38,380 bases of DNA from the NCBI GenBank assembly GCA_016869735.1, contig VGDL01000034.1:1-38380 (forward strand). The letters run 5' to 3'. Made by a program: the position numbers and the translations under genes. This stretch comes from Alphaproteobacteria bacterium (GTDB taxonomy: Bacteria > Pseudomonadota > Alphaproteobacteria > Acetobacterales > Acetobacteraceae). This document shows, piece by piece, positions 1-38,380 of this stretch (positions are counted from its first letter, which is position 1; every line of letters starts with the position of its first letter). The notes under the pieces are model-generated. The model was not told the origin of the DNA and searched no databases. It saw only the letters and a program-made list of their open reading frames with translations.

Positions 1-146
1 CAGCCGTGCGCCTGCAATCATGACCCGGCCTACAAATGTCCCATCCAGTCCCACCCCAGATCACGCGTAGGCGTGGGTAGAGACGTGGGTTCAAATGTGC
101 GGCTCGTCTATTTTTCTAATTAAATCAGATGTATAAAGTGAATGTA
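1..146. other. Unassigned left edge, downstream of tRNA-Ser
   Basis: No gene could be assigned. The minus strand has a short open stretch running off the left edge, too short to name. The segment lies just beyond the 3' end of a tRNA gene, a common integration site for mobile elements, but I found no copy of the tRNA 3' end in the same orientation here and no integrase sequence. Confidence 0.4.
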
Positions 147-237
147 TGGCGGATGAGGTGGGATTCGAACCCACGATACGCTTTTGACGTATACGCACTT
201 TCCAGGCGCGCGCCTTCGACCGCTCGGCCACCCATCC
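147..237 (-). tRNA. tRNA-Ser, anticodon GGA, CCA encoded
   Basis: The reverse complement folds as a class II tRNA. The 7-bp acceptor stem begins GGATGGG and pairs (one G-U) with CTCATCC, followed by discriminator G and an encoded CCA. The T arm is GTGGG-TTCGAAT-CCCAC. The anticodon loop CTGGAAA gives anticodon GGA, which reads UCC/UCU serine codons. A long variable arm lies between the anticodon and T arms, as expected for tRNA-Ser. The length of 91 nt including CCA fits the class. It stands alone with no neighbouring tRNA. Confidence 0.96.
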
Positions 238-596
238 AGATTTATAAGGCTTATTCGCCCCGTTTGAGCCCGCTGTCCAGTCTCCCTAGATCGCCCCCAA
301 GTAAACGGGAATTGAAATCGTCAGTTTTTGGCAAACCCGGGGCGGTTTAACTTCAACAAGGCACTCCCTCCCATGCCCAAAAGGGAAGGGGGCCGATCAT
401 TGGCTCAAATGGCTTGCGGTCTTGCGGATCCTTGCCCAGGTGGTGTGGCCAAGCATCCATTCCGCTGGCAAAATGACGGTCTTGGATGAAGCCTCAAGCT
501 AGCGCTCAGTGTTTGGCTTTTTGTGGTAATGTCGAGCAATCATGGAAACAAACGGCTCAACGCTCTCCGCCGTCTATGCTTTAGGGAAGATCAGCC
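238..596. other. Intergenic region between tRNA-Ser and usp
   Basis: The 359 bp between the 5' end of the tRNA gene and the stress-protein gene must hold the tRNA promoter (reading left) and the usp promoter (reading right). I see no convincing -35/-10 pair, no long inverted repeat and no open frame with a ribosome site. An AGGGA sequence just ahead of position 597 serves as the usp ribosome site. Confidence 0.5.
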
Positions 597-1430
597 ATGT
601 TGCGCAGTATTCTTCTGGCCCTGGATGACACGGAAGGTGCCATCGCCGCACGCGATTACGCCCTGGCACTGGCGCGCCATACTGGCGCGGTGCTGACGGC
701 GGCAGTTCTCATGGATCGCCCAGGCCTGATGGCCTCTCATGAGGCCGTGCCCCCTGGCGCCGCCGCCTTCAAGGAACGGCGCGATGCTGCCCTGCTGCGC
801 CAGGCGGAGGCTGCTGCGGCTGAAGCCCTGGCCGGGCTGCGCCAGGCTGCCGATGGCTTACCCTTCCAAGTGGTCACCCTGGAAGCCTCCCCAGCCCAGG
901 CATTGCTCGCCGCGGCGGGCGGGCATGACATGCTGGTCGTCGGCCGTGATTGCACCCTGGGGCGTGAGGAAGCCGATGACGGTCTCTCCCCCACTATCGA
1001 AGCCTTGCTGCATGACCGCACGCGCCCCTTGCTTGTCGTGCCGCCCGGCGCGCATTTTGACCCTGCCGCCGCTGCGCTGGTCGCTTATGATGGCTCAGCC
1101 GGCGCGATGCGCGCCGTGCAGCTTTTTGCCCTACTTGGTCTTGGGGGCTGTGGCGCCACGGTTTTGAGTGTCGCGGATGATGAGGCTGAAGCCGCCAGCT
1201 TGGCCGGCACGGCTGCCGGCTATTTGCAGCGCCATGCTGTGGCGGCGAAGGCGCTGCCCGTGGTCGGCACCCACCCTGTGGAAGCACTTTTGGCGGAAGC
1301 CGCAGCCATGCCGGCAGGGATGCTGGTGATGGGTGCCCATGAACACACCGGGCTGCGCGCGTTATTCACCGGTTCCGCCACCAAGCATCTGCTGCGCCGC
1401 GCGCCCTGCGCGATTTTCGCGGCGCATTGA
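597..1430 (+). CDS. Universal stress protein, tandem UspA domains
   Basis: A 277-residue protein of two UspA-fold halves. The first begins LRSILLALDD (about 2-150) and the second AALVAYDGSAGAMRAV (about 158-277). The C-terminal half keeps most of the nucleotide-binding signature G-x2-G-x9-G-S/T as MGAHEHTGLRALFTGS, but Glu stands where the second Gly usually is. The first half has only a degenerate version. Such proteins bind ATP or related ligands and help survival under stress; the ligand is unknown here. The ATG follows an AGGGA Shine-Dalgarno sequence. The gene is convergent with opgH, with only 10 bp between the stop codons and no clear terminator hairpin. Confidence 0.9.
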   Translation: MLRSILLALDDTEGAIAARDYALALARHTGAVLTAAVLMDRPGLMASHEAVPPGAAAFKERRDAALLRQAEAAAAEALAGLRQAADGLPFQVVTLEASPAQALLAAAGGHDMLVVGRDCTLGREEADDGLSPTIEALLHDRTRPLLVVPPGAHFDPAAAALVAYDGSAGAMRAVQLFALLGLGGCGATVLSVADDEAEAASLAGTAAGYLQRHAVAAKALPVVGTHPVEALLAEAAAMPAGMLVMGAHEHTGLRALFTGSATKHLLRRAPCAIFAAH

Positions 1431-1440
1431 AGGCCCCTTA

Positions 1441-3111
1441 TCAGGCGCGCGGTAATTCCTCCAGCAGCGCGCAAATCTGCTGGCGGACCAGCCATGCGGA
1501 AAACCGCGCATCCGCAGTCAGCATGGCAAAGGGAATAACGCCAAGCAGGCTGATCAGCACTGGCGCTACTATCAGCAACGCGGTGGAAGACACCGCCGCG
1601 AAAACAAAGGTCAGCGCCAAGCCTGCCAAACTAGGCGCCCAGAATTGCTTGAACGCATCCGCAAACCCAATGCCGCGTTCGCTGCGATTTTGTGGCGCCC
1701 ACCCCATGCGCACGCCAAATGGCATCGCGAGCAGAAACAGACATTGGCTCATCAATCGCGCCGGTTCCATGAAGGTGGTGAACATCACCTCGGCCAGCGC
1801 GCCGCGCAGGAACAAGGCGCGCCCACCATAACGCGCGGCAAGATCGGGCTTCAGCAAAACCTCGGCGTAGCCTGCAAGCTTCGCGGCATAGTGGCAGCAC
1901 CAGCCCGCCAAAAGCAGCGCGAGCAAGGCAACAATCGGCGTAGTGTCGCCCCCGCCGCCAAGGCCATTCCAGGCTGCCAGCAATAGGATGGCGACGTAAA
2001 AAGGCGCGCTCAAAAATAGCAGAATCGCCTGGATCAATTGCCAGCGCGCCATGGGTGTCAGGCCAGGCAGCCGCAGCAGCGCCACATATTGCATATTGCC
2101 CGCGGCCCAGCGCAGATCGCGCGTGATGAAATCACTATAGCTGGGCGGATTGCCTTCACTGCTGCCGGTATCATCGGGCAGCACGCGCACCTTCCATCCC
2201 GCGGCATGCAGGCGCGTGGCCTCCACCTGATCATGCGAAAGGATATGCGACCCATCGGGCAGGGTTTCCAACCGCGCATGGGCGCGAAAAGGCGCGATGC
2301 GGATCAGTGCGTTGTGGCCCCAATAAGGCCCCTCATCGCCCTGCCACCAGGCTTGTCCGGTGGCCCAGGCGCGCATGCCGTGGCGCATGCCGAATTGAAA
2401 CAGGCGCGGAAAGCCAGCCTTGGTCGGCCTGCCATGAATAAGTTGCTGCAAGATCGCGAGCTTCGGGTCCGCTTCCATGCAGGCGACCAGACGCAGCACC
2501 GCATCCGCCGTCATTTCAGAATCCGCATCCAGACACAGCATGAAATCATGCCCAGCCGCGTGTTGATCCAGAAACTCCATCACATTGCCGGATTTGAAGC
2601 CGGTGTTTTGCGCGCGGCGCCGGTAATGGGTTGCGATCGGTTGCGTGGCGGCAAAGGCGTGGCAGGCAGCTTCCTCGGCCACCGCGTCAGCGCCTTCGGG
2701 CGTGTCTGACAGGAACCAAAGCGAAAACCGCTCCGCCGCACTCGCCGCCGCAAGGCCAGAAAGCAAGCGCGTAAGTGGCGGCAGCACAAGCGCCATGTCT
2801 TCACGCCGGATGCAAATGGCAATGGCGGTACGGGCTTGCGGCAAACCATGGCGCGTGGCGGAAAGCGCTGGTAGGACAGCGGTGATGGGGTCGCGCGCAA
2901 ACAGCAATATGCCAAGCCCGATCAGCGCATTGCCCGCTGATAGCGCGGCCCAGGGCAGCGTGCCCGCAATGCAGATCAGGATCAGGATTTCCGCGACTGT
3001 CCACCCACCAGGCGCAAGCGTTGCCCAGGCAAGCCAGAACAACCCAGCCATGATGACCAAGGCAAGGGCGAGAAAGGCGAAACGTCGCGGCAGGATGGAC
3101 GCTTTGATCAC
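1441..3111 (-). CDS. opgH: OpgH/MdoH-type glucan glucosyltransferase
   Basis: A 556-residue inner-membrane GT2-family transferase resembling OpgH, which polymerises UDP-glucose into the osmoregulated periplasmic glucan backbone. Two membrane segments (about 11-32 and 39-72) precede the cytosolic catalytic domain with LSD (Asp136), the metal-binding LDADS (Asp195/197), HD at 293-294 and RDLRW at 331-335, the QxxRW-like acceptor motif. Several C-terminal membrane segments follow. E. coli OpgH is near 850 residues; this one lacks the long N-terminal cytoplasmic part and some C-terminal sequence, as short alphaproteobacterial forms do. The start is GTG at 3111 with a weak ribosome site. No opgG is adjacent. 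The gene lies 50 bp downstream of a Bug binding-protein gene. Confidence 0.85.
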   Translation of the reverse strand: MIKASILPRRFAFLALALVIMAGLFWLAWATLAPGGWTVAEILILICIAGTLPWAALSAGNALIGLGILLFARDPITAVLPALSATRHGLPQARTAIAICIRREDMALVLPPLTRLLSGLAAASAAERFSLWFLSDTPEGADAVAEEAACHAFAATQPIATHYRRRAQNTGFKSGNVMEFLDQHAAGHDFMLCLDADSEMTADAVLRLVACMEADPKLAILQQLIHGRPTKAGFPRLFQFGMRHGMRAWATGQAWWQGDEGPYWGHNALIRIAPFRAHARLETLPDGSHILSHDQVEATRLHAAGWKVRVLPDDTGSSEGNPPSYSDFITRDLRWAAGNMQYVALLRLPGLTPMARWQLIQAILLFLSAPFYVAILLLAAWNGLGGGGDTTPIVALLALLLAGWCCHYAAKLAGYAEVLLKPDLAARYGGRALFLRGALAEVMFTTFMEPARLMSQCLFLLAMPFGVRMGWAPQNRSERGIGFADAFKQFWAPSLAGLALTFVFAAVSSTALLIVAPVLISLLGVIPFAMLTADARFSAWLVRQQICALLEELPRA

Positions 3112-3161
3112 AGCGCCCGCTTATGCCGTGACCAAAGCGGCTTGGCGATACTCCGCGGGCG

Positions 3162-4133
3162 TCAGTCTATCTGCGCCCCGGAAGCGCGCACCACCGGCGC
3201 CCAGATTTCTACCTCGCGGCGCATGAAGGCGTCGTATTCTGCCGGGCCAAGCGGCCAAGGTTCCGCGCCGTAATCGCGCACCCGCTGCGCGATGGCGGGA
3301 TCGTTGAGTGCAGCCACAACTTCCGCCCCCAGCCTTGCGCGAATGGCCGCCGGTACTGCGGCGGGGGCGACAATTCCATACCAGGAAGCGACATCGAAAT
3401 TCGGTACCCCCTGTTCCTGAAGGCTTGGCACTTCCGGCATGGTGCTGGAACGCTTTGCGGTCGAAACCCCAAGCGCCTTTAGCAAGCCACCCAAAACCTG
3501 CTGGCGCGATGCGGGCGCGTTATCAATGGCGAACAGGGTTTCGCCATTCATCACCGCCGCCATGGAAGGTGCGGTGCCACGATAGGGCACATGCGTCACC
3601 TCAATTCCCATGCGCATGCCAAACAACAGCCCCGAAAGATGCGAAGACGTGCCCGACCCGGCCGAGGAAAAATTCGCGCGCGCCGGATTCGCCTTGCAGA
3701 AAGCGACCAATTCCGCGACCGATTTGATTGGGCTGTCACCCTTGATGATCAGCACATTCGGCATGGCCGCAATGCGCGCCACCCCCGGCAAATCCTTGAG
3801 CGGATCAAAGGAAAGCCGCCGATACAGCGTCGGTCCAATCCCGTGGGACGCGATGTGATTGACGTAATAGGTGTAGCCATCCGGCGCTGACCGTGCCGTG
3901 ATCTCTGCCCCCACCATGCCGCCTGCCCCGGGGCGTGGGTCTATCACTATGGGCTGGCCGAGCCTTTCGCGGAGCCGGTTTTCCATCATGCGGAGGAAGA
4001 TATCAGAAACCCCGCCGGCGGCGCCGCCAATTACAAAGCGTAACGGCTTATCCGGCCAGCTGCCCTGCGCCTTCACCGACGGCGCGGCCAAAAGCGTCGC
4101 ACTTGCCGCGAAGATGCTTCTGCGCCTGATCAT
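3162..4133 (-). CDS. Bug/TctC-family periplasmic substrate-binding protein
   Basis: A 323-residue protein with a signal peptide (RRRSIFAASATLLAAPSVKA, cleavage near residue 22) and the tripartite tricarboxylate receptor fold. Family marks are the opening WPDKPLRFVIGGAAGG, the DPRPGAGGMVGAEI segment and PEVPSLQEQGVPNF in the second lobe. These receptors bind carboxylates or other small acids for TctAB-type transporters or as orphan sensors. No tctA/tctB lies nearby, so the ligand and partner cannot be told; expansions of orphan Bug genes are typical of Acetobacteraceae and Burkholderiales. It precedes opgH on the same strand. Confidence 0.9.
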   Translation of the reverse strand: MIRRRSIFAASATLLAAPSVKAQGSWPDKPLRFVIGGAAGGVSDIFLRMMENRLRERLGQPIVIDPRPGAGGMVGAEITARSAPDGYTYYVNHIASHGIGPTLYRRLSFDPLKDLPGVARIAAMPNVLIIKGDSPIKSVAELVAFCKANPARANFSSAGSGTSSHLSGLLFGMRMGIEVTHVPYRGTAPSMAAVMNGETLFAIDNAPASRQQVLGGLLKALGVSTAKRSSTMPEVPSLQEQGVPNFDVASWYGIVAPAAVPAAIRARLGAEVVAALNDPAIAQRVRDYGAEPWPLGPAEYDAFMRREVEIWAPVVRASGAQID

Positions 4134-4202
4134 GACCTATCCCCCCATATTTGGCTTCATTGATGGGAAGCCTAACATGGAATCCCCTGCTGGGAAGCGG
4201 GA

Positions 4203-5891
4203 TCAGGCAATCGCCAACAGGACCGTGAAGCGCGCACCGGTCACGGCGCCACTCGCGTCCCGGATATTCTCCGCCGATATGCGCCCGCGCAGCCCTTCAA
4301 CAATCTGTCGGCTAATGGAAAGCCCCAGGCCTGAATGCTGGCCGAAACGTTCTCCGCTTGGGCGTTCGGAATAGAAACGTTCGAAAATACCCTCAAGCTT
4401 CTGTTCGGGAATGCCGGGGCCTTCATCTTCCACCACCACTTCCATCATGGGGCCGGCGGGGCGCGCGGTGACTTTCACCGTGCCATGAGGCGGGCTAAAG
4501 GAAAGCGCATTGCCGAGCAGGTTACGAAATACCTGCACAATGCGCCCTTCAACGCCGCGCACCACCAGGGGGCCTTCAGGTGCTTCCAGCACTACCACCG
4601 CGTCATCCTCATCGCGCGTTGCAGCGTGCAGTTCGGCAAGTGCCGTCAGGATGGGCGCTATATCCACCGGCGTTGAGACGGTGCGCGACAATTCCGCATC
4701 CACCCGTGATGAATCGCTGATATCGCCAATCAGCCGGTCCATGCGCACCGCATCATCGGCGATGATCGCCAGCAACCGGGCGCGGCTTGCCGGGTCTTCC
4801 ACACGGCGCAGCGTTTCAATGGCGCTCCGTACACTTGTCAGCGGGTTGCGTAATTCATGTGCCACATCGGCAGCGAAGCGTTCATTGGCGTCAATGCGCG
4901 CCCAAAGTGCGCGGGCTGAGTTCTGCAAATCCCGCGCCAGCACGCCGATTTCATCATTGCGCCTCAGCAGTGCGTCGGGCACGGATTGCGCGCGCCCTTC
5001 GCCTTCGCGGATGCGCTGTGTGGCGCGCGCCAAATCAAGCATGGGTGTGGCGATGGTGCGGGACAGATAAAGCGATAGCGCCACGGTCAGGATCAGTGCG
5101 GTTGCGAAAAGCAGCAGCACCGAAGCGCGGATTTCAAACAGCCGCCGATCTACTTCACGCGCTTCACGCGTCAGCAGCACAATGCCGACACTTTGCGTGC
5201 CGCGCCGCGCCGGTTCCGCGACACTCACCAGCAAGCGGCCATCGGCGCTGCGGCGGATATAGGGGGTGACGCCGCCTTCCAGCGCCATGCGCAATTCCTC
5301 CCGCCGATCGGGGCCAAGATCGGGCAGCCAATCGAAATCCGGCGCATCGGGCGCGCTATCCACCACCATCCCAGGCCCGCCACGCCCGCGCAGCAAGGCG
5401 GGGACAATGCCGACCAGTTTTTCGTAAATGCCGGCCACGGTGGAAGTCAGCGCGCCGCGCGGTTCGGGCGGTGGCAGGGGTTCTGCAATCACCGCACCGC
5501 CGGCACCATTGCGGATCCGGCTATCGGCCACCAGCAACCCGGCTGTGTCCAAAAGCCGCGCCTGGGTATTGGGCGATGGGTCCACCAGGCGCCGCAACAA
5601 TGGCCGCGCCGCTTCCAATTGCAGCACATAGCGTTCGCCTTCCGGCCGCACCGCGGCTTCGGCAATGGCGCCGGCATAGATGCGCGCCTGGGTGCGCATG
5701 GCCTCAACCTCCGCGCCCAGAAGCGCGTTCTGGTATTGGTCAAGATACAGCAGGGAAGCCGCCAGCAGCGCGGGCGGCAGCGCATTCAGCAGCAGAATGC
5801 GCCTGAGCAGCGGCGAAAAGCCGCGCTTTGCCTGTTCCGGCGAGGCTTCGGTTTCGGAAAGACGATCAAGTGACGGGGAGATATCGGGCAC
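4203..5891 (-). CDS. ChvG/ExoS-like sensor histidine kinase
   Basis: A 562-residue membrane kinase. Membrane segments lie at about 32-50 and 256-277, flanking a periplasmic sensor of about 200 residues. HAMP follows at about 278-330, then the dimerisation domain with the phospho-acceptor in DVAHELRNPLTSVRSA (His345), the N box NLLGNALSF, the G1 box DEGPGIPE and the G2 region GLGLSISRQIVEGL. Sensor layout and motifs resemble ChvG, which senses acid or envelope state and phosphorylates ChvI. The usual chvI and HPr-kinase neighbours are absent, so the response regulator must be encoded elsewhere. The start is GTG at 5891 behind AAGGGAG. A strong inverted repeat separates it from DUF805 upstream. 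Confidence 0.88.
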   Translation of the reverse strand: MPDISPSLDRLSETEASPEQAKRGFSPLLRRILLLNALPPALLAASLLYLDQYQNALLGAEVEAMRTQARIYAGAIAEAAVRPEGERYVLQLEAARPLLRRLVDPSPNTQARLLDTAGLLVADSRIRNGAGGAVIAEPLPPPEPRGALTSTVAGIYEKLVGIVPALLRGRGGPGMVVDSAPDAPDFDWLPDLGPDRREELRMALEGGVTPYIRRSADGRLLVSVAEPARRGTQSVGIVLLTREAREVDRRLFEIRASVLLLFATALILTVALSLYLSRTIATPMLDLARATQRIREGEGRAQSVPDALLRRNDEIGVLARDLQNSARALWARIDANERFAADVAHELRNPLTSVRSAIETLRRVEDPASRARLLAIIADDAVRMDRLIGDISDSSRVDAELSRTVSTPVDIAPILTALAELHAATRDEDDAVVVLEAPEGPLVVRGVEGRIVQVFRNLLGNALSFSPPHGTVKVTARPAGPMMEVVVEDEGPGIPEQKLEGIFERFYSERPSGERFGQHSGLGLSISRQIVEGLRGRISAENIRDASGAVTGARFTVLLAIA

Positions 5892-5902
5892 GACGCTCCC
5901 TT

Positions 5903-5948
5903 AAAGCATTCTTGGGCCAAGTGGCATCACATGGCCCAACAACGCTCT
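5903..5948. repeat. Imperfect 17-bp inverted repeat between DUF805 and the kinase gene
   Basis: Arms at 5903-5919 and 5932-5948 match at 14 of 17 positions with a perfect inner 8 bp (TTGGGCCA/TGGCCCAA) and a 12-nt loop. It overlaps the DUF805 stop codon and ends just before the ribosome site of the kinase gene. No T-run follows, so it is a poor classical terminator. It could attenuate read-through or be a dispersed palindromic element; its outer AGAGCGTT resembles AGAGCATT at 37793. Confidence 0.7.
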
Positions 5949-6492
5949 AGCCCCGGCGAATGGGCGGAACGCTGCCCCCGCCTTGAGGCGGCGGCGGTGC
6001 GCCCCAACCACCGGAAGGCGGCGGGGGAGGGTTTTGCGGCTGCCATCCACCCGGCGCTTGCGGCGGATAGGGCGGCTGATAGCCCCCGCCATAACCCCCG
6101 GGCGGAAGCTCTGGCGCCAAAGGGTCCGGACCGAAGCGGTTGGGGCCAGGCGTGCCGCGTAGGAAACCAACAACAATAAAGGCCCAGATGGCGCCGATGA
6201 CGGGAATGAAATTCACCAGAACCCACCAGCCAGATTTATCTCGGTCATGCCAACGTTTGGCCTGCCCAGCGAGGCCCACCCATAGCCCCACCAAAGCGGC
6301 AATGATGGAAAACGGTCCCATGCCAACCTCCCCCATGCCGGATTTATCGGGCAGGGCTTTCTGAGGAACGGAGAACTGCCCATCCAGAGCGCTGGCGGCG
6401 ATATTGATGCCAATAGGGATCAGAAAATAAAAAATCCACCAGGTCTTGCGGCTGATACGGCCATTGAAGCTGAACCATTGCGCCAGGGTCAT
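5947..6492 (-). CDS. DUF805 membrane protein with Pro/Gly-rich tail
   Basis: A 181-residue protein. Residues 1-120 are the DUF805 domain: FNGRISRKTWWIFYF, then hydrophobic stretches and the characteristic RWHDRDKSGWW motif before a last membrane segment (FIPVIGAIWAFIVVGFL) and GTPGPNRFGPDPL. The last 55 residues are a low-complexity Pro/Gly/Gln tail with PPPP runs, presumably cytoplasmic and disordered. The function of DUF805 proteins is unknown. The ATG at 6492 has a strong GGAGG ribosome site. It lies in the same direction as the sensor kinase 55 bp downstream. Confidence 0.9.
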   Translation of the reverse strand: MTLAQWFSFNGRISRKTWWIFYFLIPIGINIAASALDGQFSVPQKALPDKSGMGEVGMGPFSIIAALVGLWVGLAGQAKRWHDRDKSGWWVLVNFIPVIGAIWAFIVVGFLRGTPGPNRFGPDPLAPELPPGGYGGGYQPPYPPQAPGGWQPQNPPPPPSGGWGAPPPPQGGGSVPPIRRG

Positions 6493-6549
6493 CGGCCTTC
6501 CTCCAAAGGTTTGCGCAATAAGCCTATCGCGGATCCTGCCCCAAGGGAA

Positions 6550-7206
6550 TCACCGCTCACCCCCCAACAACAACCCCGGCAGCGCAGCCATATCCGCGAA
6601 TGGCTCCGCGCCATGTGCCGCCAGCACCGCAGCCGGGCTTTCATGGCAAAAACCCATCACACGGCAGCCCGCCGCACGCCCCGCGCGCACACCGGGCACG
6701 CTATCTTCAATCACCACGCAATCCTCGGGCGCCGCGCCACAGGCCGCCGCCGCCGCCAGATAAATATCCGGCCAGGGTTTGGGGCGCGGCACATCCTCAT
6801 AGGAAAACACCCGCCCGGCGAAAATCTGCGCCAATCCCAGGCTCCGCATCTTCGCTGCCAATTCAAAGCGCGCGGAGTTGGACGCCACGGCCACCGGCAC
6901 ACCCGCCGCAGCCAAGGCGCGCACCGCTTCCACGGCACCTGGAATGGCGAGCGTTTCTTCCGCCATGCGCCGCGCGATCAGGGTCGAGATTTCCTGCCCC
7001 CAATCAGGCGGCAGCAGCCCAACGCGCGCTTCAATTCGCGGCAGCATATCGGGCAGCGCCATGCCCAGAAACGTCTCTCGCGCCTCGGCCGCTGTCATGG
7101 GCCAGCCGCGCAGAGTCATTTCCTCCGCCACAATGCTATTCACCACCAATTCAGTGTCGGCGAGCACACCATCGCAATCAAATAGAATGGCGGCGGGGCG
7201 CGTCAT
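6550..7206 (-). CDS. HAD-superfamily phosphatase, phosphoglycolate-phosphatase-like
   Basis: A 218-residue haloacid dehalogenase hydrolase of the beta-phosphoglucomutase/phosphoglycolate phosphatase group. Motif I is LFDCDGVLADTE (nucleophile Asp10, general acid Asp12), followed by a helical cap at about 18-80, motif II VASNSARF, motif III Lys in RPKPWPDIYLAAA and motif IV VIEDSVPGV. It should hydrolyse a small sugar- or acid-phosphate; the substrate cannot be read from sequence. Its ATG overlaps the hemH stop codon in ATGA, so it is probably translated together with hemH. Confidence 0.9.
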   Translation of the reverse strand: MTRPAAILFDCDGVLADTELVVNSIVAEEMTLRGWPMTAAEARETFLGMALPDMLPRIEARVGLLPPDWGQEISTLIARRMAEETLAIPGAVEAVRALAAAGVPVAVASNSARFELAAKMRSLGLAQIFAGRVFSYEDVPRPKPWPDIYLAAAAACGAAPEDCVVIEDSVPGVRAGRAAGCRVMGFCHESPAAVLAAHGAEPFADMAALPGLLLGGER

Positions 7207-8321
7207 GCCTCGGCTTTGGCGCGCGCCAGATTATCCACGCGCAGCTTTTCATGCGGGCAATCGCGATGCTGCTTTGGGCATTGCCGCCCGCCGCCGAAGG
7301 AACACAGGCTGCGCCCGGATTGAAAGGCGCCCCGCACCAGCTGCGCGAGGGACGCGATGAAGGCCGGATCACTATTCTGCGCCGGCACGCGGAAATAGCC
7401 GGGAATGCCGAGATGCTCAGCTTCTTCCCGATATTCCACGTCCAATTCCACCAGGGTTTCGGAATGTTCTGAGACAAAGGCGATTGGGCAGATCAGGATC
7501 GCGACCTTTTCTTCCGCCGCGCGTTCAATCTCGCCTTCCGTGGAAGGCCCGATCCAGACCTGCGGTGTGACGCGCGATTGATAGCAGACAATGTGATCAA
7601 GCTCCGGCATCGCCAATTCAGCGACCACGGCGGCCACGGTCTGTTCCACCTGCCATTGATAGGGATCACCCGCTTTCACAATCGATTCCGGCAGGCCATG
7701 GGCGGAAAACAACACGCGCAGCGGCACTTCCGGCGGCAATTCAGCCCGCGCCTTGGCATAGGCTTCCCGCACCAGCCGCGCGGTAGCTGCTGCAAAACCC
7801 TGATCCGAATGCCAGCAACACAGCGCCGTGGTTGGCACATCAAGCCCGATCTTGCGCGTGGCATCCTGCCAGGCAATCAGGCTTGAACCCGTGGTTGTCG
7901 TGGAGAATTGCGGATAGAGTGGCACCAGCAATACGCGATCCGGCGCCCAATCCTTCACGGCGCGGGCGCATTCGTCGCTCATTGGGTGCCAATAGCGCAT
8001 GGCGACGAAGCAGCGTGCCTCGGTCCCGGCTTCATCGGCCAAAGCCGCTTCCAGGCTGCTTGCCTGTTCTTCTGTCAGTTCCCTGAGCGGCGAACGCCCG
8101 CCCAGCACAGCGTAGTTTTCCTGCGCCGGCTTGGTGCGGCGCCAGGCGATCAGCCGGCCAAGCCAGGGACGAATGAAGCCCGGCACGCGCAAAATGGCCG
8201 GGTCCGTGAACAGGTTCACCAGGAATGGCCGCACGCTTTCGGGCGCATCGGGGCCACCGAGGTTGAAAAGCACGATGGCCAAGCGTTCCCGGCGCGGTGA
8301 GACAGGCATCATCTGGTTCAT
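7203..8321 (-). CDS. hemH: Ferrochelatase
   Basis: A 372-residue enzyme inserting Fe2+ into protoporphyrin IX, the last step of protoheme synthesis. Visible family motifs are LFNLGGPDAPESV near the N terminus, VPLYPQFSTTTTGSS, the active-site FSAHGLPESIVKAGDPY, YQSRVTPQVWIGPST and the metal-site SEHSETLVELD. The C terminus has three closely spaced cysteines (CSFGGGRQCPKQHRDC). Some alphaproteobacterial ferrochelatases carry a [2Fe-2S] cluster, so a cluster here is plausible but unproven. The ATG at 8321 has only a weak GGGG ribosome site after a short hairpin (8324-8346). secB lies upstream on the same strand. Confidence 0.96.
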   Translation of the reverse strand: MNQMMPVSPRRERLAIVLFNLGGPDAPESVRPFLVNLFTDPAILRVPGFIRPWLGRLIAWRRTKPAQENYAVLGGRSPLRELTEEQASSLEAALADEAGTEARCFVAMRYWHPMSDECARAVKDWAPDRVLLVPLYPQFSTTTTGSSLIAWQDATRKIGLDVPTTALCCWHSDQGFAAATARLVREAYAKARAELPPEVPLRVLFSAHGLPESIVKAGDPYQWQVEQTVAAVVAELAMPELDHIVCYQSRVTPQVWIGPSTEGEIERAAEEKVAILICPIAFVSEHSETLVELDVEYREEAEHLGIPGYFRVPAQNSDPAFIASLAQLVRGAFQSGRSLCSFGGGRQCPKQHRDCPHEKLRVDNLARAKAEA

Positions 8322-8404
8322 AAGCCCCGAGATGACATGCCGGGGCTGGGGGTCAAGGGTTCAACCCGGCGAGAAGCGTGATTTTTCACCCGCTAACGCC
8401 TGTT

Positions 8405-8914
8405 TCAGGCATTTCCTTGAACAGGGGCGGCGGCAGCCTGCTGCTGCGCGCGGCGATTCTGCCAAAGAGCGACGAAATCAATCGGCGCCAGCATCACGGG
8501 CGGGAAGCCGCCATCACGCGTCACCTCGGCCAGGATATTGCGCGCGAAGGGGAACAAAAGGCGCGGGCATTCCACCAGCAGCACGGGTTCCATCATCTCG
8601 GGCGCGATGCCGTTCAGGGTGAAAATACCGCAATAGACCAGCTCGGCGATGAAGGCCGGGGTATCCCCGGCAAGCTTGGCCTCACAGCGGATTTGCAGCG
8701 TAACCTCAAAATTCTCCTGGCCTTCCTGCAGGCGGCGGGCCTGGACATCCAGCGCAATATCAACCTTTGGCGCCTCACGCAGGTTGATGAAAATTTGCGG
8801 CGCGCCCGGCACTTCGAAGGACAGGTCCTTGGTGTATTGCAGATTAAGCGTTATGGGGCTGGGTGCCATTTGGCCGGGCCCATTGGCGGGTGTCGCGGTT
8901 GATTGTTCGGACAT
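8405..8914 (-). CDS. secB: Protein-export chaperone SecB
   Basis: A 169-residue cytosolic chaperone that holds preproteins unfolded and delivers them to SecA. The family pattern is clear: the YTKDLSFEVPGAPQIF start of the core, then VTLQIRCEAKL, AELVYCGIFTLNGI and CPRLLFPFARNILAEVTRDG, followed by GFPPVMLAPIDFVALW. N- and C-terminal extensions are Ala/Gln/Pro-rich and variable. The ATG follows AAAGG with a 7-nt spacer. It is upstream of hemH with 83 bp between, possibly co-transcribed. Confidence 0.97.
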   Translation of the reverse strand: MSEQSTATPANGPGQMAPSPITLNLQYTKDLSFEVPGAPQIFINLREAPKVDIALDVQARRLQEGQENFEVTLQIRCEAKLAGDTPAFIAELVYCGIFTLNGIAPEMMEPVLLVECPRLLFPFARNILAEVTRDGGFPPVMLAPIDFVALWQNRRAQQQAAAAPVQGNA

Positions 8915-9039
8915 ACGAAAACCTTTCGATACGGGGACGGCTAGGCCGCTTATTTGCGCCGGGCGGTAGCACGCGGGGGGCAGGGGGGCAAACCAAGTCC
9001 TTCTCTTTGCTCAGGCAGGTGGATCATGCGCGGCAGCGG

Positions 9040-10692
9040 CTACTTCACAATCGCCACACGCAGCGCATTCGTTGTCCCCGGCGTGCCAAAAGGTACACCC
9101 GCCGTCACCACCACCTCATCCCCGCTTTTGGCGAAGCCTTCATGCTGGGCGGCGCGGGTCGCACGTGCTACCATTTCTGTCATGGAGTGAATTTCGCTGA
9201 CCTCCAGCGAATGCACGCCCCAGATGAGCGCCATGCGCCGCGCGACGGCGCTGCTGGTGGTCAACCCCAGGATCGGGCAATGCGGCCGCTCCCGCGCCAC
9301 CCGCAGCGTGGTGGACCCGGTGGAGCTAAAGGTCGCAATCACCTCGGCCTCAATCGTCTCGGCCACCTGGCGCGCGGCGGTGGCGATGGCGCCGGCGCTG
9401 GAATGCTCAGGCGGCGGGCGCGCGGCATCGGTCAGGCGGCGCCAATCGGGGTCCTGTTCCACCCGCGCCACAATGCGGTCCATCATATTCACCGCCTCAT
9501 AGGGGTATTGCCCGGCGGCGGTCTCGGCTGAGAGCATCACCGCATCCGCGCCATCAAAAACGGCTGTGCCGACATCGGAAACCTCGGCGCGCGTCGGGCT
9601 TGGCGCGGTGATCATGCTTTCCAGCATTTGTGTTGCCACCACAACAGGTTTGCCGAGTGCGCGGGCCGTGCGCACGATGCGCTTTTGCGCGAGCGGCACT
9701 TCTTCTGGCGGCAATTCCACGCCCAAATCACCGCGCGCGACCATGACGCAATCGGTCAACGCCATGATGGCGTCGAGGTTTTCAAGCGCCTGGGGTTTTT
9801 CCAGCTTCACCATGATCCAGGCGCGCCCGGCGGCAATTTCCTTGGCTTCCGCCACATCTTCCGGGCGCTGCACGAAGGACAGCCCGATATACTCAACGCC
9901 CTGATCCAGCACGAAGGCCAGGTCCGCGCGGTCTTTCTCGGTCAATGCCGGGATGGGCAGCGCCACATCTGGCACATTCACGCCCTTGCGGTCTGAAAGT
10001 GGGCCGCCCACCACCACCTGGGTTTCCAGATGATCCGGGCGCTTGTGGGTGACACGCAGGCGCAGCTTGCCATCATCCAGCAATAGCGTGGTGCCGATCT
10101 GCGCCGCGGCGATGATTTCCGGATGCGGCAGATTGACGCGGCGGGCATCGCCGGGGGTGGGGTTCAGATCAAGCTTGAAGCTCTGCCCGGATTGCAATTG
10201 CACCCGCCCGGCCTGGAAGCGCCCAACGCGCAGCTTCGGTCCCTGCACATCGGCCAGGATGCCGATGGGGCGGCCCACCTTGGCCTCCACAGCGCGGATG
10301 GTGGCGATGCGCGCGGCGTGATCCTCATGGCTGCCATGGGAGAAGTTAAGCCGAAAGACATCGGCGCCAGCGCGGTGGAGCTTTTCGATCATCTCCGCAC
10401 TGCTGCTGGCGGGGCCGAGGGTTGCGATGATTTTGGTGCGGCGCCGGCGGCGCAGAACGGGGCGGGCCACCATGCGGGGCAATCCTTGTGTCTGAGATGC
10501 AGTTGGGGTCGGTGTCAGATCAGGCCGCAGGATTTCCGGCGCTAAGTTGAGCGCCTTGGCGATTTCCGCGACTCGGTCTTCCGGGATTCGTTTCCATTGC
10601 GAAACGGCTGCGGTGGAGATGCCAAGCGCGGCGGCGATCTGCTTGACGGTGCCGCGCCGGGCAAGAAGGGCTTCAAGGGCTGGATCTCGCAT
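9040..10692 (-). CDS. pyk: Pyruvate kinase with N-terminal YdaS/Cro-type HTH domain
   Basis: A 550-residue single frame. Residues 1-59 are a helix-turn-helix of the YdaS/Cro kind: QIAAALGISTAAVSQWKR as the HTH, then IPEDRVAEIAKAL and the typical ending LRPDL. A linker (60-73) leads to a complete pyruvate kinase (about 74-550): RRTKIIATLGPASS, FRLNFSHGSHEDH, DVQGPKLRVG, catalytic IMVKLEKPQALEN, VARGDLGVELP, ATQMLESMI and DGADAVMLSAETAAG. It makes pyruvate and ATP from PEP and ADP. The glycerate kinase gene 65 bp upstream supplies phosphoglycerate towards PEP, resembling ttuD-ttuE of tartrate utilisation. The full-length ATG has a weak ribosome site, whereas an internal ATG at 10473 has AAGGA; both forms may be made. 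The enzyme call is certain; the DNA-binding role of the head is inferred. Confidence 0.93.
   Translation of the reverse strand: MRDPALEALLARRGTVKQIAAALGISTAAVSQWKRIPEDRVAEIAKALNLAPEILRPDLTPTPTASQTQGLPRMVARPVLRRRRRTKIIATLGPASSSAEMIEKLHRAGADVFRLNFSHGSHEDHAARIATIRAVEAKVGRPIGILADVQGPKLRVGRFQAGRVQLQSGQSFKLDLNPTPGDARRVNLPHPEIIAAAQIGTTLLLDDGKLRLRVTHKRPDHLETQVVVGGPLSDRKGVNVPDVALPIPALTEKDRADLAFVLDQGVEYIGLSFVQRPEDVAEAKEIAAGRAWIMVKLEKPQALENLDAIMALTDCVMVARGDLGVELPPEEVPLAQKRIVRTARALGKPVVVATQMLESMITAPSPTRAEVSDVGTAVFDGADAVMLSAETAAGQYPYEAVNMMDRIVARVEQDPDWRRLTDAARPPPEHSSAGAIATAARQVAETIEAEVIATFSSTGSTTLRVARERPHCPILGLTTSSAVARRMALIWGVHSLEVSEIHSMTEMVARATRAAQHEGFAKSGDEVVVTAGVPFGTPGTTNALRVAIVK
10471..10487 (-). promoter_or_regulatory. 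Internal ribosome site and ATG inside pyk
   Basis: AAGGA at 10483-10487, a 9-nt spacer, then ATG at 10473-10471, in frame with pyk at codon 74 (MVARPVLRRRRRTKI). This is where an ordinary pyruvate kinase would begin. Translation from here would give a 477-residue enzyme without the HTH. Whether the site is used is not known. Confidence 0.55.
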
Positions 10693-10710
10693 GAATGTAT
10701 CTTAGCAAAA

Positions 10711-10762
10711 TTAAGCTTAAATACCACCAAAAATCCGCGCGACTTAATTTTTAAAAGTTAAG
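10711..10762. promoter_or_regulatory. Candidate operator: two AT-rich palindromes with TTAAG half-sites
   Basis: TTAAGCTTAA (10711-10720) is a perfect 10-bp palindrome 18 bp ahead of the pyk ATG. A 20-bp palindrome at 10743-10762 pairs in 9 of 10 positions and overlaps the glycerate kinase stop codon. Each has the half-site TTAAG once in each orientation, so four copies sit in 52 bp of AT-rich DNA inside a GC-rich region. This is what an operator for a dimeric HTH protein looks like, and the downstream gene encodes one. No firm -35/-10 pair was assigned. Confidence 0.55.
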
Positions 10763-12038
10763 CCACCAGAAGCGCGCGAAAATCATTCACATTGGTCAGC
10801 GTCGGCCCGGTCACCACCAGATCGCCCAGCGTCTGGAACAGGCGATAGCTGTCATGCCCGGCCAAAACCGCGCGGGGGTCAAGGCCAGCCGCGCGGGCGC
10901 GGGCCAGCGTATCTGGGGTGGCAATGGCGCCGGCATTATCCTCCGACCCGTCAACGCCATCCGTGTCGCCCATCAAAGCCCAGATGCCAGGCACCCCGGC
11001 CAAGCCAAGCGCGCAGCCGAGCAAGCATTCCACGTTCCGCCCGCCGCGCCCGGGCTTGGGGTTGCGGATGGTGACCGTGGTCTCCCCGCCCGAAAGCAGA
11101 ATCGTCGGGCCGGGCAAGGGGTGGCCATGGGTGGCGGCGGAACGGGCAATGCCGGCGAGTGCGGTGCCCAATTCCCGTGCCTCGCCTTCAAGCGCATCGC
11201 CCAGAATCAAAGGCGTCAGGCCAAGACCGCGCGCGGCAGCGGCGGCGGCTTCCAAGGCCATGGCGGGGGTGGCGATGAAGCGGAAATCGGGCGTGCCCAG
11301 GCGCGGGTCGCCGGATTTCGGGCTCTCCTCCACGCCTGCCGCCAGATGCGCCATGACTGCTTCCTGCAATGCCATCCCGTAATGCGCCACCAGGGCGCGC
11401 GCATCGGCAAAGCTGGAAGGGTCCGGCACGGTGGGGCCAGAGGCGATCACACTCGGGTCATCCCCCGGCACATCGGAAATCGCGAGCGTCACCACGCGCG
11501 CGGGATGCGCGGCGGCGGCCAGCCGCCCACCGGAAAAGGCGGAAAGATGCCGGCGGATGCAGTTCATTTCATGGATGGTGGCGCCGGAAGCGAGCAGCGC
11601 CTTATTCACCGCAATCAGCTCCTCCAGTGTCAGGCCGGGGGCGGGCAGCGTCGTCAGCGAAGACCCGCCGCCCGAGACCAAAAACAGCACCAGATCATCC
11701 CCCCCGGCACCCCGCGCCACGTCCAGCAAGGCCGCTGCGGCCTTGGCCCCGGCAGCATCTGGCACGGGGTGGGAGGCTTCCAGCACGCGCACCCGCTTGG
11801 TCGGGTAGCCATGGCCATAGCGGGTCACGACCAGGCCCTCGATGGGCGCATCGGGCCAAGCATCTTCGACCGCCGCCGCCATGACGGCGGCGGATTTCCC
11901 AGCCCCCAGCACAATCACCCGCCCGCGCGGGCGTTCCGGCAAATGCCGCGCCAGCACCTGGCGCGGATCGGCGCTGGCAATGGCAGCGTCGAAAACCTGC
12001 CGAAGGGCGGTGCGGGCGGATGCATCGGTGAATGCCAT
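10758..12038 (-). CDS. Glycerate kinase, MOFRL family (TtuD-type)
   Basis: A 426-residue kinase of the GckA/TtuD family with an N-terminal DUF4147 domain and a C-terminal MOFRL domain. Seen are VIVLGAGKSAAVMAAA, ASHPVPDAAG, LFLVSGGGSSL, the INKALLASGATIHEMNCIRRH region, and ILLSGGETTVTI followed by GRGGRNVECLLG and LMGDTDGVDGSEDNAGA. It phosphorylates D-glycerate (family members give 2-phosphoglycerate); older annotation calls these hydroxypyruvate reductases. The ATG at 12038 follows AGAGGA at 8 nt; the frame stays open upstream but that part is antisense to the divergent DUF1244 gene. Pyruvate kinase follows directly, so together they take glycerate to pyruvate with enolase. Confidence 0.92.
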   Translation of the reverse strand: MAFTDASARTALRQVFDAAIASADPRQVLARHLPERPRGRVIVLGAGKSAAVMAAAVEDAWPDAPIEGLVVTRYGHGYPTKRVRVLEASHPVPDAAGAKAAAALLDVARGAGGDDLVLFLVSGGGSSLTTLPAPGLTLEELIAVNKALLASGATIHEMNCIRRHLSAFSGGRLAAAAHPARVVTLAISDVPGDDPSVIASGPTVPDPSSFADARALVAHYGMALQEAVMAHLAAGVEESPKSGDPRLGTPDFRFIATPAMALEAAAAAARGLGLTPLILGDALEGEARELGTALAGIARSAATHGHPLPGPTILLSGGETTVTIRNPKPGRGGRNVECLLGCALGLAGVPGIWALMGDTDGVDGSEDNAGAIATPDTLARARAAGLDPRAVLAGHDSYRLFQTLGDLVVTGPTLTNVNDFRALLVA

Positions 12039-12119
12039 GGCGGTGATCCTCTTTCGGGAAGAGTATGGCGAAGTCGCGCCGAATGGGCCATCTATGACGC
12101 GATGGATCAGGAGGCCCCC

Positions 12120-12428
12120 ATGCCCGAAATCGACAAGGCAACCCAGACAGAGCTTGAAGCCGCTGCCTTCCGCCGGCTGGTGGAACATCTGCGTGGACGC
12201 ACCGATGTTCAGAATATTGATATGATGAATCTGGCCGGCTTCTGCCGGAATTGCCTGAGCAAATGGTATCGCGCCGCAGCCGAGGAAAAGGGCCTGTCGC
12301 TGACCGACCCGGAAGCGCGGGAGATCATCTACGGCATGCCATACAAGGAATGGCAGGCGCAGTTTCAGAAGGAAGCGTCGCCTGAGCAAAAGGCGAAATT
12401 CACGGCCTCCAGCCAGGGGCAACATTGA
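12120..12428 (+). CDS. DUF1244 family protein
   Basis: A 102-residue soluble protein of the DUF1244 family, widespread in proteobacteria and without a known function. The hallmark is NIDMMNLAGFCRNCLSKWY with two cysteines three residues apart (CRNC), then DPEAREIIYGMPYKEWQ. The ATG at 12120 has a perfect AGGAGG with a 5-nt spacer; an upstream in-frame ATG at 12102 is less likely. It is divergent from the glycerate kinase gene across 81 bp and is followed closely by gapR, an order I recall from other alphaproteobacteria. Confidence 0.93.
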   Translation: MPEIDKATQTELEAAAFRRLVEHLRGRTDVQNIDMMNLAGFCRNCLSKWYRAAAEEKGLSLTDPEAREIIYGMPYKEWQAQFQKEASPEQKAKFTASSQGQH

Positions 12429-12481
12429 TGGCCGGCGCACCCAAGGCTAAAGCGTCTGGCCTTCACACTGAGGAACGCAGA

Positions 12482-12751
12482 ATGGCCCAGGCCCCGAGCA
12501 AGCAAGAAAATACGGAAGTCGGCGGCATTGCCGGGGAAAGGCTGCGGTCCATCGTGGAGCGCATTGAACGCCTGGAAGAAGAAAAAAAGGCGCTGTCCAG
12601 CGACATCAAGGACATTTTCGCGGAAGCGAAATCCGCCGGGTTTGATGTAAAGGTGCTGCGCGCCGTGATACGGCTGCGCAAGCAGGAACCGGCGGAAGTG
12701 GAAGAACAGGAAACGCTGCTCGATCTCTATCGCCGCGCGCTCGGCATGTAG
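12482..12751 (+). CDS. gapR: GapR-like nucleoid-associated protein (DUF2312)
   Basis: An 89-residue protein matching DUF2312/GapR in length and pattern: LRSIVERIERLEEEKKAL (coiled-coil helix), then DIKDIFAEAKSAGFDVKVL, AVIRLRKQEP and EEQETLLDLYRRALGM. GapR of Caulobacter binds overtwisted AT-rich DNA as a ring-like tetramer and supports replication and topoisomerase action. The chosen ATG at 12482 has GAGGA at 8 nt and gives the family length. Alternative in-frame starts at 12425 (TTG) and 12428 (ATG overlapping the DUF1244 stop) would add 18-19 residues. It forms an operon with DUF1244. Confidence 0.9.
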   Translation: MAQAPSKQENTEVGGIAGERLRSIVERIERLEEEKKALSSDIKDIFAEAKSAGFDVKVLRAVIRLRKQEPAEVEEQETLLDLYRRALGM

Positions 12752-12780
12752 CGCGCGGCCAAGATTGCGCGGCGAAATAC

Positions 12781-15045
12781 CTACTCCACCGCCGCGCGGC
12801 GCTGGCCAGAGCCATTCCGGATACGGACGTAATGATCCGTGCCATGGCCGGGGTTGTTGATGTAGAATTCATCGCGCGGGAATACATCAGTCAAAGGCGC
12901 TTCTTCGCGCTTTTGACCAGGTAGCCAGTGCATCGGCGCGCCGGCGAAAAGGCTGGCCCAATCGCTGAATTCCTTATTGCCGGCCAGCAAATGTGCCAGA
13001 TGCGCGGGACGCGCGAATTCCTGCGCAAGCTTGGCTGGGTCGAAGGGAATCGGATCACTCGACCCGATCATGACCCCCGCCGGCATCAGCAATAGCGCAT
13101 GGGGAAAGACGGCGGCGAAGGTTTCAACCGCGCGCTGCGTTGGCGCCCATTGGATGTAAAGCCCACCAGGCGCAAGGCGCCTGCGCGCCTGATCAATGAA
13201 TTCCGCGCTATAGAGAAGGCCGGAATGGGACCCCTGCGGCAGAATGGCATCGGCTTCGATGATATCGTAGAGCGTTTCTTCCTTGGCCAGCGTCCGGCGC
13301 CCATCGCCATATTCCATCTGCCAGCGCTGATCCTTGAACATGCGCGCGATGGGACCATTGGGGTAGTGCTGGCCGATTTCCTCCAGCGCCGTCAGGACGG
13401 GCCCGACCAATTCAATGGCGCGGATTTGGCTTTCCGGGCGAATACCCGCCGCCCAGGGCGTACCACCACTACCCACGCCAATCACCAACACATTCTTGGG
13501 ATCAGGATGAATAAGCGGTCCAACCGCGCCCAGGAATTGATGGATGGAAAGGAAGGGGATGCGCCCCTGGCTGAAGCCCTGGATGAAGAAGGGGCCTTCC
13601 GCCACGCCATCCCCGCCCTTGCTGTCTCGGAAAAACGCAATGCCGGAACGATCCTCGGCCCAGGCAACCATATGGCCCGGCCCTTCGGCATGCATGCGCG
13701 ACCAAAGCCCGGCATTGCCCGGCATGAGCATGAGTGCCAGCGCAGAAGCAATGGCAAGGCCCCCTTCCACGGGCCGCCGCCAGCCACCATGCCAAAGCCA
13801 GCCTAGCAGCAGCAAAAGCGACAGCGCCGCCAGAAGTTTCAGCGTGCCCGCGGTGCCCAGGAAATGCAGCGTGATCAGGCCGGTGAAAATGGACCCCGCC
13901 GCATTGCCGGCAATATTGGCCAATTGCACCCAGCCTACGCGTGTGCCGACACTCGCCAAATCCCGCTGCACGGCGCGCTGCACGAAGGCGAAGGTCATGC
14001 CAATCAGGAAGGAAGGCGGCCCCACCACAACCACCGCAAGGAAAATCATCATCGCCAGTGCGCCGCCATGCAGGCGCGAATGATCCACCGCCATCAGATC
14101 GGCAATCGGCCAAAGCGGCATCGCGAGCCAAAGAGCCGCGAGCAAAACCAAAGCCAGAACAAAGCCGGCACCCTGGGTGATGAAAAAAGCCGGGCGGGGA
14201 TCCTTCAAGTGGCGGACCATGCGCGCCGCCACGGCCATGCCAAGCCCATCAGCCAGTAGGAAAATCCCAAGCACGGTCGGGAAAAGATAGGCGTGGTATT
14301 GCCCAACCTGGCCCATGATTCGGACCCAAAGGATTTCCAGCGCCACAATCACATAGCCGGAAAGAAAGACCAGGAAGCACCAAAGCGGCAGGCTGCCAAA
14401 AGGCGCATCGCCATCCTTGGCGGCGGGGCTTGGCGCGGGCAAGGGCAGGCCACGGAGTTGCGGCAGTAGCGAAAGCGCCAGCAGGGCCGCGAAAATCTCA
14501 AGGCCCGCGGCCAGCCAAAGCGCGCCGACAAAGCCAAGATTGCCCACCAGCACCCAGCCACCAAGCAAAGCGCCAAGCCCGGCGCCAAAAGTATTCAGCC
14601 CGTAAAGCGTGCCGATCCGTTCCGCTACTGTATCAAGCGCCGTTGAAACCGCGCGCGCCAGCAAGGGAAGCGAAGCGCCCATCAGCGTGGTGGGCAGAAC
14701 AAGGCCAGCGAAGCAAAGCGCGAAAATCATCGCCGGGTCATCCACCACCCCGGCCAAATCTGTCGCCAGCCAATCATACAAAAATGTCTTGGACAACAGG
14801 GCAAAAATGCCAACGCCGATTTCCGCAATGGCAAAGCCAATCAGTGCGCGCGCTGGCGTGATGCGGTCAGCGATCTTCGCGCCAATGATCGAACCAATGC
14901 CAAGCCCGGCAAGAAAAGCGCCCACGACCAGGGCTGCGGAAATCGTGTCCGATCCCGCGAAAATGCCCAGCATCCGCTGCCAGACAATCTGACACAGCAG
15001 CGCGGCAAAGCCCGACGCAAAAAAGGCAACGGCCAAACGAGGCAT
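12781..15045 (-). CDS. Membrane protein with C-terminal spermidine-synthase-like domain
   Basis: A 754-residue fusion. About two thirds is a polytopic membrane part of a dozen or more hydrophobic segments (ending near LKLLAALSLLLLLGWLW). The remainder is a cytosolic Rossmann methyltransferase-like domain of the spermidine synthase family with the nucleotide motif VLVIGVGSGGT, ELVGPVL, GDGRRTL and YDIIEADA, followed by YSAEFIDQARRRLAPGG. The position that is Asp in true aminopropyltransferases reads EADA, so polyamine synthesis is not assured. Such fusions are common and largely uncharacterised. The start was set at ATG 15045 (GGGGGAG 10 nt upstream); a GTG at 15081 is an alternative. It is convergent with gapR and divergent from the ThDP enzyme. 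Confidence 0.85.
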   Translation of the reverse strand: MPRLAVAFFASGFAALLCQIVWQRMLGIFAGSDTISAALVVGAFLAGLGIGSIIGAKIADRITPARALIGFAIAEIGVGIFALLSKTFLYDWLATDLAGVVDDPAMIFALCFAGLVLPTTLMGASLPLLARAVSTALDTVAERIGTLYGLNTFGAGLGALLGGWVLVGNLGFVGALWLAAGLEIFAALLALSLLPQLRGLPLPAPSPAAKDGDAPFGSLPLWCFLVFLSGYVIVALEILWVRIMGQVGQYHAYLFPTVLGIFLLADGLGMAVAARMVRHLKDPRPAFFITQGAGFVLALVLLAALWLAMPLWPIADLMAVDHSRLHGGALAMMIFLAVVVVGPPSFLIGMTFAFVQRAVQRDLASVGTRVGWVQLANIAGNAAGSIFTGLITLHFLGTAGTLKLLAALSLLLLLGWLWHGGWRRPVEGGLAIASALALMLMPGNAGLWSRMHAEGPGHMVAWAEDRSGIAFFRDSKGGDGVAEGPFFIQGFSQGRIPFLSIHQFLGAVGPLIHPDPKNVLVIGVGSGGTPWAAGIRPESQIRAIELVGPVLTALEEIGQHYPNGPIARMFKDQRWQMEYGDGRRTLAKEETLYDIIEADAILPQGSHSGLLYSAEFIDQARRRLAPGGLYIQWAPTQRAVETFAAVFPHALLLMPAGVMIGSSDPIPFDPAKLAQEFARPAHLAHLLAGNKEFSDWASLFAGAPMHWLPGQKREEAPLTDVFPRDEFYINNPGHGTDHYVRIRNGSGQRRAAVE

Positions 15046-15200
15046 GACCGGAAAGCTCCCCCAGAAGCGGTTTTCGATCACCGCGTTGTTATTTCTCGCG
15101 GCAAATTACGGCGAAATTACCGCATGGCAAGCCCCACATCTTGCCCGAAGCCATGGCTCGGCGCACGCTGCGCCCCATAACGCCAAGTGGAGAGTCGGCA

Positions 15201-16739
15201 ATGAATGGTGCGGAAAGCCTGGTCCATACACTCATAGGTAGCGGGGTTGATGTTTGTTTCTCCAACCCTGGCACGAGTGAGATGCAATTCGTGGCAGCTT
15301 TAGACCGGATTCCGGGGATGCGCTGCGTGCTGGGCTTGCAGGAAAATGTCGTGACCGGGATGGCGGATGGCTATTGGCGCATGGCGGAAAAGCCGGCCTG
15401 CACCTTGCTGCATTGCGGCCCGGGCCTCGCTAACGGTTTGGCCAATCTGCATAATGCGCGGCGCGCCCGGTCCGGCATTGTGAATATCACCGGGGACCAC
15501 GCCACCTATCATCGCCCCTATGACGCGCCGCTGACCGCCGATACGGAAGGCTTCGCCCGCGGTGTTTCGGCCTGGGTGCGGACTTCCACCGATTCAACCA
15601 AGGTGGGGGCGGATGCGGCCGTGGCCGTGCAGGCCGCGCGGACCTCGCCGGGCCAAATCGCGACCCTGATCCTGCCCGCCGATACCGCCTGGAATGATGG
15701 CGGCGTGGTGGCGGCAGCCCTGCCGTTGCCCACCGTGCCGGAAGCGGACCCGCATGCCATCCGCAATGCTGCGCGCATCCTGCGTGAGAAGAAGAATGTG
15801 CTGATCCTGCTGGGCGGCCCCAGCCTGAGGGAAGGGGCGCAGCTGCACGCCTACCGCATTGCGGAAGCCACCGGCGCGCGGCTGCTGGCTGAGGGCTCCA
15901 ATGGTCGCACCCAGCGCGGGCGCGGGCGCATCGCCCTTGAACGCGTGCCTTATTATGTGGACCAGGCCGTGGATGCGCTGAAATGGGTGGAGCATCTGAT
16001 CCTGGTGAATGCCAAGGCGCCGGTTGGCTTCTTTGGCTATCCGGGCAAGCCTTCATTGCATTACCCGGCCAATACGGAAGTGCATGTGCTGACGCGCTAT
16101 GAACAGAATGCCGAACTGGCCTTGGCGGCGCTGGCCGCAGAAGTGAACGCGCCCGCCATCGCCATCCCTGATCGTGGTCCGCGCCCGGAAGTGGTGCGCG
16201 GCGCGCCAACACCGGAAGGGCTGGCGCGCGTGCTGGGCGCGCTGATGCCGGAAGATGCGATCATCGCCGATGAGAGCGTGTCTTACGGTCGCGGCTTCTT
16301 CCCCGAAACGCATAACGCGCCGCCGCATGATTGGTTGCAGATCACGGGTGGCGCGATTGGCTGCGGCATGCCCTTGGCAACAGGTGCCGCGGTTGGTGGC
16401 GGTGGCCGGCGCGTGATCAATATGCAGGCCGATGGTTCGGCCATGTATACGGTGCAATCGCTTTGGACTCAGGCGCGCGAAAAGCTGCCTGTGACCACGG
16501 TGATCATCTCCAACCGCAAATACGCGATCCTGCTTGGCGAATACCGCAATGTCGGCGCCAATCCGGGCCGCACGGCGATGGATATGATGGACCTTGGCAA
16601 TCCTGATATCGGTTGGGTGAAAATGGCCGAAAGCATGGGCGTGGAAGCGGCGCAGGCCACCACGCTTGATCAGGTTGCTGACATGATGAGCCAAAGCTTC
16701 GCGCGTCCTGGCCCCTTCCTCATTGAATTGGTGGTGTGA
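15201..16739 (+). CDS. Thiamine-diphosphate-dependent enzyme, acetolactate synthase-like
   Basis: A 512-residue ThDP enzyme of the decarboxylase/acetolactate synthase superfamily. It has the PYR domain with catalytic Glu48 in LGLQENVVTGMADGYWR, a short central domain (about 190-340) and the PP domain with the cofactor motif MQADGSAMYTVQSLW running to SNRKYAIL. It is shorter than biosynthetic IlvB (about 560-590) and has no regulatory-subunit gene beside it, so it is likelier a catabolic decarboxylase or lyase than branched-chain synthesis. The ATG at 15201 follows GGAGA at 8 nt. The SDR gene begins 2 bp after its stop, so the aldehyde or ketone product may be reduced or oxidised by the SDR (inference). 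Confidence 0.85.
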   Translation: MNGAESLVHTLIGSGVDVCFSNPGTSEMQFVAALDRIPGMRCVLGLQENVVTGMADGYWRMAEKPACTLLHCGPGLANGLANLHNARRARSGIVNITGDHATYHRPYDAPLTADTEGFARGVSAWVRTSTDSTKVGADAAVAVQAARTSPGQIATLILPADTAWNDGGVVAAALPLPTVPEADPHAIRNAARILREKKNVLILLGGPSLREGAQLHAYRIAEATGARLLAEGSNGRTQRGRGRIALERVPYYVDQAVDALKWVEHLILVNAKAPVGFFGYPGKPSLHYPANTEVHVLTRYEQNAELALAALAAEVNAPAIAIPDRGPRPEVVRGAPTPEGLARVLGALMPEDAIIADESVSYGRGFFPETHNAPPHDWLQITGGAIGCGMPLATGAAVGGGGRRVINMQADGSAMYTVQSLWTQAREKLPVTTVIISNRKYAILLGEYRNVGANPGRTAMDMMDLGNPDIGWVKMAESMGVEAAQATTLDQVADMMSQSFARPGPFLIELVV

Positions 16740-16741
16740 AC

Positions 16742-17515
16742 ATGGATATGCAACTTGCCGGCAAGCGTGTGCTTGTCACGGGTGGATCAAAGGGCATTGG
16801 CCTTGCTTGCGCGGAATCCTTCGCGCGTGAGGGCTGCGATATTGTGCTTTCAGCGCGTGATGCGGCGGCACTCGCCACAGCCGCGGATAAGGTGCGTGCT
16901 TTGGCGCAGGTGCGGGTTGAAACGCTGGCCGCTGATCTTTCGCGGGTTGAAGAACGCGAAAGGCTGCATGCCGCTTTTCCGGATATTGATGTGCTGGTGA
17001 ATAATGCCGGCGCCATTCCATCCGGGCGCTTGCAGGATATTTCCATCCAGCGCTGGCAGGAAGCCTGGAGCCTGAAGGTGTTTGGCTACATTCATCTGTG
17101 CCAACTCTATCTGCCGGCGATGGAAGCACGCAAGGCCGGCGCCGTAGTGAATATTATCGGCATGGCCGGGCGTTCACCCAAGGCGGGCTATATTTGCGGC
17201 GGCGCGGGCAATGCTTCGCTGATTGCCTTCACGCAGGCACTTGGCGCGGCGACGCAAGCCAATGGCGTGAAGGTTGTCGGCATCAATCCTGCCGTGACCA
17301 AGACCGATCGCATGATCACCCAGGCGCGCGTCAATGCAAAGCTGAAATTCGGCGATGAGGAACGCTGGGCGGAAACCATCACCGGCCTGCCCTTCAATCG
17401 CCCGATCGAATCAAGTGAAATCGCTGATCTGGCGGTGTTCCTGGCAAGCCCGCGTGGCGTTTACGTGAACGGCACGGTGGTGGATGTGGATGGCGGGGGG
17501 ATGTGGCGCGCCTGA
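16742..17515 (+). CDS. SDR-family oxidoreductase with altered active site
   Basis: A 257-residue short-chain dehydrogenase/reductase. The cofactor motif TGGSKGIG and the NNAG motif are intact, and the C terminus has INPAVTKTDRM and GTVVDVDGGGMWRA. The active-site stretch is unusual: NIIGMAG has Gly where the catalytic Ser usually lies, and GYICGGAGNASLIAFTQAL has no Lys four residues after Tyr. I recall a populated subgroup with this YICGGAGNA pattern, so it may be a real variant, but standard Ser-Tyr-Lys chemistry is doubtful. The start is ATG at 16742; a GTG at 16736 overlapping the previous stop is possible. Confidence 0.86.
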   Translation: MDMQLAGKRVLVTGGSKGIGLACAESFAREGCDIVLSARDAAALATAADKVRALAQVRVETLAADLSRVEERERLHAAFPDIDVLVNNAGAIPSGRLQDISIQRWQEAWSLKVFGYIHLCQLYLPAMEARKAGAVVNIIGMAGRSPKAGYICGGAGNASLIAFTQALGAATQANGVKVVGINPAVTKTDRMITQARVNAKLKFGDEERWAETITGLPFNRPIESSEIADLAVFLASPRGVYVNGTVVDVDGGGMWRA

Positions 17516-17522
17516 CGCGTCA
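17513..17522. repeat. Palindrome formed by two convergent stop codons
   Basis: TGACGCGTCA is a perfect 10-bp palindrome whose two ends are the stop codons of the SDR gene (plus) and dxs (minus). The two genes therefore end within 5 bp of each other. It is short and without a T-run, so a terminator role is not supported. Confidence 0.6.
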
Positions 17523-19439
17523 CGCCCGCGCGGGCAAGCGCATCTCCGCCTTGCCCAGCGCCGCCAGCGCCGTTGCCACGATTTGCGGCGCATTCAGCCC
17601 CGCCTGATCATATTGCTTGCGCGGCGCGTCATGATCAATGAAGACATCGGGCAGGCACATGGGCCGTATTTTCAGCCCGCGATCCATCAGCCCGCGCGTA
17701 GCCAGATGATGCATGACAATGCCACCGAAGCCGAGCATGGAGCCTTCTTCGATCGTGATCAGTACTTCATGCTCACGTGCCAGGCGTTCTATCAAGGCGG
17801 TATCAAGCGGCTTGGCAAAACGCGCATCGGCAACCGTGCAGGAAAGCCCATGGCTTGCCAATTCATCAGCCGCCTTCAGGCATTCCTGTAAGCGTGCGCC
17901 ATAGGATAGGATCGCAATCGCATTGCCTTCGCGCAGCACGCGGCCCTTGCCGATTTCCAGCACTGAACCGCGCTTGGGCAATTCCAGGCCAAAACCCTCA
18001 CCGCGCGGATAGCGGAACGCCGAAGGCCGATCTTCAATCGCGGCGGCGGTTGCCACCATATGCATCAGCTCCACCTCATCGGCGGCGGCCATCAGCACCA
18101 TATTGGGCAGGCAGCCGAGATAGGCGATATCGAAGGACCCCGCATGGGTCGCGCCATCCGCGCCAACCAAGCCCGCGCGATCCATGGCGAAGCGCACGGG
18201 CAAGGATTGCAGCGCCACATCATGCATGATCTGGTCATAGGCGCGCTGCAAAAAGGTGGAATAGATCGCGCAAAAGGGCTTGAGCCCTTCGGTCGCCAAC
18301 CCCGCCGCGAAAGTCACCGCATGCTGTTCGGCGATGCCAACATCAAAACTCCTGCGCGGAAATTTCTTGGCGAATAGATCAAGCCCGGTGCCCGATGGCA
18401 TGGCGGCATTGATGGCAAGGACACGTTCATCCGCTTCCGCCTCCGCGATCAGCGCATTGGCAAAAACCTTGGTGAAGGAAGGCGGGCCTGGCGGCGCCTT
18501 GGCCTGTTCGCCGGTAACGACATTGAACTTCACGACGCCATGGTATTTGTCGGGCGCCGCTTCCGCCGGCGCATAGCCCTTGCCCTTTTGTGTCACTACA
18601 TGCAGCAGGATCGGGCCTTGGTGATCCGTATCGCGCAGATTGCGCAGAATGGGCAGCAAATGATCCAGATCATGCCCATCCAGGGGGCCCACGTAATAAA
18701 AACCCAATTCTTCAAACAGCGTGCCGCCGGTCAGCAGCCCGCGCGCATATTCATCCGCGCGCCGCGCCGCGCGTTCCAAAGGTGCCGGGAAACGCTTGGC
18801 AAGCCGCGCCATCATATCGCGTAGCGAAAGGAAGGGGCGCGATGAAATCAGCTTGGAAAGATACGCGCTCATCGCACCCACAGGCGGCGCAATGGACATG
18901 TCATTATCGTTGAGAATGACAATGAGGTTCGCTTTTGACGCGCCGGCATTATTCATGGCTTCATAAGCCATGCCGGCACTCATGGAGCCATCGCCGATGA
19001 CGGCAATCACATGGCGGTCCTGGCCCTGCAATTGGCTGCCAATCGCCATGCCAAGCCCGGCGGAAATGCTGGTCGAGGAATGTGCGGCACCGAAGGGGTC
19101 GTAGGCGCTTTCACTGCGCCGGGTGAAGCCAGAAAGCCCACCGCTTTGGCGCAGCGTGCGGATGCGATCGCGCCGCCCTGTCAGGATCTTGTGCGGATAG
19201 GCCTGATGCCCGACATCCCAGATCAGGCGATCATGCGGCGTATCGAAAATCGCATGCACGGCCACGGTCAATTCAACCACACCCAGGGATGCGCCCAAAT
19301 GCCCGCCGGTGACGGAAACGGCATCAATCGTCTCGGCGCGCAATTCATCGGCCAGACGCTTCAATTGGTCCGCCGAGAAATTTCGCAAATCGCTTGGGAT
19401 ATTGATGCGGTCAAGCAGCGGTGTGACAGGACGGTTCAT
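17520..19439 (-). CDS. dxs: 1-deoxy-D-xylulose-5-phosphate synthase
   Basis: A 639-residue ThDP enzyme that condenses pyruvate and glyceraldehyde 3-phosphate to DXP, the first step of the MEP isoprenoid pathway. Motifs seen are [32 protein letters not shown], the ThDP motif [18 protein letters not shown] with [25 protein letters not shown] in the transketolase-like domain, and a C-terminal domain ending near the [10 protein letters not shown] region. The length is normal. The ATG directly follows the ispA stop, with GGAGAA as ribosome site inside the ispA end. It is the third gene of xseB-ispA-dxs. Confidence 0.98.
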
Positions 19440-20357
19440 TCAGCTTCTCCGCGTGATTGTGTAACCGGCCAGCGCACGCAAATGCGCTGCTGTTTCCCCA
19501 AAAGCATCCAAATGATCTTGCGCTTGCGCTGCCAGCCGTTCCGCTTGCAGCCTGGCGCGTTCAAGCCCCAAAAGCCCAACCAAAGTGGCCTTACCCGCAT
19601 CGGCATCCTTGCCGGTGCGCTTGCCGGTTTCCTCGGCTGATGCGGTGGCATCCAGCACATCATCGGCAATCTGAAAGGCCGCGCCCAAATCGCGCCCATA
19701 AGCTGCCAGCGCATGGCGTTGCTGAATCGGCGCCTTGCCAAGAATGGCGCCAGCTTCGGCGGAAAATTCAATCAGCTTGCCGGTTTTCAGTAATTGGAGC
19801 CGGCCGATTTCGGCTTCTTCCAAAGGCCGGCCTGCTTCTTCGGCCAGCATATCCAGCATCTGCCCGCCACACATGCCCCGCGCGCCAGCCGCCCGCGCCA
19901 AGGCGCGGCAAAGTTCAGCCCGCACAGCGGGGTCGGCATGCGTGTCGGGTTCGCTCAAGACCAGAAAGGCCTGGGTTTGCAGCGCATCGCCGGCCAGCAC
20001 AGCGGTTGCTTCATCAAAGGCGCGATGCACGGTGGGCTTGCCGCGGCGCAGATCATCATCATCCATGCAGGGCAGATCATCATGCACCAGCGAATAGGCA
20101 TGCAGCATTTCAATCGCTGCTGCCACACGCAGCGCCGCATCGCGCGCCACGCCGAATTGCGCCGCGCCTTCCAGCACCAGAAAGCCGCGCAGCCTTTTGC
20201 CGCCGCCCATGCTGGCATAGCGCATGGCCTCATACAGCCTTGCCTCATCACCATCCGGTGGCGGGATCAGCGCATCCAGCGCCTGTTCAATTTCTGCCGC
20301 CGCCGATGCCATGGCGGTGGCGAATGCCTTGGCGGGGTCGGGCGTGGCAGCGGACAT
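19440..20357 (-). CDS. ispA: Farnesyl/geranyl diphosphate synthase (polyprenyl synthetase)
   Basis: A 305-residue all-helical trans-prenyltransferase joining IPP to allylic diphosphates. The first aspartate-rich motif is at residues 93-101 (HDDLPCMDDDDLRRGKPT), with the 4-residue insertion typical of bacterial farnesyl diphosphate synthases. The second is FQIADDVLDATAS. GGGKRLRGFL near residue 51 binds IPP. Product length (C15 likely) is inferred from the motif spacing. The start overlaps no gene but lies 6 nt after the xseB stop, with GGAG overlapping that stop. It is coupled to dxs downstream. Confidence 0.96.
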   Translation of the reverse strand: MSAATPDPAKAFATAMASAAAEIEQALDALIPPPDGDEARLYEAMRYASMGGGKRLRGFLVLEGAAQFGVARDAALRVAAAIEMLHAYSLVHDDLPCMDDDDLRRGKPTVHRAFDEATAVLAGDALQTQAFLVLSEPDTHADPAVRAELCRALARAAGARGMCGGQMLDMLAEEAGRPLEEAEIGRLQLLKTGKLIEFSAEAGAILGKAPIQQRHALAAYGRDLGAAFQIADDVLDATASAEETGKRTGKDADAGKATLVGLLGLERARLQAERLAAQAQDHLDAFGETAAHLRALAGYTITRRS

Positions 20358-20363
20358 GCGGCG

Positions 20364-20624
20364 CTACTCCACGTCCCGCAAGGATGGCCCGGCGGGGCCG
20401 TCCACAATGGCTTGGATTTTTTGTTCAGCTTCCGCCAACTTCGCCTCACAATGGCGCTTCAGCGCTGCACCGCGCTGATAAGCGGTGACCGAGGCTTCCA
20501 ACGCGCCCTTGCCGCTTTCCAATTCCCGCACAATGCCTTCAAGCTCCGCGAGGGCTTGCTCGAAGGAAAGGGCGGCGATATCGGACGGCGGAGGCACCGC
20601 CGTCTCATTGGGTGTACGTGCCAT
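20364..20624 (-). CDS. xseB: Exodeoxyribonuclease VII small subunit
   Basis: An 86-residue protein with the XseB signature SFEQALAELEGIVRELESGKG, followed by YQRGAALKRHCEAKLAEAEQKI. Several copies bind XseA to form the nuclease that degrades single-stranded DNA to acid-soluble oligonucleotides. xseA is not in the window. The placement ahead of ispA and dxs is a conserved order in many proteobacteria. The short Pro-rich N terminus is variable in the family. Confidence 0.95.
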   Translation of the reverse strand: MARTPNETAVPPPSDIAALSFEQALAELEGIVRELESGKGALEASVTAYQRGAALKRHCEAKLAEAEQKIQAIVDGPAGPSLRDVE

Positions 20625-20657
20625 ACTGTCAGCCTAGCCTTACATCTATCGAAATGT

Positions 20658-21626
20658 CTATTCCGGTTCGATGCCGGCGGTACGAATTGCTGAGGTCCAG
20701 CGCTGGGTCTCGGCCTTCACAAAGGCGGCGGCCTGTTCCGGGGTGGAGGTGGAAACCACCATCCCGAAGCCGGAAGACAGCCGATCACGCACATCGGCCT
20801 GTTCCCCGGCGCGGCGCACGGCGGCATTCAGGCGGGAAACCGCAATGGCCGGCGTGCCGGCGGGCACGAAAAGGCCGAACCAGGCGGTAATCTGATAGCC
20901 GGGCAGGTTGCCGGCCTCTGCCACGGTTGGAACCTCCGGCAGCATGGCCGAACGCTGGGGCGCGGTAATGCCAAGGATGCGGAGCTTCCCTTCGCGGGCC
21001 TGCGGCAGGATAACCAATTGATCCGCCACGAAAAGATCAACGCGCCCCGCCAGCAAATCCTGCACCGCCAAGGGCGAGGACCGATAAGGTACGCGCAGCA
21101 TCTTGGCGCCGGCCATATGGGCCATAAGCTCGGTCGAAACCTGCTGGGAAGAAGACGCGGAGGCATAGGTGATGCCCTCGGGCTTCGCCTTCGCCTCGGC
21201 CAGCAATTCGGCCAGATTCTGCCAGCGCGATTCGGCCCGCACCGCTACCAACAGGGGAACGGAGCCGAGCGTGGAGACCGGGATGAAGGCATTATCCACA
21301 TCATAAGGCACGCGCTTGAACAAAGCCCCGGCGGCGGCATTGGTGGAATTTGTGCCGATCAGCACGGTAAGGCCATCGGGCGTGGCGCGGGCCACGGCTT
21401 CGGCCCCGATCAGCCCGCTGGCGCCGGCGCGGTTTTCCACCACGACATTCTGGCCGAGCGTGTCACGCATTTTCTCGGTAAAGACGCGCGCGACCGTATC
21501 GGTGGCGGAACCAGGCGCGAAGGGCACAATGGCGCGCACCGGGCTGGGCGGCCAATCCTGCGCGGCGGCAAAGCGCGGGGCGAGCGCCGCTACAGGCAGG
21601 GCGGCGAGAAGATGACGACGGTGCAT
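20658..21626 (-). CDS. Bug/TctC-family periplasmic substrate-binding protein
   Basis: A 322-residue secreted receptor. The signal peptide HRRHLLAALPVAALAPRFAA is cleaved near AAA-QDWP. Family marks are SPVRAIVPFAPGSATDTVAR, ENRAGASGLIGAEAVA, PDGLTVLIGTNS and LPEVPTVAEAGNLPGY. The start was placed at ATG 21626, with AGAGG at 6-7 nt and the signal peptide directly behind; an upstream in-frame start would add 19 residues without signal character. No transporter membrane genes are nearby. It is about one third identical by eye to the other Bug protein at 3162-4133, so the two are distinct paralogues rather than a recent duplication. Confidence 0.9.
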   Translation of the reverse strand: MHRRHLLAALPVAALAPRFAAAQDWPPSPVRAIVPFAPGSATDTVARVFTEKMRDTLGQNVVVENRAGASGLIGAEAVARATPDGLTVLIGTNSTNAAAGALFKRVPYDVDNAFIPVSTLGSVPLLVAVRAESRWQNLAELLAEAKAKPEGITYASASSSQQVSTELMAHMAGAKMLRVPYRSSPLAVQDLLAGRVDLFVADQLVILPQAREGKLRILGITAPQRSAMLPEVPTVAEAGNLPGYQITAWFGLFVPAGTPAIAVSRLNAAVRRAGEQADVRDRLSSGFGMVVSTSTPEQAAAFVKAETQRWTSAIRTAGIEPE

Positions 21627-21700
21627 GGCGAACCTCTTTGTTTTGTGATGTGGAATTTGGGGGCGCGGGGCAGCACCGCGCAAGGGAGAACTTTTTTGTC

Positions 21701-21809
21701 GCGGATCGCGGGCGATCCGCCCTCAAACGCCGGCGCGCGCCTCCGCGCGCTTGGCTTCGCCGCATAAGCGGCGGCGCCCATTCGGGCGCTCGCCCGCCTG
21801 CAGCGGGCG
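21701..21809. repeat. Cluster of five perfect hairpins in 109 bp
   Basis: Back-to-back perfect hairpins: 21701-21720 (8-bp stem, 4-nt loop), 21735-21750 (6, 4), 21759-21772 (5, 4), 21774-21789 (6, 4) and 21791-21809 (7, 5). They fill the gap between the deacetylase-like stop (21820) and the Bug gene start (21626), both on the minus strand. There is no T-run on the proper side, so simple Rho-independent termination is not supported. On the minus strand one loop reads GGAG. Possibilities are a structured 3' UTR or RNA, or a copy of a dispersed GC-rich repeat. Confidence 0.65.
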
Positions 21810-21819
21810 TCACAGGCGC

Positions 21820-22764
21820 TCACGGTCCGAAGCCATTGCTGAACGCTAGCGCGCGGACATGCGCGGCGACCGAGGCGCCCAGCGCATCCAGATCATACCC
21901 GCCTTCCAGCACGGAAACCACGCGCCCGGATGCGTGGCGCGCAGCCAGCGCACAAAGTTCTTCCGTGATCCAGGCGAAATCCGCTTCCACCAGCCGAAGC
22001 TGCGCCAGCGGGTCCGCGACATGCGCGTCAAACCCGGCGGAGATGATCAGCAGCTCAGGCGCAAATTCATCCAAAGCGGGCAACATAAGCCTTTCCCACA
22101 CGGCGCGAAACGCCGCGCCATCGGCGCCTGGCGGCAGCGTCGCGTTGAAGATATTGCCCACCCCGCGTTCTGTTGGTGCGCCAGTGCCTGGGTAAAGCGG
22201 CCATTGATGGGAAGATGCCAGCATCAGCGATGCATCCGCCTCAAAACAGGCTTGCGTGCCATTGCCGTGATGCACATCGAAATCCGCAACTGCCACGCGC
22301 GTCAGCCCATGCACAGCCTGCGCATGGCGCGCGGCAATCGCGGCATTGGCAAAGACGCAAAACCCCATGGGGCGGGCAGGCTCAGCGTGATGGCCGGGCG
22401 GGCGTGTGGCGCAAAAAGCGTGGCGGATGGGCCCGGTGCAGACCGCATCCACCGCCGCCACGGCAGCGCCGGCGCTGCGGAAGGCGGCTTCGATGCTGCC
22501 ATGGGACAGGATGGTATCGGCATCCAAGGCCACGCGATCACCCTTGGCGGGCGCCGAATCCAGTATCGCTTGCAGATAGGCTTCGGGATGCACGCGGAGG
22601 ATTTGTTCCTGCGTTGCGCGCGGCGCTTCGGTGCGCGGCAGGCTGCTGAAGGCTTCCGCTTCCAAGGCGCGGGTTACGGCACGCCAACGATCGGGGCATT
22701 CCGGGTGATGGGGGCCGGGATCATGCGCCAGGCAGGCGGCATGGGTAAGGATCAGCACGGTCAT
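21820..22764 (-). CDS. Histone deacetylase family protein
   Basis: A 314-residue zinc amidohydrolase of the histone deacetylase/acetylpolyamine amidohydrolase superfamily. Motifs are HHPECPDRW (19-27), RPPGHHAEPARPMGFCVF with the catalytic His pair, VADFDVHHGNGTQACFE with the metal-binding Asp and His, YPGTGAPTERG, and LIISAGFDAHVADPLAQL with the third metal Asp. Bacterial members deacylate small amines or lysines; the true substrate is unknown. The ATG at 22764 overlaps the stop of the upstream TusA-like gene in ATGA, so the two are translationally coupled. A longer in-frame start at 22854 would run across that gene and was rejected. Confidence 0.92.
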   Translation of the reverse strand: MTVLILTHAACLAHDPGPHHPECPDRWRAVTRALEAEAFSSLPRTEAPRATQEQILRVHPEAYLQAILDSAPAKGDRVALDADTILSHGSIEAAFRSAGAAVAAVDAVCTGPIRHAFCATRPPGHHAEPARPMGFCVFANAAIAARHAQAVHGLTRVAVADFDVHHGNGTQACFEADASLMLASSHQWPLYPGTGAPTERGVGNIFNATLPPGADGAAFRAVWERLMLPALDEFAPELLIISAGFDAHVADPLAQLRLVEADFAWITEELCALAARHASGRVVSVLEGGYDLDALGASVAAHVRALAFSNGFGP

Positions 22765-23000
22765 GCCGGCGTGTCGTCGCGCTTGCGAATGACGAAGCGA
22801 TAGCTGCCCTGATCTTCGGAAAAGGCCAGCAGCGCATGGCCGGTTTCTCGGCAAAAGGCGTCGAAATCCGCAACCGAAGCCGGGTCGGTTGCCAGCACCG
22901 TCAGCCGCGCGCCGCCTGCCATGCCGCGCAGCGCCTTATTCGCCTTCAGCACAGGCAAGGGGCAGGTCAGGCCCTTCACATCCAGAATCGTCTCATTCAT
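22761..23000 (-). CDS. TusA/SirA-family sulfur carrier protein
   Basis: A 79-residue protein with the family motif LTCPLPVLKANKAL; Cys13 of CPLP is the expected persulfide carrier. TusA proteins relay sulfur to tRNA thiolation, molybdenum cofactor synthesis or sulfur oxidation. Which applies is not visible, since no tusBCDE, moa or dsr genes are near. It is coupled (ATGA) to the histone deacetylase-like gene and divergent from the ROK kinase across 80 bp. Confidence 0.93.
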   Translation of the reverse strand: MNETILDVKGLTCPLPVLKANKALRGMAGGARLTVLATDPASVADFDAFCRETGHALLAFSEDQGSYRFVIRKRDDTPA

Positions 23001-23080
23001 GTGTTGTCTTCCACCATGGCTTGCGTATCGCCGCCAGTTCAGGCTTGCGGCACCGCGCGCGCTTGACCAAATCTATTAGC

Positions 23081-23971
23081 ATGAAACTCGGCATTGATCT
23101 GGGCGGCACCAAGACGGAAATCGTGGCCCTTGGCGATGATGGCGCTGTGTTGCTGCGCGAACGCAGCGCGAGCCCCGCGGAGTATGAGGGCGTTTTGGTT
23201 ACCATCACGGGCTTGGTCGCGGAAGCCGAAGCGCGCCTTGGGCAGCGCGGCAGCATCGGCATTGGCATTCCGGGCAGCCTGAGCCCCGTGACGGGCCTGG
23301 TACGCAATGCCAATTCCCAGGCTTTGAATGGCCGCGCGCTTCAGCAGGATTTGGAAGCCCGGCTGGGGCGCGCGGTGCGCATCAGCAATGACGCGAATTG
23401 CCTAGCGATGAGTGAGGCTGCGGATGGTACCGGCGCGGGCTACCATACGGTTTTTGCGGTGATTCTGGGCACCGGGGTTGGTGCGGGCATTGTCTCGGGC
23501 GGGCGGATTCTGGATGGGCCGAATGGCACAGGCGGTGAATGGGGCCATGTGCCCTTGCCCTGGATGCGGCCTGAGGAGTTTCCCGGCCCGCGCTGCTGGT
23601 GCGGCCAGCATGGCTGCCTGGAAACCTTCCTGTCCGGCCCTGCCTTGGCAGCGGATTGCGATGGGGCGGGGGGGCGCGATGCGTCTGGCTTGCCACAACG
23701 CGCGGCGGCGGGCGATCAGCGCGCGCAAGCCGCCTTGGCGCGGCATGCGGATCGGCTGGCGCGGGCCTTGGCGATGATTGCCAATATCCTGGACCCGGAT
23801 GTGATCGTGCTGGGCGGGGGTTTGTCCAACATGGCGCATCTGTATCGCGATGTGCCGGGGCTGATGGCGCGGCATGGCTTTGGGGATGTGGCGCGTACCC
23901 CGGTGGTGCAGGCGAAGCATGGCGATTCCTCGGGCGTCTTTGGCGCGGCTCGGCTTTGGGATGCGGCATGA
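23081..23971 (+). CDS. ROK-family sugar kinase, fructokinase-like
   Basis: A 296-residue kinase. The phosphate-binding start is LGIDLGGTKTEIVAL, and catalytic Asp is in SNDANCLAMSEA. The second phosphate motif is FAVILGTGVGAGIV. The ROK zinc site reads GGEWGHVPL followed by CWCGQHGCLETFLSGPAL, with His and three Cys. The C-terminal adenosine motif is VIVLGGGLSN. It probably phosphorylates fructose or another free hexose or an amino sugar; the substrate is not certain. The ATG at 23081 has no strong ribosome site. The next gene overlaps its stop by ATGA. Confidence 0.92.
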   Translation: MKLGIDLGGTKTEIVALGDDGAVLLRERSASPAEYEGVLVTITGLVAEAEARLGQRGSIGIGIPGSLSPVTGLVRNANSQALNGRALQQDLEARLGRAVRISNDANCLAMSEAADGTGAGYHTVFAVILGTGVGAGIVSGGRILDGPNGTGGEWGHVPLPWMRPEEFPGPRCWCGQHGCLETFLSGPALAADCDGAGGRDASGLPQRAAAGDQRAQAALARHADRLARALAMIANILDPDVIVLGGGLSNMAHLYRDVPGLMARHGFGDVARTPVVQAKHGDSSGVFGAARLWDAA

Positions 23972-24357
23972 TTCTTCGCAGCTTCAAAGCCGGGGCGGTC
24001 TATTTCCTGCTGCTTTATGTGATTGGCTTTTTGCTGGGTGCGATGCGCGAATTGCTGCTGGCGCCGCGCCTTGGTGTGTTGGTGGCGAGTGCGCTTGAGG
24101 CGATCCCGATGTTCGCCGCCATTTTCCACTTCGCGCCGCTGATCGCGCGCCGCTTTGGCATCCCGCCCAAATCAGGCGGGCGCATCATCATGGGGTTGGC
24201 TGGGCTCACGCTGCTGATCGGTTCGGAAATCGCCATGACGCGCGCGATGCGCGGCCTTTCGCCCGAAGAATGGCTGGCGCATTTCGCAAGCTTCGAGGGC
24301 GCGATCTATGCGCTGCTGCTGGCGTGTTTTGCTGCCATGCCCTGGCTCAGGCGTTAA
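23968..24357 (+). CDS. Small four-helix membrane protein, unknown function
   Basis: A 129-residue hydrophobic protein with about four membrane segments (GAVYFLLLYVIGFLLGA, VLVASALEAIPMFAAIF, GLAGLTLLIGSEIAM, IYALLLACFAAMPWL). I do not recognise a named family. The ATG at 23968 overlaps the ROK kinase stop in ATGA, and dinB starts 3 bp after its own stop, so all three are probably one operon. Confidence 0.8.
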   Translation: MILRSFKAGAVYFLLLYVIGFLLGAMRELLLAPRLGVLVASALEAIPMFAAIFHFAPLIARRFGIPPKSGGRIIMGLAGLTLLIGSEIAMTRAMRGLSPEEWLAHFASFEGAIYALLLACFAAMPWLRR

Positions 24358-24360
24358 GGC

Positions 24361-25656
24361 ATGCCCGCACTCTGCCGTGATTGCTTCCATCACGCGGCGG
24401 AGGATTTCGCGCGCTGCCCGGCTTGTGGTTCCAGGCGTGTTATCGCCCATCCCGATCTGTTCCGCCTGACCGTCGCGCATATTGATTGCGATGCCTTCTA
24501 CGCCAGTGTCGAAAAGCGCGACCAGCCGGCATTGGCGACACGTCCGGTGATTGTGGGCGGCGGGACACGCGGCGTGGTGGCGGCGTGCTGCTATATCGCG
24601 CGGCTATCGGGTGTGCGGAGTGCGATGCCCATGTTCAAGGCGCGCGCCGCCTGCCCCGATGCGGTGGTGATCAAGCCTGATATCGCGAAATATGCCCGCG
24701 AAGGGGCACGCATCCGCGCCATGATGGAAGCGCTGACCCCGCTGGTGCAACCGCTTTCCATAGATGAGGCAGTGCTTGATCTGCGCGGGACCGAGGCTTT
24801 GCACAACGCGCCCCCCGCCGTGGTGCTGTCGCGCTTTACCCAGGCCGTCGAGCGTGAGGTTGGGGTCACGGTCTCGGTCGGCCTCGCGGCGAACCGGCTG
24901 ATGGCGAAATTGGCGGCAGAACGCGACAAGCCGCGCGGCTTTGCCGTGATCGGCGCGGGCGAAGCGACCGCCTGGCTCGCACCGCAATCGGTTGCGGTGT
25001 TGCCTGGCGTGGGGCCGGCCATGGCCAAGCGGCTTGCGGCGGCGGGTTTTGTGCGCCTTGGGCAATTGGCAGCGCTGGATGCCCGCGCTGCCCTGGCGCG
25101 CTTTGGCACGGATGGGCCGGCGCTGGTGGCGCGGGCGCGGGGCGAGGATGACCGCCCCGTCAACCCAACGCGGGAGACCAAAAGCATCAGCGCCGAGACC
25201 ACTTTTGATGCCGATATCGCCGCCTTGGATGCGCTAGAGGCACCGCTTTGGCGGCTGTGCGAAAAACTGGCACGCAGGCTCAAGGAAAAGGGGCTGGCGG
25301 CGGGGGGCGTGGTGCTGAAGCTGAAGGCCGCCGATTTCGCGCTGCGGACCCGGTCTCAGCGCCTTGCGGAGCCAAGCCTATTGCCGGAGGTGATTTTCGC
25401 CGCCGCACGCCCGCTATTGCAGAAGGAAGCCGATGGCACAGCGTTTCGGCTGATTGGCATTGGCGCCCAGCCCTTGGCGGCGGCGGATCAGGCGGATAGG
25501 GGCGATCTGGCAGACCCTGAGGCACCGCGCCGTGCCGCGCGCTGGAAGGCAATGGAGGCTTTGCGCGCACGCTTCGGCGAAGATGCGGTAATGGCCGGGC
25601 GTGGTTTCAAGGCAAAGCCAGCGCCAGTACCTGAAAAACCAGATGACGGCGGGTAA
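24361..25656 (+). CDS. dinB: DNA polymerase IV with N-terminal zinc ribbon
   Basis: A 431-residue Y-family translesion polymerase. The palm starts HIDCDAFYASVEKRD and has the second acidic pair in PLSIDEAVLDLRG; VGLAANRLMAKLAAERDKP and the fingers/thumb HhH LPGVGPAMAKRL follow, then the little finger (about 270-380). Residues 1-30 form an extra zinc-ribbon-like head: Cys5-x2-Cys8 and Cys19-x2-Cys22, ahead of AHPDLFRLTVAHID. I recall such heads in other alphaproteobacterial DinB proteins; their role is unknown. The C terminus (after about 400) is Pro-rich without an obvious beta-clamp motif. It follows the small membrane protein by 3 bp. Confidence 0.95.
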   Translation: MPALCRDCFHHAAEDFARCPACGSRRVIAHPDLFRLTVAHIDCDAFYASVEKRDQPALATRPVIVGGGTRGVVAACCYIARLSGVRSAMPMFKARAACPDAVVIKPDIAKYAREGARIRAMMEALTPLVQPLSIDEAVLDLRGTEALHNAPPAVVLSRFTQAVEREVGVTVSVGLAANRLMAKLAAERDKPRGFAVIGAGEATAWLAPQSVAVLPGVGPAMAKRLAAAGFVRLGQLAALDARAALARFGTDGPALVARARGEDDRPVNPTRETKSISAETTFDADIAALDALEAPLWRLCEKLARRLKEKGLAAGGVVLKLKAADFALRTRSQRLAEPSLLPEVIFAAARPLLQKEADGTAFRLIGIGAQPLAAADQADRGDLADPEAPRRAARWKAMEALRARFGEDAVMAGRGFKAKPAPVPEKPDDGG

Positions 25657-25659
25657 CCC

Positions 25660-26442
25660 TTAGCGGCTGCGCGCTGGCGCCTGCGCCACTTCCTCAAAGG
25701 CCCGCACATCATCCGGGCGGAGAGATCGCGCATTGGACAGTAGAGGGCCACCCGGCCGCGGTGTGGCGGCGGTGCGAACATAACCGTTATCCGGGCGATC
25801 ATAGATGAAGCCCTGGATCGGGTAGATACGACCCAGGTTTTCCTGATCTCGCCCCACCTGAACCCGAACCGAAGACCAGTCGTTGTTCAAGGAGACGTCA
25901 ACCACTGAAACATCGGACATGATGGACCCGCGGCGAATGCCGGGGCCGCCCCAATTCGCGTGATGGATCAGCACTTCACGCGCGCTGATGACTTCCTGCA
26001 CCACGGCAACATGGCCAGCCTGCATTTGGCTGGTGCGTGAGAAGGCCATGATCGCACCGGCTTCCGGCCTGTGACCGCGGGCATAAAGCCCGGCCGCGTT
26101 ATGCCACCAATCGCCACCATTGCCGCGGATGGCCATGCCGGTGGCCTGACGCACATAAGGCACGCAGGAAATGCCGCCCGGATTGCTCATGGCGGAGCGT
26201 TGGGCCGGGGTGCGGGACTGGCGCGGTCCCTGAACGGTCTGGCTGGCCCGGACGGGTTGTGCCCGAACATCAGAGCGTGCCTGTGCAGGCCTCGCGGCTG
26301 GCCGCCCTGGCGCCGAAGCCTGCTGCTGACGAGAAGCGTTTGGCTTATTTTGCGGATTAGAAGGGCTGGCATCAGCTTGGTAGGAGACAATAGCCAAACC
26401 AATGACCATGCAGGCAGACGAAATGAGCCTAGCTGTCTTCAT
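25660..26442 (-). CDS. Secreted CHAP-domain amidase/peptidase
   Basis: A 260-residue exported protein. A signal peptide (1-26, ending YQADA-S) leads to a disordered Gln/Pro/Arg/Ala-rich linker (27-88) and a CHAP domain (about 90-190) with Cys93 in GGISCVPYVRQATG, His144 in AGHVAVVQ and HHANWGG as the third element, the expected Cys-His catalytic set. CHAP proteins cleave peptidoglycan cross-links or peptides; a role in wall remodelling at the cell periphery is likely. A 60-70-residue basic tail follows. It is convergent with dinB (3 bp between stops). Confidence 0.88.
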   Translation of the reverse strand: MKTARLISSACMVIGLAIVSYQADASPSNPQNKPNASRQQQASAPGRPAARPAQARSDVRAQPVRASQTVQGPRQSRTPAQRSAMSNPGGISCVPYVRQATGMAIRGNGGDWWHNAAGLYARGHRPEAGAIMAFSRTSQMQAGHVAVVQEVISAREVLIHHANWGGPGIRRGSIMSDVSVVDVSLNNDWSSVRVQVGRDQENLGRIYPIQGFIYDRPDNGYVRTAATPRPGGPLLSNARSLRPDDVRAFEEVAQAPARSR

Positions 26443-26796
26443 CGTTGATCAAAGCCCCCAAGCCGTTTTAGCGCCTCACGCGCTTTTGAAGTTGGTATGC
26501 CGGGGTTTTCGCTTCGAACAAGCGGGCTGGCTGTAACTTTGTGAAATCTGGCGTGATTATCTGAAAGCAGCCGTTGCAGAATTACGATAATAGGAAGGTA
26601 TCCAGATATTTTTGGCGGAAATGGGGCGAGGTCACAGTGTGGTGTCTTTCATGTCACGGTGTGCGCGGTGCGCGCTTCACGCCTTGATTCGGAGCCGCGA
26701 CCACCCCGCCGGTCAGAATACCCCAAGCGATTGATCACGTTGGATAATCAGGCATGAATAAAGGATATTATTCTTAATTCTGTGATGTCCGAAACA
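26443..26796. other. Intergenic region, CHAP gene upstream side
   Basis: About 350 bp with lower GC than the genes, lying upstream of the CHAP gene and beyond the chemoreceptor 3' end. It should contain the CHAP promoter on the minus strand, but I could not assign a convincing pair of hexamers. No open frame with a ribosome site and no tRNA was seen. Confidence 0.5.
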
Positions 26797-26826
26797 AAAA
26801 AGCGGCGACCCCAGGGGGCCGCCGCC
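26797..26826 (-). terminator. Rho-independent terminator of the chemoreceptor gene
   Basis: Read on the minus strand: stem GCGGCG/CGCCGC (26821-26826 with 26803-26808), a C/G-rich inner loop that can pair further, then a run of six T (26802-26797). It lies 24 bp after the chemoreceptor stop codon. This is the only classical hairpin-plus-T-run terminator I found in the window. Confidence 0.85.
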
Positions 26827-26850
26827 AGGCAAAACCTGCCTTTGGCCTGA

Positions 26851-28527
26851 CTAGGCTGCTTGCAGGCGCTTGATCAATGCCTGGGTCGCTTCGCGGAGCT
26901 GCACTGCCTCATCCGCCACAGTACGGCTGGCCACGGTGATGCTGCCCATGGCCTTGCCGGCATCTTCCGCCATGCCAGACACACGGCCGATGGAACCCTC
27001 CAGCCCATCCACCGCCAGGGCGGCAGTGCGCAGGCTGGATGCGATTTCCGCCGTAGTCGCGGATTGTTCCTCGACCGCCGCGGCAATGGCGGTGTTTTCG
27101 CCATCCAACTGGCTGATGCGCGACACGATATCGCCGATGACATTCACGACACCGCCAATGATATTCTGCATGGCGCCGATTTCGGTCTGGATGCTCTCAG
27201 TCGCCTTGGCCGATTGCGCGGCCAGGTTCTTCACCTCAGACGCCACCACGGCGAAGCCCTTGCCAGCTTCCCCAGCACGCGCTGATTCGATCGTGGCGTT
27301 GAGTGCCAGCAGATTGGTCTGCGCGGCAATCGTGCCGATGAGCCCCGTCACATCATTGATGCGGACGGATGCCGCATTCAGCCCATCCACCAGGCTGCTC
27401 ACGCGACCAGCCTGTTCCGCCGCACCACGCGCGGTCTGCGCCACAGCAGTCACGCGGTTGGAGACTTCTGAAATCGCGACCGTGAGTTCCTCAGCCGCGG
27501 CGGAGACGAATTGGATGCCGTGATTGGCTTCCGTACCTTCATGCGCGGCTGAACGCGCCTGGGCCAGGGTCGCATCCGTGACGGAGGAAACCCTAGTCCC
27601 TTCCTGCACCAACATGGACGTGCTGTCGGACAAGGTGCTGACCGATTGGCCAACGGCGCGGTCCAGATCGCCCGCAATGCTTTGGATGGCGGCGCGGCGC
27701 GCCGCTTCCATTTCCGCGCCACGTGACGCTTCCGCGGCGCGCAGCTTTTCGGCTTCGATCAGGCCTTCGCGGAAGACAGTGGCGGCGCATGCCATTTCAC
27801 CCACTTCATCCTGACGCTCCGTGCCCTGGAATTCCTTGGAAAGATCGCCCTTCGACATAGTTTCCATGCCTGCGGCCAGGGTCCCAAGCGGGCCTGTCAC
27901 ACGTGCAACCACAACCCAGCCAGCGGCAATCAGCGCGGCGAGCGAGAAAAGCCCCAGCAATGCAATGATCAGCGTTGCCTGAGTGACCGAAGTCACCTCA
28001 TTCGCGACCTTGTCATTGGTTTCGGCCACGATGGTATCCATCATGCCGCCGATCGATTCTGTGAAGGGATCAATCGCCTGATAGAGACGTTCCTTGATGA
28101 GCTCTTCAAGCTGCGTACTGTTCTTCGCAGCCGCAATGCGCACCAGATCCTGGGTCACCTGTTCGGCTGGAGCACGGCGTTCACGCGCTTGGGCAAAGGC
28201 TTCCTGCACGCTTGGCGGCAATTCAGCCTGTGTCAGCGCAGTCCAGGCGCGGTTGATGTTCTTCACCGCGTCGGCAAGGCTTGTCGCACCTTCTTCCCAG
28301 GTGAAATTGCCATTGCGGATCTTGTGGGACGCATCCACCACGAAAACCGCATAGGCATCGGACAACGCCTTCAGGTCAATCAACGGTGCGACAGCATTCG
28401 CCTTGATTTCGGTGAAGCTCTGCGCGTTGTGGCGCATGGACACCCAGGCGTAGATGGCGGCACCGGCATTGACCGCGCCGATCATCGCAAGGATGGTGAG
28501 CAGAAGGGGAGCAATTCTGATACGCAT
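26851..28527 (-). CDS. Methyl-accepting chemotaxis protein
   Basis: A 558-residue transmembrane receptor. Membrane segments at about 8-28 and 184-208 enclose a helical periplasmic four-helix-bundle sensor of about 150 residues. A HAMP domain follows (about 208-262), then the cytoplasmic signalling coiled coil with the conserved tip [35 protein letters not shown]. It should signal through CheW/CheA; no che genes are in the window. The ligand is unknown. There is no C-terminal CheR-tethering pentapeptide. The ATG has AAGGAG 11 nt upstream. A clear terminator follows. Confidence 0.95.
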
Positions 28528-28868
28528 CGTTTGGCGTACTCCTTTCTTGAGACTGCTGCATTGTGAGGGCAGCGTCCTTGCTGAAAGGTGACCAGGAGTC
28601 TTGACACCAAAAATTTTGGGCGGCTCAGTGGTGATAGATTTCTTGCTGTGGACAGTGATTTCAGGGTGGTTTTCGCTTGTTTACGCAGCAGGGGATTACC
28701 CAAATCCTAATTCACCCTTGCGATTACAAAAGCGCTGTCTGACGCCATCCTTAAAATTGGCATAAAATGCACATGTGATGAGCATATGTGATACGCGTAG
28801 TGCAAATCTGCGCTCAGACGCTTTGGCTAAACAAGTTAACGCTCAACACCTTCTGGGTTTCGACAAAA
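28528..28868. other. Intergenic region upstream of the chemoreceptor, with a direct repeat
   Basis: These 341 bp separate the PHP gene stop from the chemoreceptor start, both on the minus strand, and must hold the receptor promoter. ATGTGAT occurs twice 13 bp apart (28773-28779 and 28786-28792), each within a palindromic context (ACATGT, CATATG), which could be a protein-binding site. A near-palindrome CCAAAAATTTTGG lies at about 28608-28620. No open frame of interest was seen. Confidence 0.45.
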
Positions 28869-29777
28869 TCATTGTTGCGCGAAAAAATACGGGTTGGACC
28901 AGGCGCGCTTGCCGGCCGCATCGGCCACCACGACCCGCGCAAAGCCACCATCGCGCAGCTTTCCAAGTGGCAAGACTGCCCGCGTCTGCAAGGGCGCCAC
29001 CGCTTGCGCTGCGGATGACCCGCGCCCGAGGACGATAATGCTGGAAGCGGGGCTGCACTGCACCTCAACGCTGTCCTCACCCCACAGGATGCCCTCAATG
29101 CGCGGGCCTTGGCTTGCGTAGAAATGCCCGGCCTTGAGCGCGGCCAGCAGCGCTTCCGGTTCATTTTCGGTCGCCTTCACCATGACCCAACCGCCGAACC
29201 AATCTTCACAGGCGAAATGCGCATCATCCACGGCAATCAGGGAAAGGCGTCTGCCATCCGTCAACAGCCGATCCGCCAGAAAGGCGCCGCCGCCGCGATC
29301 GGTCCGCACCTGGCTGGTGTGATTGTAGATCTCAACGGCATGGGCCGCCGCCATGCTATGCCCGTCTGCCGCCGTCAGCCCGTACCAGCCGGGATGCGCG
29401 ATGGCGACAAAAGCGCCAGCATCAGCGCAGCGTTGCGCCAGCGCCTGACCATTTTCCCCAGGCGGTGTTGGCGCGAAGTCCAGCGGCAGGCCCACTGCCA
29501 ATATGTGCCAAATCTCCCCTAGGGAGGTCGCGGGCGCATGAACCTCAGCCCCCAGCAGCGTGGTGAAGCCAGGCGCGCGGAAGCGGCGCGTATCGGCGAT
29601 AGGGAAATTGTAGCGCGCCATGAAATGATCCGTCAGCGCCATGAAATCATAACCGCCATGGCGATAGGTCTCCACCACATCCTCCGGCGGGCGCTTGCCG
29701 TCAGACAGCGTAGAATGGGTATGGACATTGCCCTTCAGGAAACGCCCCGGCGCGGCAAAGACAGGATCTAGCTGCAT
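28869..29777 (-). CDS. PHP-domain metal-dependent phosphoesterase, CehA/McbA-like
   Basis: A 302-residue protein. The PHP metal-binding residues appear in order: GNVHTHSTLSDG (His19, His21, Asp26), ALTDH (Asp50, His51), LLGAEVHAP (Glu78, His80), VAIAHPGWYG and AVDDAHF. The last 90 residues form a beta-rich domain with SQGPRIEGILW and VVVADAAGKRAWSNPYFF, as in the CehA/McbA group, whose members hydrolyse phosphoesters or carbamates. The ATG at 29777 has GGAGG at 6 nt; in-frame sequence further upstream lacks protein character. The physiological substrate is not known. It is divergent from the ATP-grasp gene over 226 bp. Confidence 0.88.
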   Translation of the reverse strand: MQLDPVFAAPGRFLKGNVHTHSTLSDGKRPPEDVVETYRHGGYDFMALTDHFMARYNFPIADTRRFRAPGFTTLLGAEVHAPATSLGEIWHILAVGLPLDFAPTPPGENGQALAQRCADAGAFVAIAHPGWYGLTAADGHSMAAAHAVEIYNHTSQVRTDRGGGAFLADRLLTDGRRLSLIAVDDAHFACEDWFGGWVMVKATENEPEALLAALKAGHFYASQGPRIEGILWGEDSVEVQCSPASSIIVLGRGSSAAQAVAPLQTRAVLPLGKLRDGGFARVVVADAAGKRAWSNPYFFAQQ

Positions 29778-29923
29778 CAGGGGCCTCCACCACCAGTAGG
29801 TTTTCTTCCCGGCCTTCCTACCGCCTAAACGCCAATCATGAAATTGCGCCAAGGGCCTGGGGGCAGGGTATCTCTCTGACGCGCAGCATGGGGCAGGAAA
29901 TTTCGTTGAGTAACCGCCAGAGG

Positions 29924-29942
29924 AAAAGAAAATCTTTCTTTT
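29924..29942. repeat. AT-only palindrome in the PHP/ATP-grasp divergent region
   Basis: AAAAGAAA (29924-29931), loop ATC, TTTCTTTT (29935-29942): a perfect 8-bp inverted repeat in a purine/pyrimidine-asymmetric tract, followed by two further T. It lies 60 bp upstream of the ATP-grasp start and could be a regulatory site or part of its promoter region. The arms contain no GC-rich core, so a terminator is unlikely. Confidence 0.45.
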
Positions 29943-30003
29943 TTCGGGCCCTTGCGCTGGCTTCAAGATGGGCTTTTTTCTTGTGAAACTTTGGAGAAGC
30001 CGC

Positions 30004-30960
30004 ATGTCGAAGGTCTTTGTCATTCACGAAAATGACGCCTGGGTGGAACCGCTGCGCGCGGCCTTTGCCCGTATAGGCACGCCTTATGAGGAATGGTTCC
30101 TGGATGAAGGCGTGCTGGACCTGACCACGCCGCCGCCCGAGGGCGTTTTCTATAATCGCATGAGCGCTTCTTCCCATACGCGCGGCCATACCCATGCCCC
30201 GGAATATGCCGGGGCAGTGATTGAGCATTTGGAACGCCATGGGCGGCTTGTGGTGAATGGCCGGCGCGCTTTGCAGTTGGAACTGTCAAAAGTTGCGCAA
30301 TATGCCGCGCTGGCCGGCTTTGATATCCCAACCCCGCCGACCATCGCCGTGGTGGGGACGCAGCATCTTGTCGCGGCGGCGGAAAAGCTCGGCTTTCCGG
30401 TCATCCTGAAGCATAACCGTGCCGGCAAGGGCTTGGGCGTGCAATTGATTTTAAGTGCGGCGGCGTTGCGCGAAGCGGTGGCGAAAATAGCCGCCGATCC
30501 TGATCCTTTCGCCGCGCCGCGTGATGGCGTGTGGCTGGTGCAGCGCTACATCGAAGCGCCGGAGCCCTTCATCACGCGGGCTGAATTCATCAATGGCAAA
30601 TTCCTCTACGCCGTGCGCGTGGATACCTCTGAGGGGTTTGAGCTGTGCCCGGCCGATGTCTGCGCCATTGAACCTGGCGCGGTATGCCCCGCCGTGGCAC
30701 CGGGCGAGAAATTCCGCATCATTGAAGGCTTCACCCACCCCTTACTGTCGCGCATGGAAGCCGTTTTGCGCGCCAATGGCGTTGGCGTCGGCGCGATTGA
30801 ATTCATCACGGATCGCGCCGAAAATACCTTCGCCTATGATGTGAATACCAATACGAATTACAACAGCGATGCTGAAGCCCGTGCCGGGCTTTCCGGCATG
30901 GGCGCCATTGCGCAATTCCTGACAGGCTTGCTGCAGCAGCAACAGGCCAAGGCAGCCTGA
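30004..30960 (+). CDS. ATP-grasp ligase, RimK-like
   Basis: A 318-residue protein of the ATP-grasp fold. After a variable N-terminal domain with FYNRMSASSHTRGH, the ATP-grasp core shows ELSKVAQYAALAGFDIPTPPT (start of the domain), GFPVILKHNRAGKGLGVQLI (ATP-binding Lys and Gly loop), VQRYIEAPEPFITRAEFING and the metal-binding end IEFITDRAENTFAYDVNTNTNYN. Such enzymes ligate a carboxylate to an amine or thiol through an acyl-phosphate. The substrates are unknown. The ATG at 30004 follows GGAGA at 6 nt. It is monocistronic on this strand, with an inverted repeat just after its stop. Confidence 0.85.
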   Translation: MSKVFVIHENDAWVEPLRAAFARIGTPYEEWFLDEGVLDLTTPPPEGVFYNRMSASSHTRGHTHAPEYAGAVIEHLERHGRLVVNGRRALQLELSKVAQYAALAGFDIPTPPTIAVVGTQHLVAAAEKLGFPVILKHNRAGKGLGVQLILSAAALREAVAKIAADPDPFAAPRDGVWLVQRYIEAPEPFITRAEFINGKFLYAVRVDTSEGFELCPADVCAIEPGAVCPAVAPGEKFRIIEGFTHPLLSRMEAVLRANGVGVGAIEFITDRAENTFAYDVNTNTNYNSDAEARAGLSGMGAIAQFLTGLLQQQQAKAA

Positions 30961-30961
30961 G

Positions 30962-30982
30962 CTTCGGCTGTTTCAGCCGAAG
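30962..30982. terminator. Hairpin between convergent ATP-grasp and otnC genes
   Basis: CTTCGGCTG-TTT-CAGCCGAAG, a perfect 9-bp stem with a 3-nt loop, starting 2 bp after the ATP-grasp stop and running over the last codons of otnC. There is no T-run on either side, so it is an intrinsic-terminator-like hairpin of uncertain strength, possibly acting in both directions. Confidence 0.6.
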
Positions 30983-31605
30983 GTGCTAAGCAGATCATCC
31001 ACCTGTGCAGCCGTCAGGCTGCGCGCGCCGGCACCACGCAGCAGCAAGGCAAGTCGCGCGGCTTCTTCCAATTCCTCCGCCGCATGCACGGCATCTTCCA
31101 AAGTGCGGCCGGAAACTACCGGGCCGTGATTGGCGAGCAGCACGGCCTTCGCGCCCTTCGCGGCTTCATGGATGTCGCTTTCCATCGCGCCATCGCCAGG
31201 GCGGTAGTAGCGGATCACAGGCAGGTTCCGCCCAACGCGCATGACGAAATAGGGCGTGAGCGGCGGGATGGGCGCGACTTCCCCAGGTTCGGCAAGGCAG
31301 GCAATGGCGGTCGCATGCGTTGAATGCAAATGCACCACCGCCCCCGCATCGGGCCGCGCCGTCAGCACCGCGCGATGCATGAAGACTTCCTTGGATGGCT
31401 TGTCGCCCGAAACATGCGCAAAATCAGGCGCGAGCTTCGAAATGCGCGCGGGATCAAGCCGCCCCAGGCAGGAATTGGTCGGTGTCATCAAAAACCCGTC
31501 CGGCAGGCGCACGCTGATATTCCCCGCCGTCCCCACCGAATAGCCGCGCGCAAAAAGCGAGGCACCAAGGCCGGCAAGTTGCGCGCGTAGCGCCGCCTCA
31601 TCCAT
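30973..31605 (-). CDS. otnC: 3-oxo-tetronate 4-phosphate decarboxylase (class II aldolase family)
   Basis: A 210-residue class II aldolase/adducin-fold protein. Metal-site residues are visible in VHLHSTHATA and ANHGPVVSG; the catalytic acid region is GDKPSKEVFMHRAV. The substrate-binding start is RGYSVGTAGNISVRLPDG with MTPTNSCLGRLDP. Family and adjacency to OtnK point to OtnC, which decarboxylates 3-oxo-tetronate 4-phosphate to dihydroxyacetone phosphate in C4 acid sugar catabolism. The ATG overlaps the otnK stop by 8 nt. The dehydrogenase and isomerase of the pathway are not adjacent. Confidence 0.88.
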   Translation of the reverse strand: MDEAALRAQLAGLGASLFARGYSVGTAGNISVRLPDGFLMTPTNSCLGRLDPARISKLAPDFAHVSGDKPSKEVFMHRAVLTARPDAGAVVHLHSTHATAIACLAEPGEVAPIPPLTPYFVMRVGRNLPVIRYYRPGDGAMESDIHEAAKGAKAVLLANHGPVVSGRTLEDAVHAAEELEEAARLALLLRGAGARSLTAAQVDDLLSTFG

Positions 31606-31624
31606 GATCGAACGCCTTCAGGAA
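31598..31624. repeat. 27-bp repeat, copy 1, at the otnK 3' end
   Basis: Matches 33732-33758 in 23 of 27 positions, same orientation. It encodes the end of OtnK (FLKAFDHG-stop) and contains the start codon of otnC. See the second copy. Confidence 0.6.
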
Positions 31625-32857
31625 GAAATCACGCGCACCGAAATTGCCGGACTTCAAGGCAAGATGTAGCCCGCGCGGCTCGGCAAAAGTCCAGGGCACG
31701 CCCGGATCAATCTCTGGTCCGATACGCAGCGCCGTGACGCCAAGGCGCTGCACAACGGCGCCGGAGGTTTCTCCGCCCGCCACCACAAGCCGTCCGACGC
31801 CGCGCGCGACCAACCCTTCGGCAATTGCGGCCATGGCGGTTTCGATCAAGGCACCTGCAGCATCGCGCCCAAGTTTTGCCTGCAAGGCTGCAACCTTTTC
31901 CGGCGGCGCGCTCGCGGCAATCACCACCGGGCGATCCGCCGCCAATTTGCCCGCCACCCATTCCAGCGCCCGGGCCGTGAGCGCCGCCGCATCAGGTGTG
32001 GCGAGCGCATCCAATTCCAGCACCGGCACGTGATCGCGCGCGAGGCCGATTTGCCCGAGTGTCGCGCGTGAACAGGACCCCGCCACCACAGCCGCCATGC
32101 CCTGCATGGGCGGCAGGCTGGCCGCATCGCCGCGTGTTGGCAGCAGCCCAGCGCGGCGGAAATTCTCAGGCAGGCCCATCGCCACACCGGAACCGCCGGT
32201 GATCAGCGCGTGTTGCGCCGCCGCCTCACCAATCGCGAGCAAATGCTGGTCCGTCACCGCATCCACAATCGCGTAGCGCCGGCCTTGTTCGGCCAAGCGC
32301 ATCATGGCTTGCCGCGTGGCCGCCGCACCTTGTTCAACGGTGGTGAAGGGCACGAGGCCGACCGCGCCATCGGTTTGCCGGCCCAGCACGCGCACCAGAT
32401 TGGCATCCGTCATCGGCGTCAGCGGATGGTTTTCCATGCCACTTTCATTCAGCAACGCATTGCCGACGAAAAGATGGCCCAGATAAATCGTGCGCCCATT
32501 CGTCGGAAAGGCCGGACAAGCCAACGCAAAGCCTGACCCCAGGCGCTTCAGCAGCGCATCCGCGACAGGCCCGATATTACCGTGATCCGTGCTGTCAAAG
32601 GTCGAGCAATATTTCCAGAAAATCTGTTTGGCACCCGCGGCCAGCAACGCATCACAAGCGGCGAGTGATTGCGCCACGGCTTCACCAACCGGCGCGGTGC
32701 GCGATTTCAACGCAATGATCACGGCATCCGCTTCCGGCAGGGGGCCGGTCGCCACGCCAATCACCTGCACGGCAGTCATGCCGCCTTTGACAAGGGTATT
32801 CGCGAGGTCCGTCGCCCCCGTGAAATCATCCGCGATGCAGCCAAGCCAAAGGGGCAT
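31598..32857 (-). CDS. otnK: 3-oxo-tetronate kinase, four-carbon acid sugar kinase family
   Basis: A 419-residue DUF1537-type kinase. The N-terminal domain opens GCIADDFTGATDLAN and has WKYCSTFDSTDHGNIGP, CPAFPTNGRTIYLGHLFV and NESGMENHPLTPMTDAN, the substrate-binding region. The C-terminal nucleotide-binding domain has LVVAGGETSGAVVQRLG and EIDPGVPWTF. It phosphorylates the 3-oxo derivative of threonate or erythronate, and OtnC acts next. The start lies 6 nt after the methyltransferase stop, so it sits in the same transcription unit as the genes from 37757 down. Its last codons repeat those of the GT gene (see repeats). Confidence 0.92.
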   Translation of the reverse strand: MPLWLGCIADDFTGATDLANTLVKGGMTAVQVIGVATGPLPEADAVIIALKSRTAPVGEAVAQSLAACDALLAAGAKQIFWKYCSTFDSTDHGNIGPVADALLKRLGSGFALACPAFPTNGRTIYLGHLFVGNALLNESGMENHPLTPMTDANLVRVLGRQTDGAVGLVPFTTVEQGAAATRQAMMRLAEQGRRYAIVDAVTDQHLLAIGEAAAQHALITGGSGVAMGLPENFRRAGLLPTRGDAASLPPMQGMAAVVAGSCSRATLGQIGLARDHVPVLELDALATPDAAALTARALEWVAGKLAADRPVVIAASAPPEKVAALQAKLGRDAAGALIETAMAAIAEGLVARGVGRLVVAGGETSGAVVQRLGVTALRIGPEIDPGVPWTFAEPRGLHLALKSGNFGARDFFLKAFDHG

Positions 32858-32863
32858 AATCGT

Positions 32864-33739
32864 CTACCTTGCAGGAGGAAGGGCGAGGAAATCCTGATGA
32901 CCAATGCGCACGGCAAGCTGCCCGGCATCGGCTTGGTCGCGCCGCGCCTCAAGCCAATCCAGAATGGCTTCCGCATCGCGCCTTTCCCAGCCGAGTGCGG
33001 CCATGCCATGGCCATCGGCAATGGCGCGGGTGAAGGCGCGGGCGCGGCGATCCACCACCCAATCGCTCGATGCGCGATGAATGGCATAGCCATGCGCGGC
33101 AAAGGCTTCCGCCATCACAGCGGGTGCCTGTGGGCCCAGTGATGCGCCACCAAAACCTTTGTCGCGCGCTTGGTCACGGCGAAAGCCGCGCGCCACCAAA
33201 GCATCGGCAGGATAGGGCGGGCTGAAACGCTCACGGCCGGTCACATTCAGCGCAGCGTAGAAGGGCAAGCGGCGCGCGGCGCAGGCGGCGGCCATGGCTT
33301 CCACCCAGCCGCGTGAGACAAGATCACAGAGCGCGGTGCTCACCACCGCATCTACGCGTTCCAAGGGCAGATTGGCCGGCGCTGCGGCAAGATCAGCGAG
33401 GATGGCTTCAACGCGCCAGGCACCATGGGGCGCATGCACCAAAAGCGCGCTGCGCCCTGGATTGGTGGTGGGCCAGCCGACAGCCTCTGCCCGTTCAGCG
33501 ATGGTATCAAAGGCGCGGGCGAGCAATTCCGCATCGCTATCCACCAGCGTCCAGCTTTGCGCGCGGCCAATGAAATGGCCAAGCCAGCGCAGCAAGCTAC
33601 CCGTGCCAGCGCCCAAATCAAGCAGGCGCGGTCTTGCGGGTAGGGAAGCCGCGAGCATCGCCGCCAATTCTGCATTGCGTGCGACGGCATCATGCGGTTC
33701 ACGCAGATCGAGCCAATCGCCATCGAATTCTTCAGCCAT
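32864..33739 (-). CDS. Class I SAM-dependent methyltransferase
   Basis: A 291-residue protein with a Rossmann methyltransferase core: motif I PRLLDLGAGTGSLLRWLG (about 35-55), acidic Asp in WTLVDSDAELLARA, and a DAVVSTALCDLVSRGW segment at the motif IV position. The C-terminal part has FYAALNVTGRERFSPPYPAD and later WVVDRRARAFTRAIADG. The substrate is unknown. The ATG at 33739 lies inside the 3' end of the glycosyltransferase gene (8-bp overlap), so the two are coupled and probably modify the same molecule. Confidence 0.88.
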   Translation of the reverse strand: MAEEFDGDWLDLREPHDAVARNAELAAMLAASLPARPRLLDLGAGTGSLLRWLGHFIGRAQSWTLVDSDAELLARAFDTIAERAEAVGWPTTNPGRSALLVHAPHGAWRVEAILADLAAAPANLPLERVDAVVSTALCDLVSRGWVEAMAAACAARRLPFYAALNVTGRERFSPPYPADALVARGFRRDQARDKGFGGASLGPQAPAVMAEAFAAHGYAIHRASSDWVVDRRARAFTRAIADGHGMAALGWERRDAEAILDWLEARRDQADAGQLAVRIGHQDFLALPPAR

Positions 33740-33758
33740 GATCAAGCGCTTTCAGGAA
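33732..33758. repeat. 27-bp repeat, copy 2, at the GT4 3' end
   Basis: Partner of 31598-31624 (23 of 27 identical, direct). It encodes FLKALDHG-stop of the glycosyltransferase and contains the methyltransferase start codon. Both copies sit at the same structural place: the end of one gene overlapping the start of the next. Confidence 0.6.
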
Positions 33759-34778
33759 AGCCACGGCACGATCGGACCAGCGTGGCAGCGCCTGCCCCGC
33801 GCGCCAGGATGCTGCGGCCATATCGGCACGCAAGGCGGTATCGAAAATCGGTCGGCGCATGGCGCGTGACAGCGCGTTATGATCATCCACGGCGGCAATC
33901 ACGGCGGCATCTTCCGGCACAATATCGGCAATCGCACCGCCGGCGGTAATCGCCATGGGCAGGCCGCGCGCCATCGCCTCAGCCGCCGCCATGCCATAGC
34001 CTTCATAGCGTGTGGCGAGCGCGAAAAGATCAGCGCGCGCATATTCCGCTTCCAAAGCGGCATCGGGCAGCGCACCCAGGAAGCGCACGCGTTGCGCAAT
34101 GCCAAGCTCGGCGGCCAGCACGCGCAGCCCATCGGCATGCACGGGATCGCGTGTGGCATCGCCGGCGATGGCAAGCGACCATTCAAGATCGGTCAGACGC
34201 GCAAGGGCGCGCAGCAGCACATCATGCCCCTTGCGCGGCACGAGCAAGCCAATGCTGAGGATGGCGCAACCGGGACCGGCGGAACCCACCGCGCGCGGCG
34301 CGGCATCCGTGCCTGGCTCAACCACGCTGATGCGCGCGTGATCCACACCGAATCCTTCGGGCAAATCCCGCGCTGTGAGGGTTGATGTGGTGATGATGCG
34401 CGCACAGGTGCTGAACAAGACGCGTTCGGCGGCCTTCAAGGCTTCGCGCTGGCCTTCCGGGGCGCCGGTTTCAAGCGCGGTCGGGTGATGGATCAGCGCC
34501 GTTGCGCTGCGGCGGGTCAATTCATCGGCGAAGGGCAAAAAAGCGGGTAAGCCGAGCCCATCAATCACGATGCGCGCACCGGCGGGAATGGCGGCGAGTG
34601 CGGCGCGCGCCGCTTCGGTCGCGGTTTCATCCGGAAAGGGATGGCGCCCCGCCAATTCCACCACATGCACATCCTGTCCAAGTACGCGCAGCCCTTCGAC
34701 CATGCGGCGATCATAGATATAGCCGCCGGAAATCGCGCTGAAGGGCGCGGGGACGAGAAGGTGGATGGCGCCGGTCAT
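33732..34778 (-). CDS. GT4-family glycosyltransferase
   Basis: A 348-residue GT-B enzyme. The N-terminal half has PFSAISGGYIYDRRMVEGL and LIHHPTALETG; the C-terminal nucleotide-sugar half has CAILSIGLLVPRKGHDVLL and RYEGYGMAAAEAMARGLP, where Glu-x7-Glu is the GT4 donor motif. There is no membrane segment or signal, so it acts in the cytosol on a soluble or peripheral acceptor. The ATG at 34778 overlaps the toxin stop (ATGA) and has no Shine-Dalgarno sequence of its own, so its translation may depend on the toxin-gene ribosomes. It is coupled to the methyltransferase downstream. Confidence 0.88.
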   Translation of the reverse strand: MTGAIHLLVPAPFSAISGGYIYDRRMVEGLRVLGQDVHVVELAGRHPFPDETATEAARAALAAIPAGARIVIDGLGLPAFLPFADELTRRSATALIHHPTALETGAPEGQREALKAAERVLFSTCARIITTSTLTARDLPEGFGVDHARISVVEPGTDAAPRAVGSAGPGCAILSIGLLVPRKGHDVLLRALARLTDLEWSLAIAGDATRDPVHADGLRVLAAELGIAQRVRFLGALPDAALEAEYARADLFALATRYEGYGMAAAEAMARGLPMAITAGGAIADIVPEDAAVIAAVDDHNALSRAMRRPIFDTALRADMAAASWRAGQALPRWSDRAVAFLKALDHG

Positions 34779-35218
34779 GGGGGGCTTTGGGTACCTTGCT
34801 GATGCATCCATGGGTCTATCACCGCTATGCCGCAACCCGCAAAATCGGCGGTGTTGCGTGTCGCGATGGCGGCCTGCCGGGCGCGGGCAATGGCGGCGAT
34901 TTGGCAGTCAGCGAGGCTGATCGGGCGGCCTGCGGCGCGCCGTTCCAGAAACACCAAAGCGAAGGCTTGGGCGGCGGCGCTATCAAAAGGCAGGATGCGG
35001 CCCGCGAAATCCTCGGCGATCATGGCATCAATCGCGGCCATCAATTGGTCGTGGCGCCTGCCGGCGGGCAGCATGGCGGCACCGCGGCGCAATTCCGCCT
35101 CTCCAATCGCGCTCAGATACAAATCATGCGCTTCCTGCGCGGCGAACCAAGCCAGCACGGCCTCGGTTGGTGCAGGGCGCATGAGTTCGGAAACCACATT
35201 CGTATCCAGCAGGATCAT
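34775..35218 (-). CDS. PIN-domain toxin, FitB/VapC type
   Basis: A 147-residue PIN ribonuclease toxin. The catalytic acidic residues are Asp5 in MILLDTNVVSELMRP, Glu in SAIGEAELRRG, Asp in ISLADCQIAAIA and the TRNTADFAGCGI Asp. FitB/VapC toxins cleave RNA (often tRNA or rRNA) and are held inactive by the cognate antitoxin. The ATG at 35218 begins 7 nt after the antitoxin stop. Its own stop overlaps the start of the GT4 gene, so the toxin gene is embedded inside a metabolic operon. Confidence 0.92.
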   Translation of the reverse strand: MILLDTNVVSELMRPAPTEAVLAWFAAQEAHDLYLSAIGEAELRRGAAMLPAGRRHDQLMAAIDAMIAEDFAGRILPFDSAAAQAFALVFLERRAAGRPISLADCQIAAIARARQAAIATRNTADFAGCGIAVIDPWMHQQGTQSPP

Positions 35219-35225
35219 GCGCGCT

Positions 35226-35468
35226 TCAGTCGAGGCGCGGCGGTGCCGGCATGGGCTCTCGGTCCGGCAATTCCAGTTCAACGCCGCCGAGCGCGACGAA
35301 ACGGCGATGGATGGCCTCGCCCAGGTTTGGGGCTGGGGCGGGGCGGCTCATGGCCTGGCGGAGGATATCGCGCGCTTCTTCCTCCATGGAACGGCCATGT
35401 TCGGCGGCACGGATGCGCAGGCTCCGCTTCAGCGCCTCATCAAGATTGCGGATGGTGATGCTGGCCAT
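35226..35468 (-). CDS. Ribbon-helix-helix antitoxin, FitA type
   Basis: An 80-residue antitoxin. The N-terminal strand and helices MASITIRNLDEALKRSLRIR and AAEHGRSMEEEARDILRQAM are the Arc/FitA ribbon-helix-helix, a DNA-binding dimer. The C-terminal tail (LGEAIHRRFVALGGVELELP) should wrap the toxin. The ATG at 35468 has AAGGG at 8 nt. A promoter with an overlapping palindrome lies immediately upstream, fitting autorepression by the toxin-antitoxin complex. Confidence 0.92.
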   Translation of the reverse strand: MASITIRNLDEALKRSLRIRAAEHGRSMEEEARDILRQAMSRPAPAPNLGEAIHRRFVALGGVELELPDREPMPAPPRLD

Positions 35469-35485
35469 GTTGGCGCCCTTTTTTG

Positions 35486-35521
35486 TACAATCATTGTAAT
35501 CATTGATTGCGCTGAAATCAA
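35486..35521 (-). promoter_or_regulatory. Promoter and operator of the toxin-antitoxin pair
   Basis: On the minus strand: -35 TTGATT (35521-35516), 17-bp spacer, -10 TACAAT (35498-35493). The perfect palindrome TACAAT-G-ATTGTA (35498-35486) covers the -10 box and ends 17 bp before the antitoxin ATG. This is the standard layout for a ribbon-helix-helix autorepressor. It gives the toxin-antitoxin genes a promoter inside the larger minus-strand gene run. Confidence 0.75.
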
Positions 35522-35544
35522 GCGAGACGTTGGCAGCGATCAAC

Positions 35545-35961
35545 TCAGGCCGGCGGCGCCTCACCCGGTGCGGCTTCGTAGGCGGCCCAGGCGATATGGC
35601 TTTCGCGCAGCAGCACCTTAAGCCCCGTCACCGCCTTCCCGCCCGCGCCCAAGCGGCCTTCAGCCAGCGCGGCCGACAGGCAGCGATGGATATGCAGGCA
35701 AAGATATTCGGTGGTGGTGTTTTGTCCTGCGAAAATCGGTTCCGCATCCAGATTGCGATAATCGAAGCCATCCAGAATGTGGCGTAGTTCCACCTTGGCC
35801 GCGGCGATATCCACCAGCAGATTGAGCGGATCGAGCTTCGGCGCGCGGAACTCCGCCTCCACAATGAAGGTCGCGCCATGCAGGCGCTGCGCGGGGCCGA
35901 ATTCCGCGCCGCGGAAGGAATGGGCGATCATGACGTGATCAACAACGGTCAGGCTGAACAT
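35545..35961 (-). CDS. PTPS/QueD-fold protein lacking canonical catalytic residues
   Basis: A 138-residue protein of the 6-pyruvoyl-tetrahydropterin synthase/6-carboxytetrahydropterin synthase family. Visible are IAHSF (His14), QRLHGATFIVEAEF (His29) and FAGQNTTTEYLC with the conserved Glu. In QueD and PTPS the second motif is HGH with a Cys shortly before it; here it reads HGA and no Cys precedes it, so one zinc ligand and the catalytic Cys are missing. The usual LDH-x2-LN also reads LDGFDYRNLD. It is thus a separate subgroup, probably acting on a related but different substrate. It lies 30 bp after the dehydrogenase gene. Confidence 0.82.
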   Translation of the reverse strand: MFSLTVVDHVMIAHSFRGAEFGPAQRLHGATFIVEAEFRAPKLDPLNLLVDIAAAKVELRHILDGFDYRNLDAEPIFAGQNTTTEYLCLHIHRCLSAALAEGRLGAGGKAVTGLKVLLRESHIAWAAYEAAPGEAPPA

Positions 35962-35991
35962 GGCGGGGGTGTTCCTATGCGGTTCGGCGCT

Positions 35992-36975
35992 TCATGCACC
36001 ATAGGTCACCAGCGGGCAAAGCGGCGCAGGCTGGCTGGGGGCAGGGTTCAGCAGACCGGGTAGGGCTTGTGGCAAATCATCGAAGCTTGTGGCGGGGCCG
36101 ATCAGCGCCTCAAGCGCCGGATCAGCCAGCAGGCCAAGCGCCTGGGCCATGCGCTGCCCAAAACTGCGGCGCCCGCGCATGGCGGGCGCGACGGCGCCAA
36201 CCTGACTTGAAATCAGGCGAAGGCGGCGGGAGTGGAAGGCTTCACCCAAGGGCAGCGCCACTTCCTGCGCGCCGAACCAGGAGGCTTCGATGATCCTCGC
36301 TTCAAACGCTGCACATTGCAGGGCTTGGCGCAGCCCAGCGGGATTGGCGCTGGCGTGGATGATCAATTCCTGATCGGTGGGCGCGGCTTCGGGGGATGCA
36401 AAGGTGGCGCCCAGCTTTTCCGCAATGGCGCGGCGTGACGCATCTGGGTCTATGATCGTCACCGCCATGGCGGGAATGCGCGCCAGCAGATAGGCCACCA
36501 GCAGCCCAACCACGCCAGCGCCAATCACCAAGGCACGCTCTCCCGCCAAAGGCTCAGCGTCCCACAGGATATTCAGCGCGGTTTCCATATTGGCGCCGAG
36601 CACGGCGCGGTGATCTGGCACTGTATCCGGGATGGGGCTGCTCATGGCAGCGGGCGCAAGGAAAATATCCTGATGCGGGTGGAGGCAAAACACGCGTGTG
36701 CCTTGCAATTCGGCGGGGCCTTCGATGACGCGTGCCACGGCGCTGTAGCCATATTTCACCGGGAAGGGGAAATCGCCCGCCTGCAGGGGGCAGCGCATCA
36801 CGCCCCATTGGTTTTCCGGCACCTTGCCGGCGAGCACGAGGCGCTCCGTGCCGCGCGATATGCCCGATGCCAGCATGCGCGCCAGCACCTGATCCGGTGC
36901 GCGCGCGGGCAGGGCTTCGCTGCGGAGCTCCGCGACACCGGGGGCAATCGTCCATAAGGCGCGCGCTTTGGTCAT
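35992..36975 (-). CDS. MDR-family dehydrogenase, BchC-like, no zinc site
   Basis: A 327-residue medium-chain dehydrogenase/reductase. The N-terminal domain has LASGISRGTERLVLAG, which resembles bacteriochlorophyllide dehydrogenase BchC (SGISxGTE) rather than the zinc alcohol-dehydrogenase Cys-Gly-Thr-Asp motif, and there is no structural-zinc Cys cluster. The nucleotide-binding domain starts ERALVIGAGVVGLLVAYLLA with IIDPDASRRAIAEKLGA. It should oxidise or reduce an alcohol/carbonyl with NAD(P)H. No bacteriochlorophyll genes are near, so BchC function is not claimed. Its ATG overlaps the RibD-like stop (ATGA). Confidence 0.85.
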   Translation of the reverse strand: MTKARALWTIAPGVAELRSEALPARAPDQVLARMLASGISRGTERLVLAGKVPENQWGVMRCPLQAGDFPFPVKYGYSAVARVIEGPAELQGTRVFCLHPHQDIFLAPAAMSSPIPDTVPDHRAVLGANMETALNILWDAEPLAGERALVIGAGVVGLLVAYLLARIPAMAVTIIDPDASRRAIAEKLGATFASPEAAPTDQELIIHASANPAGLRQALQCAAFEARIIEASWFGAQEVALPLGEAFHSRRLRLISSQVGAVAPAMRGRRSFGQRMAQALGLLADPALEALIGPATSFDDLPQALPGLLNPAPSQPAPLCPLVTYGA

Positions 36976-37757
36976 GGATGGCCCCCGGGCTTGGCGCGAT
37001 CCAGCGCGGCATCAATCAGGATATCGGGCGCGATATCATGCACGCGCCAGGTAAAGCGCAGCCCATCAGTGATGCGCGCCACTTCCGGCAGGGTGAAAGC
37101 CGGAATGCCGGAACCGAGCAGCACGGGGGCCACGGTGACATGCAGCCGATCAAGACAACCAGCCGCCAAAAAGCGGGAGACGGTCAGCCCGCCGCCTTCA
37201 ACAAATACCCGGCTGGCGCCGCGCGCCTTGAGCGCCGCAAGCAAGGGTGGGAGCGCGAGACCTCCGCCCGGGGCGCGCGGCAGGCGCAAAACCTCGGCCA
37301 AGCCGTGATGGTCAGCCCCGCCGGCATCGGCAGCGCAGACCAACAAGGTGGGCGGCCCGCTTTGGAAAATGCCGTAATCGGTGGAGAGTTTACGGTCCGT
37401 ATCCAGCACCACGCGGAGCGGGTCCGGCCCCGGCACTTCGCGGGTGGTGAGGCGCGGATTGTCATGGCGCACCGTGCCCGCGCCGACCACCACGGCATGG
37501 CAAAGGGCGCGCAGCCGATGGGTGTGCAGGATATCGCCGGGGCCGCCGATCCATTGGCTTGACCCGGCAGCGGTCGCGATCCGGCCATCCAGCGTTTGCG
37601 CGAGCCGACCGATCACGCGGCAGCCATCAGGCGCTGCGGGCGGCGCCAGCACCGCGCCAAATAGCGCGGCAAGCGGGCCATCCGGCAAGGCCGCGCCCGC
37701 GCCATCGCGAAGCGCGAGCAGCGCTGACCAATCGGCGGCGGCGGTGGCGGATTCCAT
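36972..37757 (-). CDS. RibD C-terminal-type reductase
   Basis: A 261-residue protein with the DHFR-like RibD_C fold: VIGRLAQTLDGRIATAAGSS, AVVVGAGTVRHDNPRLTTR, and SRVFVEGGGLTVSRFLAAG with the NADPH-binding glycines, then VTVAPVLLGSG. The deaminase half of bifunctional RibD is absent; the first 45 residues are unrelated. Such proteins reduce the ribosyl side chain of pyrimidine or pterin intermediates with NADPH (riboflavin, methanopterin and related pathways). Standing first in an operon with dehydrogenase and PTPS-like genes rather than rib genes, it probably serves another heterocycle pathway (inference). Confidence 0.87.
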   Translation of the reverse strand: MESATAAADWSALLALRDGAGAALPDGPLAALFGAVLAPPAAPDGCRVIGRLAQTLDGRIATAAGSSQWIGGPGDILHTHRLRALCHAVVVGAGTVRHDNPRLTTREVPGPDPLRVVLDTDRKLSTDYGIFQSGPPTLLVCAADAGGADHHGLAEVLRLPRAPGGGLALPPLLAALKARGASRVFVEGGGLTVSRFLAAGCLDRLHVTVAPVLLGSGIPAFTLPEVARITDGLRFTWRVHDIAPDILIDAALDRAKPGGHP

Positions 37758-37785
37758 CGGAGCCTAAATGCCCGAGCGGGGCGTG

Positions 37786-37891
37786 GTGCGCCAGAGCATT
37801 TGCAGTTGGCTTTGAATTGACCGCTTGGGAGAGCCTCTTCGCACTCCGGCAAAAGCCCAGCGCTTCCCATTCACCGTGAAGGAGCTGGGCT
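37786..37891. repeat. Intergenic palindromic region
   Basis: Two inverted repeats lie between the reductase gene and the right-end genes. In the first, GTGCG-CC-AGAG (37786-37796) faces CTCTTCGCAC (37835-37844). In the second, AGCCCAGC (37854-37861) faces GCTGGGCT (37884-37891), with CTTC/GAAG pairing inside. AGAGCATT at 37793 resembles the arm of the element at 5903-5948, so both may belong to a dispersed family. No open frame is present. Confidence 0.5.
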
Positions 37892-37935
37892 GATCATCAG
37901 GGGCGACGCAGATTGTTGCGTGCAAGTAAAAATTA

Positions 37936-37964
37936 TTGACCCATCCTGTAGTCCCTGTTATTCG
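37936..37964 (+). promoter_or_regulatory. Candidate promoter of the DUF4870-like gene
   Basis: TTGACC (37936-37941), a 17-bp spacer, TATTCG (37959-37964). The -35 box is good and the -10 box weak. It lies 32 bp upstream of the start codon. Confidence 0.5.
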
Positions 37965-37996
37965 GATCGAAGCTTCTACTTCTCATGGAGAAAATC

Positions 37997-38197
37997 ATGG
38001 GGTTTAAGAGCGTCAGCGAAAATGCGGCTATCAACGGAAGCGACGGTGGCAAGGCACAAGCCAACCTGATCTACATCCTATTTATTGTCGGATTTTGTAC
38101 AAGGATCGCCGCCTTGATCGGTGCCGTCATGGCCTATGTAAATCGTGACAAAGCCATCGGTGGACCAGCCCCCAATTCGACCGGACAGCTGGCGTAA
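37997..38197 (+). pseudogene. DUF4870-like membrane protein, truncated by an insertion sequence
   Basis: The frame gives 66 residues. AQANLIYILFIVGFCTRIAA and LIGAVMAYVNRDKAIG match the first membrane part of the small DUF4870-like family, which normally continues for 40-60 more residues with a WLxSHYxFQIRTFW-type segment. Here the match stops at about 38160, where an insertion-sequence end begins, and the last 12 codons come from the inserted DNA. The ATG at 37997 has GGAGA at 6 nt; an ATG at 37985 is also in frame. The product is probably non-functional. Confidence 0.75.
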
Positions 38198-38205
38198 CCG
38201 TGAGG

Positions 38206-38225
38206 GCCTAGGTGTAAGCCTAGGC
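38206..38225 (+). repeat. Hairpin between the IS end and transposase start
   Basis: GCCTAGG-TGTAAG-CCTAGGC, a perfect 7-bp stem with a 6-nt loop, 8 bp before the orfA ATG. Hairpins here in other insertion sequences reduce translation from outside transcripts by hiding the transposase ribosome site; this one could do the same. Confidence 0.6.
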
Positions 38226-38233
38226 ATACGCCT

Positions 38234-38380
38234 ATGTCTAAGCCCATTGAGCATGTTGAAATCATCACCGGCATTCAGCGCCGTCGGCGGTATACTGCCG
38301 AGGAGAAGGTCCGGCTGGTCGAACAGACCATGCAGCCTGGCATGACGGTTTCAGCCGTTGCCCGGCTTTATGGCGTCGCC
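38234..38380 (+). CDS. IS3-family transposase OrfA, 5' part
   Basis: Forty-nine codons, open to the window edge: SKPIEHVEIITGIQRRRRYT, then AEEKVRLVEQTMQPGMTVSA and VARLYGVA. This is the N-terminal helix-turn-helix of IS3-family OrfA (HTH_Tnp_1 type), which binds the IS ends; OrfB with the DDE domain should follow outside the window. I recall close relatives in many alpha- and betaproteobacteria. The gene is incomplete only because the window ends. Confidence 0.85.
   Translation, partial: MSKPIEHVEIITGIQRRRRYTAEEKVRLVEQTMQPGMTVSAVARLYGVA

Follow-up and report, generated by a model that had tools for sequence, protein, structure and literature searches.

Gene organization of the locus

The window (the whole 38,380-nucleotide stretch of DNA that was analyzed) carries five minus-strand genes, whose coordinates were checked and whose frames are intact, encoding a RibD_C-type reductase, an MDR-type dehydrogenase, a PTPS-fold protein, a GT4-type glycosyltransferase and a class I methyltransferase (Table 1). 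The close packing described in the initial annotation holds: the reductase and dehydrogenase genes overlap by 4 bp, a gap of 30 bp separates the dehydrogenase and PTPS-fold genes, and the GT4 and methyltransferase genes overlap by 8 bp. The 766 bp between the PTPS and GT4 genes are occupied by adjacent genes for a FitA-like ribbon-helix-helix antitoxin and a PIN toxin, both with Pfam scores above the cut-offs, as in FitAB/VapBC systems; the likely start of the GT4 gene overlaps the toxin stop codon. This toxin-antitoxin pair, which is missing from the same junction in loci L078 and L079, is an insertion into the operon.

Table 1. Features of the operon and of the genes inserted in it or downstream of it (positions in the window)
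Feature	Position	Strand	Basis
RibD_C-type reductase	36972..37757	-	PF01872 137 bits, cut-off 24.1
MDR-type dehydrogenase, distantly BchC-like	35992..36975	-	PF00107 26.2 bits, below cut-off 31.8; TIGR01202 50.5 bits, below cut-off 291
PTPS-IV (T-fold) protein, SCO6650 family	35545..35961	-	PF01242 69 bits; FGPAQ signature; 3d7j E=4.6e-42
FitA-like ribbon-helix-helix antitoxin	35226..35468	-	PF22513 72.9 bits
PIN-domain toxin (FitB/VapC-like)	34775..35218	-	PF01850 48 bits
GT4-type glycosyltransferase	33732..34778	-	PF00534 92.8 bits; coordinates checked
Class I SAM-dependent methyltransferase	32864..33739	-	
3-oxo-tetronate kinase OtnK	31598..32857	-	NF043035 602.5 bits, cut-off 350
3-oxo-tetronate 4-phosphate decarboxylase OtnC	30973..31605	-	NF043034 282.5 bits, cut-off 250

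Downstream of the methyltransferase gene, at a spacing of 6 bp and on the same strand, OtnK and then OtnC follow, and the operon probably continues into them, perhaps as one transcript. OtnK is linked in 31 and OtnC in 29 of 38 Acetobacteraceae/Rhodospirillales loci (a group that includes L112 and L116, labelled Proteobacteria only); neither has a role in the scheme proposed below. An MdoH-like GT2 gene of the window (1441-3111) was considered as a pathway member and rejected, given its distance of ~30 kb from the operon and its matches to models of glucan synthesis; in the Pseudomonadota sample, 7 of the 18 loci nonetheless have a member of its family linked to the cluster.

Distribution and conserved linkage

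In 89 of 105 loci the dehydrogenase, PTPS-fold, GT4 and methyltransferase genes share a strand and span no more than 3.2 kb; the loci come from several groups of Pseudomonadota, from Actinomycetota, from an Acidobacteriota and from a Gemmatimonadota. (The count of 105 takes in L121 and omits L119, whose PTPS DNA is identical to that of L052; no further pair with identical PTPS DNA was found among all loci. Absence of a gene from a locus means throughout absence from the sequence stretch at hand, and annotation of neighbors covered families that recur in several loci.) The gene set is conserved and not a local accident, and the co-occurrence across distant taxa anticipated in the initial annotation, as opposed to restriction to close relatives, is borne out. 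Among 299 Pseudomonadota genomes, that of the window included, PTPS-fold matches of at least 90 bits occur in 19 and methyltransferase matches of at least 58 bits in 17 (three matches below 30 bits having been dropped before this count), and all 17 fall within the 19; this co-occurrence exceeds chance. The distribution is patchy, with both same-family genomes within the 299, G039 and G295, lacking PTPS-IV.

The methyltransferase gene is absent from 13 of the 105 stretches, at least 10 of which are not accounted for by a contig end (the sequence of L108 stops 253 bp and that of L105 1.7 kb past the PTPS gene, and L205 is a short contig; each of the remaining ten continues for at least 2.8 kb downstream). 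In L055, L056, L058 and L059 the GT4 and methyltransferase are fused in a single open frame of 656-662 aa. The closest structures to the methyltransferase are assorted methyltransferases, and its substrate is not readable from the fold.

The PTPS-fold protein belongs to PTPS-IV

Phillips (2012) is said to be an earlier source on the PTPS-IV subfamily and its neighborhood. PTPS-IV is a subfamily of COG0720, discussed in passages of PMC5041015 and, as AGeNNT cluster-node 62, of PMC5445326, and its FGPAQ signature is common to the AGeNNT set and to the present cluster. In the alignment F21-G22-P23-A24-Q25 is invariant in all 18 members, the window protein among them. The nearest solved structure is that of SCO6650 of Streptomyces coelicolor (3d7j), matched over residues 1-131. 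Where the passages of PMC5445326 that define the PTPS-I, II and III motifs give CxxxHGH, CxxxxxHGH or ExxHGH, PTPS-IV has instead FGPAQxxHGA: Ala24 stands at the Cys position of the PTPS-I motif, the last His of HGH is replaced by Ala30, and the LDH position has no His. The cysteine and the third zinc histidine of QueD/PTPS are absent from PTPS-IV. His14, His28 and Glu120 are retained in the alignment, Glu120 being the expected anchor of the 2-amino-4-oxo ring.

A conventional QueD or folate PTPS beside unrelated neighbors would suit the Pfam PTPS domain of the window protein, which scores above the cut-off, and its being the sole PF01242 match in the genome. However, the motifs speak against a conventional enzyme of this kind, together with a tree in which 42 PTPS-IV rows split from 24 HGH-type PTPS/QueD rows (picked by the motif HG[HYF]) with support of 99/97; no que family occurs among the annotated neighbor families, and the linkage is kept in 89 of the 105 loci. 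This reading was rejected as very improbable, and the protein stands apart from genuine QueD/PTPS; clustering with these would have counted against the initial annotation.

The reductase and the dehydrogenase

PF01872 is the only Pfam family found in the window reductase, placing it in the RibD_C reductase domain family; the Pfam scan found no deaminase domain, and the score for bifunctional RibD (TIGR00326, 109 bits) lies below the cut-off of 156. The closest solved relative by sequence is 6p8c, a 2,5-diamino-6-ribosylamino-4(3H)-pyrimidinone 5'-phosphate reductase. RibD_C is linked in 69 of 105 loci. For 13 of the actinobacterial loci without it, the genomes were searched with A2, an alignment of cluster RibD_C proteins, and every one gave a match above 200 bits; because A2 takes 4 of its 10 rows from actinobacteria, these matches may represent a general actinobacterial reductase.

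In the dehydrogenase, all 15 members of the alignment have SRGTE at the site where MDR enzymes usually have GICGTD, and the enzyme probably has no catalytic zinc. BchC (TIGR01202) is its best NCBIfam match, and a few carriers of the gene set, e.g. Lamprocystis, are phototrophs, both of which could point to a side pathway of bacteriochlorophyll or another tetrapyrrole, a link drawn in the initial annotation. The BchC score, however, is far under the equivalog cut-off (Table 1), on which ground this route was rejected as very improbable; no bch family was found among the annotated neighbor families, the set is conserved in Streptomyces and other presumed non-phototrophs, and nothing seen supports a tetrapyrrole.

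GTP cyclohydrolase II and creatininase in related loci

GTP cyclohydrolase II (GCH II), which the initial annotation named as an occasional addition to such gene sets, is linked in 46 of the 105 loci, and a creatininase-family gene in 33. In actinobacteria the latter often accompanies GCH II. The residue at the position of E. coli Tyr105, read by motif pattern and by alignment with agreeing totals, is Met, His or Gln in 29 cyclohydrolase loci, all 29 of which have a creatininase, and Tyr in 17, of which 15 have none (the missing creatininase of L205, a 3.8 kb contig, counts weakly); only in L056 and L117 does a creatininase stand alongside a Tyr-type cyclohydrolase. The Met/His/Gln cyclohydrolases form a single clade (100/99), and their link with creatininase thus goes back to one event in evolution, preserved in the 29 loci. 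The pattern, although that of one clade, fits a pairing of a formyl-retaining cyclohydrolase with a deformylase.

In the genome of the window, no cyclohydrolase or creatininase gene linked to the operon was found. Two PF00925 matches are present: a RibBA protein without the zinc motif and a Tyr-type protein on contig 27, unlinked to the operon, which keeps it. Because the RibBA match lacks the motif, the contig 27 enzyme would serve riboflavin synthesis as well. The genome has five creatininase-family genes, each on a contig other than that of the operon, and a FAPy-type pair was not found.

Lipid-related neighbors

A CDP-alcohol phosphotransferase (CDPOH) is linked in 50 of the 105 loci and a flippase-like protein (LPGTM) in 51, with both in 48 and neither in 52; the CDP-alcohol motif is intact in all 50 CDPOH proteins. 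A membrane sulfatase-fold protein (5 predicted TM segments in the one examined) and an MdoH-like GT2 are linked in 9 loci each. Because CDPOH and LPGTM occur together, their presence suggests, from gene content, a lipid-linked product in those 48 loci. None of the 38 Acetobacteraceae/Rhodospirillales loci has either gene within its sequence stretch, and a search of the window's own genome gave weak matches only. These four neighbor families would also fit a cluster whose product is a lipid or a glycan of the cell envelope, with RibD_C, the dehydrogenase and the PTPS-fold protein recruited to non-GTP substrates (e.g. a nucleotide sugar or polyol phosphate). This reading is unlikely, however, as the frequent GCH II and creatininase genes would make little sense unless a pyrimidine derived from GTP were involved, and PTPS-IV keeps the invariant Glu120, the presumed ring anchor.

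Proposed pathway

The reading favored here, held with moderate confidence, is that the operon of this Roseomonas-like host supplies the middle and final steps of a conserved pathway, as yet without a name and also present in soil actinobacteria and further remote groups, which starts from GTP and leads to a sugar-bearing, methylated, pterin-like compound; the interpretation in the initial annotation is thus partly supported. We infer the individual reactions, their order and the product from the gene families. In step 1, GCH II would open GTP to give the 6-ribosylamino-pyrimidinone 5'-phosphate, as in vitamin B2 synthesis; the unlinked Tyr-type enzyme of contig 27 would supply this step in the genome of the window, and most loci of actinobacteria would use a variant cyclohydrolase that retains the formyl group (FAPy), leaving its removal to the creatininase-family protein. 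In step 2, the RibD_C reductase would convert the ribosylamino to a ribitylamino group, and the 2-amino group would stay because the protein has no deaminase domain. In step 3, the probably zinc-free dehydrogenase would oxidize a secondary alcohol, perhaps on the ribityl chain, and the T-fold of PTPS-IV would bind the 2-amino-4-oxopyrimidine and aid closure of the pteridine ring. In step 4, the GT4 enzyme would add a sugar and the class I methyltransferase a methyl group. In lineages with CDPOH and flippase, the product would probably be attached to a phospholipid and transported to the other side of the membrane.

Since F420 and riboflavin have early intermediates in common, the gene set might instead feed a deazaflavin (F420-like) cofactor. 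A passage of PMC5041015 does place PTPS-IV in cofactor F420 synthesis, as an unpublished result of Zallot et al.; this route is nevertheless improbable, no F420 synthesis family having been found among the neighbor families scanned.

A bolder version of the pterin-like pathway, put forward tentatively as a minority possibility, is a new class of membrane compound. In this version CDPOH would couple a pteridine (or ribityl-pyrimidine) phosphate, glycosylated and methylated, to phospholipid, and the conjugate would be flipped to the outer face; PTPS-IV would catalyze a new T-fold reaction that uses neither zinc nor the PTPS cysteine, and proteobacteria that lack the lipid genes would make a soluble form. 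Because the gene order is preserved between Roseomonas and Streptomyces and the first substrates of its orphan enzymes can be guessed, the predicted metabolite is directly testable. The pathway would assign a function to PTPS-IV, including 3d7j, deposited as an uncharacterized protein, and a purpose to the variant cyclohydrolase of Streptomyces, and might yield a new pterin or lipid class.

Relation to known systems

The archaeal ArfA-ArfB-ArfC route proceeds from a formylated intermediate, like that proposed here, through a creatininase-family deformylase to a RibD_C-type reductase. Passages of PMC9478397 describe a similar order in Sinorhizobium, where BrbF, annotated as a creatininase, is a proven FAPy formamidase. 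Unlike Arf and BrbF, the present cluster is tied to PTPS-IV, the dehydrogenase, GT4 and the methyltransferase, and the one cluster creatininase scanned against NCBIfam reached no cut-off (mycofactocin MftE, the best match, 131 bits, cut-off 172; ArfB 34 bits, cut-off 180). Toxoflavin and pseudoiodinine operons resemble the cluster in combining GTP cyclohydrolase, RibD and methyltransferase genes for a secondary metabolite, with GTP as proposed start (passages of PMC9911603); the seven psd genes named there include no PTPS-fold protein, MDR dehydrogenase or GT4, unlike the cluster.

The pathway called undescribed in the initial annotation is so in that no name for it or its product was found in open-licence papers, mostly judged by title and start of abstract. 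Its neighborhood is less new: AGeNNT (2017, PMC5445326) already placed PF00925 and PF01872 beside PTPS-IV, with PF00925 labelled there as GTP cyclohydrolase I/FolE2 but in Pfam as GCH II. Beyond those AGeNNT passages lie the linkage of the dehydrogenase, GT4, methyltransferase, creatininase, CDPOH and flippase genes and the relation between Tyr105 and creatininase.

The actinobacterial form differs from the window operon in its creatininase, CDPOH and flippase genes, none of which was seen in the latter. Streptomyces loci such as L125 have the order PTPS, GT4, MT, LPGTM, CREAT, GCH2, in which GCH II stands five steps from PTPS, just as SCO6655 of S. coelicolor is five numbers on from SCO6650. 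SCO6655, presumably the GCH II of that cluster, reportedly makes FAPy and has Met120 (as attributed to Spoonamore, 2006).

Distribution and conservation of the gene set

The genes gathered around the PTPS-IV protein, encoding a RibD_C reductase, a dehydrogenase (DH), a GT4 glycosyltransferase and a methyltransferase (MT), belong to a pathway that is real and widespread and was glimpsed in part before. The available text of AGeNNT (2017) already places PF00925 and PF01872 beside the 561 sequences of a PTPS-IV node (PMC5445326), and that of Zallot et al. mentions an unpublished link of PTPS-IV to F420 (PMC5041015). No paper naming the pathway or its product was found in the open-licence literature (most subscription papers lie outside that search), and as far as seen there the pathway is unassigned.

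PTPS-IV matches of at least 90 bits occur in 19 of 299 Pseudomonadota genomes, counting the window's own genome (3.25 Mb, of which the window is contig 34); since two listed genomes of the same family (G039 and G295) have no such match, the distribution is patchy. A separate search with MT gave 17 matches of at least 58 bits in the 299 genomes, every one among the 19 with PTPS-IV (Fisher p ~8e-26, which is no true probability because the genomes are related). Among Actinomycetota, the phylum of the genome carrying locus L118, 9 of 296 genomes have a match above 100 bits, one being the genome on which that search was centred, already known to carry it. The scan of the named collection kept the best 80 of at least 573 relatives and so favours kin of the window, whose closest relatives in that collection are Roseomonas/Neoroseomonas and other Acetobacteraceae (PTPS 96% identical in locus L077).

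A profile for each neighbour was searched against 98 loci plus the window and afterwards against 8 additional stretches from actinobacteria. Of the 105 distinct loci, 89 carry DH, GT4 and MT on the same strand as PTPS, within 3.2 kb; MT was not found in 13 of the 105 stretches, at least 10 of which extend at least 2.8 kb downstream of PTPS. GT4 and MT are fused in one open frame of 656–662 aa in L055, L056, L058 and L059; an 851 aa frame joining them in L122 may be chance.

Features of the window and their occurrence across loci
Feature	Position, strand or group	Observation
RibD_C/DH junction	minus strand	4 bp overlap
DH/PTPS junction	minus strand	30 bp gap
FitAB-type toxin-antitoxin pair	34768-35543, between PTPS stop and GT4 start	insert by comparison with L078, L079
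GT4/MT junction	minus strand	8 bp overlap
MT/OtnK junction	minus strand	6 bp gap
OtnK/OtnC junction	minus strand	8 bp overlap
OtnK + OtnC	30973-32857	after cluster
Transposase-like frame	38234-38380	partial, contig end
DH+GT4+MT, same strand, within 3.2 kb	Acetobacteraceae/Rhodospirillales	29/38
	named Actinomycetota	34/37
	Lamprocystis, Acidobacteriota, Gemmatimonadota, unplaced Pseudomonadota MAG	4/4
	Pseudomonadota sample	16/18
	Actinomycetota sample	6/8
RibD_C	linked loci	69/105
GCH II	linked loci	46/105
Creatininase	linked loci	33/105
CDP-alcohol phosphotransferase	linked loci	50/105
Flippase-like LPG_synthase_TM	linked loci	51/105
Membrane sulfatase-fold protein	linked loci	9/105

Gene layout and the toxin-antitoxin insert

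The window's minus-strand order is RibD_C, MDR-type dehydrogenase, PTPS-fold protein, FitA-like antitoxin, PIN toxin, GT4, MT, 3-oxo-tetronate kinase (OtnK) and 3-oxo-tetronate 4-phosphate decarboxylase (OtnC). The toxin-antitoxin pair is an insert: the stretch from ~35543 to 34768 is missing from L078 and L079, where the flanks are joined (PTPS 95–96% identical), and is retained in L077; GT4 directly follows PTPS in L080–L082 also. Since the likely GT4 start overlaps the preceding stop both in L078 and L079 (PTPS stop, TTGA) and in the window (toxin stop, ATGA), coupled translation may have survived the insertion; no role of the pair in the pathway is evident. The tetronate-catabolism genes recur in Acetobacteraceae/Rhodospirillales loci (OtnK 31/38, OtnC 29/38). 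The frame at the contig end presumably resembles IS66 orfA.

The PTPS-IV protein

The window protein, the only PF01242 match in its genome, carries FGPAQ, the signature of PTPS-IV in the available text of PMC5445326 and PMC5041015. Searched as a single sequence against solved structures at E 0.001, it matches one protein alone, SCO6650 (3d7j) from Streptomyces coelicolor. F21-G22-P23-A24-Q25, H14, H28, G29, A30, E85 and E120 are invariant in 18/18 aligned PTPS-IV proteins. Compared with human PTPS and E. coli QueD, Ala30 replaces the last His of HGH, Ala24 occupies the cysteine position of CxxxHGH and a non-His residue stands at the LDH histidine; PTPS-IV also forms a single clade (support 99/97) apart from 24 HGH-type proteins, and for these reasons its chemistry is probably not that of QueD or PTPS. 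The invariant Glu of PTPS functions in binding pterin-type ligands, and fold and invariant Glu together suggest a pterin-like ligand for PTPS-IV. An actinobacterial group with FGPA but HGH (L177–L184, L186, L188, L190, L192, L195), beside PTPS-IV in the midpoint-rooted tree, is possibly an intermediate PTPS type.

The proposed GTP-opening step

Where E. coli GTP cyclohydrolase II (GCH II) has Tyr105 (number taken from the alignment), the enzyme of the Streptomyces cluster has Met, and among the 46 linked enzymes this position holds Met (23), His (5), Gln (1) or Tyr (17). S. coelicolor GCH II, SCO6655, reportedly yields a formylated product owing to Met120. The five-gene distance between PTPS and GCH II by gene order in Streptomyces loci agrees with the SCO6650/SCO6655 numbering, S. 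coelicolor being compared by gene numbers alone. A creatininase accompanies 29/29 non-Tyr loci and 2/17 Tyr loci (L056, L117); because the non-Tyr enzymes form one clade (support 100/99), the association is, judging from the tree, a single event retained over time. In Sinorhizobium a creatininase-annotated formamidase acting on FAPy, the formylated GTP-opening product, is proven according to the available text of PMC9478397. One cluster creatininase scanned against NCBIfam missed every cut-off (MftE 131, cut-off 172; ArfB 34, cut-off 180). GTP opening would take two enzymes in most of the actinobacteria examined (29/38 loci with linked GCH II) and mostly one in the remaining loci. The window's genome has two PF00925 matches: a Tyr-type GCH II on contig 27, unlinked to the cluster, which alone keeps the zinc motif, and a RibBA on contig 29 (L071) whose cyclohydrolase half is without the zinc Cys motif; the contig 27 enzyme would therefore be the one to open GTP.

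Genes for a possible lipid link

The CDP-alcohol phosphotransferase, with its catalytic motif kept in 50/50, and the flippase-like gene are both present in 48 of the 105 loci and both absent from 52. Neither lies in the stretches of any of the 38 Acetobacteraceae/Rhodospirillales loci, and a search of the window's own genome for them gave weak matches only; a lipid-linked product is therefore likely either confined to part of the family or made in Acetobacteraceae/Rhodospirillales by other enzymes.
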